DNA of 64,000 nucleotides from Candidatus Gallionella acididurans (GTDB taxonomy: Bacteria; Pseudomonadota; Gammaproteobacteria; Burkholderiales; Gallionellaceae), in assembly GCA_001577345.1 (NCBI GenBank), contig LSLI01000008.1:1-64000 (forward strand), in the 5' to 3' direction. Below, in pieces: positions 1-64,000 of the stretch (positions are counted from its first letter, which is position 1; every line of letters begins with the position of its first letter). The notes beneath the pieces were generated by a model. It ran no database searches. It was given only the letters and a program-made list of their open reading frames with translations, and was not told the origin of the DNA. A program made the position numbers and the translations under genes.

Positions 1-601
1 AAAGAACTGAAATAAACAACCCTGCGATCAGGCCCATTATCTTGAGCAACTTCACAATGTGGCGATCCGTCTGCACCCAATTCACGCTGAACAAAGACAG
101 AAAGCCCAGTAGTAACGCCATGTCCCCCAGATGGATGTGATTCATATATGAAGTTGACGCGTCGATTATACCTCTCGGATGATTCACTATTATTGCTGCT
201 AATGCAGCAATTGCCCCCAGCGGAAATGCATACTGCATGATGGCAAGCGTTTTTGTGCCGATGTGGCGCAACGCCAGCAAAACAGGGATGGCCAGTAGAA
301 AGCGCGCGTCCGAGTCGAAATATCTGGCAAGCAAATCGTGGTGGTAAATTTGGCTGAGCAATATAGCTGCCAATCCTGATGCCATGGCGATACTGAAGGC
401 CATATCCGCCTTGTCGAGTTTGTTCTTGTAGGCTTTTCTGCTGATCAACAGATACAGCGAAAGGATCGTCAGCAAAAACAAAGAGGCATTCATGCCGCCC
501 CTGATCAGGAAAAGCAGTGCGGGATAACAGATCAGAACGGCGCCGAAAATATATTCCAGCCCGGTGAAGGATGAGACGGATGGGAAGCGCGGAAATTTCA
601 T
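1..601 (-). CDS. O-antigen ligase family protein, partial (C-terminus beyond window start)
   Basis: This open frame runs from an ATG at 601 off the left edge, giving about 200 residues of the N-terminal half. The protein is very hydrophobic with several membrane segments. It has the pattern typical of WaaL/Wzy_C O-antigen ligases: a FLLTILSLYLL helix, then a KADMAFSIAMAS segment, an ISQIYHH-like turn and SDARFLLAIPVLLALR. Members of the family sit in the inner membrane and transfer undecaprenyl-linked O-antigen or glycan to lipid A-core. It follows a run of LPS genes on the same strand. The large periplasmic loop and the Wzy_C core lie outside the window, so ligase versus polymerase cannot be separated. 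Confidence 0.7.
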   Translation of the reverse strand, partial: MKFPRFPSVSSFTGLEYIFGAVLICYPALLFLIRGGMNASLFLLTILSLYLLISRKAYKNKLDKADMAFSIAMASGLAAILLSQIYHHDLLARYFDSDARFLLAIPVLLALRHIGTKTLAIMQYAFPLGAIAALAAIIVNHPRGIIDASTSYMNHIHLGDMALLLGFLSLFSVNWVQTDRHIVKLLKIMGLIAGLFISVL

Positions 602-682
602 CGAAGACCTTGGATTATTGATACTTCCATAATTCATGACACCCTTGCACTCATTGCGAACGGAGTGCGGGGACTCAAAGCA

Positions 683-811
683 TCGTCATTGCGAACGAAG
701 TGAAGCAATCCAGTAAGGCAAAGATGCATTTTGTTTAAATCACCTGGATTGCCACGTCGGCTTCGCCTCTGCCGCGCTTCGCTCGCAGGTGAAGCCTTGT
801 TGCAATGACGA
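683..811. repeat. Intergenic palindromic repeat (TCATTGCGAACG.. element)
   Basis: The 602-944 gap holds no convincing gene. It contains a repeat-like element with outer arms TCGTCATTGC (683-692) and GCAATGACGA (802-811) that are exact inverted copies. Inner arms CAATCCAG (706-713) and CTGGATTG (744-751) are also inverted. A degenerate second start of the same motif (ATTGCGAACGGAGTGCGGGG) lies at about 653-672. Elements of this look (CGTCATTGCGARCGAAGCGAAGCAATC) are scattered in intergenic DNA of many bacteria. Its role is unknown, and copies elsewhere in this genome cannot be seen from here. Confidence 0.6.
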
Positions 812-944
812 GCCAGCTTTTTAATTTCCACTTACCGCATTTCGATAGATGCGCCACTGCCATCAAATATGGAAACCTCAATAATTCATATATTTTCTTC
901 TTGGATTGTCTCATATTCTTGCTCCGCCTCCTGCCGGCAGCCAG

Positions 945-1706
945 TCAATGCGCTGTACTGCACAATGCCCTGAGCTGCCGGTACTTCAGATAGGTCGTCC
1001 TGAAATTCATCCGGGCGATATTGAAGCCTGCAATCCCGTCGAGAAGCCCGAGCCGCATGATATAGGTCCTGATGAAAGCCCAAGCCGCCCGCAACGGGGC
1101 ATCGGCAAGCGTCGCTGTTTTACCTTTCTTCAGCATCTGCATCGCCCCCGCCCGGGCATACTGCTCGGTCTTGCGACGCACGTCTGCTTCGTCCAAATAA
1201 CTGTAATGCAGCAATGGGCTGGACAACCGTCCGGCACTGCCTTTAAGTATCACCCTTTCGTGCACCATATCATCGGAAAAACGCCCTGCTGATTTTTTAA
1301 ATAGCCTGAGCACGTAATCGGGATACCAGCCGGAATGCCTGATGAATTTTCCGCAAAACTGCGAAAGTCGCGGCACATAGAATCCATCTTTGCTTTCTGA
1401 TTCCATCGCGTTGATGAGTTGCGCTTGAAGTTCCGGCGTCACGCGCTCATCGGCATCTATGGAAAACACCCATGCGTGAGTCGCATAGGATAGGGCGCGA
1501 TTCTTTTGCATACCGAATCCCGGCCAATCGTGCACATGAACTTTTGCCCCCAGCTCCTGGCAAATTTTCACTGTCGCATCGGTGCTGCCCGAATCAACCA
1601 CGACGATTTCATCAGCCCACGTTACCGATTCCAGGCATGCGCGGATATTTTCGGCCTCGTTTTTGGTGATGATGATGACGGAGATTTTGTTAATGTTCTT
1701 ATTCAT
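945..1706 (-). CDS. Glycosyltransferase family 2, WaaE/KdtX-like (LPS core)
   Basis: This is a GT-A fold family 2 glycosyltransferase of about 253 residues. The N-terminus reads VIIITKNEAENI, followed by VVVDSGSTDAT (nucleotide binding) and the acidic FSIDADERVTPEL motif that coordinates the metal and nucleotide-sugar. The C-terminal part has the aromatic, basic pattern of WaaE-type enzymes that add glucose to inner-core heptose. I chose the ATG at 1706 because family members begin close to this point. A TTG at 1724 with a GGGAA ribosome site is the alternative. It lies 78 bp downstream of the WbpM-like gene on the same strand and is probably co-transcribed. The sugar donor is not predictable from sequence. 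Confidence 0.75.
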   Translation of the reverse strand: MNKNINKISVIIITKNEAENIRACLESVTWADEIVVVDSGSTDATVKICQELGAKVHVHDWPGFGMQKNRALSYATHAWVFSIDADERVTPELQAQLINAMESESKDGFYVPRLSQFCGKFIRHSGWYPDYVLRLFKKSAGRFSDDMVHERVILKGSAGRLSSPLLHYSYLDEADVRRKTEQYARAGAMQMLKKGKTATLADAPLRAAWAFIRTYIMRLGLLDGIAGFNIARMNFRTTYLKYRQLRALCSTAH

Positions 1707-1784
1707 TCCTAGACTCGCCGGCAATGTTTCCCGCTGGCTTGATAAACAACAAAACCGGTAACCCCGCGACAGCGAGCATGCCTT

Positions 1785-3695
1785 TCACGCTTGACCGCTT
1801 GACTTTGACAAGCCTGTTCCAGCCGAAGTGCTCTGGGCGACTGTTGCGTCAATGATGGAAACATGAGGATTCGGCTGGTATTCCGGGACCCACAGTTTCA
1901 GGGCGGCACGTACCGCATCATCCTCCATGACGGTTGCGGAAACCCACTTTAGCAATTGTTCCAGCCATGCGGCATCGGCTTGCCGTGCCTGCGCGATGCG
2001 CAGCTTGTGATGAGGAGTGGGCAAGGTGTCCTCGTTGTCCGCCAACAATTCTTCGTAGAGCTTTTCACCGGGGCGCAGTCCGGTAAATTCTATCTTGATT
2101 TCATCCTCGGTAAATCCGGACAGGTGTATCAAATCTTTCGCCAGATCGACTATCTTTACCGGCTCGCCCATTTCCAGAACGAATATTTCTCCGCCTTGCC
2201 CCATCAGCCCGGCCTGCAACACCAGCTGCGCCGCTTCAGGAATGGACATGAAGTAGCGCGTAATTTCAGGGTGTGTCACGGTGACCGGCCCGCCGCGTGC
2301 AATTTGAGCGCGGAAGGTCGGTATCACGCTGCCGGTGCTGCCCAGCACATTGCCGAAACGCACCATGACGAAACGCATAGTTCCGGATGGCTGCAATGCC
2401 TGACAAACCATTTCGGCCAAACGTTTGCTCGCGCCCATCACGTTGGTTGGATTGATGGCTTTATCGGTAGAAATCAACACGAACTTTTCTACGCCATGCT
2501 GTTGCGCGGCGCGCGCCACCGTCCAGGTGCCCAGCACGTTGTTGCGTATCGCCTGCCAGGCATTGTGCTGCTCCATCAGCGGCACATGCTTGTAGGCGGC
2601 CGCATGAAACATCACGCCCGGCCGGTAGTGTTGCATGACCTCATCTACCCGGGCCGCATCGCGCGCATCGCCTATCAGACTAAAGATATTCAGCGCGGGG
2701 AAAGCCAGCTTCAGTTGCTGTTCGATGGTATACAGCGCAAATTCTGAAGCTTCAAACAACAGCAGTTTAGCCGGTGAAAAGCGCGCAACCTGGTGGCACA
2801 TTTCCGAGCCTATCGAACCGCCGGCCCCCGTCACCATCACCACTTTTCCTGTCAGCAAACCGTGCAATCCCGCATCATCCAGCACCACCGGATCGCGTCC
2901 CAGCAGATCGTCCAGCTCAACCGCGCGCAGTTGTGACACCGCTATTTTTCCGCTCATCAGGTCGTCGAACGATGGAACGGTGAGCGTTTTTACCTGCGCG
3001 TCGTTGCACAGCTGTATTGCACGCTTGCGCTGCTGGTGCGAACTTGAGGGCATGGCAATGATCACCTGCGTTACGCCATGACGCTTGGCACGTTCCGGCA
3101 AACTTTCCAAATTGCCCAGCACGCGTATCCCGTGCAACATGCGGCCAATTTTATTTTTATCATCATCAAGAAAACCCACCAACCGCCAAGCACTGCTTGC
3201 AATCAGGTCCTTGGCCAGATTTGCAGCCGCGTCTCCGGCACCCAACACCAGAACCGGTTCACCTTGCAGTTTTAAACTGCCATACAGACCCTGCTCTTTC
3301 CACAGGCGGTAGACAAAGCGGCTTCCGCCCATGATCAGAATCAACAATAACGGATTTATGATCAGCACTGAACGCGGGATTACCAGATTCAGGCGCAACA
3401 TCCAGAACATCAACGGTATGGTCGCTGCCGACAGCATGACTGCCAGAAAAATGCGGCGCAGGTCGGCGGTGCTGGCATATCGCCAAATTCCGCGATACAG
3501 ATCAAATTGCCAAAAAATGACCAACTGCAGCGGCACAACCCAGTAAAGAGTTTGTTGCAGTTCCGCGGCAAAATTGTGCGGCAATTCGAAATTGAAGCGC
3601 AACAGATACGCCATGCTCCATGCCAATACGGCCGCAACCGCATCATGCATCACTGCCAAAGCAGTGCGTATATTGGGCTTAAATTTCGGCAGCAC
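1785..3695 (-). CDS. Nucleoside-diphosphate-sugar 4,6-dehydratase/epimerase, CapD/WbpM family
   Basis: This 636-residue protein has the WbpM/PglF/CapD plan. It has four N-terminal membrane helices (residues ~10-110), a first Rossmann-like domain (LVLGAGDAAANL), then a catalytic SDR domain starting at VMVTGAGGSIGSE. The NVMGASKR segment carries the Met-x3-Lys pair that replaces the usual Tyr-x3-Lys in this family. Family members convert UDP-GlcNAc to the 4-keto-6-deoxy sugar used for O-antigen or glycan initiation. The start overlaps the end of the upstream WecA-like gene by 17 bp, so the two are translationally linked. Membrane helices place it at the cytoplasmic face of the inner membrane. 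Confidence 0.88.
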   Translation of the reverse strand: MLPKFKPNIRTALAVMHDAVAAVLAWSMAYLLRFNFELPHNFAAELQQTLYWVVPLQLVIFWQFDLYRGIWRYASTADLRRIFLAVMLSAATIPLMFWMLRLNLVIPRSVLIINPLLLILIMGGSRFVYRLWKEQGLYGSLKLQGEPVLVLGAGDAAANLAKDLIASSAWRLVGFLDDDKNKIGRMLHGIRVLGNLESLPERAKRHGVTQVIIAMPSSSHQQRKRAIQLCNDAQVKTLTVPSFDDLMSGKIAVSQLRAVELDDLLGRDPVVLDDAGLHGLLTGKVVMVTGAGGSIGSEMCHQVARFSPAKLLLFEASEFALYTIEQQLKLAFPALNIFSLIGDARDAARVDEVMQHYRPGVMFHAAAYKHVPLMEQHNAWQAIRNNVLGTWTVARAAQQHGVEKFVLISTDKAINPTNVMGASKRLAEMVCQALQPSGTMRFVMVRFGNVLGSTGSVIPTFRAQIARGGPVTVTHPEITRYFMSIPEAAQLVLQAGLMGQGGEIFVLEMGEPVKIVDLAKDLIHLSGFTEDEIKIEFTGLRPGEKLYEELLADNEDTLPTPHHKLRIAQARQADAAWLEQLLKWVSATVMEDDAVRAALKLWVPEYQPNPHVSIIDATVAQSTSAGTGLSKSSGQA

Positions 3696-4659
3696 TTTTT
3701 TTCATTACCTCATGCTGCCGCCAGCGCCGATCTACCCAGGTTGCCAAGCCCAGATAGACTGCACCCCACCATGCCAGCAGGTTTCCCTGTTCCTGTGCGT
3801 CCAGCCCGATACCCCATAAAGCAGACCCGCCCGCTGCCAGCATTAGCATATATTCGGCTACCGCTGTATTGCGGTGCCCCCAGCCCATTCTTATCAGGCG
3901 CTGGTAATAGTGATCGCGATGCGCTTCGGTAAGTTTTTCCCTGCGCCGCGTTCGTTTGAGCAATGTAGCGCTTGCATCAATCACGAATGGCGAAAATACC
4001 AGGACAGGAAACCAGAACGGCCAGTATCCCTGTTGCCATCCCCACACCCCGAATGCCGCGGCAAGAAAACCGAGCGGTATGGAACCCGCGTCACCCATGA
4101 ATACCCTGGCCGGATAAAAGTTGTGGTAAAGAAATCCCAGTGCGGCGGCTCCTATCGTGAAGTTCATCATCGCGAAGGCTTCGTTGCCATGCATCAATCC
4201 GGCGACTCCATAGAAGCTAAAGCCGAACAGCGCCATTCCCGCCGCCAAACCATCCGCCCCGTCCATGAAGTTGAACAGGTTTGTCATCCAAACGATGAAC
4301 AATAGAATTGGCAACAGCCATAACCACTGGACGCCAGCCCCTGCCACTACGATCACTGCTGCAACAAAGTGGCCCAGCAAGCGAATTTTGGCAGACAGGT
4401 TGCGCACATCATCCACCAGTGACAGCATGAACAAACCCAGTACAGGCAACACGATCCACCACTCCCAGAAATGAAACAGCAATATCCAGCCGGACAATAT
4501 TCCCGCCATGATGGCGATACCGCCAACCCGCGGTATTGGCTCGGTGTGTAATGATCGTTCGTTGGGGATGTCCTGGATCATCCCGTTCTTGTTCAGCGTG
4601 AGGAGCAATGTCAACATCATCGTGACGAAAGCAGAAATGATAGGCGGGTAATGGGTCAT
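3679..4659 (-). CDS. MraY/WecA-family undecaprenyl-phosphate glycosyl-1-phosphate transferase (WbpL-like)
   Basis: This polytopic membrane enzyme of 326 residues should load the first sugar-1-phosphate onto undecaprenyl phosphate and so start an O-antigen or similar glycan. Family landmarks are visible: DIPNERSLHTEPIPRVGG near the N-terminus, NLFNFMDGADGLAAG with the catalytic Asp pair, VFMGDAGSIPLGF, and the cytoplasmic HRDHYYQRL (HxxH-type loop). It sits between waaC and the WbpM-like dehydratase on the same strand. That pairing is typical of WbpL (FucNAc/QuiNAc transferase) rather than peptidoglycan MraY, which belongs to the mur cluster. The exact sugar is inferred, not shown. Confidence 0.85.
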   Translation of the reverse strand: MTHYPPIISAFVTMMLTLLLTLNKNGMIQDIPNERSLHTEPIPRVGGIAIMAGILSGWILLFHFWEWWIVLPVLGLFMLSLVDDVRNLSAKIRLLGHFVAAVIVVAGAGVQWLWLLPILLFIVWMTNLFNFMDGADGLAAGMALFGFSFYGVAGLMHGNEAFAMMNFTIGAAALGFLYHNFYPARVFMGDAGSIPLGFLAAAFGVWGWQQGYWPFWFPVLVFSPFVIDASATLLKRTRRREKLTEAHRDHYYQRLIRMGWGHRNTAVAEYMLMLAAGGSALWGIGLDAQEQGNLLAWWGAVYLGLATWVDRRWRQHEVMKKSAAEI

Positions 4660-4699
4660 GCTTTCTTCTGGCTAATTTGGCGACAGGCATTTTAGCAGC

Positions 4700-5767
4700 T
4701 TATGTCGCTGCCTCTCGATGGTTTTGGGTCATCGCTTCCTGGCATTTCTGAAAAACTCGCTGAGCCTTGATTTCCTGTTGGCACGGTGGGATCTCATTTG
4801 CATTTTGTATCCTTGGGCAATTTCGCTTGAAGCACGGCGAGCAGTAGATGCCGCTGGTGATGTGCTGGCATGCTTTGCCCAGGACGCCGCTGTAGCCCGG
4901 ATCTGTCGGTCCGTGCAGCATGACACCGGAGATATCAAGCGCTGCCGCGATATGCCCGACCCCTGATTCGACGCTGACGAATGAGCGGGCATGCAGCAGC
5001 ACATTGATCAGATCTGCCAGCGACAACTTTGGCAGTACCCGTGCATATGCACCCCCTGCAGCCTGCAATCGCTCCGCACGCTGGTGCTCTTCTTCATTAC
5101 CCCATGGCAACAAACAGCTCCAGCCCTGCTGCGCAAGCAAATGAATCAGTTCAAGCCAGGAGGCCTCCGGCCAGTATTTGCTGTTCCAGGTAGTTCCGTG
5201 CAATAGCACTATGTATGGCTGATTGGCAAAATTCATCAGTGCGCCTGAAAGCCCGGCATTCATCTGCTTCCGGCGAAATTCTTCCAGGCCGTAGTCTGCC
5301 GCCCGGGTAAGGCCTGCAGAAAATATTGTCGCCACAAGTTGCCGGTTTTTTTCGATGACGTGCAGGCCGTCCGCGACTCTGGCAGACTTTTTATAAAGCC
5401 TCGCCGCCAGTGGCTCGCGCGCGCTGCCCGCAGCAAAACCGAATACAACATTCCCTGCAAGCCTTGCCAGCAAGGCACTTTTGAGCAACCCCTGCGCATC
5501 CAGCACGATGTCGTAATTCTCTGATCTGAGTTGCCTGCGCAGTCTGCTTAGCAGGACGGGTATTTTCCACCAAAGCTTTTTGTGCGCACGCAACGGCACC
5601 GTTAACACTTTGTTAACCGCCGAATGCCAACCCGCCAATTCTGCAAAGGCAGGTTCCACCAGCCAGTGTATCTCCGCATCTGGGAAAATGCCGCGCAAAT
5701 CGCTGACGGCCGGAAACAGGTGAAGTATGTCACCCAATGAAGACAGCTTTACGACAAGAATTTTCAT
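4700..5767 (-). CDS. waaC: Lipopolysaccharide heptosyltransferase I
   Basis: This GT-B glycosyltransferase of family GT9, about 355 residues, transfers the first L-glycero-D-manno-heptose from ADP-heptose to Kdo2-lipid A in the cytoplasm. The N-terminus MKILVVKLSSLGDILHLFPAVSDL is the classic heptosyltransferase start, with the SSLGD loop. DAEIHWLVEPAF, the middle VLLHGTTWNSKYWP donor-domain entry, and the C-terminal VESGVGHIAAALD and LHGPTDP motifs agree with WaaC. I use the ATG at 5767; the five extra residues reached from a TTG at 5782 are unlikely. It is divergent from waaA, and the ADP-heptose genes gmhA and rfaE2 lie at 54-55.5 kb. Confidence 0.9.
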   Translation of the reverse strand: MKILVVKLSSLGDILHLFPAVSDLRGIFPDAEIHWLVEPAFAELAGWHSAVNKVLTVPLRAHKKLWWKIPVLLSRLRRQLRSENYDIVLDAQGLLKSALLARLAGNVVFGFAAGSAREPLAARLYKKSARVADGLHVIEKNRQLVATIFSAGLTRAADYGLEEFRRKQMNAGLSGALMNFANQPYIVLLHGTTWNSKYWPEASWLELIHLLAQQGWSCLLPWGNEEEHQRAERLQAAGGAYARVLPKLSLADLINVLLHARSFVSVESGVGHIAAALDISGVMLHGPTDPGYSGVLGKACQHITSGIYCSPCFKRNCPRIQNANEIPPCQQEIKAQRVFQKCQEAMTQNHREAAT

Positions 5768-5926
5768 ATGGGTAGTATGCAATTAGGGGGCGCTTGCTGC
5801 CGCATGACAACCTTGGAAAGGCCTTCATTCTAGATGTCGCGGTAAATTACAACAAATGTTTTTCTTGAGTAGCTCAGGCAAGAACACTACTATTAACAAC
5901 ATTGCTGACCCACTTAACCGTATCGG

Positions 5927-7231
5927 ATGATATTTATCTACACCCTCGCGCTGTGGCTGCTGTTGCCCTACATTTTTTTGCGCCTGCTCTGGCGCGCGCG
6001 CAAACAGCCGGAATATCTGCAGCACATATCTGAGCGTTTCGGTTTTTTTTCATTTTGCAGCGATAAGCCGGTCATCTGGCTGCATGCCGTCTCGGTGGGC
6101 GAGACTCGCGCCACGCAAAGCCTCGTCACCCGCCTGCGTGCAACGTACCCGGAACATCAAATCCTGCTCACCCACACCACGCCTACCGGCCGAGCCGCCA
6201 GCGAGCAACTTTATGGCAACAGCGTGTTGCGTGCGTACCTGCCCTATGACTATCCGTTTGCGGTAAACAGGTTCTTGCGCCGCTTCCGCCCGCAACTGGG
6301 CATCCTGATGGAAACGGAGATCTGGTTCAACTTGATACGCTGTTGTCAAATTTCCGGCACGCCTCTGCTGTTGCTGAATGCGCGCATGTCGGAAAAATCG
6401 TCGCGCGGGTATGCACGTTTCGCGCGACTGACCCGCAACACGTTGGCAAATCTGGCCGCCGTCGCAGCTCAAACCGCCGATGATGCCGCGCGTTTGACCC
6501 GACTGGGCGCGGCGAATGTTTCCGTGATGGGCAACCTCAAATTCGATATCGAACCCCCGCCCGACATGCTGGAACTGGGCAAACAACTGCGTGAACAGTT
6601 TGGCGGCACGCGTAAAATTTTACTCGCTGCCAGTACGCGCGAAGGTGAGGAAATATTGCTGCTCGATGCGGTGCAAAATATTCCTGTACCCGGCTTGCTG
6701 CTGGTGATCGTGCCGCGCCACCCACAACGATTTATCGAGGTTGCCGATTTGTTAAAAAAACGCGGCCTAGAATTTCAGTTGCGCAGCGAAAACCGCCACG
6801 TCAGGCAGGAAACAAATGTTGTTCTCGGAGATAGCATGGGTGAAATGTTTGCCTATTACGCTGCCGCCGATCTCGCCTTCATTGGTGGCAGTTTGTTGCC
6901 TTATGGCGGGCAGAACCTGATAGAGGCCTGCGCGGTCGGCACACCAGTCGTTGTCGGGCCGCATATGTACAATTTCTCCGAAGCAACCCGGTTGGCTGTT
7001 TCAGGCGGCGCCGCAATCCAGGTTGCTAATGCCCCGGATCTCGCTGCGGTGACATTACGGTTATTTCAGAATAGCAGCGCTTTGCACAAGATGCGCCAGC
7101 AAGGTTCCGTGTTTATAGAATCCAACCGGGGCTCCACTGAAAAATCAGTGCAGCTTATCAAGCAGCTAATAAAGGGGTCAGCATCGAATTACTTTCTGAA
7201 GCACATGCAACCCAAGTCACCGAATAAGTAA
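5927..7231 (+). CDS. waaA: 3-deoxy-D-manno-octulosonic acid (Kdo) transferase
   Basis: This enzyme of 434 residues transfers Kdo from CMP-Kdo to lipid IVA at the inner membrane, the step before WaaC acts. Visible features are an N-terminal membrane anchor (IYTLALWLLLPYIFLRLLW), the Kdo-transferase core ISERFG, VWLHAVSVGETRA-type motif (here IWLHAVSVGETRA), TTPTGRAASEQLYG, ETEIWFN, the donor-site STREGEE, and GGSLLPYGGQNLIEACAVGTPVVVG. The C-terminal tail is slightly longer than usual. Upstream 5768-5926 is the divergent spacer with waaC and must hold both promoters. No strong ribosome site precedes the ATG. Confidence 0.92.
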   Translation: MIFIYTLALWLLLPYIFLRLLWRARKQPEYLQHISERFGFFSFCSDKPVIWLHAVSVGETRATQSLVTRLRATYPEHQILLTHTTPTGRAASEQLYGNSVLRAYLPYDYPFAVNRFLRRFRPQLGILMETEIWFNLIRCCQISGTPLLLLNARMSEKSSRGYARFARLTRNTLANLAAVAAQTADDAARLTRLGAANVSVMGNLKFDIEPPPDMLELGKQLREQFGGTRKILLAASTREGEEILLLDAVQNIPVPGLLLVIVPRHPQRFIEVADLLKKRGLEFQLRSENRHVRQETNVVLGDSMGEMFAYYAAADLAFIGGSLLPYGGQNLIEACAVGTPVVVGPHMYNFSEATRLAVSGGAAIQVANAPDLAAVTLRLFQNSSALHKMRQQGSVFIESNRGSTEKSVQLIKQLIKGSASNYFLKHMQPKSPNK

Positions 7232-7333
7232 TGTGACGCTTACTCTTTTAAATCAGTGGTCTCTGTCCCGAGTTTTCCATGGACCATGCTGAATGCGTTG
7301 GTGAGCCGGTGTGAGTGAGTCGGACGGCGTGGC

Positions 7334-7615
7334 TCAGTCGCCGTCTTCATTTTCCTGCGCCAGTTGAAACTTGAGCGTATAGGTATCGTAGTCGAAATCG
7401 GTGCTGTCCGAGACCGCGGCCAGAACCAGGGACGCAATGCGCTCCCGTTCCTCCTCGGTCTCGAAGTTTGAGAAGTTGGCCGCGGCCGCCTCGGCGAACA
7501 ATCTCTCCGTCAACCGCTTTGCCCGCGTTTCGTGGCTCTCGATGTCAGGATTGGCGCCGGGATGGATGTTTTCCTCGACCCAGGTCTCAGTCCACTTTAG
7601 GAAGCGCTTGCTCAT
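7334..7615 (-). CDS. Hypothetical small acidic protein
   Basis: The product is a 93-residue acidic, soluble-looking protein beginning MSKRFLKWTETWVEENI, with no signal peptide or membrane segment. The start at 7615 is set by a GGTGG ribosome site five bases upstream; the frame is open further upstream to 7693. The sequence ends in an acidic tail (QENEDGD). Spacing of the W..N..A..L..E-E..I..A residues faintly recalls small proteins of the DUF768 type known from rhizobia, but I cannot confirm this. It stands alone between waaA (convergent) and the gyrB end, with gaps of about 100 and 180 bp. Function unknown. Confidence 0.55.
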   Translation of the reverse strand: MSKRFLKWTETWVEENIHPGANPDIESHETRAKRLTERLFAEAAAANFSNFETEEERERIASLVLAAVSDSTDFDYDTYTLKFQLAQENEDGD

Positions 7616-7796
7616 GACGGTCCACCTATCTCCTGCATCGTATTCGGGGCCGGTTTCCCGGGCCATTGTCACCCACCCGATATTCCGGTCCAAATAAATC
7701 AGAACCAGCTTCTAGCGCTGTATTGACGCGTATTTTATGTATAACTAGTTTTTCAAAGTAGTGATAATTTATCAAACAATTTTGAGAGCCTACAAA

Positions 7797-11365
<3,569 letters not shown>

Positions 11366-11562
11366 AATATAAATTCCTAATAAGACTAATAATCAAGTTA
11401 ATTTATGTTGATAAGTAAGGTAATATCTTTAAGAACAAAAAGTTAAGAATAAAACTAGTCTTCAGTTTAATTGTTGATGATGTTCTTTAATAATGTGGAT
11501 ATCTTTGTAGAATTTGGTTTTATATCGTTTACTAACATTCTATGAACAGGATAGGCTTGTAG
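11366..11562. other. Candidate replication origin / DnaA-box region between dnaA and dnaN
   Basis: This strongly A+T-rich spacer holds two DnaA-box-like 9-mers: TGTTGATAA at 11406-11414 (TTATCAACA on the minus strand) and TGTGGATAT at 11494-11502 (one mismatch to TGTGGATAA). A+T-rich runs between them could unwind. The dnaA-dnaN gap is an origin in many bacteria, but the dnaA-rpmH gap, with a perfect DnaA box, is the competing site. The evidence is motif-level only; no skew was computed. Confidence 0.4.
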
Positions 11563-12918
11563 TTATCCTTTCAACGTTTGCAACAAAAATTTATAGTCGG
11601 CTTCTATAGTTGTATCAGCACTCCTTAAATTACTTATCGTTTTGCATGCATGTATCACTGTTGAATGGTCTTTCCCGCCAAATGCATTTCCGATTTCCGG
11701 CAAACTCATTGTAGTTAGTTCTCTTGCCAGGGACATTGCTATTTGTCTTGGGCGTGAAAGATTTCGAGTCCTTTTTTTCGAAAGCAATTCCACCATTTTA
11801 ATCCGGTAATAATCTGCTACTGTCTTTTGTATATTATCGATTGACACCATTCGTGTTTGAGCAATGAGAATATCCTTTAAGGCTTCTTTTGTTGCTTCAA
11901 CAGAAATATTTCGTTTGTGAAATTTGGCATATGCTTCAACGCGTTTCAAGGCACCTTCAAGTTCACGAACATTTGAATTGATGTGTTTTGCTATAAAAAA
12001 GGCTACTTCATTATCAAGCATGTAACCTGTAAGCGTGGCTTTTTTCAATAATATGGCCACCCGCATTTCTAATTCCGGCGGCTCAATTGCAATTGTCAGG
12101 CCCCATCCAAATCTTGAGACAAGGCGGCTCTCTAAACCGGATATTTCTTTAGGAAATGTGTCGCTGGTCAAAATTACTTGTTTGTGCGAATCGATAAGGG
12201 TGTTAAAAGCGTAAAAAAATTCTTCCTGGGTTTTGGCTTTTCCCGCGAAGAACTGAATATCATCAATAAGCAAAACATCGAGAGAGTGATAAAACTTTTT
12301 GAATTCTTCGAATTTGTTTGTTTGATAGGCACGAACAACATCTGCGACGTATCTTTCAGCATGCATATAACAAATATTTACATCAGGATCATTAACTTTG
12401 ATTTTATTTCCTATAGCCTGCAATAAGTGAGTTTTACCAAGGCCAACCCCACCGTAAACGAATAGTGGATTATATGAAACGCCTGGCAGTTCCGAGACTT
12501 GATTAGCAGCAGCTATTGCCAGTTGGTTTGCTTTACCTATGACAAAATTATCGAATGTAAGGCTGGGGTTTAATTTTCCGTAACCCCTAAAGGATGTTTC
12601 TATCTTGTTTTTAGGTTCAGTTTTGCTGATCGTTTTTACTTCAACCGCCGCTTCTGGGGTTTTATTTATTACAGGCGCTTCCAGTACCCTAAATTCAAAA
12701 GTGGGGACCTGTGAGTAGGCTAAACCTGCCTGGCGCGTTATTTCTGGTAAAAAACGTTCCTGAACCAGTTTCAATGTAAAGCTGTTTGGCGCTGTGATAA
12801 CTAGTGAATCATTCTCACTTTTTAAAATCAGGGGTTTTATCCATGAATTATATTGTTGTGGCGGCAGACTCTTCTCAAACGAGCTTAAGCATGAAGCCCA
12901 AAAGGAAATTTCCTGCAT
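11563..12918 (-). CDS. dnaA: Chromosomal replication initiator DnaA
   Basis: This AAA+ initiator of 451 residues binds DnaA boxes and opens oriC. The order of domains is standard. Domain I (residues ~1-80) has the FWASCLSSFEKSLPPQQYNSWI pattern. A variable linker follows. The AAA+ domain has Walker A GGVGLGKTHL, Walker B VLLIDDIQFFAGK and sensor ESRLVSRFGWGL. The C-terminal DNA-binding domain carries the signature GGKDHSTVIHACKTI. It reads leftward toward dnaN. The perfect DnaA box in its upstream region suggests autoregulation. Confidence 0.98.
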   Translation of the reverse strand: MQEISFWASCLSSFEKSLPPQQYNSWIKPLILKSENDSLVITAPNSFTLKLVQERFLPEITRQAGLAYSQVPTFEFRVLEAPVINKTPEAAVEVKTISKTEPKNKIETSFRGYGKLNPSLTFDNFVIGKANQLAIAAANQVSELPGVSYNPLFVYGGVGLGKTHLLQAIGNKIKVNDPDVNICYMHAERYVADVVRAYQTNKFEEFKKFYHSLDVLLIDDIQFFAGKAKTQEEFFYAFNTLIDSHKQVILTSDTFPKEISGLESRLVSRFGWGLTIAIEPPELEMRVAILLKKATLTGYMLDNEVAFFIAKHINSNVRELEGALKRVEAYAKFHKRNISVEATKEALKDILIAQTRMVSIDNIQKTVADYYRIKMVELLSKKRTRNLSRPRQIAMSLARELTTMSLPEIGNAFGGKDHSTVIHACKTISNLRSADTTIEADYKFLLQTLKG

Positions 12919-12988
12919 AGTAATTTTTTCGGAGAATGGTTTTGTTGATGGGAGTAAACTTGATGAATTCTACATTGCATGTATGAAC

Positions 12989-12997
12989 TTATCCACA
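12989..12997 (+). promoter_or_regulatory. Perfect DnaA box upstream of dnaA
   Basis: TTATCCACA on the plus strand matches the strict DnaA consensus. It lies 70 bp upstream of the dnaA start in the dnaA-rpmH divergent gap (12919-13078). It may serve DnaA autoregulation, form part of the origin, or both. It is the only perfect box I found in this gap. Confidence 0.7.
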
Positions 12998-13017
12998 GAC
13001 GGGAAAGTAAAATTGAC

Positions 13018-13046
13018 TTGACACCTGTGTCTTAAGGCTTTGTAAT
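13018..13046 (+). promoter_or_regulatory. Sigma70-type promoter of rpmH
   Basis: A consensus -35 TTGACA (13018-13023) is followed after exactly 17 bp by TGTAAT (13041-13046), five of six bases matching the -10. The predicted start point is about 25 bp before the rpmH ATG. This would drive rpmH-rnpA-yidD-yidC. Confidence 0.75.
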
Positions 13047-13078
13047 GCACAGCTTTACTATTTGCCAAGGAATATATC

Positions 13079-13213
13079 ATGAAAAGAACTTACCAACCTT
13101 CAGTAACCAAAAGAAAACGCACTCATGGTTTTCTGGTACGCATGAAAACACGCGGTGGCCGCGCTGTTATCCGGGCCCGTCGTGCTAGAGGGCGTGCCAG
13201 ACTTGCTGTTTAG
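13079..13213 (+). CDS. rpmH: 50S ribosomal protein bL34
   Basis: This 44-residue, very basic ribosomal protein is too short for many ORF filters. It begins [20 protein letters not shown] and ends [10 protein letters not shown], the conserved bL34 sequence at the usual length. It is the first gene of the rightward cluster and has an AAGGA ribosome site. Its 3' end overlaps the proposed rnpA start by 20 bp, a known arrangement for these two genes. Confidence 0.97.
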
Positions 13214-13565
13214 TTCCCCTTTAGGGTTTTCGGCTTCACATCGGTTGTTGCGCACAGATGGATTTGTTCATGTGATTCGCGCTGAATCAGTACTGGATGA
13301 ATATTTCAAGGTTTTTTTTGTTCAAAATGAAAAATCTCATGCCAGGCTTGGGGTGGTTGCCAGTAAAAGGGTATTACCCAGCGCAGCTAAACGAAATAAT
13401 ATCAAAAGAACTGTCAGGGAGATTTTTCGACATCACAGTATTAAAGCCAGCAAGCTGGATTTGGTCGTGATGGTTAGATCTGCTCAAATACACCCGAGAA
13501 CCGAGTCTAGGCAGAGCTTGAACGTGCTGTTAAACCGGATACAAAGTAGATGCGCAAAGCAGTAA
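13194..13565 (+). CDS. rnpA: Ribonuclease P protein component
   Basis: This is the basic protein subunit that helps the RNase P RNA bind pre-tRNA. The core reads [13 protein letters not shown], then [29 protein letters not shown], which is the RNR-type signature, and [10 protein letters not shown] start at GTG 13194, preceded by AGAGGG, giving 123 residues. The open frame extends back to 13155 inside rpmH, so the start is not certain. The 3' end overlaps yidD by 16 bp. Confidence 0.92.
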
Positions 13566-13759
13566 TTAAACTGGTTCGTTGCTACCAATATCTGATAAGT
13601 CCGCTTGGTCCACCGACGTGCAGATTTTATCCTAGCTGCTCCCATTACACCTGTGAAGTTATAACGAAGTATGGTGTTGTAAAAGGGGGGTGGCTCAGCA
13701 TTAAAAGACTACTGCGTTGTCACCCCTTTAGCCCCGGCGGATATGATCCCGCGCCATAA
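13550..13759 (+). CDS. yidD: Membrane protein insertion efficiency factor YidD
   Basis: This small 69-residue UPF0161 protein reads [26 protein letters not shown], with the conserved cysteines and the [17 protein letters not shown] ending. YidD is an amphipathic inner-membrane-associated protein that aids YidC/Sec insertion. Its place between rnpA (overlapping) and yidC (14 bp gap) is the conserved one. Confidence 0.96.
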
Positions 13760-13773
13760 CAGTTAGGTTTATC

Positions 13774-15444
13774 ATGGATTTCCAACGACTTTTTTTGTTT
13801 CTTATTTTTGCTTTTTCGCTAGTTTTGGTTTGGGATGGGTGGCAACGTTATCAGCATCCTGAACAGAATATTCAGAGTGGCGAGGTAACACACAAGGACT
13901 CGTCTGTGCCTCAGGATATTCCTCGTTCGAGCACAGTACAAGGCACGTCGAATGCCAAACAGGTGGATCTTTTACCTGATTCGAGCTCGCCACAGCCGGC
14001 AACTGGCAAAACAATCCACGTAAAGACCGATTTCCTTGATGTCGAAATTAGTTCTCTTGGAGGCGACATAAGCCGCTTGGCACTTTTGGAACAACCAGAC
14101 AGTCTGGACAGAAGTAAACCATTGGTGCTTTTCCAGCGCGGGCAAGGGACGCACAACTACTATGCGCAAAGCGGACTTCTGGGCCCAAATTTACCCAACC
14201 ACAAAAGCCTCTTTATTGCGGAACAGGATCAGTATGAGCTTGCCGGCAATGCAGAACAATTACAGGTAAGACTTAAGGCTGATGATAATTCCCCCCTGCA
14301 AGTAACCAAGGTATTTACCTTCCACAGGGCCAGTTATTTAATCGACGTTTCTTATGAAATGGTAAATACCGGTCTGCAGCCGGTCAGTGCAAGCAGTTAT
14401 TTTCAATTAATTCGAGATAGCGTAGCGCCAGAAGGGAGTATGCGTTTTCTTCCCACATACACGGGGGCTGCGGTTTATACCGAAAAGGAAAAATTTCAGA
14501 AGGTGGCTTTTTCTGATATTGAAAAGAACAAGACCAAATATGCAAAACAAGCGGACAGCGGTTGGATAGGAATATTGCAGCATTATTTTGTTGCTGCCTG
14601 GTTGCCCAAGGAAAATTCCAACAGAGAATATTTCACTCGCAAACTTGATGGTGATTTGTATTCAGTGGGAGTTGTTTTGCCGGCAGAGGTTATTGCTCCT
14701 GGCCAGACTGCTGTTGAGGGTGCCCAGCTTTATGCCGGGCCTACCGAGTCAACCCTGGATAAAATAGCACCGGGGCTGGGGCTGACGGTGGATTATGGGT
14801 GGCTGACCATTATTGCGACGCCGCTGTTTTGGGTCATGTCGCTGTTCCATCATTGGACCCATAACTGGGGCGTCGCGATCATTTTTCTCACCATCCTGAT
14901 CAAGCTGATTTTCTTTCCGCTTTCTGCGGCTAGTTATCGTTCCATGGCAAAAATGCGCTTGGTAGCTCCCAAGCTTGAAAAGATCAAGCAGCAATATGCC
15001 GATGACCGTGAACAGCTAAATCGCGCCATGATGGAACTTTACAAGACGGAGAAGATTAATCCGCTTGGCGGGTGCTTGCCTGTTGTAATACAGATACCGG
15101 TTTTTATCGCGTTATATTGGTCGATCTTGTCCAGCGTTGAAATGCGCTATGCACCCTTCTTTGGCTGGATAACAAACTTGTCGGCTCCAGATCCCTACTA
15201 CATCCTGCCGACATTGATGGGGATAAGCATGTTTGTGCAGATGCGATTGAATCCAAAGCCGCCCGATCCCTTGCAAGCAAAGGTGATGCAGATCATGCCT
15301 ATTGCATTTAGTGCGATGTTCTTCTTCTTCCCAGTCGGGCTGGTATTGTATTCGCTGGTGAATAATGTGCTTTCTATCGCACAGCAATGGTTCATCACGC
15401 GTACAGCCGAGGCCGAGAGCAAAGGTGTCGCTGCCAAGCGCTGA
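13774..15444 (+). CDS. yidC: Membrane protein insertase YidC
   Basis: This 556-residue inner-membrane insertase works with SecYEG or alone. It has an N-terminal membrane anchor (residues 6-22), a large periplasmic P1 domain with a Ser/Pro/Thr-rich linker at its start, and five C-terminal helices. Conserved text includes GWLTIIATPLFWVMSLFHH, NWGVAIIFLTILIK, PLGGCLPVVIQIPVFIALYW and FFFPVGLVLYSLVNNVLSIAQQW. Only the Gram-negative form has the P1 domain. The 3' end overlaps the mnmE start by 20 bp. Confidence 0.97.
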   Translation: MDFQRLFLFLIFAFSLVLVWDGWQRYQHPEQNIQSGEVTHKDSSVPQDIPRSSTVQGTSNAKQVDLLPDSSSPQPATGKTIHVKTDFLDVEISSLGGDISRLALLEQPDSLDRSKPLVLFQRGQGTHNYYAQSGLLGPNLPNHKSLFIAEQDQYELAGNAEQLQVRLKADDNSPLQVTKVFTFHRASYLIDVSYEMVNTGLQPVSASSYFQLIRDSVAPEGSMRFLPTYTGAAVYTEKEKFQKVAFSDIEKNKTKYAKQADSGWIGILQHYFVAAWLPKENSNREYFTRKLDGDLYSVGVVLPAEVIAPGQTAVEGAQLYAGPTESTLDKIAPGLGLTVDYGWLTIIATPLFWVMSLFHHWTHNWGVAIIFLTILIKLIFFPLSAASYRSMAKMRLVAPKLEKIKQQYADDREQLNRAMMELYKTEKINPLGGCLPVVIQIPVFIALYWSILSSVEMRYAPFFGWITNLSAPDPYYILPTLMGISMFVQMRLNPKPPDPLQAKVMQIMPIAFSAMFFFFPVGLVLYSLVNNVLSIAQQWFITRTAEAESKGVAAKR

Positions 15445-16765
15445 TACGATTGCTGCTGTAGCTACCGCGCAGGGGCGTGGTGGTGTGGGAGTTGTGCGTA
15501 TATCCGGGCATGACCTCAAGACATTGGCCTGCGGGATACTTGGCAGTTTACCCAAGGCCAGGCACGCAACATTTACGAATTTTCTGGACGACAAGGGCGA
15601 TACCATTGATCAGGGTATCGCCCTTTATTTTGCGGCACCTCATTCTTATACTGGCGAACATGTTCTTGAGTTGCAAGGGCACGGGGGCCCTGCTGTCTTG
15701 AACATGTTGCTGCAGCGTTGTGTTGACCTTGGTGCACGATTGGCACAACCCGGCGAATTTACTTTCCGTGCGTATTCGAATAATAAAATGGACTTGGCTC
15801 AGGCAGAGAGCGTCGCTGATTTGATTGATGCAAATAGCACCGAAGCGGCACGCAGTGCATTACGGTCGCTGAGCGGCGAATTCTCATCGGCTATTCACGA
15901 AATGGTTGATGCATTGATTCAACTGCGCATGCTGGTTGAGGCTATGCTGGATTTTCCCGAAGAAGAAGTGGATAGGCTGGATGTAGGTCGCCGTGACTCC
16001 ATGCTTGAGGATATTCGCGAGCAATTGCAGCATACTCTGGATACTGCAAAGCAGGGCAGTTTGTTGCGTGAAGGCGCGCATATTGTCATTGCCGGCCAAC
16101 CGAATGTAGGCAAGTCCAGCTTGCTGAACAAGTTGAGCGGGGAAGAGGTGGCGTTGGTCAGCGAGATTCCCGGCACCACCCGGGATGTGATACGGCAGGC
16201 CATACAATTGCAGGGTGTTCCCTTGTACATTATCGATACTGCCGGGTTGCGCGAGTCTGAAGATGTGGTCGAAAACATGGGTATTAAGCGTACACACCAG
16301 ACTTTGCATCTGGCCGATTTAATTTTATTGATTTTAGATGCAAGCAAGGGAATAACTTTTCAGGACAGGATTATTCTCGAGGCCCTTCCGGCGGAAATTC
16401 CGCGACTCCTTGTATTCAACAAACAGGATTTGTTAAGTGGCGAGGCGGCACCTGTGGCCAAAGATCAGTCAACTTATGTTTCCGCCAAAACCGGAGCAGG
16501 TTTGGAAGAATTGCGCGCCATGTTATTGAAAGCTGTGGGTTGGCGTGCACAGGAGAGTGGCGTGTTCATGGCCAGAGAACGGCATTTGCGTGCATTGCAG
16601 GAAGCCCACAGCCATTTGAGTTTGGCAAAAGTGGTGTTGGCGAGCCCAGAACTATTCGCGGAGGAGTTGCGTTTGGCGCAGAGATCGCTAAGCGAGATTA
16701 CCGGCGAATTTACCCCGGATGACTTGCTGGGCGAGATTTTTAGCCGGTTCTGCATCGGAAAATAG
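15425..16765 (+). CDS. mnmE: tRNA modification GTPase MnmE
   Basis: This GTPase of about 446 residues works with MnmG to place (carboxymethyl)aminomethyl groups on wobble U34 of certain tRNAs. The N-terminal folate-binding domain reads DTIAAVATAQGRGGVGVVRISG. The G domain has GQPNVGKSSLLN (G1), GTTRDV (G2), DTAGLRE (G3) and NKQD (G4). The protein ends in the catalytic CIGK tail. The GTG at 15425, inside the yidC end, gives the normal length; an extended frame back to 15365 adds non-conserved residues. Confidence 0.96.
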   Translation: MSLPSADTIAAVATAQGRGGVGVVRISGHDLKTLACGILGSLPKARHATFTNFLDDKGDTIDQGIALYFAAPHSYTGEHVLELQGHGGPAVLNMLLQRCVDLGARLAQPGEFTFRAYSNNKMDLAQAESVADLIDANSTEAARSALRSLSGEFSSAIHEMVDALIQLRMLVEAMLDFPEEEVDRLDVGRRDSMLEDIREQLQHTLDTAKQGSLLREGAHIVIAGQPNVGKSSLLNKLSGEEVALVSEIPGTTRDVIRQAIQLQGVPLYIIDTAGLRESEDVVENMGIKRTHQTLHLADLILLILDASKGITFQDRIILEALPAEIPRLLVFNKQDLLSGEAAPVAKDQSTYVSAKTGAGLEELRAMLLKAVGWRAQESGVFMARERHLRALQEAHSHLSLAKVVLASPELFAEELRLAQRSLSEITGEFTPDDLLGEIFSRFCIGK

Positions 16766-16772
16766 CAGCTAT

Positions 16773-16788
16773 TGTTTCACGTGAAACA
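16773..16788. promoter_or_regulatory. parS centromere site
   Basis: TGTTTCACGTGAAACA is a perfect 16 bp palindrome identical to the consensus parS bound by chromosomal ParB. It sits in the mnmE-mnmG gap, about 2.6 kb before parA and 4 kb from dnaA, where ParB loads near the origin to direct segregation. Confidence 0.95.
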
Positions 16789-16850
16789 AGCGGTTTGGGA
16801 TTGTCGGCTGTCTGATGTATGATGCGCGTCCTTCTCTGGGCGGCAAAGAC

Positions 16851-18752
16851 ATGAAATTTCCTGAGGTGTTCGATGTAATTGTGGTGGGTGGCGGGCATGC
16901 GGGTACCGAAGCGGCCTTGGCAAGCGCACGCGCCGGCTGCAAAACCCTGCTTCTCAGTCACAATATCGAGACGCTCGGGCAGATGTCTTGCAACCCTTCC
17001 ATAGGCGGGATAGGCAAGGGTCATTTGGTCAAAGAGGTGGATGCGCTCGGCGGTGCGATGGCGGCCGCAACCGATGAGGCGGGTATCCAGTTCCGCATAC
17101 TGAATTCCAGCAAAGGTCCGGCAGTGCGGGCAACCCGGGCTCAGGCGGATCGTTTGTTGTACAAGCAGGCAATCCGTGCCAGATTGGAAAATCAGCAGAA
17201 CCTATGGCTGTTCCAGCAAGCGGTGGATGATCTGCTGGTTGAGCAGGACCGCGTGTGCGGGGTGGTCACCCAACTGGGCTTGCGCTTCAGCGCAAAAACC
17301 GTGGTGCTTACCACTGGTACTTTTCTTTCCGGGTTGATCCATGTAGGGCAGGCAAATTACCAGGCCGGGCGGGCTGGCGACCCGCCGTCGGTCAGCCTGG
17401 CACATCGTCTCCGCGAACTGAACCTGCCTGTGGGGCGCCTGAAAACCGGAACACCTCCTCGCATTGATGGGCGGACAATTGATTATTCCGTGATGCAGGA
17501 GCAGCCGGGTGACGATCCGGTCCCGGTGTTTTCATTCATGGGTAATGCCGCGCAACACCCCAGGCAATTACCCTGCTGGATCACTGAAACAAATCAGCGC
17601 ACGCATGACGTCATACGTGGCGGGCTGGATCGTTCCCCGCTATTTACAGGCGTTATCGAAGGTGTGGGGCCGCGCTATTGTCCTTCGATAGAGGACAAAA
17701 TCACGCGCTTTGCGGACAAGTCTTCACACCAGATCTTCATCGAACCTGAGGGTTTGACCACTCACGAGGTTTACCCAAACGGAATTTCCACCAGCCTGCC
17801 TTTCGATGTGCAACTGGACTTGGTGCGCTCGATCAGGGGCTTGGAAAATGCGCACATTTTGCGGCCGGGCTATGCAATCGAATATGATTACTTTGATCCG
17901 CGCGGCCTGAAGAGCTCACTGGAAACCAAGGCGATCGCGGGACTGTTTTTTGCGGGACAAATCAATGGTACGACCGGTTATGAGGAGGCTGCGGCACAGG
18001 GTTTGTTAGCAGGGCTCAATGCCGCATTGCAGGTGCGTGAGCTTGAGGCATGGTGTCCGCGCCGTGACGAAGCCTATTTGGGAGTGATGGTCGACGACCT
18101 TGTTACCAGTGGTGCCAACGAACCATACCGCATGTTTACCAGTCGTGCCGAATATCGTTTGCAACTACGCGAGGATAACGCCGATTTGCGTCTGACGGAG
18201 ATCGGACGACGCTTGGGCATCGTGGACGATGTTCGCTGGAGAGCATTCGAGCAAAAACGCGAAGCGATTGCCGCAGAGCAGGAACGGCTGAGGAACACAT
18301 GGGTTAATCCGCGTAATTTGCCCGAGGAAGATGCGATTCGTGTATTGGGGAAGCCCATCGAAAGGGAATATGCATTGCACGAGTTATTGCGACGCCCGGA
18401 TGTAAATTACAACAATCTGATGAGCCTGCCGGGTGCCGGGGTTGGCGTGCAAGATGAAAAAGTAGCTGAACAGGTTGAGACCCAGGCGAAATACCACGGA
18501 TATATTGAGCGCCAGCGCGATGAAATCAATCGCAACGAGCAGTACGAAACACTGGGTTTGCCGAAAACTTTGGATTATCGGAGTGTGCGCGGCCTGTCCA
18601 TAGAGGTACAGCAAAAACTAAACCAATACAAGCCTGAAACCATTGGGCAAGCCTCGCGGATTTCGGGGGTTACTCCGGCGGCGATATCTTTGCTGTTGGT
18701 GCATCTTAAGCGCGGATTCAGCATAGACCGACCAGACCAGAAGCGGGCATGA
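16851..18752 (+). CDS. mnmG: tRNA uridine-5-carboxymethylaminomethyl modification enzyme MnmG
   Basis: This FAD-dependent partner of MnmE has 633 residues. The N-terminal dinucleotide fold reads [23 protein letters not shown], followed by [24 protein letters not shown], both diagnostic. [20 protein letters not shown] is the second FAD motif, and the C-terminal helical domain carries YNNLMSLPG. The ATG at 16851 gives the usual N-terminus. It follows mnmE with the parS site between and overlaps rsmG by 4 bp (ATGA). Confidence 0.97.
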
Positions 18753-19384
18753 GTCAAAGCGAGGAACTGCGGCGCGGGATTGCGCAATTGGGGATATCGC
18801 TAAATGAAGATACCCAGACAACACTGTTACGATTTTTGGAGTTGCTGCAAAAGTGGAATAAGGTCTACAACCTGACGGCGATTCGGGACCCGCAACAAAT
18901 GGTGAGCCATCACTTGCTGGATAGTCTCGCTGTGATACCGCATTTATGGGCAGGGCGTTGGCTGGATGTGGGCTGTGGTGCGGGATTGCCGGGGTTGGTC
19001 CTGGCTATATCGAAACCGGAATGGCAGTTTAGCCTGCTGGATAGCAATAGCAAAAAGACTGGTTTTGTGCAACAGGCAATCATAGAGTTGGAGTTGCACA
19101 ACGCTACAGTCCATTGTGCGCGCGCAGAAGCGTGGCAGCCGGCAGAGAGATTTGACGGAATAATTTCACGCGCGTTTACCGAAATGGGTGGGTTCCTGCG
19201 TTGTACACGGCATCTTCTGGCTAGTAACGGGCGCTGGGCGGCAATGAAAGGAGCGCCGGAACAAGAGTTGGCTGGAATACCGGAGGGTTGCCGCGTCGAG
19301 CAGGTGATACGCTTAAAAGTGCCTGGACTGAACGCAGCACGAAGTCTGGTAATTGCAACATGCGAGGAGAGCAAGGCAATATGA
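18749..19384 (+). CDS. rsmG: 16S rRNA (guanine527-N7)-methyltransferase RsmG
   Basis: This 211-residue SAM-dependent methyltransferase modifies G527 of 16S r[24 protein letters not shown] is the family signature, and [17 protein letters not shown] is the SAM-binding loop. The start codon overlaps the mnmG stop by 4 bp and the stop overlaps parA by 4 bp, so the genes form a tight mnmG-rsmG-parA-parB run. Confidence 0.96.
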
Positions 19385-20169
19385 CAAAAATATTAGCTGT
19401 AACCAATCAGAAAGGGGGAGTGGGCAAAACCACAACCACCGTAAATCTGGCGGCCAGTTTGGCGGCAGCACAACAGCGCGTATTGCTTATCGATCTTGAC
19501 CCGCAGGGCAATGCCACCATGGGCAGCGGTATCGACAAACGAGATTTGCTGGCCAGTGTTTACGAGGTGCTACTGGGCAGCAAATCAATAGTAGAAGCGC
19601 GGATTTACGCCGATGCAGGAAAATACGACTTGCTACCTGCCAACCGGGATCTTGCTGGCGCTGAGATCGAGCTGGTCGATCTGCCCCAGCGTGAAACACG
19701 GCTGCGTGAGGCCTTGCAACTGGTCGAGGGAGAATATGATTTTGTGTTGATTGATTGCCCTCCGGCGCTTAATTTGCTGACTTTGAATGGCTTGTGTGCG
19801 GCCAAGTCAGTAATGATTCCGATGCAATGTGAATACTATGCGCTAGAGGGGTTGAGCGACTTGGTGAATACCATACGCAAGGTGCGCACCAGCCTGAATC
19901 CGGTACTGGAAATAGAGGGTTTGCTGCGGACCATGTTCGATCCCCGCAATGCCCTCGCGCAACAGGTTTCGGACCAGTTGCTTGAGCATTTCGGCAACAA
20001 GGTTTACCGCACTGTTATTCCGCGCAATGTGCGTTTGGCAGAGGCCCCCAGTTATGGAGTGCCAGTGTTGTACCACGACAAGTTATCAAAAGGAACGCAA
20101 GCATATCTGGCCTTGGCAGGAGAATTATTGAACAACGCGGTGCAGCCACAACCTGCTGCAACGGTATAA
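19381..20169 (+). CDS. parA: Chromosome partitioning ATPase ParA (Soj)
   Basis: This deviant-Walker ATPase of 262 residues forms nucleoid-bound gradients that move ParB-parS complexes. It starts [24 protein letters not shown], with the KGGVGKTT Walker A, and continues with LLIDLDPQGNATMG and LIDCPPALNLLTLN. The ATG at 19381 overlaps the rsmG stop; the longer frame upstream lies inside rsmG. Its partner ParB follows after 10 bp. Confidence 0.96.
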   Translation: MTKILAVTNQKGGVGKTTTTVNLAASLAAAQQRVLLIDLDPQGNATMGSGIDKRDLLASVYEVLLGSKSIVEARIYADAGKYDLLPANRDLAGAEIELVDLPQRETRLREALQLVEGEYDFVLIDCPPALNLLTLNGLCAAKSVMIPMQCEYYALEGLSDLVNTIRKVRTSLNPVLEIEGLLRTMFDPRNALAQQVSDQLLEHFGNKVYRTVIPRNVRLAEAPSYGVPVLYHDKLSKGTQAYLALAGELLNNAVQPQPAATV

Positions 20170-20179
20170 AGGAAAAATT

Positions 20180-21043
20180 ATGGCGAAGTTACACAAAGGA
20201 TTGGGTCGCGGCCTGGATGCATTGTTGTCTGGCGGGAAGAGCGAAAAGGATGAGGTGATGCGAGACTTGAATGTCGCCTTGCTTAAACCGGGCAAGTATC
20301 AGCCACGTTCACATATGGATGAAACATCGCTGAATGAATTGGCCGCCTCGATTAAAGTCCAGGGGATCATGCAACCGATTTTGGTGCGGCAGCTTGCCGA
20401 TAGCAGCTACGAGATCATTGCCGGGGAAAGACGCTGGCGCGCCGCACAGCTGGCTGGCTTGAGCCATGTGCCGGTATTGGTGAGAAGCGTGCCGGACAAT
20501 GCGGCCCTCGCAATGGCGCTGATCGAGAATATCCAGCGCGAAAATCTTAATCCGCTGGAAGAGGCGGTAGGCATTCAACGATTGATAGACGAATTTAAAA
20601 TGACGCACCAGGTTGCCGCGGATGCGGTGGGCCGCTCTCGAAGTGCAGCCAGTAATTTGTTGCGATTGTTAAAACTGCCCAAGGCTGTGCAGACTCTGCT
20701 GATGGAAAACAAGCTGGACATGGGGCATGCGCGCGCTTTGTTGTCGCTGGAAAATGCCCAGCAGATCATGCTTGCAAACAAAATCGTTTTGGAACAATTA
20801 TCAGTGCGTGATACTGAAAAGCTGGCGCAGAAAAAAATTCACGAACCAGAATCAAAGGACAGACCAAAGAAAGTTTCCAAGCTTAATCGCGACACACTAC
20901 GTTTGCAGGAAGAAATAAGTTCTCATCTTGGAGCGCGAGTAGAAATCAAGCCTGACACCAAAGGCGGCGGCAAACTAGTCATAGAGTACGCAAACAATGA
21001 CCACCTTGATGACTTGCTGGAAAAGCTCAAAAAGGACAAATAA
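20180..21043 (+). CDS. parB: Chromosome partitioning protein ParB (Spo0J)
   Basis: This 287-residue CTP-dependent clamp loads at parS. The N-terminus KGLGRGLDALLSG is the ParA-interacting start. The ParB/Srx domain has QPRSHMDETSLNELAASIKVQGIMQPILVR and the CTP-site GERRWRAAQLAG. ENIQRENLNPLEEA and a helix-turn-helix follow, then a C-terminal dimer domain. A cognate parS site is visible at 16773-16788. A ribosome site AAGGA precedes the ATG. Confidence 0.96.
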   Translation: MAKLHKGLGRGLDALLSGGKSEKDEVMRDLNVALLKPGKYQPRSHMDETSLNELAASIKVQGIMQPILVRQLADSSYEIIAGERRWRAAQLAGLSHVPVLVRSVPDNAALAMALIENIQRENLNPLEEAVGIQRLIDEFKMTHQVAADAVGRSRSAASNLLRLLKLPKAVQTLLMENKLDMGHARALLSLENAQQIMLANKIVLEQLSVRDTEKLAQKKIHEPESKDRPKKVSKLNRDTLRLQEEISSHLGARVEIKPDTKGGGKLVIEYANNDHLDDLLEKLKKDK

Positions 21044-21044
21044 G

Positions 21045-21524
21045 TTGAAGGCAGGCGGTTCAGGTGACCAACATCAGAGTTTGACACCTTCAAAAAACAC
21101 CGCTATTATCCCCGCGGTTTTGGATGCTGAAGTTAAAGAAATAATAATAGCGCATCGAATCGTCTGGTTACAGGCAGTGGTTGCTCTGGTTGTTGCGGGT
21201 ATTGCCTATGCCTCGAACAGCGCTCCGGGGATAGCACTGGCGGTATTCGGGGGAGGTTTCGTGTCTGTGGCCAACGGAGCATTGCTGGCCTGGAGATTCT
21301 CCCGGTCTGTCAGCTGTTCCAGGCATGAGACACATCATTCCCTTGACGTGCATCATCAACTCAGGCTTTTGTATTTTTATGCCGCCGAAAGATTTTTGGT
21401 GGTCGTGGCGCTGCTTGGCTTATGCATGGTAGCGCTAAAAATGGCGCCGCTTGCGGTATTGATTGGCTTTGTGATTGGCCAATCCGTTCAGATGGCGGCC
21501 CGAATATTTTTGAAAAATTTGTGA
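21045..21524 (+). CDS. atpI: ATP synthase subunit I
   Basis: This membrane protein of about 159 residues with four hydrophobic segments heads the atp operon and helps assemble the c-ring. The hydrophobic pattern (WLQAVVALVVAGIAYA, IALAVFGGGFVSVANGALLAW, and a late AERFLVVVALLGLCMV) fits proteobacterial AtpI. The likely start is TTG 21045, one base after the parB stop, with AAGGA eight bases upstream inside parB. The frame is open further back but overlaps parB. Confidence 0.85.
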   Translation: MKAGGSGDQHQSLTPSKNTAIIPAVLDAEVKEIIIAHRIVWLQAVVALVVAGIAYASNSAPGIALAVFGGGFVSVANGALLAWRFSRSVSCSRHETHHSLDVHHQLRLLYFYAAERFLVVVALLGLCMVALKMAPLAVLIGFVIGQSVQMAARIFLKNL

Positions 21525-21540
21525 CAGAGATAGTGACTAA

Positions 21541-22407
<867 letters not shown>

Positions 22408-22441
22408 TTAGCATTAATAAAAACCGGTTTTATCAACTTAA

Positions 22442-22705
<264 letters not shown>

Positions 22706-22748
22706 TTCGCCATAAGAGACAACGCATAATTTAAGAAAGGTAGCTTGC

Positions 22749-23222
22749 ATGAATATCAATGCAACTCTTCTCGCCCAGACGATCATGTTCGCACTGTTCG
22801 TGTGGTTCTGCATGAAGTTTGTCTGGCCGCCGATCATGGCCGCGCTTGAGCAACGCAAGAAACATATCGCCGACGGTTTGGCGGATGCCGAGCGTGCGAA
22901 GCATGATCTGGAATTGGCATCCAAGCGTTCCGCGGAACTTTTGCGTGAAGCTAAGGAAAAGGTCAGCGAAATAGTGGCCAACGGCGAAAAGCGAGCCAGC
23001 GAGATCGTCGAAACAGCCAAGACGCAAGCCAAGGTGGAGGGCGATCGCATCATTGCGGGGGCCAAAGCCGAGATAGACCAGGAAGTTTTCCGTGCCAAGG
23101 AGCAGTTGCGTACCCAGGTGTCAACAATCGCGCTTGCGGGCGCGAGCAAGATCCTCGGGCGTGAAATCGACGCCAAGGCGCACAGTGACTTGCTTGATAA
23201 ACTCGTCGCGGAAATCAAGTAG
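22749..23222 (+). CDS. atpF: F0F1 ATP synthase subunit b
   Basis: This 157-residue peripheral-stalk subunit has one N-terminal membrane helix ([20 protein letters not shown]) followed by a long charged coiled coil of the [24 protein letters not shown] type. It dimerises and joins subunit a to delta and alpha. The gap to atpH is 2 bp. The length matches E. coli AtpF (156). Confidence 0.97.
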
Positions 23223-23224
23223 CC

Positions 23225-23755
23225 ATGGACGCCCTTACCACAGCCAGGCCCTACGCTCAGGCGGCATTTGAAGATGCGCAAAAGCTCGGAGAATTAAAAG
23301 GCTGGTCTGAAATGCTGCTGTCGCTCGCCGAAGCGGTAATCCATCCTGAGGTGCGCGCGGTTGTCACCAGTCCGCGCTTTCCCAAAGCACAGATCGAAAA
23401 ATTGATGGAAGGTCTGCTGGGCAGCCAGGCACCAGTCCAACAACGCAACTTCGTACGGATTCTGGTGGAGAATCAGCGTCTGCTTTTGCTTCCTGAAATA
23501 GTCTCGCTTTTCGAAGCGCTGCGCGCGGAAGCGGAAAAGACCGTGAATGTCGTGGTGGACTCCGCGTTCGAATTGACGGCCGGGCAACAGGAAAAGATCG
23601 CCGCTACGCTGAAGGCGCGTCTGAACCGCGAGATAAAGCTGGTCTGCAAAGTAAATAAAGAATTGCTGGGTGGCATAGTGATACGTGCCGGGGACAAGGT
23701 GATCGATGGTTCTGTGCGCACCCGCCTGGGCGAAATGGCAACCGCGCTTGCCTGA
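23225..23755 (+). CDS. atpH: F0F1 ATP synthase subunit delta
   Basis: This 176-residue OSCP/delta subunit links the peripheral stalk to the F1 head. It begins TTARPYAQAAFEDAQKLG, as the family does, and ends with LLGGIVIRAGDKVIDGSVRTRL, the C-terminal signature. It lies between atpF and atpA with a 46 bp gap to the latter. Confidence 0.96.
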   Translation: MDALTTARPYAQAAFEDAQKLGELKGWSEMLLSLAEAVIHPEVRAVVTSPRFPKAQIEKLMEGLLGSQAPVQQRNFVRILVENQRLLLLPEIVSLFEALRAEAEKTVNVVVDSAFELTAGQQEKIAATLKARLNREIKLVCKVNKELLGGIVIRAGDKVIDGSVRTRLGEMATALA

Positions 23756-23801
23756 TTAAATACACTGGCCTGATAAAAGACATATCAATGAGGAAATCCA
23801 C

Positions 23802-25343
23802 ATGAAGCTCAACCCTTCTGAAATAAGTAATTTGATTCGCAGCCGCATCGAAAACTTCGACGCACTGACACAAGCACGCACCGAGGGCACTGTGGTGAGT
23901 GTCACCGACGGTATCGTCCGTGTACACGGACTTTCCGACGTGATGCAGGGTGAAATGCTGGAATTTCCCGGCAATACCTTCGGACTTGCGCTGAACCTGG
24001 AGCGTGATTCAGTCGGAGCGGTGGTGCTTGGTGAATATGAGCACATCACAGAAGGCGATACCGTCAAATGTACCGGGCGCATCCTTGAGGTGCCGGTTGG
24101 TCCGGAATTGTGCGGACGCGTGGTGAATGCATTGGGACAGCCTATCGACGGCAAGGGCCCGATCAATACCAAGATGACCGACAAGATTGAAAAAGTGGCG
24201 CCTGGTGTTATTGCCCGCAAGTCGGTTGATCAGCCGGTACAAACCGGCTTGAAATCGATCGACTCCATGGTTCCGATCGGCCGCGGTCAGCGCGAATTGA
24301 TCATCGGCGACCGCCAGACCGGCAAGACAGCCGTGGCGGTGGATGCCATCATCAATCAAAAGGGCCAGAACATGACCTGCGTTTACGTGGCTATCGGTCA
24401 AAAAGCATCGACCATCGCCAACGTGGTACGCAAACTGGAGGAGCACGGCGCACTGGGTTACACCATCGTGGTCGCTGCGACTGCTTCGGATTCCGCCGCG
24501 ATGCAGTTCCTCGCGCCTTATGCCGGTTGCACCATGGGCGAATATTTCCGCGATCGCGGTGAAGATGCGCTGATCGTATATGACGACCTGACCAAACAAG
24601 CCTGGGCATACCGCCAGATATCGCTGTTGCTGCGCCGCCCGCCGGGTCGCGAAGCATATCCCGGCGACGTGTTCTATCTGCACTCCCGTTTGCTGGAACG
24701 GGCAGCGCGCGTGAATGCCGACTACGTGGAAGCCTTCACCAAGGGCGCGGTCAAAGGAAAGACGGGTTCGTTGACCGCCCTGCCTATCATTGAAACACAG
24801 GCCGGCGACGTTTCCGCTTTCGTTCCGACCAACGTGATCTCCATTACTGACGGCCAGATATTTCTGGAAACGGATCTGTTCAATGCGGGCATCCGTCCCG
24901 CGATCAACGCGGGCGTCTCAGTGTCTCGCGTGGGCGGCGCGGCGCAAACCAAGGTGATCAAGAAGCTCGGCGGCGGGGTGCGACTGGCGCTTGCCCAATA
25001 TCGTGAACTGGCCGCTTTCGCGCAGTTCGCATCCGATTTGGACGAAGCCACACGCAAGCAACTTGAGCGTGGACGCATGGTTACAGAACTGATGAAGCAA
25101 TTGCAATATGCGCCTCTTTCGGTAGCCAACATGGCAGTCACGCTGTTTTCGGTCAACAAGGGCTATTTCGACGACGTTCCCGTGAATAGAGCACTGGCAT
25201 TTGAATCGGCATTGCATACCCACCTGAAATCTAACAACAAGACTTTGCTGGACACGATCGAGTCTACCAAGGACCTGAATGCGGATAACGAAAAATTGTT
25301 GTCAGCGGCGATTGAGAAATTCAAGTCTACGGCTGTTTATTAA
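23802..25343 (+). CDS. atpA: F0F1 ATP synthase subunit alpha
   Basis: This 513-residue F1 regulatory/non-catalytic nucleotide-binding subunit shows Walker [31 protein letters not shown], the Walker B region [17 protein letters not shown], and [17 protein letters not shown]. The length equals the proteobacterial norm. It is followed by atpG after 13 bp. Confidence 0.98.
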
Positions 25344-25356
25344 GGCGGGGTGAGAA

Positions 25357-26223
25357 ATGGCCGGCAGTAAAGAAATACGCGCAAAGATCAAGAGTGTAGA
25401 AAATACACGCAAGATCACCCGTGCGATGGAAATGGTGGCCGCAGCAAAGATGCGCAAGGCTCAGGAACGCATGCGCGCGGCGCGACCCTACGCGGAAAAG
25501 ATACGCGCGGTGGCGGCACACCTGTCGCGCGCCAACCCGGAATACAAACATCCCTTCCTGGTAAAACGTCTGGAAAACCGGAACGTTGGCCTGATCGTGG
25601 TGACTTCGGACAAGGGTCTGTGCGGCGGCCTGAATACCAATATCCTGCGGCTCGCGGTGAACCGCATGAAGTCCTGGGAAGGCGAAGGCAAGGGTCTTCT
25701 GGTTTGCCCGATTGGCAACAAAGGCCTGGGCTTCATGAATCGCGTGGGTGCCAAAGTAAAGTCCCAACTGACAGGCCTGGGAGACACGCCTCACATCGAG
25801 AAGCTGATCGGTGCGGTGAAGGTGATGCTGGACGCCTACACGGCGGGAGAAATCGACTCGATACATATTAGCTACAACCATTTCGTCAATACGATGAAAC
25901 AGGAGCCGCGCGTGGAGCAATTGCTGCCGCTGAGCGGAGAGCAGATGGGAACCGCAGAAGGCAGCTGGGATTACATCTACGAACCGGATGCCAAGCAGGT
26001 GATAGACGAGTTGCTGGTGCGCTACATGGAGTCGCTGGTTTATCAGGCTGTGGTGGAAAACATGGCATCCGAACAAAGCGCGCGCATGGTGGCGATGAAG
26101 GCCGCGTCGGATAACGCCAAGAGCGTGATAGGCGAACTCAAGCTGGTTTACAACAAGGCGCGCCAAGCCGCCATCACCCGCGAAATCTCGGAGATCGTCA
26201 GTGGTGCTGCAGCAGTTGGTTAG
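25357..26223 (+). CDS. atpG: F0F1 ATP synthase subunit gamma
   Basis: This 288-residue central rotor shaft has coiled-coil ends: the N-terminal [28 protein letters not shown] and the C-terminal [31 protein letters not shown]. Both are diagnostic. [13 protein letters not shown] is the conserved start of the globular part. An unusually long 132 bp gap separates it from atpD. Confidence 0.97.
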
Positions 26224-26316
26224 ATTTGAACATCCGGTCGCCATCTGACTAAGTTGGCAAACTGCGCCAACCAAGCGATTGGGTTAACGCCGATAAAGTT
26301 GCTGGTTATAGCGTGA

Positions 26317-27774
<1,458 letters not shown>

Positions 27775-27792
27775 AGAGAAATGGGAACAACC

Positions 27793-28221
27793 ATGGCAAT
27801 GACCGTACATGTCGATGTGGTGAGCGCGGAAGCGTCCATCTTTTCCGGACTGGCAGAAGTGGTAGTCGTGCCCGGACAAATGGGCGAGCTGGGTATTTAC
27901 CCGCGCCATACCGCACTGATGACACGCATCAAACCGGGGTCAGTCAGAATCAAGCGGCCTGACCTGGAGCAGGAAGAGCTTATCTATGTGTCGGGTGGCA
28001 TGCTGGAAGTACAGCCCGGAGTAGTGACCATTCTGGCCGACACCGCGATACGCGGCGGCGACCTTGACGAGGCGCGCGCTTTGCAGGCCAAGCAAGACGC
28101 CGAAGAGGCGATGAAAAATCGCACTTCAGATATTGACTACGCCCAGGCGCAAGCTGAATTGGCAGAAGCGGTTGCTCAACTTGCAACGATAGAGCAACTG
28201 CGCAAACGCACCGGACATTGA
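27793..28221 (+). CDS. atpC: F0F1 ATP synthase subunit epsilon
   Basis: This 142-residue inhibitory subunit of the F1 rotor has [38 protein letters not shown] in its beta-sandwich domain (the motif is spread over residues 3-41) and a C-terminal helical pair. The ATG at 27793 has GGGA six bases upstream, so the earlier ATG at 27781 is not needed. It is the last gene of the atp operon, with a terminator 16 bp after the stop. Confidence 0.95.
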
Positions 28222-28236
28222 GGCGCTAACGCAATC

Positions 28237-28270
28237 CGTAAAAAAGGCAGCCCAGGCTGCCTTTTTTACG
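28237..28270 (+). terminator. Rho-independent terminator of the atp operon
   Basis: This is a perfect 15 bp inverted repeat (CGTAAAAAAGGCAGC, loop CCAG, GCTGCCTTTTTTACG) with a run of six T in the descending arm, directly after atpC. The A-run on the other arm makes it able to act on both strands. Confidence 0.93.
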
Positions 28271-28320
28271 TATATGACATCAATCACACAGGCCCGGAAT
28301 ATTCGCCGAATGCATGAAAA

Positions 28321-28830
28321 CTATGATCTGGCTGCAACAATATTTATCAAGCGGGAAAAAATGTACCAAACCGCAAAGAATGCCAACCAAATTGCCATTC
28401 CCACGATAAACGCGAATATGATGCTATGGGCAGTCAGGTCGAATGAAGGTGAAAACACATCCCATGTGGCACGGGCTGTAAGAGGATCAATTTTGCCAAG
28501 CAAATAAACCAACTGGTGAAAAAGATCTGTGTTCAGCGCCTCGAGAACCCTGCGCAGTTGCGCGGCAGAGCTGATCATCCCCTGTATTGCAGCTCCCTCG
28601 CTGTGGAATGTTGCATCGGGACTGGCCAGATGGTAGCGAACAAGTTCCTCGAGACTGCCATGATGGAACTGATTGGCGATTTCCTGAAAGGGCGCAATAT
28701 CGCGCAGCACCTGATCGAGTTGGCCGCCAACACGTTGCCGGTACTGGGCGATAAAGCTGGGAACACAACCAGCGGCAACAATACCCGCTACCAAAACGAT
28801 GCGGTCAAGAATTCCGCGCACAAAATTCAT
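28321..28830 (-). CDS. DUF2937 family membrane protein
   Basis: This 169-residue protein has a hydrophobic N-terminus (ILDRIVLVAGIVAAGCVPSFIAQY), a soluble helical middle with RQRVGGQLDQVL, and a C-terminal membrane helix (IIFAFIVGMAIWLAFFAVWYIF). The VPSFIAQYRQRVGGQLDQ pattern is that of DUF2937, a family of unknown function found in proteobacteria. It lies downstream of ppc's stop on the opposite side of the atp terminator and reads toward atpC. Confidence 0.75.
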   Translation of the reverse strand: MNFVRGILDRIVLVAGIVAAGCVPSFIAQYRQRVGGQLDQVLRDIAPFQEIANQFHHGSLEELVRYHLASPDATFHSEGAAIQGMISSAAQLRRVLEALNTDLFHQLVYLLGKIDPLTARATWDVFSPSFDLTAHSIIFAFIVGMAIWLAFFAVWYIFSRLINIVAARS

Positions 28831-28868
28831 GATTGCCTAATGATGATTTGAGTACAAGGTGGTTGATT

Positions 28869-31643
28869 TTACCCGCTGTTGCGCAAACCGGTCGCGATGC
28901 CGTTGATGGTGAGATGGATAGCCCGTTTCAGCAGCACATCGTTGTCACCAGCGCGGTAGCGCTGCAACAGGGCCACTTGCAAGTGGTTGAGCGGGTCGAT
29001 GTAGGGTGTGCGGGTAAGCAGACTGCGGGCAAATGCGGGGTTGTCCTGTAGCAGCGTGGTGTTGCCAGTCACGGCAAACAGCATGGCCACGGTAGTTTCC
29101 CATTCGTTTTCGATTGCCCCGAAGATACGCTCACGCAATGCGACATCCTCCACCAGCTCGGAATAACTCGATGCGATACCCATGTCGGTCTTGGATAGCA
29201 CCATATCCATATTGGATATCAAACCGCGGAAGAAAGGCCAGCTCTGATACATCGTCCGAAGGCGGGCCAAGCCGGCATCGCCCTCGCGTGCGATGAACTG
29301 CTTTACAGCGCTGCCATAGCCGAACCATCCCGGCAGCAACGTGCGGTTCAATCCCCAGCTGAACACCCAGGGAATAGCGCGCAAATCCTCAATGCGGTCG
29401 GATGCCTTGCGCGAGGAAGGGCGGCTGCCGATATTAAGCTCGGCGATTTCGCGTATCGGCGTTGTAGTAAAAAAATATTCGGTAAAACCGGGCGTCTCGT
29501 AAACCAGATTGCGATAGGATGAATAAGCGTCCAGGCTCAGCTGCTCCATGATGCGCATATATTCCGGATTTCCATCAGCGTCATGCGGATGATCCAGCAA
29601 GGTAGCCTCAAGCGTTGCGGCAATCAGTGTTTCCAGATTGCGCCTTCCGATCTCGGGATTGGAGTATTTGCTGGAAATCACCTCGCCCTGTTCGGTAATT
29701 CTAATCTGCCCATTTACGCTGCCCGGAGGCTGCGCAAGGATTGCGTCGTAGCTGGGGCCGCCGCCGCGCCCGACAGTGCCGCCGCGGCCATGAAACAAGC
29801 GCAGCTCGATATTGTGCTTGGCGAAAATCCTGACCAGCTCGACTTCGGCCTTGTACAGTTCCCAATTGGCGGTGACATAGCCGCCGTCCTTGTTGCTGTC
29901 CGAATAGCCGAGCATCACTTCCTGAGTGTTGCCGCGACTGGTCAGTAATTTTCGGTAGTATGGAATCGAAAATAACTCATCCATGATAGCCGCGCAGCCG
30001 CGCAAATCCTCGATGGTTTCAAACAGGGGAATGATGTTGACGTGCAGCACGGGATTTTCGCCGCTCTCGAGCAGGCCCGCTTGTTGCAGCATCAAGGCAA
30101 GCTCCAGCATGTCGCTGACAGACTCGGTCATGGAAATGATATGGTTGGGCAGTGCTGCGCGGCCAAAGCGCTGATGAATTTGTGCGGCAGCCTGCATGAT
30201 GCGCAATTCGCTTTGAGCCACGGCACCGTACTGGTCGATATCGACTAGCAATGGCTTGCCGGCCTGAAGTGCGGCCAGCAATATTGCGCGGCGTTCGGAC
30301 TCGGCCAGTTCCGGGTAGTTGGCCGCGATCGGGCTGAAAGAAAAAAGCTCGGCCACGGTTTGTTCATGGACAGCGCTGTGTTGGCGCATATCCAGCGGCG
30401 CGAGATGAAAACCGAAAACCTCGGCGGCGCGGCGCAGATAAGCGAGACGTCCGCGCGCCAGATACACCGCGCCGTGTTTAAACAGGGAATCAATCAGAAC
30501 ATCCAGATCGCTGATGAAATCCTGAGACGTGGGATAAGGCCGTGCATGTTTATCCAACGGCGACAGGTGCGAGATATTATGGCCAAGCTGTTTGGCAGTA
30601 GCAGCAAGGCGCGAATAAATCAGGATCAGCGCGCGCCGATAGGGTTCATCGAGACGGCTGGAGGCCTTGTCCGGGGATTCGTCGGACAGCTTGCGCAAAT
30701 CGACACTGACGTCCACCAGACGGTCTGTCAGGCTCAGGCGCGTGCCGAGGAGATGGGTTTCGGCGAGGTAATGTTCAAACGCAAGCGAAGAATGCTGATG
30801 CATCGCATCCAGCATCACGTCATGGGTGACAAAGGGATTGCCATCGCGGTCGCCGCCGATCCAGCTGCCCACGCGCAATAAAGGCGGAATGCTAATTTCC
30901 TTGCCGAAACGCGATTCCAGCTGCTTTTCTATGTAGGCGTAAATTCTGGGTATTTCGTTGAGGAAGGTGTAGCGGTAAAACTCCAGGCCATTCTTGATCT
31001 CGTCACGCACGGTCAGCTTGGAGGTGCGCAACATCCGCGTTTGCCACAGGATCAGCACGAAGCGATGCAAGGTCTCTTCGTTATGTTCCAGTTCATCAGG
31101 GGTCATGTCCACGCGATCGCGATCGGACAGCAGTTGCGAAATGATCAACTGGCAATCCAGCACGCTTTTGCGCTGCACTTCGGTGGGGTGCGCGGTCAAT
31201 ACCGGGGAGATCAGTGCGCTGTCCAGAAAATTTTGAAGCGTGGTCTTGTTGATGCGGTTTTCCTCGATGCGCTCAAACGCCAGCAACAGGCTGCCGTCCT
31301 TGGGTGCACTTCCCGCTTTGAGATGGGCACGATGGCGGCGGTTGTGGTGCAAGTCCTCGGCAATGTTGGAAAGCTGCGAAAAATAGCTGAAGGCGCGCAC
31401 CACCACCAGAGCCTCGCTGGGCGAGAGCGCGTCCAGAGTCTGTTCCAGTTGCACGCGGTCGCGGTCGTCCTGGGTCTTGCGGAAACGTACCGCAGCGCGG
31501 CGCACGTTTTCGATCAGCTGAAAGGATGCTTCGCCCTCCTGCTCACGAAGTGTGTCGCCTAGTATGCGGCCAAGCAGGCGCACATCATCGCGCAAGGGCA
31601 GATCCTTGCTGGAAATATCAGTTGGTGCGGCGATCAGATTCAT
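28869..31643 (-). CDS. ppc: Phosphoenolpyruvate carboxylase
   Basis: This 924-residue enzyme makes oxaloacetate from phosphoenolpyruvate and bicarbonate, refilling the TCA cycle. The catalytic His lies in VLTAHPTEVQRKS. GYSDSNKDGGYVTANWELY, FHGRGGTVGRGGGPSYDAIL, and SKYSNPEIGRRNLETL are the standard active-site and PEP-binding motifs. The C-terminus NGIATGLRNSG is canonical. It is a single gene, divergent from hemC; the 99 bp between them holds a TAGAAT (31680-31685) that could be the hemC -10. Confidence 0.98.
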   Translation of the reverse strand: MNLIAAPTDISSKDLPLRDDVRLLGRILGDTLREQEGEASFQLIENVRRAAVRFRKTQDDRDRVQLEQTLDALSPSEALVVVRAFSYFSQLSNIAEDLHHNRRHRAHLKAGSAPKDGSLLLAFERIEENRINKTTLQNFLDSALISPVLTAHPTEVQRKSVLDCQLIISQLLSDRDRVDMTPDELEHNEETLHRFVLILWQTRMLRTSKLTVRDEIKNGLEFYRYTFLNEIPRIYAYIEKQLESRFGKEISIPPLLRVGSWIGGDRDGNPFVTHDVMLDAMHQHSSLAFEHYLAETHLLGTRLSLTDRLVDVSVDLRKLSDESPDKASSRLDEPYRRALILIYSRLAATAKQLGHNISHLSPLDKHARPYPTSQDFISDLDVLIDSLFKHGAVYLARGRLAYLRRAAEVFGFHLAPLDMRQHSAVHEQTVAELFSFSPIAANYPELAESERRAILLAALQAGKPLLVDIDQYGAVAQSELRIMQAAAQIHQRFGRAALPNHIISMTESVSDMLELALMLQQAGLLESGENPVLHVNIIPLFETIEDLRGCAAIMDELFSIPYYRKLLTSRGNTQEVMLGYSDSNKDGGYVTANWELYKAEVELVRIFAKHNIELRLFHGRGGTVGRGGGPSYDAILAQPPGSVNGQIRITEQGEVISSKYSNPEIGRRNLETLIAATLEATLLDHPHDADGNPEYMRIMEQLSLDAYSSYRNLVYETPGFTEYFFTTTPIREIAELNIGSRPSSRKASDRIEDLRAIPWVFSWGLNRTLLPGWFGYGSAVKQFIAREGDAGLARLRTMYQSWPFFRGLISNMDMVLSKTDMGIASSYSELVEDVALRERIFGAIENEWETTVAMLFAVTGNTTLLQDNPAFARSLLTRTPYIDPLNHLQVALLQRYRAGDNDVLLKRAIHLTINGIATGLRNSG

Positions 31644-31742
31644 TACGTTCTCTGGACAAAAGCACGGCGCACCTTATGTTAGAATGCGCCGAATATTGTT
31701 TGCTAATTTAAAAGAATTAATGCACAAAATTTCAAAAAAATC

Positions 31743-32687
31743 ATGAGTCAGAACACCCGTCAAAATCCAACTCGATTGGTAATTGCTTCCCGGGAAAGTG
31801 CGCTGGCGATGTGGCAGGCGGAGCATATCCGGGACAGGCTGCGTGCATTATATCCGCAAACCGAGGTCAGCATATTGGGGATGACCACACAGGGAGACCA
31901 GATACTCGATGTCACGCTGTCCAAGATAGGGGGCAAAGGTTTGTTCGTGAAGGAGTTGGAGACCGCACTGGAAGACGGCCGGGCAGACCTTGCTGTGCAT
32001 TCCCTGAAAGACGTGCCGATGAACCTGCCGGACGGGTTCGTTTTGGCGGCAATCGGTGAACGTGAAGATCCGCATGATGCTTTCGTTTCAAACCTGCATG
32101 AAAGTCTTGCGGCGTTGCCGACCGGGAGCGTGGTGGGTACGTCCAGCCTGCGCCGCGAAAGCCAGTTGCGGGCACGCTTCCCGCATTTGAAAATCGAGCC
32201 GTTGCGCGGCAACGTGCAAACGCGTTTACGCAAACTGGATGAAGGGCAATATGCCGCCATTATACTTGCGGCTGCAGGCCTGAAGCGCCTGGGCCTGAGT
32301 CATCGCATCCGCGCGCTCATTACCAGCGAAGACAGTTTGCCCGCGGTAGGCCAGGGCGCGTTAGGGATCGAGTGCCGAAAGGATAGAGCGGATGTTATCG
32401 CCTGGTTGCAACCGCTGCACCACCCTGACACCGCCGCCTGTGTGCTGGCCGAGCGTGCCCTGAGCCGCGCACTGGCGGGCAGCTGCCAGGTACCGCTGGG
32501 GGGGTTTGCCGAAGTGAAAAATGGCAAGCTGCGCATGCGTGGGTTTGTTGCCAGTCCGGATGGAAAACATATGACACAATCCGAAATGACCGGGGACATT
32601 GCCCATCCTGAAGCACTGGGAAACAAAATCGCAGAAGCGCTGCGCGCGCAGGGCGCGGACAAAATTCTTGCCGATCTCGCGTTGTGA
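31743..32687 (+). CDS. hemC: Hydroxymethylbilane synthase (porphobilinogen deaminase)
   Basis: This 314-residue enzyme polymerises four porphobilinogen units into hydroxymethylbilane for heme and other tetrapyrroles. Motifs seen are [64 protein letters not shown] and the dipyrromethane-cofactor Cys in [12 protein letters not shown]. It is the first gene of a hemC-hemD-hemX-hemY operon. Confidence 0.97.
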
Positions 32688-32804
32688 ACCCTGACGCCGA
32701 CATATTTGAAAACAAAGTCAACGGTTGCAGCCGACCGCCCAAGGAAGCATTTCCCTGATGGGAATAACGATAGAGATATTCCTGCAAAATATGGCTGGCA
32801 GAAT

Positions 32805-33578
32805 ATGACTGGAAACCTCCCGCTGTCAGGAATGAAAATAGCCGTCACTCGCCCGCGCGACCAGGCGGTAAAGCTGGCTCACATGATTGAACAGGTGGGA
32901 GGTACTGTGTTGCTGTTTCCGTTGCTGGAAATTACCGCGGCGCGAAACCCTCAAGCCTTGAAGGAACAAATCTCTCGCCTCAAAGAATTTGATCTCGTCA
33001 TTTTTGTCAGCCCGAATGCCGTGCACTATGGTATTGCGGCAATACACAAAGAGGGGAAACTCCCGGCGAAATTAAAAATTGCTGCAATTGGCCAGGGCAG
33101 CGCAAAGGCTTTGCATGAACGGGGAATTTCAAATGTCATTGTGCCAACGCAACGCTTTGATAGCGAGGGCTTGCTGTCCATGCCGGAATTGCAGAATGTC
33201 GCCGGAAGGCGAGTGATGATCTTTCGCGGCGATAGCGGGCGGGAATTGCTGGGCGACACACTGCGCATGCGGGGTGCGGAAGTGGAATATGCCGCCTGCT
33301 ATCAGCGCAGCAAGCCGGACCAGGATGGCGAATTACTGCTGGCAGCAGCACCCGATGCGATTTCGGTGTCCAGCAGCGAGGCGCTGGAAAATTTGTGGGA
33401 GTTGCTGGATAACAAACGCCAGCAAATATTACGCGACACGCTCCTGTTCGTTCCACATTCGCGCATTGCTGAGCTGGCCGTCAGGCAAGGCTGGCAGCAT
33501 GTTCAATTGACGGATTCCGGGGACGACGGATTGATGACTGCCCTGAAGACAGAAGCGGAAAGGAAAGGCTCGATATGA
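32805..33578 (+). CDS. hemD: Uroporphyrinogen-III synthase
   Basis: This enzyme of about 257 residues cyclises hydroxymethylbilane with inversion of ring D. The family has weak sequence conservation. LSGMKIAVTRPRDQAVKLAHMIEQVGG, the FVSPNAVHYG loop and SVSSSEALENLWELL fit HemD. I start at ATG 32805, but ATG 32832 is equally near the conserved part and the frame is open back to 32706. The stop overlaps hemX by 4 bp. Confidence 0.9.
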   Translation: MTGNLPLSGMKIAVTRPRDQAVKLAHMIEQVGGTVLLFPLLEITAARNPQALKEQISRLKEFDLVIFVSPNAVHYGIAAIHKEGKLPAKLKIAAIGQGSAKALHERGISNVIVPTQRFDSEGLLSMPELQNVAGRRVMIFRGDSGRELLGDTLRMRGAEVEYAACYQRSKPDQDGELLLAAAPDAISVSSSEALENLWELLDNKRQQILRDTLLFVPHSRIAELAVRQGWQHVQLTDSGDDGLMTALKTEAERKGSI

Positions 33579-34690
33579 CGGCCCACAATACACAACAGCC
33601 AAACCGTGAACCGGAACCGGACGCCGACCAGGTGCAAAAACCCGCGGCTGCGGGAATGTTTGCCCGCATCAGTCTCACACAGCTGACGCTGTCCGTGCTG
33701 GTGTTGATATTTTTGTGGCAGTGGCTGGATGCGCATCGCGAGATTAGCGCGATGCAACAGCAGCTTGCGGCAAAGTTCGCCGAGATGGACGGCAATGGCA
33801 AGGCAAGGCAGATAATGCTGGAGCAAGACCAGGAACAGGTGCGCGAACTATTCGCCAAAGTGACAACGCTGGAAACGAACTATGCGGAAGCACAAAACCA
33901 GCAGGCCTCGTTGAAGGCATTGTATAACGACCTGTCGGCAAACCGGGACAAAACTGTACTGGCGGAGATCGAACAATTGCTGCTGATAGCCGAGCAGCAG
34001 TTGCAATTGTCGGGAAATGTAAAAGCTGCACTGATAGCCATGCAAAGCGCGGATGACCGATTAAAGCGCCTGAATCGCGCCACGCTCAACGGACTGCGCA
34101 ATACGCTGGGTGAGGATATGGATAAATTGCGCGCATTGCCCAACGTCGACATAACCGGCATAAATGGGCAGCTCAATAATCTGATAGGCGCTGTCGACCA
34201 GTTGCAGCTGGTTTACCAGCAGCACGTGGCCAATGAGGACGAGGCTAGGGCTGCCCCGCCAAAAGATGAAACCAGCTGGCAAAAACTGCTGCGGGAAATA
34301 TGGCAGGAGATGAAACAGCTGGTACGCATAGAAAATACCGGCAACGCTGAAATTCCCCTGCTGCCGCCCGACCAGGAATTTTATTTGCGCGAGAATCTTA
34401 AACTGCACCTGCTGGCCGCCCGATTCGACTTGCTGTCGCGCGACGAGAACGGGTTCCGCCAGGAGTTGAAAACAGCGCAAACCTGGACCGAGCGATATTT
34501 TGATGGAAAAACGAACCGGTCAGCGCGGATGCTGGATGAACTGAAAAAACTCGCGGCATCAAAAATTAATGTCGAGCTGCCTGACATAAGTTCCAGTTTG
34601 CAGATGGTACGCAACTATCGTCTCTCCCGCGAAAACGAGCCAAAGGCGCGTTTCGAGGAACGGCCAGGCGAGCCAAAGGCGCAGCGATGA
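33575..34690 (+). CDS. hemX: HemX-like membrane protein (uroporphyrinogen-III C-methyltransferase-like)
   Basis: This 371-residue protein has a Pro-rich cytoplasmic N-terminus, one membrane helix (LTLSVLVLIFLWQWLDA, residues ~35-51) and then a long charged region rich in Gln and Leu (coiled coil). HemX proteins are often labelled methyltransferases but lack the SAM-binding fold, and none is visible here. The position between hemD and hemY, with 4 bp overlaps on both sides, is the conserved betaproteobacterial order. Its precise role in heme synthesis is not settled. Confidence 0.88.
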   Translation: MTAHNTQQPNREPEPDADQVQKPAAAGMFARISLTQLTLSVLVLIFLWQWLDAHREISAMQQQLAAKFAEMDGNGKARQIMLEQDQEQVRELFAKVTTLETNYAEAQNQQASLKALYNDLSANRDKTVLAEIEQLLLIAEQQLQLSGNVKAALIAMQSADDRLKRLNRATLNGLRNTLGEDMDKLRALPNVDITGINGQLNNLIGAVDQLQLVYQQHVANEDEARAAPPKDETSWQKLLREIWQEMKQLVRIENTGNAEIPLLPPDQEFYLRENLKLHLLAARFDLLSRDENGFRQELKTAQTWTERYFDGKTNRSARMLDELKKLAASKINVELPDISSSLQMVRNYRLSRENEPKARFEERPGEPKAQR

Positions 34691-35859
34691 AATACCTGTT
34701 ATGGATACTTGGCCTGTTTGCCGCAGCAGTGGCCCTCGCTACGGCGGCGACACACAACTTGTCTTACGTGTTGCTGGTATATCCGCCATACCGCGCCGAG
34801 ATGTCGCTGGTGCTGTTTATAGTCATTTTGCTGGTTGCCTTCGCACTCGGATATGCCCTGATACGGCTGACCTCGGCCACCCTGCAATTGCCGGCCCATG
34901 TGCGGAAATTTCGGATGGGGCGCGCACAAGCCAGGGCGCACAAGCAGTTGGAGAAAGTGCTGGGGATATTTTTCGAAGGGCGCTATGCGGCTGCTGAAAA
35001 AGGCGCAAAACACGCGATGGAATCGGGTGATCAATCGGCTTTGTACCCCATCATAGCAGCGCGTTCCGCGCACGAATTGAGGGAATACAAAAATCGCGAC
35101 GCCTATTTGTCCGCTGTTCGGGGAAAAAAGTTGGGCGATACCTCGATGAAATTGATGGCGGCTAGCAAATTCATGCTGGACCAGCGCAATCCGCACGCCG
35201 CATTGAGCGCGCTTCGGGAAATGCGCGATAGCGGGATCAAGAACAATGTTGGCGCGTTGTCGCTGGAACTCAAGGCGCAACAGCAGGCGGGAAACTGGGA
35301 TGAGGTGCTGAATGTACTGGACCAATTGGAAAAGCGCTCATCCATCGATGCGATAGTTGCCGAGCAATTACGCCAACAAGTCTGGCTGGAAAAGATACGC
35401 CATCAGGAAGATCTGGCCGGACTCAACCGTTGCCTGAAAAATATTCCAGCCGATTTAAAACGGGCCGGAAAAATTGCTGCTGCCGCGGCGCAGGAACTGA
35501 TAAAAAAAGGCGACGGCTCCCTCGCGCAACAATTGCTTGCCCATAGTCTGGATGCGCACTGGGACAGTGAACTGGCGGCATTGTACGGCGATTGCCTGTC
35601 CGGCGACGCGGTCGCGCAAATCGAACAAGCCGAGAAATGGCTGAATTTGCACCAGCAGGATACCGGTCTTCTGCTGGCTTTGGGCAAGCTATGCCTGCAT
35701 CAAAAGCTGTGGGGCAAAGCGCAGAATTATCTGGATGCCAGCATCAGCATCTCTCCCAGTCACGAGGCATACAATGCGCTGGCGCTGCTTGCAGAACGCC
35801 TGGGTAAATCCGATGAAGCGTTCAAGTATTACCACAAGGCGATGTCGCTGGAGAAATAG
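34687..35859 (+). CDS. hemY: HemY TPR-repeat inner-membrane protein
   Basis: This 390-residue protein has two N-terminal membrane helices (residues ~3-22 and ~40-62). The HemY_N domain follows (RKFRMGRAQARAHKQLEKVLGIFFEGRYAAAEKGA), then helical TPR-like repeats to the end. It is the proteobacterial HemY, not the unrelated Bacillus protoporphyrinogen oxidase of the same name. It is the last gene of the hem operon and convergent with the flavin reductase gene 40 bp away. Confidence 0.9.
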   Translation: MKYLLWILGLFAAAVALATAATHNLSYVLLVYPPYRAEMSLVLFIVILLVAFALGYALIRLTSATLQLPAHVRKFRMGRAQARAHKQLEKVLGIFFEGRYAAAEKGAKHAMESGDQSALYPIIAARSAHELREYKNRDAYLSAVRGKKLGDTSMKLMAASKFMLDQRNPHAALSALREMRDSGIKNNVGALSLELKAQQQAGNWDEVLNVLDQLEKRSSIDAIVAEQLRQQVWLEKIRHQEDLAGLNRCLKNIPADLKRAGKIAAAAAQELIKKGDGSLAQQLLAHSLDAHWDSELAALYGDCLSGDAVAQIEQAEKWLNLHQQDTGLLLALGKLCLHQKLWGKAQNYLDASISISPSHEAYNALALLAERLGKSDEAFKYYHKAMSLEK

Positions 35860-35899
35860 CGCGGCGATGGAAGCGAAGCCGGTTGCGCAAGATTTCTCG

Positions 35900-36913
35900 T
35901 CAGGTCTTGGGTGCGTAAGTGAATGCATCCGAAAAAAACGCCTCATTGGGCAGTTTGCGCTGCACAGTAAAGTCGCGATGGGCTGCTTCCACGACCACCG
36001 GCGCGCCGCAGGCATACACTTCATGTTTTGACAGATCGCTATAGTCATCCAGTACCGCCTGATGAACAAAACCGGTGCGGCCTTGCCAGGCATCACCCGG
36101 CAAGGCTTCAGACAGCACCGGCGTAAATTTGATGCCTTTGCTTTCCCATTGCCTTGCCAGGTCCAGCAGGTACAGGTCGGCCAATTTTCGCCCGCCCCAG
36201 TAGAAATGCATGGGGCGTTTCAACCCGATATGAAGAGCATGTTCAACGATAGCCTTGATTGGCGCGAAACCGGTGCCACTGGCAACAAGCACGATGGGTT
36301 TCTCGGTATCTTCCCGCAGGAAAAAAGTGCCGAGCGGTCCCGTGAAGCGCAGGATATCGCGCTCTTTCATGACTTCGAAGGCATAGTGGGTGAACGCGCC
36401 ACCCGTGATATTGCGGATGTGCAGCTCCAGAAATTCGTCGTTGTGAGGCGCGTTGGCAAGCGAGAAACTGCGCGGTTTTTGATCCTTGAGCAAAATATCG
36501 ATGTATTGCCCGGCCAGGAACTGCAAACGCTCGTTGCTGGGCAGTTTGAGCGAAAGCACCATCACGTCAGGGGCCGGTTTGGACATTTTATGCACGCGGC
36601 ATGGCATGGTTCTGACAGGAATATCGTTGACCGCACTCACTTCACGGCAGTCCAGCACCAGATCTGAAAGCGGCTTTGCGCAACAGAACAATGCCATGCC
36701 GGCTGCCTTTTCATCCTCGCTCAAAGTGCTGTCCTGGTGTTTCCCATAATCCACCTGGCCGGCAACAATTTTGCCCTTGCAAGTGCCGCATACACCGTCG
36801 CGGCAACTATACGGCAGTGTGTAGCCATGTTTGAGCGCAGCTTCGAGGACGGTCTCATGCGCCTCGATGGGAAAGCTGTGGCCGCTGGGTTGTATGGTGG
36901 CTCTAAAGGTCAT
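35900..36913 (-). CDS. 2Fe-2S ferredoxin/FAD reductase (CDP-6-deoxy-glucoseen reductase-like)
   Basis: This 337-residue electron-transfer protein has an N-terminal plant-type 2Fe-2S domain (LPYSCRDGVCGTCKGKIVAG with a distal Cys in ALFCCAKP). A FAD-binding domain (PRSFSLANAPH) and an NAD(P)H domain (LVASGTGFAPIKAIVEHAL) follow. Similar proteins are annotated as CDP-6-deoxy-delta-3,4-glucoseen reductase (AscD/RfbI-like) or as generic oxygenase reductases. No partner dehydratase or oxygenase is next to it, so the substrate is open. The ATG at 36913 gives a family-like start; the upstream extension to 37012 overlaps the divergent gene. Confidence 0.85.
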   Translation of the reverse strand: MTFRATIQPSGHSFPIEAHETVLEAALKHGYTLPYSCRDGVCGTCKGKIVAGQVDYGKHQDSTLSEDEKAAGMALFCCAKPLSDLVLDCREVSAVNDIPVRTMPCRVHKMSKPAPDVMVLSLKLPSNERLQFLAGQYIDILLKDQKPRSFSLANAPHNDEFLELHIRNITGGAFTHYAFEVMKERDILRFTGPLGTFFLREDTEKPIVLVASGTGFAPIKAIVEHALHIGLKRPMHFYWGGRKLADLYLLDLARQWESKGIKFTPVLSEALPGDAWQGRTGFVHQAVLDDYSDLSKHEVYACGAPVVVEAAHRDFTVQRKLPNEAFFSDAFTYAPKT

Positions 36914-36965
36914 GATGAATGCTGTGGCTTGCGCAAAGAGTGAGATTTTAACGCATAATCTGACA

Positions 36966-37835
36966 ATGAGACGTTTGTTAATTATCGGCTGCGGAGACGT
37001 AGCGGCGCGCACAATTCCATTACTAATAAAGGGTTATCGGGTGTACGCGCTGGTGCGCAATGCCGGATATTTTGCCCGCTTGCGAGCACTGGGTGTGGTG
37101 CCGCTGATGGGTGACCTGGATGACCGCAACAGTCTTGCCCGCATCGCCGGAATAGCCGATGCGGTATTGCATTTTGCGCCGCCACCGAACAGCGGTATTC
37201 ACGACACGCGAACCCGCAACCTGCTCAGCGCCCTGTCAAACGGCAAATTGCCGAAACGAATGGTCTATATCAGCACCAGCGGCGTGTATGGCGATTGCGC
37301 CGGAGCCCGGGTGAGCGAAACACGCCCGCTCAACGCGACATCGCCGCGCGCGCAACGGCGCGCGGACGCAGAGAAGCAGATACGCAGCTGGGCAAGGCGC
37401 AACCATGTGCATGCCGGCATCCTGAGGGTACCGGGCATCTACGCTGAAGACCGCTTGCCGCTAAACCGCGTGCGGCAGGGAACACCGGGCGTCGTCGCCA
37501 GCGAGGATGGCTACACCAATCATATTCATGCCGATGACCTGGCAAGAATAGCCATGGCTGCTTTGCAGCTTGGGCGGGCGTGCCGCGTGTATCACGCCAG
37601 CGATGACAGCCAGCTCAAAATGGGCGAATATTTCGACAGCGTCGCCGATGCGTTCCGTTTGCCGCGAATACCCCGCGTCAGCCGCGCCGAGGCGCAGCGG
37701 GTGTTGCCGGAATCGCTGCTGTCATTCATGAATGAATCGAGACGCCTGACCAACCGGCGCATCAAGGAGGAATTGAAAGTCAGGCTGCGCTTTCCGGAAG
37801 TGGCGGACCTGCTGGCCACGATCAACCAGCCATAA
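36966..37835 (+). CDS. NAD-dependent epimerase/dehydratase family (atypical SDR) protein
   Basis: This 289-residue Rossmann protein starts RRLLIIGCGDVAARTIPLL (GxGxxA dinucleotide site). It continues with VRNAGYFARLRALGVVPLMGDLDD and MVYISTSGVYGDCAGARVSE, which contains the SDR Ser and Tyr. The YxxxK lysine is not obvious after the Tyr, as in atypical SDRs of the YeeZ type. It is divergent from the flavin reductase with only 52 bp between starts. The substrate is unknown. Confidence 0.8.
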   Translation: MRRLLIIGCGDVAARTIPLLIKGYRVYALVRNAGYFARLRALGVVPLMGDLDDRNSLARIAGIADAVLHFAPPPNSGIHDTRTRNLLSALSNGKLPKRMVYISTSGVYGDCAGARVSETRPLNATSPRAQRRADAEKQIRSWARRNHVHAGILRVPGIYAEDRLPLNRVRQGTPGVVASEDGYTNHIHADDLARIAMAALQLGRACRVYHASDDSQLKMGEYFDSVADAFRLPRIPRVSRAEAQRVLPESLLSFMNESRRLTNRRIKEELKVRLRFPEVADLLATINQP

Positions 37836-37900
37836 CGAAGCTGCGGTTTCTGGCCCTAGGACACACTGATGTCAGGCGCAAAAAATCCTTAACCGGCCTA

Positions 37901-39280
37901 TTACGCGAGGCTGTTGCGTGCCCGAACGATCGCTGCAGCGACCTGGTTGGGCGCAGTCCCGCCGATATGGTCGCGGCTGGCAAGCGAGCCTTCCAGCGAC
38001 AACACCTGATAAACGTCCCCGGCAATGTGCGTTGAAAATTGCTGCAACTCGGCGATGCTGATGTCGCCCAGATCACACCCGCGCTGTTCCGCGAAGCGCA
38101 CCGCCTGTGCAACGGCCTCGTGTGCATCACGGAACGGCAGCCCTTTTTTTACCAGGTAATCTGCAAGGTCGGTCGCCGTGGCATAGCCCTGCAGGGCCGC
38201 GCTGCGCATCGCCTCCGGCTTGACCTTGATGCCCGCGATCATGTCCGCGTAGATGCGCAAAGTCTGAGTCAGCGTTTCCACGGTGTCGAACAGGGGTTCC
38301 TTGTCTTCCTGATTGTCCTTGTTATAGGCCAGCGGCTGGCCTTTCATCAGCGTGAGCAGCGCAACCAAATGGCCGTTAACCCGCCCGGTCTTGCCGCGCA
38401 CCAGTTCCGGCACATCGGGATTTTTCTTCTGCGGCATGATGGACGAGCCGGTGCAGAAGCGGTCGGCAATATCGATGAAGCCGAAACGCGGGCTCATCCA
38501 CAAGATCAATTCCTCGGAGAAGCGTGACAGGTGCGTCATGATCAGCGCGCCGCAGGCGGTGAATTCGATCGCAAAGTCGCGATCCGAAACCGCGTCCAGC
38601 GAATTCTCGCACACCCCGTCAAAACCGAGCAGGTCGGCGACATATTCGCGCTTGATCGGGTAACTGGTTCCGGCCAGGGCCGCCGCGCCCAACGGCAAAC
38701 GATTGACGCGCTTACGGCAATCCTGCAAACGTTCCGCGTCGCGCTTCAGCATCTCGAAATACGCCATCAGGTGGTGCGCGAAGCTGATCGGCTGGGCGAC
38801 CTGCAGATGTGTGAAGCCCGGCATGATGGTATGGGTGTGCTGAGCGGCCAGGTCGAGCAGCGCGCTTTGCAATGCCCTGATCAGCTCAAGAAGTCCATCG
38901 ATCTCATGGCGCAGATACAGCCGCACATCAGTCGCCACCTGGTCGTTGCGCGAACGTCCGGTGTGCAGCCGTTTGCCGGCATCCCCGACCAAAGTGGTAA
39001 GGCGTTTCTCGATGTTGAGGTGCACGTCTTCCAGATCCAGCGACCAGACGAATTCCCCGGCGATGATCTCGTTTTCGATCTGCCCGAGACCGCGCTTGAT
39101 GTCGTTCAGATCCTGCACAGAGATGATATTGCAGGCCGCCAGCATCTGGGCGTGTGCCACCGAGCCCTGGATGTCGAACATGGCCAGCTTGTGGTCGAAA
39201 CCTACCGACGCCGTGTAGCGCTTGACCAGTTCTGCCACCGGTTCGGCGAAACGCCCCGACCAGGTATCTTTATCTTGCAT
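37901..39280 (-). CDS. argH: Argininosuccinate lyase
   Basis: This 459-residue lyase catalyses the last step of arginine synthesis (argininosuccinate to arginine and fumarate). [10 protein letters not shown] at the start, [30 protein letters not shown] and the signature [20 protein letters not shown] are all present. The ATG at 39280 matches the family N-terminus; the frame extending to 39514 runs into the divergent sensor gene. It is divergent from algZ, as in Pseudomonas (argH-fimS-algR). Confidence 0.97.
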
Positions 39281-39355
39281 TGCCGCCCCCACTTGTCCCA
39301 AAATGAAGCATCGAAAACCGAGGCTTGCCCGCCATGTACCCGAATTTTTCAATCC

Positions 39356-40477
39356 GTGAATAATCCGCGCAGTATAAAACAAAAAGCCCGGCCCGATACA
39401 TTGCCCAACTTCCGCAATCTCGGTATTCTGCTGCGCATCCTGTTGATCACCAACGGCCTGGCAATTCTGCAAGCGATCCTGCAGGCGAATACATGGGGTG
39501 GCGTCGCGCTGCACCTGATGCAGATCGCCACGCTGCTGACACCCGTGCTGTTTTGCAGCTTGCTGTTGCTGTGGGTGGCACAGCCGTGGTTGAACCGCCT
39601 GTCTTACCTGCGGGGCGTCATCGCAATCATGGCAATGGTGGTGGTGCTGACGCTGTCCATCTACGAATACGGCGGTGATCTATATAATTCGTCGGGGAAT
39701 TCGGCTTACTATTTCGATGAGGCGCGCTATGCGTTGCTCGGCGTGGTGGTGTGCGGCATCCTGCTGCTGTATTTTCGCCTGCGCGCCAAGATGCTGTCGC
39801 GCGCATTGCATGAAGCCCGCTTGCAGGTGTTGCGCGCGCGCATCAGGCCGCACTTCCTGTTTAATACCATCAACGCGGTACTAGGCATTGTGCGTGCCCA
39901 ACCACGAAAAGCCGAGACCGCGCTGGAAGACATGGCGGACCTGTTCCGCATGGCGATGTCGGATGCACGCGATCTGGTGCCGCTAAGCCGGGAGATCCAG
40001 TTGAGCAAACAATATATCGCGCTGGAGCAATTGCGCATGGGCGAACGGCTGAGTGTGGATTGGCAGATGCAAGATGTTCCGGAAGTGGCGCTGATCCCGC
40101 CGCTGTTGCTGCAGCCGTTGCTGGAGAACGCGGTATATCACGGCATCGAGGCGCTTCCGCAGGGCGGCACCATTACAATCAGCCTGGGCCGCGTGGGTGA
40201 CGAGTTGCGGATTACTGTGGAAAATCCCTGTGTGGAGCGCAACAGCGCGGACAGCGGATCGCACGGAGTCGCCGATATGCTGAATAATTACGAGCATGGC
40301 AGATCGGTCCCGCGGGACTCCGGCAACAAACAGCGTTCGAATAAAATGGCACTGCTCAATATCCGCGAACGACTGGACCTGCTGTTTGATGCCGAGGCGA
40401 GCTACCAGGTGCAAACGGATAAAAACCTTTATCGTGTGGAAATCGTGTTGCCCTACATCAAGGATAGACCAGCATGA
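39356..40477 (+). CDS. algZ: Sensor histidine kinase of the LytS/AlgZ (FimS) type
   Basis: This membrane sensor of about 373 residues has four hydrophobic segments (residues ~24-140) without a large periplasmic domain. The His_kinase domain [19 protein letters not shown] follows, with the phospho-acceptor near residue 166, and then a HATPase_c part with [18 protein letters not shown]. This is the AlgZ/LytS class, partner of LytTR regulators. The GTG at 39356 is the likely start; the frame is open through the argH antisense. The stop overlaps algR by 4 bp. Confidence 0.85.
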
Positions 40478-41232
40478 CTACCGTTGAATTGGCGCTGCGC
40501 ATCTTTATTGTTGACGATGAACCTCCCGCGCGCAACCGGTTGCGCGATCTGCTGAATGATTGCACGGCGCAACTGGCATTGGAGGTGGTGGGTGAGGCGG
40601 GCAATGGACAGGAAGCCCTGGAGAGTCTGGCCGGGATCGATGCCGATGTGGTGTTGCTGGACATCCGCATGCCGCAGATGGATGGCATTGAGCTTGCCCA
40701 GCATTTGCAAAAAATGCCCAAGCCGCCGGTGATCATCTTTACCACCGCTTACGATGCCTATGCGATCAAGGCGTTTGATCTGCACGCGATCGATTATCTG
40801 CTCAAGCCGATACGCCTGGGACGCTTGTTCGAGGCGCTGAATCGCGCGCGCGAAGCCGTGCCGTTGCAAACCGAGGTGCTGCGCGAATTGTTGCCAGAGG
40901 CGCGCAAAAATCTGTCCAGTCGCGAACGCGGCAAGATCCATCTGATACCCGTCGAGCAAGTGCTGTACCTGCGCGCCGAGTTGAAATACGTCACGGTGCG
41001 CACCGCTGAACGCGAATACCTGCTCGAGGAGTCGCTCACTGACCTGGAAAAGGAATTCGCCGCGCGCTTCGTGCGTATCCACCGCAACAGCCTGATCGCC
41101 AAAGGCGCGATAGAGGGGTTCGAGAAAGGCGGCGAGGAGGGCGAGAGCGGCTGGATGGTGAAGTTGAAGGGGCTGGACGAATTGCTGGCGATCAGCCGCC
41201 GCCAGCAGCATATCGTCAAGGAATTCAGCTGA
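40474..41232 (+). CDS. algR: LytTR-family response regulator AlgR
   Basis: This 252-residue regulator has a receiver domain (acidic pair in FIVDDEPPAR, phospho-acceptor Asp63 in VVLLDIRMPQMDG, Lys in IDYLLKPIRLGRL). A C-terminal LytTR DNA-binding domain (IHLIPVEQVLYLRAELKYVTVRT, then FVRIHRNSLIAK) follows. It pairs with AlgZ by overlap. In Pseudomonas AlgR controls alginate and type IV pili; targets here are not visible. Past its stop begins the integron relic. Confidence 0.92.
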   Translation: MTTVELALRIFIVDDEPPARNRLRDLLNDCTAQLALEVVGEAGNGQEALESLAGIDADVVLLDIRMPQMDGIELAQHLQKMPKPPVIIFTTAYDAYAIKAFDLHAIDYLLKPIRLGRLFEALNRAREAVPLQTEVLRELLPEARKNLSSRERGKIHLIPVEQVLYLRAELKYVTVRTAEREYLLEESLTDLEKEFAARFVRIHRNSLIAKGAIEGFEKGGEEGESGWMVKLKGLDELLAISRRQQHIVKEFS

Positions 41233-41348
41233 TCCGGATGACCCGGAACATGAAGTTGAAAAAGCTGGCGGAATGATTCATTGCGATTTCAGCAGGTTTT
41301 TCAAGGTAACCAAATCGTGCATCACCCATTCACCTTGTTCAACGACTT

Positions 41349-41415
41349 GCCCAACGTTTGAATTCACCGGACTGCGCGGCTTTTCGCGCAGGCCCGGTGG
41401 AATGATTGGTTCGGC
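41349..41415 (-). repeat. attC site of cassette 2 (67 bp)
   Basis: Read on the minus strand, R'' is GCCGAAC (41415-41409) and R' is GTTGGGC (41355-41349), a perfect GTTRRRY core. The inner arms CACCGGGCCTGCGCG and CGCGCAGTCCGGTG pair apart from one extra base and one mismatch, and an AAAAG-type loop closes the hairpin. An unpaired base in one arm is what integrases use to choose the strand. The ATPase stop codon abuts R''. Confidence 0.88.
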
Positions 41416-41416
41416 A

Positions 41417-43087
41417 TCATGCTGGAATACCCTTTCGGTTTGAGTCAATGAGCCATCCTTTCATGTTCTGCATAAAAGTCCAGACATCATCCAACGACGG
41501 CTTTAGGTAGTCAGCAGCGTCTGGATCTTCGCCCATCTTTTCGAATACACTGATCAGCCAAGAAGGCCCATGACCCGAGGCGCCCAAGTGTTTAAGCCAT
41601 GACTCTAACTCTCCACCCGGTACAACAAATATTCCGTATTCGCCAAGTTGCGCCAACAAGTTTTCAGCGGCCTCTCTGTCTGGCTGATTGAGAATAGCTA
41701 TTCCGCCATCGCGTTTCATGTCCCGCCCAGTGCTATCCATCGCTTGCTTAACGGCGCTGCGCATTGTTGCCAACGAACCATGTGCGATCCCCGGAACGTT
41801 CGCTCCAGTGAGCAAGTTTGTCCATGTCGCTCCACTGTCTTTGACGACATCAATGTCCACAATACCGGCGGCCGGAATACCTAGCTTGCGCAAGGGGCGA
41901 AGAATTGTCTGCACCGTCTGCTTGTTTTGGGCATTTATGAATAGGCAGTTTGGAATGCCCCACTCGGGCTTGAATCTTAGGAGGCGCTCGTTAATCTCTT
42001 GGTAAAACGCACGGTCAGCGTCGGACTCGGTTACGACGACAAACTCGTAGAAAAGTCCGCTAAGGACACCCGTTGACCGCAGCAACGGATTTCTCATCAA
42101 CTCCAAAATTTCGGTGCTGGGAAGTACTCTTGCGGTAGCGACACCGCCTCGATAGGTTAGCCGGATGATGTTTACCGGCGCACCTGACTGTATGCAACCC
42201 ATGACAAACGTTGGACTATGTGTGGAGACAAAAACCCTCTTGTCTGCGGTGAGCGCGGCGCGGGATACCTCATATCCAAGCTTTGCTGCTAGCGAAGGAT
42301 GAAGGAACGCCTCCGGTTCGTCGATAAGCAGCACTCGTGGATCACCCGCCATTACTTCGGTAACGATTCCGGTAAATGCTTTTACCCCGTCACTCGCTTG
42401 ATCGATGAGCTGCGCGTTCGCGTGAAACCGGACAGCCTCCGCATGAATTCCGCGTTCCTCCAAATCATTTACCGGAGCACGGCTGGATAGCCGAATGCGT
42501 AATTGCCCCAAGCTAGTTGGATCGATTACGAAATGGGAAGCGAATGCTTCTGAAACGATGCGCCGAACCTCGTGGCGCTTTGCATCGTCGCGGAACAAAA
42601 CTTGGAAACTGGACTGCGGGGCTTGTTGAAGATCGCCAGCACTTTGCTGGTTGACGAGATTGATCCTATTCCGCCCGTCGAGTATTAATGTGCTGTGCGT
42701 CAAGAACCATTGGCAGAAAGCGCCTATGTTCGTTTGAGGGTTCTGTACGAATTGAGTAAGGCTACCGGCAGGCACTTGCTGTCGACCATATCGGCTACCA
42801 ACAAGAATGTGATCGATATTTAGCGCTTCACCAGGATTGGGCGCTTGTTTTATTTGCTCTATGGCTTGGTGCACCTTGTCATCTGCAAGTCCTGCAAACG
42901 CTAGATCGTCGAGAATGACGGCGGATGCGTCCTTCGATCCTCTCCGACAGTACTGCTCGATCTCAGAAAGAACTTTGCTCTTGCCTGAGTTATTGGGCCC
43001 AACGAAAACCGTAACCGGAGTCGTTGTAATTGTCTCAGCAGCAAGCCCAGGAGCTCGTCCGAATTTGAGGTGAAAACTAGAGATCAC
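41417..43087 (-). CDS. Fused ABC-type ATPase/TOPRIM protein, OLD/GajA-like (cassette 2 cargo)
   Basis: This 556-residue protein has Walker A GPNNSGKS at 30-37, an ABC-like signature segment QASDGVKAFTG at 230-240, Walker B RVLLIDEPEAFLHP at 251-264 and the switch His in VFVSTHSP (290). A second domain starts at ~345 with FVVVTESDADRAFY (acidic residue 354), and DID lies at 411-413. This matches the TOPRIM arrangement of OLD-family nucleases (OLD, GajA) and of PARIS-type fusions, which act in phage defence. No UvrD-like helicase (GajB) is adjacent. The GTG start at 43087 has AGGGAG eight bases upstream. The stop TGA is inside the attC border. The anti-phage role is inferred. Confidence 0.82.
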   Translation of the reverse strand: MISSFHLKFGRAPGLAAETITTTPVTVFVGPNNSGKSKVLSEIEQYCRRGSKDASAVILDDLAFAGLADDKVHQAIEQIKQAPNPGEALNIDHILVGSRYGRQQVPAGSLTQFVQNPQTNIGAFCQWFLTHSTLILDGRNRINLVNQQSAGDLQQAPQSSFQVLFRDDAKRHEVRRIVSEAFASHFVIDPTSLGQLRIRLSSRAPVNDLEERGIHAEAVRFHANAQLIDQASDGVKAFTGIVTEVMAGDPRVLLIDEPEAFLHPSLAAKLGYEVSRAALTADKRVFVSTHSPTFVMGCIQSGAPVNIIRLTYRGGVATARVLPSTEILELMRNPLLRSTGVLSGLFYEFVVVTESDADRAFYQEINERLLRFKPEWGIPNCLFINAQNKQTVQTILRPLRKLGIPAAGIVDIDVVKDSGATWTNLLTGANVPGIAHGSLATMRSAVKQAMDSTGRDMKRDGGIAILNQPDREAAENLLAQLGEYGIFVVPGGELESWLKHLGASGHGPSWLISVFEKMGEDPDAADYLKPSLDDVWTFMQNMKGWLIDSNRKGIPA

Positions 43088-43119
43088 GCTACTGCTCCCT
43101 GAAGCTGCTGTTTGATGAT

Positions 43120-43182
43120 GCCGAACGTAAAGTTAAGGGGCGCCGCGCTTCTGCGGCGTCCCTCTTGAACGCAGGGTTCGAC
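43120..43182 (-). repeat. attC site of cassette 1 (63 bp)
   Basis: On the minus strand, R'' is GTCGAAC (43182-43176) and R' is GTTCGGC (43126-43120, contributed by the next cassette after its first G). Inner arms are GTTCAAGAGGGACGCCGC and GCGGCGCCCCTTAAC with an AGAAGC-type loop. The arms closely resemble the well-known aadA-type attC (GTTCAAGCCGACGCCGC / GCGGCGCGGCTTAAC). The nuclease stop codon lies directly before R''. Confidence 0.92.
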
Positions 43183-43183
43183 A

Positions 43184-44044
43184 TCACCCGCGATTCTCGT
43201 AGGCAGCCTTCAGAAGTTCTTCAAGAAGCGGCTTGTGCTTAGCAATGTCTTGAGGTTCCAGTTTGATGCGGTATGCGCCCCATCTCGCGTACTCCAGAAG
43301 ATCAAGGCCAGACTGTTCAAGCTTTGCATCAATACCCTCGTCGCGGGGCAATTTCACGGTAAGGTTCATGGCAGATTTTCTCGGATTGCATGTTGCGAAG
43401 TTGAAGGCTATACCACCGCGCGTAAACCCGATGTACGGTTTGTTGTACTTTAACTCCAGCGAGGGATCAAAGACCTTACACAGTTCCAGAATTTCGTCCG
43501 AGATTTTTACCGTTTTTGCCGTGCCTCTGTTTTCCCAATAAGCTCTATCGGCTGGCTCCAATGCGCCCTCATCTTCATCTACAAGCCCGAGGCGCAATGC
43601 GTCCACAACTTTAGTAAAGTGAAGGCCGATACCGTCTCCGGTGTCGATGGCGGTCATTTGAAGTGCTATTAATGGAATAAAGCCGTTGAACAAACTGATG
43701 ACGTTCAAGAAGCGTGCAGTGACGTTCTCAGCAATAAGAACACCTACATGTTCATGTTGAGGATAGCGACGGCGTTCAATATCCCAATACTCAATGGTTC
43801 GGATGATATGGGTTTCATCTGTGGCGCCAAGCTGCAACTCAGTTTCATACCGAGTAACGCCGTCAATTTCTTTGAATAGTAGATCAAGTCGCCCGCCGGA
43901 AGGTTGAATACGCTCTTTGTCGATTAATACAAGTTCACCCAAACCCAGTATAGATGGATCTGCGGCGATGATTTCTTGAACCCACTTCTCGTTAAGTTGC
44001 GGATGATGTTTAATCGAAATGGTTTTGAGCGGAATATGTTTCAT
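43184..44044 (-). CDS. PD-(D/E)XK nuclease-like protein of unknown function (cassette 1 cargo)
   Basis: This soluble 286-residue protein has a restriction-endonuclease-like core around residues 18-90. RLDLLF with Asp54 is followed by YETELQLG with Glu69-x-Gln71, fitting D...(D/E)xK-type sites. A conserved block HIIRTIEYWDIERRRYPQHEH and a DNA-repair-like FLNVISLFNGFIPLIALQM follow. The C-terminal ~90 residues (MNLTVKLPRDEG...LDLLEYARWGAYRIKL) look like the DUF5655-type domain often attached to such nucleases. I recognise the family as widespread but unnamed. It starts 30 bases inside the cassette, downstream of an AAGGAG that is somewhat distant (13 nt). The function in defence is inferred. 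Confidence 0.7.
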   Translation of the reverse strand: MKHIPLKTISIKHHPQLNEKWVQEIIAADPSILGLGELVLIDKERIQPSGGRLDLLFKEIDGVTRYETELQLGATDETHIIRTIEYWDIERRRYPQHEHVGVLIAENVTARFLNVISLFNGFIPLIALQMTAIDTGDGIGLHFTKVVDALRLGLVDEDEGALEPADRAYWENRGTAKTVKISDEILELCKVFDPSLELKYNKPYIGFTRGGIAFNFATCNPRKSAMNLTVKLPRDEGIDAKLEQSGLDLLEYARWGAYRIKLEPQDIAKHKPLLEELLKAAYENRG

Positions 44045-44074
44045 GATCTCGTGAGTACTCCTTGTGATGTCGAA

Positions 44075-44173
44075 CGTAAAGTAGACACCCTAAAACACGC
44101 CTGCAAAGGCACCTTCAAGGCATATAATCTGAACTGCAATCTGCAATGCCCCGTTTTTAAAGGAGGTAAAATT
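44075..44173 (-). promoter_or_regulatory. Probable attI region and intI promoter
   Basis: This 99 bp lies between the intI start and the first cassette, where an attI recombination site is expected. Its cassette-proximal edge is ACTTTAC followed by the G of the G^TT crossover (44075). It contains TATAAT (44123-44128) on the plus strand, a good -10 for intI, and AGGAGG (44161-44166) as ribosome site. I could not identify a convincing cassette promoter or LexA box. Confidence 0.6.
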
Positions 44174-44374
44174 ATGGCACACCCTAATTTTTCCGATAAA
44201 AGCACCACGCCAAACTCCCCAAAATTGCTTGACTAAGTGTGTGATAAATTGCGCGTGAAGCTCTGCCGCATTCACACCGAACAAATCAGCGTGGACTGGA
44301 TTAAACGCCATATCTTCTTTTCCGGCAAGCTCTGCCGAAACTGGCTGATACACCCGGCCGATGGGATTGTTTAG
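44174..44374 (+). pseudogene. intI: Integron integrase (IntI) N-terminal remnant
   Basis: The frame starts at ATG 44174 behind a perfect AGGAGG. It reads MAHPNFSDKSTTPNSPKLLD, then a TAA (44234-44236) where a Gln is expected, then VCDKLRVKLCRIHTEQIS and VDWIKRHIFFSGK. KLLDx(V/L)(R/C)(D/E)(R/K)(I/L)R, TEQxxVxW and IxFxGK match the N-terminal core-binding start of IntI (compare LDQLRERIRYLHYSLRTEQ). Similarity stops near 44330, where an 11 bp repeat AAGCTCTGCCG (first copy 44258-44268, second 44327-44337) suggests a deletion. The frame closes at TAG 44374. The whole catalytic domain (R..H-R..Y) is missing, and glmU starts 48 bp on. Confidence 0.85.
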
Positions 44375-44399
44375 CCGCATAGCCGCTTTCCTTTATAAT
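44371..44399 (+). promoter_or_regulatory. Putative glmU promoter
   Basis: A perfect -10 TATAAT (44394-44399) lies 23 bp before the glmU ATG, with a weak -35 (TTAGCC, 44371-44376) at 17 bp. It directly abuts the end of the truncated integrase. Confidence 0.55.
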
Positions 44400-44422
44400 C
44401 GCGATATTCAACAAGGCCAAAC

Positions 44423-45784
44423 ATGACCCCGTTAAATATCGTCATCCTCGCTGCCGGAAAAGGCACGCGCATGTATTCCGAAAAGCCCAAGGTGCTGCAC
44501 GCTCTGGCGGGCAAGCCGTTGGTCCAGCATGTGCTGGATTGCGCCATCTCACTTCAGCCGCAACAGGTTTGCGTAGTGTACGGGCATGGCGGGGAGGCTG
44601 TGCCGCAGGCGATGTCGCAATATGCAGCCAGATTCGTCATCCAGGAACCCCAGCTCGGCACCGGCCATGCGGTGCAGCAGGCGATGCCCCATCTCGGCGA
44701 TGAAGGCACCACGCTTGTGTTGTATGGCGATGTGCCGCTGATTCAGCACGGCACGTTGCACCAGATGCAGCAGGTGGGTAACGGCCTGGTGTTGCTGACT
44801 GTGAATCTTCCCAATCCATCCGGCTACGGGCGCATCGTGCGCGATGCGCAGGGCGATGTGCTTGCCATCGTCGAGGAAAAGGACGCCACACCCGAGCAAC
44901 GCGAGATTCGCGAAGTGAACACCGGCATCCTTCTCGCACCGACGAAAATGTTGCGCGGCTGGCTGGCCAAGTTGCAGAACAACAACACCCAGGGTGAGTA
45001 CTACCTTACCGATATTGTCAGTATGGCGGTGCAGCAGGGCGTCGCGGTGCATACCGTGCAACCGGCTCAGGAATGGGAGATACACGGGATAAACAGCAAG
45101 TCGCAACTGGCGGTGCTGGAGCGCACCTGGCAACTGGTCGAGGCTTCTCGGTTGCTGATCAAAGGTGTGACGCTGGCCGACGCGTCGCGCATCGATGTGC
45201 GGGGCAAACTGAATTGCGGGCGCGATGTCGAGATCGATGTCGGCTGTATCTTCGAGGGCAAAGTGAGCCTGGGCGACAATGTGCGGGTGGGCGCTTACAG
45301 CGTGATCAGGAATTCCAGCATCGCAGCCGGCACCGAGATCGCGCCATACAGCCACATAGACAGCAGCGAAGTGGGGGCTAACTGCCGTATAGGTCCCTAC
45401 GCCCGATTGCGTCCCGGCACCAAGCTGGGCGACGAGGTGCACATCGGCAATTTCGTCGAAGTCAAAAACAGCGAGATCGCGGCAAACAGCAAAGCCAACC
45501 ACCTCAGCTACATCGGCGACAGCACGGTCGGCAGCCGCGTGAACGTCGGTGCGGGCACGATCACCTGCAACTACGATGGCGTGAACAAGCATCGCACCGT
45601 CATCGAGGATGATGTGTTCATCGGCTCGGACACGCAACTGGTCGCGCCGGTAACGGTGGGCAAGGGCTCGACGATAGGCGCGGGTTCGACTATTACCCGC
45701 AACACGCCCGGGAATGAGCTGACGCTGTCGCGCAGCAAACAGGTGACCGTTGCCGGATGGAAGCGGTCGGCCAGGAAAAAATAA
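44423..45784 (+). CDS. glmU: Bifunctional GlmU (GlcN-1-P acetyltransferase / GlcNAc-1-P uridyltransferase)
   Basis: This 453-residue enzyme makes UDP-GlcNAc for peptidoglycan and LPS. The N-terminal pyrophosphorylase domain has [26 protein letters not shown] and LYGDVPLI. The C-terminal left-handed beta-helix consists of hexapeptide repeats ([28 protein letters not shown]) and has the acetyltransferase site NFVEVKNS and [11 protein letters not shown]. It ends in the usual Lys/Arg-rich tail. glmS, the earlier enzyme of the pathway, follows. Confidence 0.97.
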
Positions 45785-45797
45785 TCTGCTTGGGTTC

Positions 45798-45880
45798 CTG
45801 TAGGAGTGGGGCGTGCCTGTCCTGAGCTTGTCAACGCGGCCCCCGATCAAGCAGCTCGCGGGCATGGCCCGCTCCTACAA
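45798..45880. repeat. REP-like palindromic element (GTAGGAGTGGGGC / GCCCGCTCCTAC)
   Basis: In the glmU-glmS gap the arms TGTAGGAGTGGG (45799-45810) and CCCGCTCCTACA (45868-45879) are inverted with one mismatch, and between them lies GCGGGCATGGCCCGC-type sequence (45857-45872). The motif TGTAGGAGCGGGC(C/T)ATGCCCGCGA is a common intergenic REP/BIME family in proteobacteria. It may end glmU transcription or be a passive mobile repeat. Confidence 0.65.
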
Positions 45881-45922
45881 AATCTGATTTTTCAGGATAG
45901 TGTTTTTCACCGGAGTTTATAA

Positions 45923-47749
45923 ATGTGCGGAATTGTAGGTGCTGTGGCGCAACGCAATGTTGTGCCGATCTTGCTGGAAGGGTTGCAACGTCTCGAGTAT
46001 CGCGGCTACGACTCGGCCGGACTGGTGGTGGTGCATGACGGACAATTGGAGCGCGTTCGCAGCACGGGGCGGGTGGTCGACCTGGCCGCCAAAAGCGAAA
46101 ATACCCGGGGACTGATCGGTATCGCCCATACCCGCTGGGCGACGCACGGTGTGCCCAGTGTACGCAACGCCCACCCGCACATCAGCAAAAATCATATTGC
46201 CGTGGTGCATAACGGCATCATCGAAAACTACGAGGCTTTGCGCACCCGCCTGACCGCCGAGGGTTATGAGTTCAGTTCGGATACCGATACCGAGGTCATC
46301 GCCCACTTGATCCACAGTCATTACGCGCGCGGCAATTCTTTGCTGGTAGCTACGCAGGCATCGCTTGCCGAGCTGGTGGGTGCTTACGCCATCGGCGTTA
46401 TCGCCGCGGACAATCCCGATCAGCTGGTTTGCGCGCGGCGCGGCAGTCCGCTGCTGCTGGGTGTCGGCATAGGGGAACATTTCATTGCCTCGGACGTGTC
46501 CGCGCTGCTGCCGGTCACGCGCAAAGTTGTCTATCTCGAGGAGGGCGACGTGGTCGAGCTCGGGCGCGGCGGTTACCAGATTTATGACGCGAAGGGGACG
46601 CGCGCGGAGCGGGTCGTGCAGACCAGCGAACTGAGCAACGAAAGCGTGCAGTTGGGCGAGTATCGCCATTACATGCAGAAGGAGATACACGAGCAGCCGC
46701 AGGCTTTGGCTGACACGCTTGAATCGGTATGCAACAGCCAGTCGCTGGTGCCGGGCATCTTCGGCGCGCAAGCGGCTGAGACTTTTACCGACATCGACAG
46801 CATCCTGATCCTGGCGTGCGGAACCAGCTATCACGCCGGATTGGTGGCGCGTTACTGGCTGGAAGAAATCGCCGGCATCCGCTGCAATGTGGAAGTTGCC
46901 AGCGAGTACCGCTACCGCACCAGCGTTCCCAACCCGAAATCACTGGTGGTGGTGATCTCCCAGTCTGGCGAGACGGCCGATACCCAGGCAGCGCTGAACC
47001 ATGCCAAGGCGCACGGTCACGCCCACACCCTAGCAATCTGCAATGTCCCGGAAAGCGCTCTGGTGCGCCTGTGCAAACTGCGTCTGCTGACGCGCGCCGG
47101 CCCGGAGATTGGCGTGGCTTCGACCAAGGCTTTCACCACGCAATTGGCCGCGCTGTTCCTGTTGACGCTGGTGCTCGCCAAACAACGCGGGCGATTGACT
47201 GCGGAGCAGGAACAAAAGCATCTGCACGAACTGCGTCACCTGCCCAGCGCGGTGCAAAAAGTGCTGGAGCTGGAACCGCAGATCGCAAAGCTCGCCGAGC
47301 AGTTTGCCAACAAGCAGCACGCATTGTTTCTGGGACGCGGCTTGCATTATCCGATCGCGCTGGAAGGCGCGCTCAAGCTCAAGGAAATTTCCTACATCCA
47401 CGCTGAAGCATATCCCGCCGGCGAACTGAAGCACGGCCCGCTGGCACTGGTGGACAAGGATATGCCGGTTATCTCTGTCGCACCGAACGACGCGCTGCTG
47501 GAGAAGCTGAAATCGAATCTGCAGGAAGTGCGCGCGCGCGGCGGAGAATTGTATGTGTTCGCCGATGCAAATACGCATATACGCGAGGCGGACGGTATTC
47601 ACATCATGCAGATGCCCGAGCACGCGGGATATTTGAGCCCCATTCTGCACACCATCCCGCTGCAGTTGCTGGCGTATTACGTCGCGCTACAAAAAGGCAC
47701 CGATGTGGACAAGCCAAGAAACCTCGCGAAGTCAGTGACTGTGGAGTAA
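45923..47749 (+). CDS. glmS: Glutamine-fructose-6-phosphate aminotransferase (isomerizing)
   Basis: This 608-residue enzyme makes glucosamine-6-phosphate. The N-terminal MCGIVGAV has the catalytic Cys after Met removal, RGYDSAG and [13 protein letters not shown] follow. Two SIS domains follow, with [28 protein letters not shown] and [27 protein letters not shown]. The end [13 protein letters not shown] is canonical. No glmS ribozyme is seen upstream. AGTTTATAA precedes the start. Confidence 0.97.
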
Positions 47750-47779
47750 TCCGGTGAACATTAACGCGAGGTTTCCTGG

Positions 47780-47808
47780 CTTGCGGCGCAGACTAAATGC
47801 GCAGCAAG
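47780..47808 (+). terminator. Hairpin after glmS, possible terminator
   Basis: CTTGCGGCGCA and TGCGCAGCAAG pair over 11 positions with one mismatch around a 7 nt loop, 30 bp after the glmS stop. There is no clear T-run, so it may instead be only an RNA 3'-end structure. The rest of 47750-47952 shows nothing recognisable. Confidence 0.35.
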
Positions 47809-47952
47809 TTAAGCCCGCAAGGGCGGTCGTAACCACCAGCACTTATTTATTGCAAAACCTGTAACCGTGGAATAGTTCCCCACTGAGCGGGCGGGCCACT
47901 GAATGAAAACACGGAAAATGGGCAGGGAAAAACTGCACAAACCGGACACCGG

Positions 47953-49479
47953 TCAGCGCGTGGCAAGAATGAATATCTCCAGCGCAACGAAGGCCAGCAT
48001 CATCATGAAGACCAAGGTCAGCAGCTGGTTATAGCGTTTGTGCTGGTTCAGGATTTTGTGCAGCAAATCATCGTTTCTTTCAGTGGCGTCGTTGCTCAGG
48101 TAGCGGTGCAGCAGGCGGGGCAGTTGCGGCAACAGGCGCACGTAATTCGGGGCTTCCGCACGTAGTGACTTTACAAATCCGCGCCAGCCCACCTGTTCGT
48201 TCATCCAGCGTTCCAGCCACGGTTTGGCGGTCTTCCACAGATCCAGCTCGGGGTCGAGTTGCAAGCCGAGGCCTTCGACATTGAGCAGCGTCTTTTGCAG
48301 CAACACCAGTTGCGGCTGGACCTGAATACCGAAACGGCGCGAGGTCTGAAACAGGCGCAGCAGCACGCGGCCAAATGAAACTTCGCGCAACGGCCGGTCA
48401 AAGATCGGCTCGCACACTGCGCGGATCGCGGACTCCAGTTCGTCCACGCGGGTATCGGCGGGAGCCCAGCCGGATTCGACATGCACTTCGGCTACACGCT
48501 TGTAATCGCGGCGAAAGAACGCGATGAAATTCTGCGCGAGATAACGCTTGTCGGTGTCGGTGAGCGTGCCCATGATGCCGAAATCCAGCGCGATATACTG
48601 GCCATTGGCCGCAACCTGGACGTTGCCTGGATGCATGTCGGCGTGGAAGAACCCGTCGCGAAACACCTGGGTGTAAAATATTTCCACTCCGTTGGCGGCC
48701 AATCGGGGTATATCAACACCGGCAGCGCGCAGTTCATCAACCTGGCTGACCGGAATCCCGTACATGCGTTCCATCACCATCACCTCGGTGCTGCAATAAT
48801 CCCAATACATCTCGGGAACCCGCAGCAGCGGGGAATCGGCAAAGTTGCGCCTGAGCTGACTGGCATTGGCCGCCTCGCGCATCAGGTCAAGTTCGTCCTC
48901 CAGATGTTTTTCAAATTCATTGATTACTTCGCGCGGCTTGAGGCGGCGACCATCCGCCCACAACCATTCGATCAGGTCGGCTGCGGCCTTGAGCAAAGCA
49001 ACGTCGTGCGAGATCACCCGGGTGATACCCGGGCGCAATATTTTCACTGCAACGTCCCGACCATCGGGCAGTACCGCAAAATACACCTGTGCGACCGATG
49101 CGCTGGCGACCGGTGTCTCCTCAAAACTTTTGAAAACTTCGCTCAACGGTTTCCGGTAAACCGCTTCCAGCATGGCGACAGCTTGGACGGAAGGAAACGG
49201 CGGCACCTGATCCTGCAGTTTGGCAAGTTCGTCGGCGATGTCTGCAGGCATCAAGTCGCGACGTGTGGACAGCATCTGGCCGAACTTGACGAAGATAGGC
49301 CCGAGTGCCTCCAGCGCCAGACGCAAACGCACCGCACGGGGCTTGTCGGTATTGCGCAGGAATAGCAGGATGTCCAGCGGCACGCGCATCCAGCGCACGC
49401 GCTCATGCGCCAGCAAAAACTCATCCAGCCCGAAACTCAGTGCCACAAAAACGATCTTGATCAAACGGAACAGGCGCAT
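47953..49479 (-). CDS. ubiB: Ubiquinone biosynthesis protein UbiB (ABC1/ADCK kinase-like)
   Basis: This 508-residue atypical protein-kinase-like ATPase is needed for ubiquinone synthesis. [22 protein letters not shown] (KxGQ motif), [26 protein letters not shown] (AAAS-type loop and Lys), [10 protein letters not shown] and [10 protein letters not shown] are the family hallmarks. Two C-terminal membrane helices ([22 protein letters not shown]) anchor it. I use ATG 49479; the longer frame runs back through ubiJ. It is one base from the ubiJ stop. Confidence 0.95.
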
Positions 49480-49480
49480 G

Positions 49481-50092
49481 CTAAATTCTTTTTCCTGCAA
49501 GCAAGCGGCTGATGCGTTGCTCCATCCGCGCCAAATCGTCGCGCAGCGTGTCCACTTGCTGGATGAATGCCGAGACATGCCGGGGCTTGGCAAGAAGCGG
49601 ACGCTCTTCCGTCCAGAACTCGGCCGCAGCATGGAAAAAATTCAGAGTAGCGTCGCGCAACTGCCGATGCGCACCATGCGCGGATTGCACAATACGCTCC
49701 GCTGCAATGTCCCCGGTAACGTGGCTCAGGTCTTCTGCCGCGTCCCAATTCAGATTGCGCGAAAGAAAGAAAATTTCCTTGAGTAACTCGGCATCGCCTT
49801 CGCTTTGAATTTCAGCGTGCACATTTTCATCCGGCAATTTCTCATCTGCTGTGCCAGCGCCAGACAAAACAAGACGGGGCAGCAATGACGGCGAGATCAC
49901 GCACAATGCGTCAGCCCTGCTGCCGGCATCGGCAGTGCGCAGCCGCCCGTCATCCAGAATGGTATAGGCAAAGGAAAGCGGTGCGATATCGAATTGTGCG
50001 GTCTTGCCCGCAAATTTTGACAGCCGGGGCAAGGCCCAACTATTCTGCGATAGCAGATGATTCAACGCTGCGGCAGAAGGTTGGGCGAACAT
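49481..50092 (-). CDS. ubiJ: Ubiquinone biosynthesis accessory factor UbiJ (SCP2 domain)
   Basis: This 203-residue protein has an N-terminal SCP2 lipid-binding domain ([24 protein letters not shown], residues ~11-34) and a C-terminal helical stretch ([19 protein letters not shown]) that can pair with UbiK. It supports the soluble Ubi complex. Immediately followed by ubiB, as in E. coli ubiE-ubiJ-ubiB, although ubiE here lies 2.7 kb away on the same strand. Confidence 0.85.
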
Positions 50093-50098
50093 TGAAGC

Positions 50099-50908
50099 CT
50101 AGTGCAGGGTAATTTGCTGGATACCGGCCAGCAGCCACACCGACTTTTCATCGTGCAAACTTTTCTGCACATGCCAGATCTCATCCACATTTTCCGGTGC
50201 GCCATTGTTTTCGCTCAATTGGCAGGTAAAGCGCACGCTGGCGACCGCCAGATCACCCTCGTCAATTACTTGCAGCAAATCGGCTTTGATCGCGATGACA
50301 TCGGTTTTTTGTGGAGCGTTGTCCCGCTCCTGCAACTGCATCGAGATTTCCGCGAACATTTCGGGGGTGGTGTATTCGCGAATGTCGTTCAAATCCTTGC
50401 GGTCATTTGCGGCCTGCAGGCGGATGAAAGAGGTCTTTGCGCTGCGCAAAAAAGTTTCCACCGGAAAATCCGCCGGAATGTTGTTTGTCGCAGGTGTAAC
50501 ACCGCTGCCGTATAAAGGTTGCTGCGCTTGCTGGGGTTGATGGTATGGCGCGCCGGTCCCGGCATATTGCACTGCCTGTCGCTTTTGACGGAACAGCGAG
50601 ATCAGGAACATGACCGCGACGCCGGCAAGAACCGCCATCAGGATGCCGCCCATTGCGGCGCCCATCCCGCCGCCGGCAAACATCGCACCCAAACCCGCGC
50701 CCAGCGCTAACCCGGCTAAAGGCCCCAGCCATCTGTTACCGCCCGGCGCGGGGGCCGGGGCAGGCGCGGCAGCAGGAGCTTGCTGCGGTGCCATAGTCCT
50801 TTGTTTTCCGAAACTGCCCCCGCCGCCGAAACGCTTGGCTTCCGCTGTGGCGGCGAACAGGCTCAGGCAGGTCAAGGCAATCATCAAAGACATCAAAAAG
50901 CTTTTCAT
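50099..50908 (-). CDS. Tim44-like domain protein, membrane-anchored
   Basis: This 269-residue protein starts with a signal-like helix (SFLMSLMIALTCLSLFAATAEA) and a Gly/Pro/Ala-rich linker. Gly-rich membrane helices (GLALGAGLGAMFAGGGMGAAMGG, ILMAVLAGVAVMFLISLF, residues ~67-110) follow. The C-terminal ~120 residues (TFLRSAKTSFIRLQAANDRKDLNDIREYTTPEMFAEI) are the Tim44/MMPL-associated domain found in many bacterial proteins of unknown role. The real start is ATG 50908. It lies 6 bp upstream of ubiJ. Confidence 0.85.
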   Translation of the reverse strand: MKSFLMSLMIALTCLSLFAATAEAKRFGGGGSFGKQRTMAPQQAPAAAPAPAPAPGGNRWLGPLAGLALGAGLGAMFAGGGMGAAMGGILMAVLAGVAVMFLISLFRQKRQAVQYAGTGAPYHQPQQAQQPLYGSGVTPATNNIPADFPVETFLRSAKTSFIRLQAANDRKDLNDIREYTTPEMFAEISMQLQERDNAPQKTDVIAIKADLLQVIDEGDLAVASVRFTCQLSENNGAPENVDEIWHVQKSLHDEKSVWLLAGIQQITLH

Positions 50909-51040
50909 GCATACCTCAATTCGAATTAAATCTGGATTGAACAAAACCTGCCCAAGTATATCACCGGCAGCAAGGCCCAAGGTTGCGGTGCGGAGCTGAG
51001 CCGTCAGACGAAAAAAATCAGGCTGGCTGTTTTTGATATA

Positions 51041-51706
51041 TTAAAACGGAGCTTCGCTCACGACGGTCAGCGGTTCCATGCTGAAGGGATGGATAAAACT
51101 CAGCATCCGGGCATGCAACATCATGCGGCCGGTGCTTGTGGCAAGTTTGTGCCCGTACAATGGATCCCCCAGAATCGGCTGCCCTATGGCCGCCATGTGC
51201 ACACGCAGCTGGTGGGTACGACCGGTGACCGGCTCCAATGCTACGCGGCTGATGCCGGCTACCGGGTCATGTGCAAGCAGACTGTAGCGCGTGAGCGAAA
51301 TTTTGCCGTTGGCAAAATCCACCTTCTGCCGGGGACGGTTCGGCCAGTCTGGACCAATCGGCAAATCGACTGCGCCCTGGGTGGATATCTTCCGGCCCGC
51401 AACCAGTGCGGTATAACATTTTTTCACACTGCGGTCGCGGAACAATTGAGAAAGACGGCTGTGCATCTCTTTGCCGCGAGCCAATATCAGCAGGCCTGAA
51501 GTGGACATATCGAGGCGGTGAACGCTGAGCGCATCCGGAAATTCCTTCTGTACCCGGGTCGTCAGGTTGTCCGCCTTATCCAAGCCGCGGCCCGGCACGG
51601 CAAGGAATTCCGCAGGCTTGTTTACCACCAGCAGAAAATCATCCTGGTAAACGAAGTCGAGCACGATCTCGTGAGGTGGAATCTGGTTAATATGTGGGGA
51701 AGCCAA
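51041..51706 (-). CDS. rluA: RluA-family pseudouridine synthase
   Basis: This 221-residue enzyme converts U746 in 23S rRNA and U32 in tRNAs to pseudouridine in the E. coli RluA model. The active-site motif HRLDMSTSGLL has the catalytic Asp, preceded by VVNKPAEFLAVPGRG. GRTHQLRVHMAAIGQPILGDPLYG is the substrate-binding signature. There is no S4 domain, matching RluA and not RluC/D. The start is TTG 51706 and is uncertain; a GTG lies 14 codons in. Confidence 0.85.
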   Translation of the reverse strand: MASPHINQIPPHEIVLDFVYQDDFLLVVNKPAEFLAVPGRGLDKADNLTTRVQKEFPDALSVHRLDMSTSGLLILARGKEMHSRLSQLFRDRSVKKCYTALVAGRKISTQGAVDLPIGPDWPNRPRQKVDFANGKISLTRYSLLAHDPVAGISRVALEPVTGRTHQLRVHMAAIGQPILGDPLYGHKLATSTGRMMLHARMLSFIHPFSMEPLTVVSEAPF

Positions 51707-51766
51707 GAAGAGCGAAGCCAGGGAAAATTATCAGTTCTGCCGAACTAAAATTCAGCCGGGGTCAAT

Positions 51767-52681
51767 TTAGGATTGATCCTCGGTCGAGATGACCGAATAC
51801 TCAACGAGGTCGGTGGGATGGTCAGAAAATGCCACTCCCAGACTGACCGAGCCGTGCCCTCGCAGAACGGCTTCTTCGCGTGTGATATGTACCACGCTGC
51901 CATCGCTCGAACGGATATAGGTTCCATTGGTGCTTTGATCCGTGATGATGAATTTGCCGAACCTTAATTCGATACGGCAATGCAGACGCGAAGCAAGATC
52001 ATTTTGCACCGCAAGACTGCAGGATTCGTCCCGGCCCAGTACTGCGCTTCGTTGCTGTTTGTTCACAGTGACCGTGTGATGACGATAACGCAATATCATT
52101 TCATGAACTGTTTCCGCGGACTTGCGGTAAGCCGGTATGCCGATGCGCGTACTTAAGGGATTCTCCCTCTCTGAAATAACCTGATAAATATCCAGCCTGT
52201 CCTGCAAACCCTTGAATTCGGCACGCAGAATCTGGCGCATTTTGCCCCGCAAGTTATCTGGCAGGGCATCGAGCACGGCGCGGGTCGCCATGATCTGGTC
52301 CGCCCTGGTTATCGCCACGACACGCGCGGCGACATTGACGGTGTTGCCGTACACATCGTTGGATTCGTTGATTACCTCGCCATAATTGAAGCCGATGCGG
52401 ATATGCATGGCGCCTCCGTCAGGAAGCCGCTCGTTTTCAACTGCCGCCTGGATTGCGCTGGCGGCATGAAATGCCGCCTCGGCGCTGGGAAAGGTGCACA
52501 TGATTTCGTCGCCTATGGTTTTGATCAGCTTGCCCTGATAGGCGGCGATTTTTCCGGACATCGTGTTGATGCAACGCAGGATCAGTCGGCGTGCCAGATC
52601 ATCCCCGAGGGTTTCATAAAGCGCCGTGCTGCCGCAAATATCGGCAAATAAAACGGCGAGCTTTTCGATGGTTGGAGGCAT
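51767..52681 (-). CDS. Class III adenylate/guanylate cyclase with C-terminal FHA domain
   Basis: The 304-residue protein has a cyclase catalytic domain. VLFADICGSTALYE and KTIGDEIMCTFPSAEAAF supply the two metal-binding Asp, and GMHIRIGFNYGEV-type sequence plus VYGNTVNVAARVV complete it. A linker follows and a FHA domain (~205-300) with AVLGRDESCSLAVQNDLASRLHCRIEL and ITDQSTNGTYIR, which binds phospho-threonine. There is no membrane segment. It probably makes a cyclic nucleotide under control of a Ser/Thr-kinase signal. The ATG at 52681 is chosen over TTG 52690. Substrate (ATP or GTP) not resolved. Confidence 0.88.
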   Translation of the reverse strand: MPPTIEKLAVLFADICGSTALYETLGDDLARRLILRCINTMSGKIAAYQGKLIKTIGDEIMCTFPSAEAAFHAASAIQAAVENERLPDGGAMHIRIGFNYGEVINESNDVYGNTVNVAARVVAITRADQIMATRAVLDALPDNLRGKMRQILRAEFKGLQDRLDIYQVISERENPLSTRIGIPAYRKSAETVHEMILRYRHHTVTVNKQQRSAVLGRDESCSLAVQNDLASRLHCRIELRFGKFIITDQSTNGTYIRSSDGSVVHITREEAVLRGHGSVSLGVAFSDHPTDLVEYSVISTEDQS

Positions 52682-52756
52682 TATGAACAATCAGACCAAG
52701 GAACCGGCGAAACGAATATCAATCCTGAACAAAATATTCCCGGGCAGAGAACAGGA

Positions 52757-53491
52757 TCAAAATTTGTAGCCACGATGCACGGCAACCACACCGCCGCTCA
52801 GGTTGAAATACTCGACATTTTCCAGGCCGGCGGTTTCCATCATGAGTTTCAGCTCATCCTGCCCCGGATGCATACGGATGGATTCGGCCAGGTAACGATA
52901 ACTGTCGGCATCCTTGGCGACTAGTTGGCCTATCTTGGGCAACAGTTTGAAGGAATAAGCGTCGTAAATTCCCTGCAAGGGTTTGGCCACTTTGGAAAAT
53001 TCCAGCACGATCAATCGTCCGCCCGGTTTGAGCACACGCTGCATCTCGCCCAGAGCAATTTCCTTGTGTGTGACGTTACGCAGGCCAAAAGCGATTGAAA
53101 CGCAGTCGAAATAATTTTCCGGGAACGGCAGGTGCTCGGCATCGCATTGTGCGACCGGTGTGACGCTGCCTTCATCGAACAAACGGTCACGACCCACACG
53201 CAACATCGCATTGTTGATATCGGTAAGTACGACCTGGCCTTTGCCACCGACTTTCTTGATAAACAGCCTTGAAAGGTCCGCCGAGCCACCCGCCACATCC
53301 AGCACGCGCTGGCCTTCGCGCACGCCGCTGATGCTGACGGCAAAGCGCTTCCAAACACGGTGCAACCCGACCGACATCAGATCGTTCATCACATCATATT
53401 TGCCGGCGACCGAGGTGAACACGCCGGCAACGCGCTTCGCCTTGTCGTTCTCGGCTACGGTTTCAAAGCCGAAATGGGTAGTCTTGTCCAT
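52757..53491 (-). CDS. ubiE: Ubiquinone/menaquinone C-methyltransferase UbiE
   Basis: This 244-residue SAM methyltransferase methylates the quinone ring. [27 protein letters not shown] and the SAM site [46 protein letters not shown] and the C-terminal [15 protein letters not shown] are diagnostic. ATG 53491 follows an AAGGG ribosome site. It lies 29 bp downstream of the DUF971 gene, which often sits with ubiE. Confidence 0.97.
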
Positions 53492-53520
53492 GTTCGATTT
53501 CCCTTGGAGAGTCACCCGCA

Positions 53521-53886
53521 TTAGCCGCGGGATGGTTGGCGGGTTTTACCTGCCGCTTCCATCTTTTGCAAGTAATCATGCCATAGCGTTTCATGATTGC
53601 TTCCCAGATAACGAAGATATTCCCAGCTGTACAGGCCGGTGTCGTGGTCGTCATCGTATGATATTTTCAGGGCATAGCTGCCCACAGGCTCTATGCCAAG
53701 CACGTTCACATCCTGCTTGCCGATTTGCAGCACTTCCTGCCCCGGGCCGTGGCCGCGCACTTCCGCAGAAGGTGAGTATACGCGCAGGAACTCATAAGGC
53801 AGGCGGTGGCGCGACCCGTCCGAAAAGGCAATTTCCAGTTCGCGTGAATGCTGATGCAGGGTGATTTCGGTGGGTTGTTCTATCAT
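53521..53886 (-). CDS. DUF971 (GBBH-like N-terminal) domain protein
   Basis: This 121-residue protein has the DUF971 plan: [41 protein letters not shown], then [34 protein letters not shown]. The same domain begins eukaryotic gamma-butyrobetaine hydroxylases, where it binds zinc, but standing alone its role is unknown. It is upstream of ubiE in many betaproteobacteria. It is 3 bp from the rfaE2 stop, so co-transcription is likely. Confidence 0.85.
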
Positions 53887-53889
53887 GAT

Positions 53890-54375
53890 TTAAAGTGACC
53901 GTATTTTTTTCAGAAGTGCCGTTGTGGAGCGGTCGTGCAGAAACGGAATGCTGTGTACTGAACCGCCCCAGCCCTGAACCTCACTGGCGCCAACGATGTT
54001 CTCAATCCTCCAGTCGCCGCCCTTTGCCAATACGTCCGGGCTGCATGCGAGGATCAGGTCCAGCGGAGTGTCTGTGTCGAACAGCACCACCAGATTGACC
54101 GAATCAAGTGCCGCCAGCACCATCATGCGATCCAGCTCGGCATTGATCGGGCGGTCAGCACCCTTGCCCTGGCGCTTGACCGAAGCATCGCTATTCACCC
54201 CGACGATCAGTGAGGCTCCCAGTGCGCGGGCCTGTGCAAGGTAAGTCACGTGGCCGCGGTGCAATACATCAAAGCAGCCGTTGGTAAAAACAATCGGGCG
54301 CGGCAACGCGGCCACCCGTGAGGCAAGTTTGTCCAAAGAACAAATTTTGTGTTCGAATGCGGGTGCGGGATACAT
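53890..54375 (-). CDS. rfaE2: D-glycero-beta-D-manno-heptose 1-phosphate adenylyltransferase
   Basis: This 161-residue nucleotidyltransferase activates heptose-1-phosphate to ADP-heptose. [23 protein letters not shown] has the HxGH active site, and [25 protein letters not shown] is the conserved middle. It is the stand-alone C-terminal half of HldE; the sugar kinase half (RfaE1) is not in this window. It pairs with GmhA two genes upstream and supplies WaaC. Its ATG directly follows the dolP stop (TAAATG). Confidence 0.93.
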
Positions 54376-54942
54376 TTAGTCTGTGTACTCAAACATTTTT
54401 ACAACGCTCTTGACGCCCCGGGTTGTGCTGGCGATCTCGGCGGCGGCATCGGCCTCGGCATGATTGACCAGGCCCAGCAAATACACTGTGCCATTTTCAG
54501 TCACTACCTTGACGCGGTCGGAATTGAAATTCTTGTTGTTCATAAAACGCAATTTTACGTTGGAGGTGATCAGGCCGTCACTGCTGCGCGAAGCCAGCGA
54601 ACTGGTGGGTGACACAACAAGCTCATTGTTCACGCTGCGGACTTTCTCGATGCCCGAGAGTATTTTTTCAATCTCTGCCTTGGTGGCTTCGTCAGGCACT
54701 TCGCCGCTGACCAGAACATGATAATTGAAACTCGTCACATTGACATGCCTGACGCTGTTGATTTGCCTGTCGATCAGCCCGGTGGCTGTGGTCTCAATCT
54801 TCTGATCATCAAAATAGGCTTCAGAAGTGCGCCTGTCCTGCGCCATCATTACCCCTGCGCCCACCCCGGCAGCAACGACGGGGACACATCCCTGCAGCGC
54901 GCCTGGAACCAGCACAAGCCACAGCAGCGGGACAACGCGCAA
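54376..54942 (-). CDS. dolP: BON-domain outer-membrane lipoprotein, DolP/YraP-like
   Basis: This 188-residue lipoprotein has a signal peptide with lipobox (PGALQGC). Two BON domains follow: ATGLIDRQINSVRHVNVTSFNYHVLVSGEV (~52-115) and SNVKLRFMNNKNFNSDRVKVVTENGTVYLLGLV (~126-185). DolP binds acidic phospholipid and supports envelope integrity. TTG 54942 is the likely start, with GGAGAA inside the end of the upstream gene (2 bp gap). The synteny is gmhA/diaA-dolP, as in E. coli. Confidence 0.88.
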   Translation of the reverse strand: MRVVPLLWLVLVPGALQGCVPVVAAGVGAGVMMAQDRRTSEAYFDDQKIETTATGLIDRQINSVRHVNVTSFNYHVLVSGEVPDEATKAEIEKILSGIEKVRSVNNELVVSPTSSLASRSSDGLITSNVKLRFMNNKNFNSDRVKVVTENGTVYLLGLVNHAEADAAAEIASTTRGVKSVVKMFEYTD

Positions 54943-54944
54943 CG

Positions 54945-55544
<600 letters not shown>

Positions 55545-55573
55545 TTATGTCCGGAAGTGGAATATTAACCGAA

Positions 55574-55915
55574 TCAGGCCTCGAACGCATTTTTTAGCCA
55601 TTGCAGGTTCCTGCCCTGCGCATCATCCATCAATATGGCATCGAAGCGGCAGGGCGGGGTATGCGTGAGGCCGCCCAGGTATTGCTGTGCGGTGCGGATA
55701 ATTCGTTGCTGTTTGCGCGCATCGATGCTGGCGGCCGCGCCCCCGAAATCCGTGCTGCTGCGCAGGCGCACCTCGACGAATACCAGCGATGTTTTGTCCA
55801 GCATGATCAAATCGATTTCGCCGAAACGGGAACGAAAATTCCGCGCCACCAATTCCAGTCCCTGGCTCTGCAAATATTGTTCAGACCATCGTTCGGCCTG
55901 GGAACCGGGGCTCAT
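55574..55915 (-). CDS. yraN: YraN family (UPF0102) endonuclease-like protein
   Basis: This 113-residue protein of the UPF0102 family reads AERWSEQYLQSQGLELVARNFRSRFGEIDLIMLDKTSLVFVEVRLRSS. The GEIDLI...FVEVR pattern is a PD-(D/E)XK nuclease core. The cellular role is unknown. The start overlaps the lpoA stop by 4 bp (ATGA). Confidence 0.93.
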   Translation of the reverse strand: MSPGSQAERWSEQYLQSQGLELVARNFRSRFGEIDLIMLDKTSLVFVEVRLRSSTDFGGAAASIDARKQQRIIRTAQQYLGGLTHTPPCRFDAILMDDAQGRNLQWLKNAFEA

Positions 55916-57177
55916 GGTTTACCTGTGGCTTTATCGGGGTTTTTATCCGGGAATATCTGGGCTGTCGGGGTGGCGGGTGCGTCAAGCAACTGCGCGTGCC
56001 CCTGCACAAACACAGCCGGGACCGCGTTGCGCTGGAAAGTGTGGCCATTGAGCACAATCTCACCGGTTACCCCGTCCAGCGGCAACGCTAAAGCGGGCTC
56101 GCCGGCAAGCAACACCTGGATTAAGCGGTATGAGTCTATGCCCAGCGCATATAGCCGATCCAGATCAATGCTGGGAAGCGGGGGGGTGGCGCGCGGGTAG
56201 ACCATGACAGCAGGGTGGTCGGGCTGCAACAGCCACGGCATATCCACAAAGCGGATGCCGTTCAAATCGTAATTGGTCAAAGTCTTGTCGTTGCCGACAA
56301 AGATTTGCGAGGTGGCATAGATAGGCAGCTTGTTGGGAAGATAAGGGCGGATCAAGTGAGCTTTGGCTGCGTCTGCGGCGAGGAATACCATCGTGTCGTT
56401 TATGTTCGCGATATCGGCGAATACCGATGGATCGCCATTGAATTCGACTTCCCGCAAAATCCCTCTATTCACGCTGCCGGCCGCATCTGACCATTCCTCT
56501 TCAAATGCGGCTTGCAGTCGCTGCGACAATTGCGAATGGGTCGTGATGATGATGGCCTGATGCAGGCCCTGTTTTTTTGCCAGCCGGGCAACTTCCCGCG
56601 CTTCCGACTCCATAGACATGCCAAAAAAGTACAATTGCCTGGCGGATTGTCCTTCAATGATGTTCAGCGCGAGGGTGGGCACAGGTATATCCTGTTCAGC
56701 CATCAGCGCACTGACGCCGTTGCGGGTTAACGGACCCACCACGGCGCGAGCACCGTTTGCGATCGCCTGGCGATAGATGGCGACAACCCCGGTGTTCTCG
56801 TCAAAATTGCTATACACGCGTACCGGCATCGCCTGGTTTCTGGGGTTGATTGCCGCGATGAAACCCCGCCTTACCGCGTCGGCCGAAGCGCCAAAACCCG
56901 GCGATTGCACCGGCAACAACAGCGCAATATGCGGGAAGGGCTTCTCGGTCGGGAGTACGGGTGGCGGTACGGGTTTGACCTCGGCGGGAATAATTGCAAC
57001 AGCCGGTTCACCGGTCGGGGCGGGTGATACAGGCGCTACACCGCTAATCGCGGGGATTGCAGGCGTCACCATTTCCTTATTGGCCGTTGCAGTTACTCCG
57101 CCGGGGATCTGCGGTGCGTTGCCGGCACAAGCGTATAGTGCGAACAAAATTATCAGCAGGGGGAATACACGTTGCAT
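55912..57177 (-). CDS. lpoA: Penicillin-binding protein activator LpoA-like lipoprotein
   Basis: This lipoprotein of about 421 residues begins MQRVFPLLIILFALYACAG, a short signal with lipobox. A Pro-rich linker (TPAIPAISGVAPVSPAPTG) follows, and then a type I periplasmic-binding fold (HIALLLPVQSPGFGASADAVRRGFIAAI, VVGPLTRNGVSALMAEQDIPVPTLALN). This is the LppC domain, which in E. coli activates PBP1A. The E. coli N-terminal TPR domain is absent, as in many betaproteobacteria. Start chosen at ATG 57177 (57186 possible). Its first codons overlap the divergent rsmI start. Confidence 0.85.
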   Translation of the reverse strand: MQRVFPLLIILFALYACAGNAPQIPGGVTATANKEMVTPAIPAISGVAPVSPAPTGEPAVAIIPAEVKPVPPPVLPTEKPFPHIALLLPVQSPGFGASADAVRRGFIAAINPRNQAMPVRVYSNFDENTGVVAIYRQAIANGARAVVGPLTRNGVSALMAEQDIPVPTLALNIIEGQSARQLYFFGMSMESEAREVARLAKKQGLHQAIIITTHSQLSQRLQAAFEEEWSDAAGSVNRGILREVEFNGDPSVFADIANINDTMVFLAADAAKAHLIRPYLPNKLPIYATSQIFVGNDKTLTNYDLNGIRFVDMPWLLQPDHPAVMVYPRATPPLPSIDLDRLYALGIDSYRLIQVLLAGEPALALPLDGVTGEIVLNGHTFQRNAVPAVFVQGHAQLLDAPATPTAQIFPDKNPDKATGKP

Positions 57178-58059
57178 AACGAACATCCGCAAAAGTTGGA
57201 GGGTGCATTATATGTAGTTGCCACCCCGATAGGAAATCTGCGTGACATCACGCTGCGCGCACTGGACGTTCTGGCGGCAGTGGACGTGGTTGCGGCCGAG
57301 GATACGCGTAACACTTCGCATTTGTTATCGCACCACGGAATCAGTGCGAAAAAACTGATTGCAGTCCACCAGCATAACGAGCGCGGTGCGACACAGAAAG
57401 TCATTATGCTGTTGCAGGCCGGGCAAAGCGTGGCCTTTGTCAGCGACGCGGGAACACCTGCGGTAAGCGATCCGGGAGCCTTGCTGGTGCAAACAGTTCT
57501 GGCGGCGGGCTTGCGGGTCATCCCGATACCCGGGGCAAATGCGGCGATAGCGGCCTTGTCAGCGGCCGGTTTGAGCGAAGCCCATTTTTTGTTTTACGGG
57601 TTTTTGCCGAACAAATCCGCCGCACGCCGGAGCGAACTGCAAACCTTGACCAGCCATCCTTGCGCGCTCGTGTTCTATGAAGCCCCGCACCGTATTCTGG
57701 AATGTGTGGTCGATCTGTGCGCGGTGCTGGGCGGCGAACGGCGGATCGTATTGGCGCGCGAAATTACCAAGCTGTTTGAAACAATACATGCATGCACATT
57801 ACATGAAGCTGAAGCCTGGCTGCTATCCGACAGCAACCAACAGCGCGGTGAATTCGTCGTGATGGTTTCCGGTGCGGTAGCGCAGCCCGGCCTGCCTCCG
57901 GAAACCCTGGCCACGTTGTCCAAATTGCTCGAAGAGCTGCCGCTCAAGCAGGCCGTGCAACTTGCAGCAAAGATCACAGGTGCCAACCGTAACGAGCTGT
58001 ATCAACAGGCTTTGCAAATCAAAAGTCAGGCAGAGTCAGGGGATACAGACATGGCATAA
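57172..58059 (+). CDS. rsmI: 16S rRNA (cytidine1402-2'-O)-methyltransferase RsmI
   Basis: This 295-residue SAM methyltransferase has GALYVVATPIGNLRDITLRAL, VAAEDTRNTSHLLSHHGI, the hallmark VSDAGTPAVSDPG and LPGANAAIAALSAAGL-type text. TTG 57172 has AGGGGG nine bases upstream; TTG 57196 is the alternative. It is divergent from lpoA, the conserved arrangement, with the two 5' ends overlapping by a few bases. Confidence 0.95.
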   Translation: MHNEHPQKLEGALYVVATPIGNLRDITLRALDVLAAVDVVAAEDTRNTSHLLSHHGISAKKLIAVHQHNERGATQKVIMLLQAGQSVAFVSDAGTPAVSDPGALLVQTVLAAGLRVIPIPGANAAIAALSAAGLSEAHFLFYGFLPNKSAARRSELQTLTSHPCALVFYEAPHRILECVVDLCAVLGGERRIVLAREITKLFETIHACTLHEAEAWLLSDSNQQRGEFVVMVSGAVAQPGLPPETLATLSKLLEELPLKQAVQLAAKITGANRNELYQQALQIKSQAESGDTDMA

Positions 58060-58067
58060 TCACTCCT

Positions 58068-59507
58068 ATGAATGATTTAACCAAAAAATTAATGCCGATT
58101 ATTTTGGCAGCGATGCTGGGCGGCTGTTCAGCGATGCCGAACTATGAACATCCGACTGCGCCCGATTCCTCATCGCGGCCCGACAGCGTGAAACTGAAGC
58201 CCACCAACGGGTTGGAGCTCGACGACTGGCAATATTATTTCCCTGCCCCGCGTTTGCAAATGTTGATCGAAGCCGCCCTGGAAAACAATCGCGACCTGGA
58301 CAAAGCTACCGCACGAATTGCCAGGGCCCGCGCGCAATATGGCAACCAGGATGCTGGCCGTTTGCCGAAATCGAACGCTGATGTGTCGCGGAACGACTCG
58401 CGGCCCGCGGCTTCGGTGCCGGACGATAATGAATCATCTTTACAGCAAAACAATCCGGAAGCGAATTTGCTGTCATATGAATCGGACTTCTGGGGACGTG
58501 TCGAAAGTCTGGGCACGTCAGCCAGGGCGAGTTACCTGGACACCGAACCGGCACGGCGGGCATTTCGCCTGTCGCTGGTCTCCGATGTGGCAAAAACCTA
58601 TTTGTCGCTGCTGGAAATGCGCGAGCTCAACCGGCTTGCCGACGCGCAAGTCAAGGCGTGCGCAGAATTGCAGGATTTGATAATGCGCCGGCATGAGGCT
58701 GGTATATCCAGCGACAAGGATTTGCTGCAGGCGCAAGAAGCTTCTCAGGCCGCAGTCGCCAATTCAGCAAATCTGAAGCAGTCGCAAATCGCGGAGGAGA
58801 GTTTCCTCAATGTGTTGACCGGGCAATCGATGGTGTTGACCGGGGATTTGCCGGAAGGACGCAGTCTTGCAGACCAGGGCATAAATTCCGGCCTGTTTGG
58901 CGGATTGTATTCTGATGTGTTGTTGCGGCGTCCCGACGTGCTGGCAGCCGAGCAAAAATTGCAGGCCGAGGGTGTCGATATCGGTGCAGCCCGTGCCACT
59001 TTCGTTCCGCGCATTACTTTGACAGGCAACACCGGGAATGCCAGCAGCAGCCTGACCAGCCTGTTCGATCCCGGCAATGGCGCATGGAATTTTCAACCCG
59101 CTATCGGGATTCCGCTGTTTGGTGCCGGACGTGACTCTGACAACCCGGCCCCCGCCAATTCACGCCAGATGATGGCAATTGCCCAGTATGAAAAGACCAT
59201 ACAGCAGGCATTACGCGAAGTGGAGGATCTGCTGCTTGCACGTAAAAAACTTGGCGGGCAGCTTGCCGTGCAACAAGCCAATACAGAAAGTCAGAAACAA
59301 TTATTGGACATGGTTAAGCTGCGCTATAAGGTGGGTGTCGTCAGTCATGTTGAGGTGCTAGAGGCGCAGCGCCAGGTGTTGGACGCTGAACAATCGGAGA
59401 TACAGGCGCGACTTGCCTGGTTGACCACGGCGACACAACTCTATAAGGCATTGGGGGGAGACGGAAATGACTCGGCAGAAAATGCAACGCAAAAAATTGC
59501 GGATTGA
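58068..59507 (+). CDS. Outer-membrane efflux lipoprotein, NodT/TolC family
   Basis: This 479-residue lipoprotein has signal and lipobox AAMLGGCSAMPNYEHP. Two OEP repeats form the TolC-like helical barrel: ALENNRDLDKATARIARARAQYG and then EEASQ-like helices with LLRRPDVLAAEQKLQAEG, FVPRITLTG and ALREVEDLLLARKKL, DMVKLRYKVGVVSHVEVLEAQRQVLDAE. That is the NodT type. No RND pump or adaptor gene is next to it, unusual for this family, so its partners are elsewhere. It is 8 bp after rsmI. Confidence 0.9.
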   Translation: MNDLTKKLMPIILAAMLGGCSAMPNYEHPTAPDSSSRPDSVKLKPTNGLELDDWQYYFPAPRLQMLIEAALENNRDLDKATARIARARAQYGNQDAGRLPKSNADVSRNDSRPAASVPDDNESSLQQNNPEANLLSYESDFWGRVESLGTSARASYLDTEPARRAFRLSLVSDVAKTYLSLLEMRELNRLADAQVKACAELQDLIMRRHEAGISSDKDLLQAQEASQAAVANSANLKQSQIAEESFLNVLTGQSMVLTGDLPEGRSLADQGINSGLFGGLYSDVLLRRPDVLAAEQKLQAEGVDIGAARATFVPRITLTGNTGNASSSLTSLFDPGNGAWNFQPAIGIPLFGAGRDSDNPAPANSRQMMAIAQYEKTIQQALREVEDLLLARKKLGGQLAVQQANTESQKQLLDMVKLRYKVGVVSHVEVLEAQRQVLDAEQSEIQARLAWLTTATQLYKALGGDGNDSAENATQKIAD

Positions 59508-59615
59508 GTAAGGCCTGAAGGGGCAGATCAAGTCTGCCGGCGAGCAAACAAGCAGGCGTTTGCTTTACAATCGCGAAATCATATTAAAACCCGTGCATCC
59601 AGCCGGAATGACATC

Positions 59616-60650
59616 ATGCAACAGTTGACCATTGCCCGTCCTGACGATTGGCACCTGCATTTACGCGATGGGGCGCTGATGCAGTCTGTCGTACAGGATA
59701 CCGCGCGGCAATTTGCCCGCGCCATCGTGATGCCCAATCTCAGGCCGCCGGTCACCACCATTGAACAAGCTCATGCCTACCGAGAACGCATTATCGCTGC
59801 GTTGCCCCGGGGCACGAAATTTGAGCCGTTGATGACGCTTTACCTGACAGACCGCACCTCCGCTGCAGAAATCAGGCGCGCCAAACAAAGCGGCATCGTG
59901 CATGCGGTCAAGTTTTATCCGGCGGGCGCAACCACGAATTCAGACTCGGGCGTGACCGACGTGCGCAAGACCTATCTGGCACTGGAGGAAATGCAGCGTT
60001 GCGGGATGCCGCTGCTGGTGCACGGAGAGGTGACCGCGCCTGATGTGGATGTTTTCGACCGCGAAGCGGTGTTCATCGAACGGGTATTGATTCCCCTGCT
60101 GAAAGACTTGCCGCAATTGCGCGTGGTGTTCGAACACATCACTACCCGGGACGCGGTGCAGTTTGTGACGGGTGCGCCGTCTCACATTGCCGCAACTATC
60201 ACCGCGCATCACCTGCTTTACAACCGCAATTCGATGTTTAGCGGCGGTTTGCGCCCGCATTATTATTGTCTGCCGGTGCTGAAGCGCGAAGTGCACCGTG
60301 AGGCGTTGGGCAAGGCTGCCATCAGCGGCAACCCGAAATTCTTCCTCGGCACCGACAGTGCGCCACACGGGCAGCATACCAAGGAAGCCGCCTGCGGTTG
60401 TGCCGGTTGCTATACTGCGCACGCTGCCGTCGAGCTGTATGCTGAAGCGTTCGAACAGCTGGACGCGCTGGATAGATTGGAAGGCTTCGCCAGTTTTTTC
60501 GGTGCGGATTATTATCGTTTGCCGCGCAACAGCGACAAGATCACGTTGCGCAAGGAAAGCTGGAAAGTTCCTGACAGCCTGGCCTTCGGCGAACATCGTC
60601 TGGTGCCGCTGCGTGCCGGAGAAAACATGGCCTGGAAATTTCAGGGCTGA
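59616..60650 (+). CDS. pyrC: Dihydroorotase, class II
   Basis: This 344-residue zinc enzyme of pyrimidine synthesis closes carbamoyl aspartate to dihydroorotate. The binuclear metal site HLHLRDG (residues 13-19), [12 protein letters not shown] with the carboxylated Lys, [17 protein letters not shown] and [12 protein letters not shown] are seen. The length is typical of E. coli-type PyrC (348). It stands with DUF2288 immediately after (1 bp gap). Confidence 0.96.
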
Positions 60651-60651
60651 T

Positions 60652-60969
60652 ATGGAAACGGCAGAAAATCACGGTGAAATATTCCGCGCCAATGTTAATC
60701 TGGAGACTGCCCAGATTGCCTGGAAGGAGCTGCAGCGCTATTTCGCCAGCGGGGTCGCGCTGGCCGTCGCTGCCGATCTCGATCTGGTCGAGGTTGCCTG
60801 CCAGATGTCACGCGACAATGCGGTGCAGATCCGCCAGTGGATGGCGTCGGGAAAGTTCGGCAAGGTAACTGACGGGCAGGCGGCGGAATGGATAGAGAAC
60901 GACACGCTGGTTTGGGCCGTGGTTGTAAGCCCGTGGGTGCTGGTACAGCCGGCGCGGCAGCTTCAGTAA
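60652..60969 (+). CDS. DUF2288 family protein
   Basis: This 105-residue soluble protein reads ANVNLETAQIAWKELQRYFASGVALAVAADLDLVEVACQMSRDN, followed by IRQWMASGKFGKVTDGQAAEWIENDTLVWAVVVSPWVLVQ. This is DUF2288, of unknown function, common in gamma- and betaproteobacteria. Its ATG lies one base after the pyrC stop, hidden within a longer frame, so it is probably translated with pyrC. Confidence 0.85.
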   Translation: METAENHGEIFRANVNLETAQIAWKELQRYFASGVALAVAADLDLVEVACQMSRDNAVQIRQWMASGKFGKVTDGQAAEWIENDTLVWAVVVSPWVLVQPARQLQ

Positions 60970-60987
60970 GGGTATCTCGGGGGCTGA

Positions 60988-61422
60988 ATGTTATCTGCAC
61001 ATGGCTGGTTTTACTGGGCACTGTTATCCGCGGTGTTTGCCGCAATGACGGCCATTTTCGCCAAGGTCGGCCTCGAAGGCGTAGATTCGGATTACGCCAC
61101 GCTGATACGTACCTTCGTGATCCTGCTGGTCCTGGCAGGCTTCGTGTATTCCACCGGAAAGTGGAGTGACCCGTTTGCGCTCAATCCAAAAACCTGGCTG
61201 TTCCTTTCGCTTTCCGGGCTGGCCACAGGCGCATCTTGGGTATGCTACTTTCGCGCACTGCAACTGGGTGCAGCTTCCAAAGTCGCGCCTGTGGACAAGT
61301 TCAGCCTGGTGCTGGTCGCGATCTTTGCGGTTATCTTTCTGAACGAGCGCCCCAGCTTGCGCGAGTGGCTGGGGATCATGCTGGTGGGAGCGGGCGTCGT
61401 GATCCTGAGTTTCAGAAGATAA
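60988..61422 (+). CDS. EamA/DMT-family membrane protein, half-size
   Basis: This 144-residue membrane protein carries a single EamA unit of five helices: FYWALLSAVFAAMTAIFAKVGLEGVDSD, VILLVLAGFVYSTG, LSLSGLATGASWVCYFRALQLG, KVAPVDKFSLVLVAIFAVIFLNERPSLREW and IMLVGAGVVILSF. Most DMT transporters have two such units, so it may act as a dimer. Substrate is unknown. Confidence 0.85.
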   Translation: MLSAHGWFYWALLSAVFAAMTAIFAKVGLEGVDSDYATLIRTFVILLVLAGFVYSTGKWSDPFALNPKTWLFLSLSGLATGASWVCYFRALQLGAASKVAPVDKFSLVLVAIFAVIFLNERPSLREWLGIMLVGAGVVILSFRR

Positions 61423-61486
61423 CAACTCCCTTGAGTAATCGGGCGCGCACCCGGCAGCCTGGAGTTACATTTCGCTACAGGTGCTG

Positions 61487-61933
61487 TTATAAAAAATCCG
61501 GCGAAATGACCAACCGCAGCCCGGCCTGGGATGATCCGTCGCGTTTGCTGAACCACCAAAGCGCACCTTTCTTGATACTGAATGAGCTTCCATCACAGCC
61601 CAGCAGGCTGGCCGCCACTTCGCCCAGGGTTGGCTGATGGCCGACTATCAATACGGTTCCACCCGCATCCGGCCAGCGTGCAGCCCGCAGCACTGCTTCA
61701 GCGGATGCACCGGGTGAGATGGTGGGCGCAAGGGTGAAATGATCGGTGAACGCGGCAACAGTCTGTTGCGTCCGCGTCGCCGGACTAACCAGGATGCGGG
61801 TATCACGGGGCAAATGTTGATGCAGAAATGCAGCGATTTTCGCTGCTTGCTTGATGCCCTTTTCGGTGAGCGCGCGCGAGTGATCCGGTGTACCTTCCTC
61901 CGCCTCCGCATGACGCCAGAGAATCAGCTCCAT
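61487..61933 (-). CDS. sixA: Phosphohistidine phosphatase SixA
   Basis: This 148-residue histidine-phosphatase-fold protein begins MELILWRHAEAEEGTPDHSRALTEKG. The RHG-type nucleophile is His8, and VSPATRTQQTVAAF and LIVGHQPTLGEVAASLLG (second His) complete the site. SixA removes phosphate from histidine residues on signalling proteins. It is convergent with the EamA gene. Confidence 0.88.
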   Translation of the reverse strand: MELILWRHAEAEEGTPDHSRALTEKGIKQAAKIAAFLHQHLPRDTRILVSPATRTQQTVAAFTDHFTLAPTISPGASAEAVLRAARWPDAGGTVLIVGHQPTLGEVAASLLGCDGSSFSIKKGALWWFSKRDGSSQAGLRLVISPDFL

Positions 61934-61966
61934 TTTCCTGCCTGAATATTACATTTCATTTGTTGC

Positions 61967-61981
61967 GTATATACCGTATAC
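61967..61981. promoter_or_regulatory. Inverted repeat GTATA-N5-TATAC upstream of the Lys-rich gene
   Basis: GTATATACCGTATAC, an inverted GTATA/TATAC pair with a 5 bp centre, lies 33 bp before the ATG at 62015, in the divergent gap with sixA. It could be an operator for a small dimeric regulator, perhaps the gene's own product. No clear promoter hexamers were assigned. Confidence 0.35.
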
Positions 61982-62014
61982 ACTGTTGTGCCACTCTAAT
62001 ACGAAGGGGATATT

Positions 62015-62413
62015 ATGACAACCACCAAGATTGCCGCCAAAATTGCCGCGAAGACAAGCAAAAAGCCGGGGGCCAAAAAAGCCTCCGTTACCTCAAAAGC
62101 CGGTGCTGCGTCCAAGCCGGTCAAAAAATCTGCGGTCAAGCCGGTGATTAAATCGGTACCGATAGAAGCCGGGAAGAAGGCGAAAAAAGAACACAAGCTG
62201 AAGGTGGTGCGCGACAGCTTCACGATGCCGCAAAACGAATATCAGCAAATCGCCGAAATCAAGGCGATCTGCCTGAAGGCAAAGGTGCACGTGAAAAAAA
62301 GCGAAGTTCTGCGTGCCGGGCTAAAGGTCTTGTCGGAGCTGGATCCCGCGAGATTGACGCTGGTCCTGAAAAGCCTGGAAAAAATCAAGACCGGCCGCCC
62401 GAACAAACACTAG
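62015..62413 (+). CDS. Lys/Ala-rich basic protein with C-terminal helical domain
   Basis: This 132-residue, very basic protein has an N-terminal tail of about 60 residues rich in Lys, Ala, Pro and Val (KTSKKPGAKKASVTSKAG), resembling histone H1 or AlgP tails. A folded part starts near residue 64 with KVVRDSFTMPQNEYQQIAEIKAICLKAKVHVKKSEVLRAGLKVL, a pattern like a ribbon-helix-helix DNA-binding unit. This type is common in betaproteobacteria as an unnamed protein. It has a GAAGGGG ribosome site. The DNA-binding role is inferred. Confidence 0.7.
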   Translation: MTTTKIAAKIAAKTSKKPGAKKASVTSKAGAASKPVKKSAVKPVIKSVPIEAGKKAKKEHKLKVVRDSFTMPQNEYQQIAEIKAICLKAKVHVKKSEVLRAGLKVLSELDPARLTLVLKSLEKIKTGRPNKH

Positions 62414-62417
62414 CAAA

Positions 62418-62434
62418 CCCCACCCGCGGTGGGG
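62418..62434 (+). terminator. GC-rich hairpin after the Lys-rich gene
   Basis: CCCCACC, a 3 nt loop and GGTGGGG form a perfect 7 bp stem, 4 bases after the stop codon. No T-run follows, so it may be a weak or Rho-aided terminator. Confidence 0.4.
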
Positions 62435-62501
62435 CGGCATATTCCGACCCTGCACGTCCCGAGTTTGTCTATTTCATTATTGTACTGACTGAGCGCCCGG
62501 T

Positions 62502-63239
62502 TCAAAAAAATCCGTATTCTAGGCGAGCCAGAAGCGTTTGGGCGGGAGCAGCCTGGTTGATGCCGTAAACGACACCCAGGCTATATTCCAGTTCGCTCCC
62601 CTCATCCGTTCTATATTCCCCGTAAAAAACCGGCCCGATTTGGTAGGCGTTGTCATTGGGGCGGGAATAGACCTCGATGCCGGGCGAAAATGTGGCCTTG
62701 TTGTAATGTATGTTGTAGCTGATGCTGTAAGAGGATCTGAACTGATTCAATCCGCTGTACTCGCCACCAACCGGCAGAGTCCAGATAAGATTCAGGCGCT
62801 GATCAATGTGTCCGGATAGCTTTTCCAGCAGCGGACCAAATTCGAAACCGTTTCCCACTCCCGGCTGTTTGGCGTATGCATATGCCGCCAAAAATCCGAT
62901 GTCGGCCCAGTATTCGCCCGGGGCAGTCAATTGAAAGGTGTTTTCCAGTTCATAGCCTGAAGGATGTGTCGAACCACCGGGGTCGCGATTGAATTCGCCG
63001 ACATACAGTTCCGTTTTCCACCAACTGGTGAAGGCATGGGCAATGGATATGTTTTGCCCGCTCGCCGTATTGAGATTGCTGCGGCCATCCAGGGTGTAGA
63101 ACCCATAAGTTTCAACCTCGCTCTGCCCTTCGACTACGTGTGGTGAATAGATGATGTAGTCGTTTTCCGCACAGGCAGCTTTCGTCGCAAAAAGGAATAT
63201 AAGAGCCGCAACGGCTACTGACATCTGGTTCTTTTTCAT
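62502..63239 (-). CDS. Predicted outer-membrane/secreted beta-rich protein of unknown function
   Basis: This 245-residue protein has an N-terminal signal peptide (MSVAVAALIFLFATKAACAEN). Alternating aromatic and polar strands then run to a terminal Phe (LLARLEYGFF), a pattern of small outer-membrane barrels. ATG 63239 is chosen; the TTG at 63248 is unlikely. The text SPHVVEGQSEVETYGFYTLDGRSNLN resembles unnamed outer-membrane proteins often found near iron-permease or cytochrome genes, but I cannot assign a function. It lies 87 bp downstream of the FTR1-like gene on the same strand. Confidence 0.65.
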   Translation of the reverse strand: MKKNQMSVAVAALIFLFATKAACAENDYIIYSPHVVEGQSEVETYGFYTLDGRSNLNTASGQNISIAHAFTSWWKTELYVGEFNRDPGGSTHPSGYELENTFQLTAPGEYWADIGFLAAYAYAKQPGVGNGFEFGPLLEKLSGHIDQRLNLIWTLPVGGEYSGLNQFRSSYSISYNIHYNKATFSPGIEVYSRPNDNAYQIGPVFYGEYRTDEGSELEYSLGVVYGINQAAPAQTLLARLEYGFF

Positions 63240-63326
63240 GAATATCAACCCATTTAATTTAAAGATAATTGTTTTGAAAGCAATCCCTGCCGGTTACTGA
63301 AATTGAACCTGTGCCAGTAAATCTTT

Positions 63327-64000
63327 TCAATCTGGATTAATCTTGGCTTTTACCTGCCTACCCCGGTTGCTGCCATATGCGCGCATCAGGGTCAGCATGG
63401 TCAGGAACGTGCCGGCATAAAAAACGACCTCGATGCCCGAGGGACGGGCGATGTAGCCCACCAGGATATGCAGCAGTTGCCCGACCAGGCTGCTCTGGCT
63501 GAGGATGTTCGAAGTGTTCCACACCCCGTTACCCAGGGCTGGAAGCAGGCCGATCTGGTTGAGAAAACCCGCGGCCTGGGCTGCCAAGCCGGAGGCAAGC
63601 AGCAGGATCAGCCAACTCGTGATGGAAAAGAAGTGCCGTGCAGGGATGCGCAGCAGGCCGAAATACAGCAGCATGCCGACCAGCATGCCCACGATCACCC
63701 CGCCCAGGCCGCCAATCAGCATATTTGGGCTTTGCTCGCCGCCGGTGGCGATCGCCCAAAGAAACAGCACCGCTTCGGATCCTTCGCGCATAACCGCTAC
63801 CATCGTGATCACCAGCAATGCGGTCAGCGGGCGCTGGCCAGATTGAACATCCAGGCCGACCCCCTTTACCTCCGCGGAAAGTACCCGAGCGTGTGAACTC
63901 ATCCATACGTTATGCCAGGTCAGCATCGCAACTGCACTCAGTAGAATCACCGCATTGAGAACAGCTTGACCGTTGCCGGAAAATTCCGAGGAGGCGACAT
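63327..64000 (-). CDS. FTR1-family iron permease, partial (N-terminus beyond window end)
   Basis: The frame is open to the window end, so only the C-terminal ~224 residues are present. AVLNAVILLSAVAMLTWHNVWM, the second REGxE-type motif VMREGSEAVLFLWAIA, helices GLGGVIVGMLVGMLLYFGLLRI and TSWLILLLASGLAAQAAGFLNQIG and a Lys-rich C-tail are those of the FTR1/EfeU family. These are membrane transporters of Fe(III) or oxidised Fe(II). The first REGxE motif would lie outside the window. Confidence 0.88.
   Translation of the reverse strand, partial: VASSEFSGNGQAVLNAVILLSAVAMLTWHNVWMSSHARVLSAEVKGVGLDVQSGQRPLTALLVITMVAVMREGSEAVLFLWAIATGGEQSPNMLIGGLGGVIVGMLVGMLLYFGLLRIPARHFFSITSWLILLLASGLAAQAAGFLNQIGLLPALGNGVWNTSNILSQSSLVGQLLHILVGYIARPSGIEVVFYAGTFLTMLTLMRAYGSNRGRQVKAKINPD

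Follow-up and report, generated by a model that had tools for sequence, protein, structure and literature searches.

The ATPase-TOPRIM gene and its integron setting

The gene considered here lies on the minus strand of a 64,000-nucleotide stretch of DNA from Candidatus Gallionella acididurans (contig LSLI01000008.1), which we refer to as the window. Its open reading frame is intact and encodes a putative nuclease of 556 residues, in which an ABC ATPase is followed, in the same chain, by an OLD-type TOPRIM domain. The gene belongs to a small array (41233-44423) between a LytTR response regulator gene and glmU. The features of this array are given below; z values for attC sites compare folding of the site with that of shuffled sequences.

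41349..41415, minus strand: attC of the ATPase-TOPRIM cassette; hairpin z about -3.0 over 41349-41418; 58 of 67 bases the same as in the Limnobacter attC
41417..43087, minus strand: ATPase-TOPRIM gene, 556 amino acids, GTG start, AGGGAG-like ribosome site upstream
43120..43182, minus strand: attC of the preceding cassette; z about -2.3 over 43103-43182; agrees with the box rule
43184..44044, minus strand: gene of the preceding cassette, 286 amino acids; weak DUF5655 match, PD-(D/E)XK-like motif by eye
44070..44173, no strand assigned: attI region, part of the 272-base match to genome G405 described below
44174..44340, plus strand: relic of the start of an integron integrase gene, with an in-frame stop, truncated, divergent from the cassettes

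With an attC on both sides of the gene, and the array next to attI, the preliminary description of this DNA was right to call the gene an integron cassette. It also called the cassette mobile, which needs qualifying, as the local integrase gene is broken. The attI region and the integrase relic, together at about 44070-44340, were absent from that account. They were recognized from a 272-base match (75.7%, E 5.6e-51) to the stretch before, and the start of, the intact intI of a genome of the same genus, G405, and from a tblastn match of the relic to the integrase of G404 (60% over 35 amino acids, E 1.7e-6); the relic alone has no Pfam integrase match. In the sister genomes G404 and G402 an intact intI lies directly before glmU. 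Because the relic holds that same place in the window, the array reads as a two-cassette remnant of a chromosomal integron that has lost its integrase.

The synteny break is on the regulator side, the intI-glmU side being common to the window, G404 and G402. In eight genomes of the genus, the response regulator and glmU share no contig in six, and in the other two they are separated by about 190 and 230 kb; the genes beside the regulator in six such genomes, like those before glmU in five, differ from those of the window. Elsewhere in the window's own genome, a second integron integrase piece, C-terminal, is cut by the end of contig C96 (L092, 4894-5325), and a further attC-like match is found on contig C71. 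A further candidate for half of an integron integrase, a fragment with which contig C58 begins, was dropped after its sequence had been read.

The 286-residue product of the preceding cassette scores 21.6 bits against DUF5655, below the 24-bit cut-off, and may possibly be a nuclease, judging from its sequence. A 53% homologue of this protein is encoded on a Priestia megaterium plasmid.

Catalytic residues and predicted fold

Conservation was assessed in a family alignment of 71 members, consisting of the window protein and 70 of the 80 loci kept from GTDB; the loci omitted (L036, L039, L050, L053, L056, L063, L064, L076, L089 and L090) are mostly truncated, broken or near-duplicates. The residues concerned are listed here with their positions in the window, Ts OLD being the Thermus scotoductus protein, whose residues are taken from PMC7049728.

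42977..43000, minus strand: Walker A, residues 30-37 (GPNNSGKS); G30, N32, G35 and K36 invariant (71 of 71)
42386..42394, minus strand: ABC signature core S232-D233-G234 (71 of 71)
42311..42334, minus strand: Walker B, residues 252-259; D256, E257, P258 and E259 invariant
42218..42220, minus strand: switch histidine H290 (71 of 71)
41588..42055, minus strand: predicted OLD-type TOPRIM domain, about residues 345-500, placed by Pfam (345-413) and by comparing a model of residues 325-556 with the PDB
42026..42028, minus strand: TOPRIM acid E354, counterpart of Ts OLD E377 by sequence alignment
41849..41857, minus strand: TOPRIM D411-x-D413, counterparts of Ts OLD D431 and D433 (71 of 71)
41603..41611, minus strand: TOPRIM E493-L-E495, at the positions of Ts OLD S478-x-E480 (71 of 71)

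The Walker A, signature, Walker B and switch histidine motifs reported earlier are therefore all invariant across the family. The N-terminal part of the protein matches Pfam AAA_21 (57.5 bits) and AAA_15 (45.8 bits), both above cut-off. The match to OLD-like_TOPRIM over residues 345-413 reaches 22.8 bits, 0.4 bit below the 23.2-bit cut-off, and the same model is matched at E<=0.01 by all 71 members of the alignment, the best at 3.5e-9. D358, D411, D413, E493 and E495 are present in all 71 and E354 in 70, and these six residues account for six of the 11 invariant columns in a wider TOPRIM alignment of 54 rows that takes in more distant members. When the window gene is compared with that of Limnobacter, pN is 0.088 and pS 0.82; therefore, the reading frame and its motifs are not a product of chance, and the protein is under selection.

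A TOPRIM metal site had been expected beyond residue 345, and, judged by sequence and model, it is present there. From an alignment with P2 Old and with the published Ts OLD site (PMC7049728), the metal A residues are E354, D411 and D413, and those of metal B are D358 (four residues past E354, aligned with Ts OLD D381) and E495, all paired by sequence alignment and not by coordinate superposition. One site differs in kind: at metal B, E493 replaces the Ts OLD serine (S478). P2 Old also has acidic residues at the same TOPRIM positions, with Glu at that of D358 and Asp at that of E493. No invariant basic residue follows E495 in the 71-member alignment, and Ts R487 (Bp K562) has no clear counterpart there.

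The full-length model has a mean pLDDT of 92.4. When it was compared with the PDB by Foldseek, the leading matches were retron Eco8 effector chains (E 3e-11), with Ts OLD in seventh place (3e-9) and GajA in eighth (1.6e-8); the alignments span 573-641 columns with gaps, and their TM-scores are 0.3-0.4, low values that perhaps result from differing domain placement. The first VIA-align list for the full-length model was filled by ATPase matches, and therefore the C-terminal half, residues 325-556, was modelled apart (pLDDT 93.1). In a VIA-align comparison of this half covering Foldseek's first 1000 chains, the best 23 rows were all OLD, GajA, retron Eco8, retron Eco2 or PARIS entries (Z 10.3 to 6.3), and the first unrelated row had a Z of 5.4. 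The likeness to OLD, GajA and PARIS proteins that had been proposed from the sequence is thus borne out for the predicted fold of the TOPRIM half, with these entries ranked above the unrelated chains aligned. The highest values were obtained with the C-terminal regions of Burkholderia and Xanthomonas OLD (6nk8, Z 10.3 over 150 residues at 3.1 A; 6njw, Z 10.1 over 156 residues at 3.3 A), and lower ones with Ts OLD (6p74, Z 8.9 over 143 residues at 3.4 A), GajA (up to 8.9, 184 residues, 4.0 A) and PARIS (8ux9, 7.6). The window protein is predicted to share its TOPRIM fold with these three OLD structures, but at only 17% identity over aligned residues. Plain Foldseek with the TOPRIM half alone gave nothing below E 0.001, its first two matches being 6nk8 (0.013) and 6p74 (0.064). 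For the ATPase half, the best-aligned structures are heads of SMC, cohesin and Rad50 (Z from 16.5 down to about 14), and a viral structure library returned ATPase-type matches, including three large AAA domain protein/ATP-dependent endonuclease entries (Catovirus, Terrestrivirus).

Relatives, partners and genomic settings

Among GTDB species genomes, 444 of 493 pattern matches were confirmed as relatives, and 80 of these were kept. The best are from Limnobacter humi (85% identical) and Rhodanobacter (84%), and records named Nostoc, Leptolyngbya, Flavobacteriales, Planctomycetota, Neobacillus, Bacillus and Spirochaetes show 42-66% identity. The gene is rarely found in the class to which the window genome belongs (2 of 274 genomes with the window's own counted), and a tblastn search with the window protein against 72,556 plasmids gave seven records, none of them enterobacterial.

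The best PADLOC model for the window protein is Old, at 74.2 bits, followed by AriA and NsnB, and the Old model is matched at E<=1e-5 by all 71 family members. On the same model P2 Old scores 712 bits, YbjD 84 and a Gabija GajA 111, the last reaching 1081 bits on its own PADLOC model. The profile search suggested in the preliminary description thus names Old as the best defense model, but with a score about that of YbjD and well short of that of P2 Old; since YbjD, an OLD protein to its authors, itself scores only 84, the Old score alone decides little. The best PHROG is phrog_4747 for both the window protein (59 bits) and P2 Old (727 bits). Scores against PADLOC AriAB (41.6 bits) and NCBIfam retron_eff_Eco8 (28.5 bits, against a cut-off of 250) are lower still than that for Old. 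No end-to-end match to the protein was found among the Pfam, PADLOC, NCBIfam and PHROGs matches listed, and no dedicated model for this branch was seen in the libraries searched; it may be, as these searches suggest, that profile libraries undercount OLD-type genes of this sort.

In a tree of 40 proteins, the window family and its distant relatives from viral contigs and plasmids fall on one side and P2 Old, YbjD and GajA on the other. Support for this split is 1.00 in FastTree, run on the full alignment, and 100 by UFBoot in IQ-TREE, run on 522 of 958 columns. The side of the known classes comprised P2 Old, YbjD, three OLD proteins for which the fetched stretch shows no adjacent helicase, and seven GajA proteins from Gabija, two of them identical; the tree was built without retron and PARIS (AriA) proteins. 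Because the tree separates the window family from P2 Old, YbjD and GajA, the family is related to the known classes but is not nested in any of these three, and the window gene and its several hundred relatives form their own branch of the OLD family. Of the expected clustering with OLD, GajA and PARIS proteins, relatedness to OLD and GajA therefore holds, while in this tree, to which PARIS did not contribute, the family stands apart from the group made up of P2 Old, YbjD and GajA. The suggestion of a compact variant has to be given up, since 556 residues is about the length of class 1 OLD proteins (586 in P2 Old, 552 in YbjD) and the protein stands outside the same group. A compact GajA or a P2-type Old protein is ruled out by the trees, the lack of GajB and the profile scores.

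The family nevertheless shares features with several known systems. Like P2 Old, it is a stand-alone ATPase-TOPRIM gene, but it differs in its separate branch of the tree, in its much lower score on the Old model and in its signature, which is S/G-D-G in the window family and G-H-G in P2 Old. GajA, of Gabija (class 2 OLD), is also an ATPase-TOPRIM chain but is adjoined by GajB. The retron Eco8 effector (class 3 OLD) is the best full-length structural match, but the window protein falls far below the cut-off of its profile, and no reverse transcriptase is found among the nearest genes in the window, which are the DUF5655-like gene and the LytTR response regulator. PARIS could be compared by profile and TOPRIM fold, without AriA in the tree; its AriB protein cuts tRNA by means of a TOPRIM domain (PMC12409363). 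YbjD (OldB) of E. coli is a stand-alone ATPase-TOPRIM protein with an anti-phage phenotype on expression (PMC13261556), but it is on the side of the known classes in the tree, and its gene is chromosomal, between aqpZ and ybjX, and not a cassette. IbfA and HEC-04, likened here by description only, are each a single gene combining ATPase and TOPRIM with an anti-phage phenotype (PMC12111858).

The gene has no fixed partner, and by context it resembles class 1 OLD in this respect. With six GajB probes, each of which finds all six of the other Gabija loci, no GajB relative was detected in the window or at any of 121 family loci, in agreement with the earlier observation that the gene stands without GajB. 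Among 677 neighboring ORFs within 4.5 kb at 78 loci, the widest protein cluster was shared by just five loci and looks like ABC transporters; no conserved partner was seen.

Two settings recur among the relatives. The first is prophages: 46 IMG/VR contigs carry relatives, and in 20 of 44 viral loci (the 46 minus two partial ones) the fetched stretch of a few kb contains homologues of the P2 packaging or replication genes Q, P or A. Of the 21 loci in the closer group (L099-L119), eight have gene Q. At L103, L105 and L112, the first two of which look near-identical, gene A lies on the other side of the relative from Q, which places these three relatives in the interval where phage P2 carries old and tin. 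Rousset and colleagues described that interval as a hotspot of anti-phage systems (PMC9122126). By Pfam, 114 of 151 neighbor ORFs at 18 viral loci include terminase or portal families, each matched by 3-4 members, and two matches to P2 replication protein A. Ten neighbors compared with PHROGs gave four P2-type portal proteins, one each of an origin-nicking protein, a head protease, a Sak4-like protein and a DNA methyltransferase, one member of families of unknown function and one without a match. P2 genes are absent from the surroundings of all 77 genome loci, and a search of 50,697 phage records gave no match.

The second setting is integrons. The Limnobacter humi copy has an attC on both sides and an integrase start at the edge of the locus (56% over 139 amino acids); genes for a CBASS-type cyclase (285.8 bits) and NucC (299.3 bits), both by PADLOC, lie between the integrase start and the cassette (L011, 3531-5073). 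Of the 77 loci surveyed for attC (L050, L056 and L064, cut by contig ends, were omitted), L067 is the second with an integrase homologue (43% over 300 amino acids). Sites at L017, L020, L024 and L036 are attC both by a positional rule and by eye, L063 retains the start of the attC shared by the window and Limnobacter, and L012 has a degenerate one; most of the 77 loci have none. The positional rule, which misses the Limnobacter site because its last box deviates, selects 5 of 77 loci and, among control ORFs, 15 of 799. Of the five loci, L042 is not attC-like by eye, and one of the control matches, at L017, seems to be a genuine attC belonging to the same array. In a loose scoring scan true sites were not separated from background, with scores of at least 10 at 3 of 77 loci downstream, 4 of 77 upstream and in 1.7% of 1987 random pieces. 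A stricter scan recovered the window site together with six single matches elsewhere, none of them at accepted sites.

Probable function and its alternatives

We suggest that the window gene probably encodes a stand-alone OLD-type enzyme that acts as a one-gene anti-phage (or anti-mobile-element) system, an ATPase-gated TOPRIM nuclease. We favor this reading because the protein is kin to phage-defense proteins and because some relatives lie where P2 keeps its anti-phage genes. In such a system, an ABC ATPase of the SMC/Rad50 kind would be joined to a two-metal TOPRIM nuclease and would keep it inactive until a host repair complex, or the structure of DNA, is altered by infection. Once released, the TOPRIM domain would cleave DNA or tRNA, and as a consequence phage growth would stop or the cell would die. 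The analysis establishes the architecture, the predicted fold, the conserved metal and ATPase residues, selection on the protein, the lack of a fixed partner, the cassette status and the place of some relatives at a phage defense hotspot, and from there we infer the nuclease activity, its control by ATP, the trigger, the target and the defense itself.

The anti-phage role put forward in the preliminary description is therefore retained as probable, in view of the prophage and integron settings. Against it, the immediate neighbors are not enriched in defense genes. In tallies by PADLOC family (E<=1e-15), the 134 nearest neighbors gave 52 families and the 102 far neighbors of the same loci 33, always with a single member per family. 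OLD proteins with roles outside defense also weigh against this reading. The broad but sparse spread of the family also counts against a defense reading to some extent, since it would suit any mobile accessory gene. No experiment on the family, which has no name to search by, was found among the open-licence papers listed.

Four other explanations were weighed against an anti-phage nuclease. The gene could encode a genome-maintenance enzyme, a Rad50- or RecF-like ATPase with a nuclease, that rides on mobile elements and serves DNA repair or replication restart. The affinity of the ATPase half for SMC, cohesin and Rad50 heads would agree with this, as would archaeal Cran1, which indicates that OLD proteins can hold cell-cycle roles (PMC12796447). 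We nonetheless regard it as improbable, since the gene is sparse and has no conserved neighbors, and since a place at the exclusion-gene site of some prophages is unlike that of a housekeeping repair gene.

Integrons and prophages favor stabilizing or addiction-type genes, and the protein could be a guard nuclease of this kind, killing cells when the integron, the prophage or host repair is disturbed and excluding phages only as a by-product. P2 Old offers a precedent, in that it kills recBC mutants and needs both its ATPase and its nuclease activity to do so (PMC7049728, PMC10568477). This explanation overlaps mechanistically with that of an ATPase-gated anti-phage nuclease, but no conserved antitoxin-like partner accompanies the gene, and we consider it unlikely too.

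It is less likely still that the two cassettes form one system with the 286-residue protein as the partner. The two genes are adjacent, on the same strand and first and second after attI, but each has its own attC, and a homologue of the upstream protein was found at 0 of 121 family loci; nor is any accession common to the seven plasmid records of the ATPase-TOPRIM gene and the best 12 of 14 of the upstream gene. We therefore rejected a two-gene system as unlikely. A decaying, silent passenger cassette without present function is the least probable of all: the integrase is broken, and a simple scan for promoters detects none immediately ahead of the gene on the strand that encodes it, but the frame is open over its full length with all motifs present, and constraint since the split from Limnobacter has been strong, although this mostly reflects history elsewhere.

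Neither integron defense cassettes (PMC12444791) nor single-gene ATPase-TOPRIM defense, as in IbfA, HEC-04 and YbjD, is new in itself, and what our analysis adds is the separate branch, its two recurrent settings and an explanation of the window array. No description of an OLD-type cassette in an integron was found among the open-licence papers listed. We would give even chances to a broader proposal, namely that the family is a separate, unnamed OLD class, spread across many bacterial phyla, that provides one-gene, helper-free phage defense and that entered P2-like prophages, at the old locus, independently of its entry into the integrons of several lineages. The P2-type, Gabija and retron classes of OLD would then be joined by one more. 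Broad defense by a partner-free OLD protein was named as an open question in a 2023 review (PMC10568477), and single-gene examples have been described since then (YbjD, IbfA and HEC-04). A widespread, partner-free and conserved branch, with copies in integron arrays (one of them beside a CBASS pair) and in the defense slot of P2-like prophages, would offer naturally occurring examples on which to test what inputs to the ATPase, and what targets of the TOPRIM domain, are sufficient.

Two plasmids encountered in the course of this work carry genes of separate interest. The relative on a Paracoccus versutus plasmid (L145, 2989-4667) is annotated as two genes, an ATPase and a hypothetical protein, and its frame therefore seems to be broken in mid-gene. 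On an Enterobacter asburiae plasmid (L154, 986-6441), a Shedu nuclease gene lies directly before a pair of genes for an OLD-type ATPase and a helicase.
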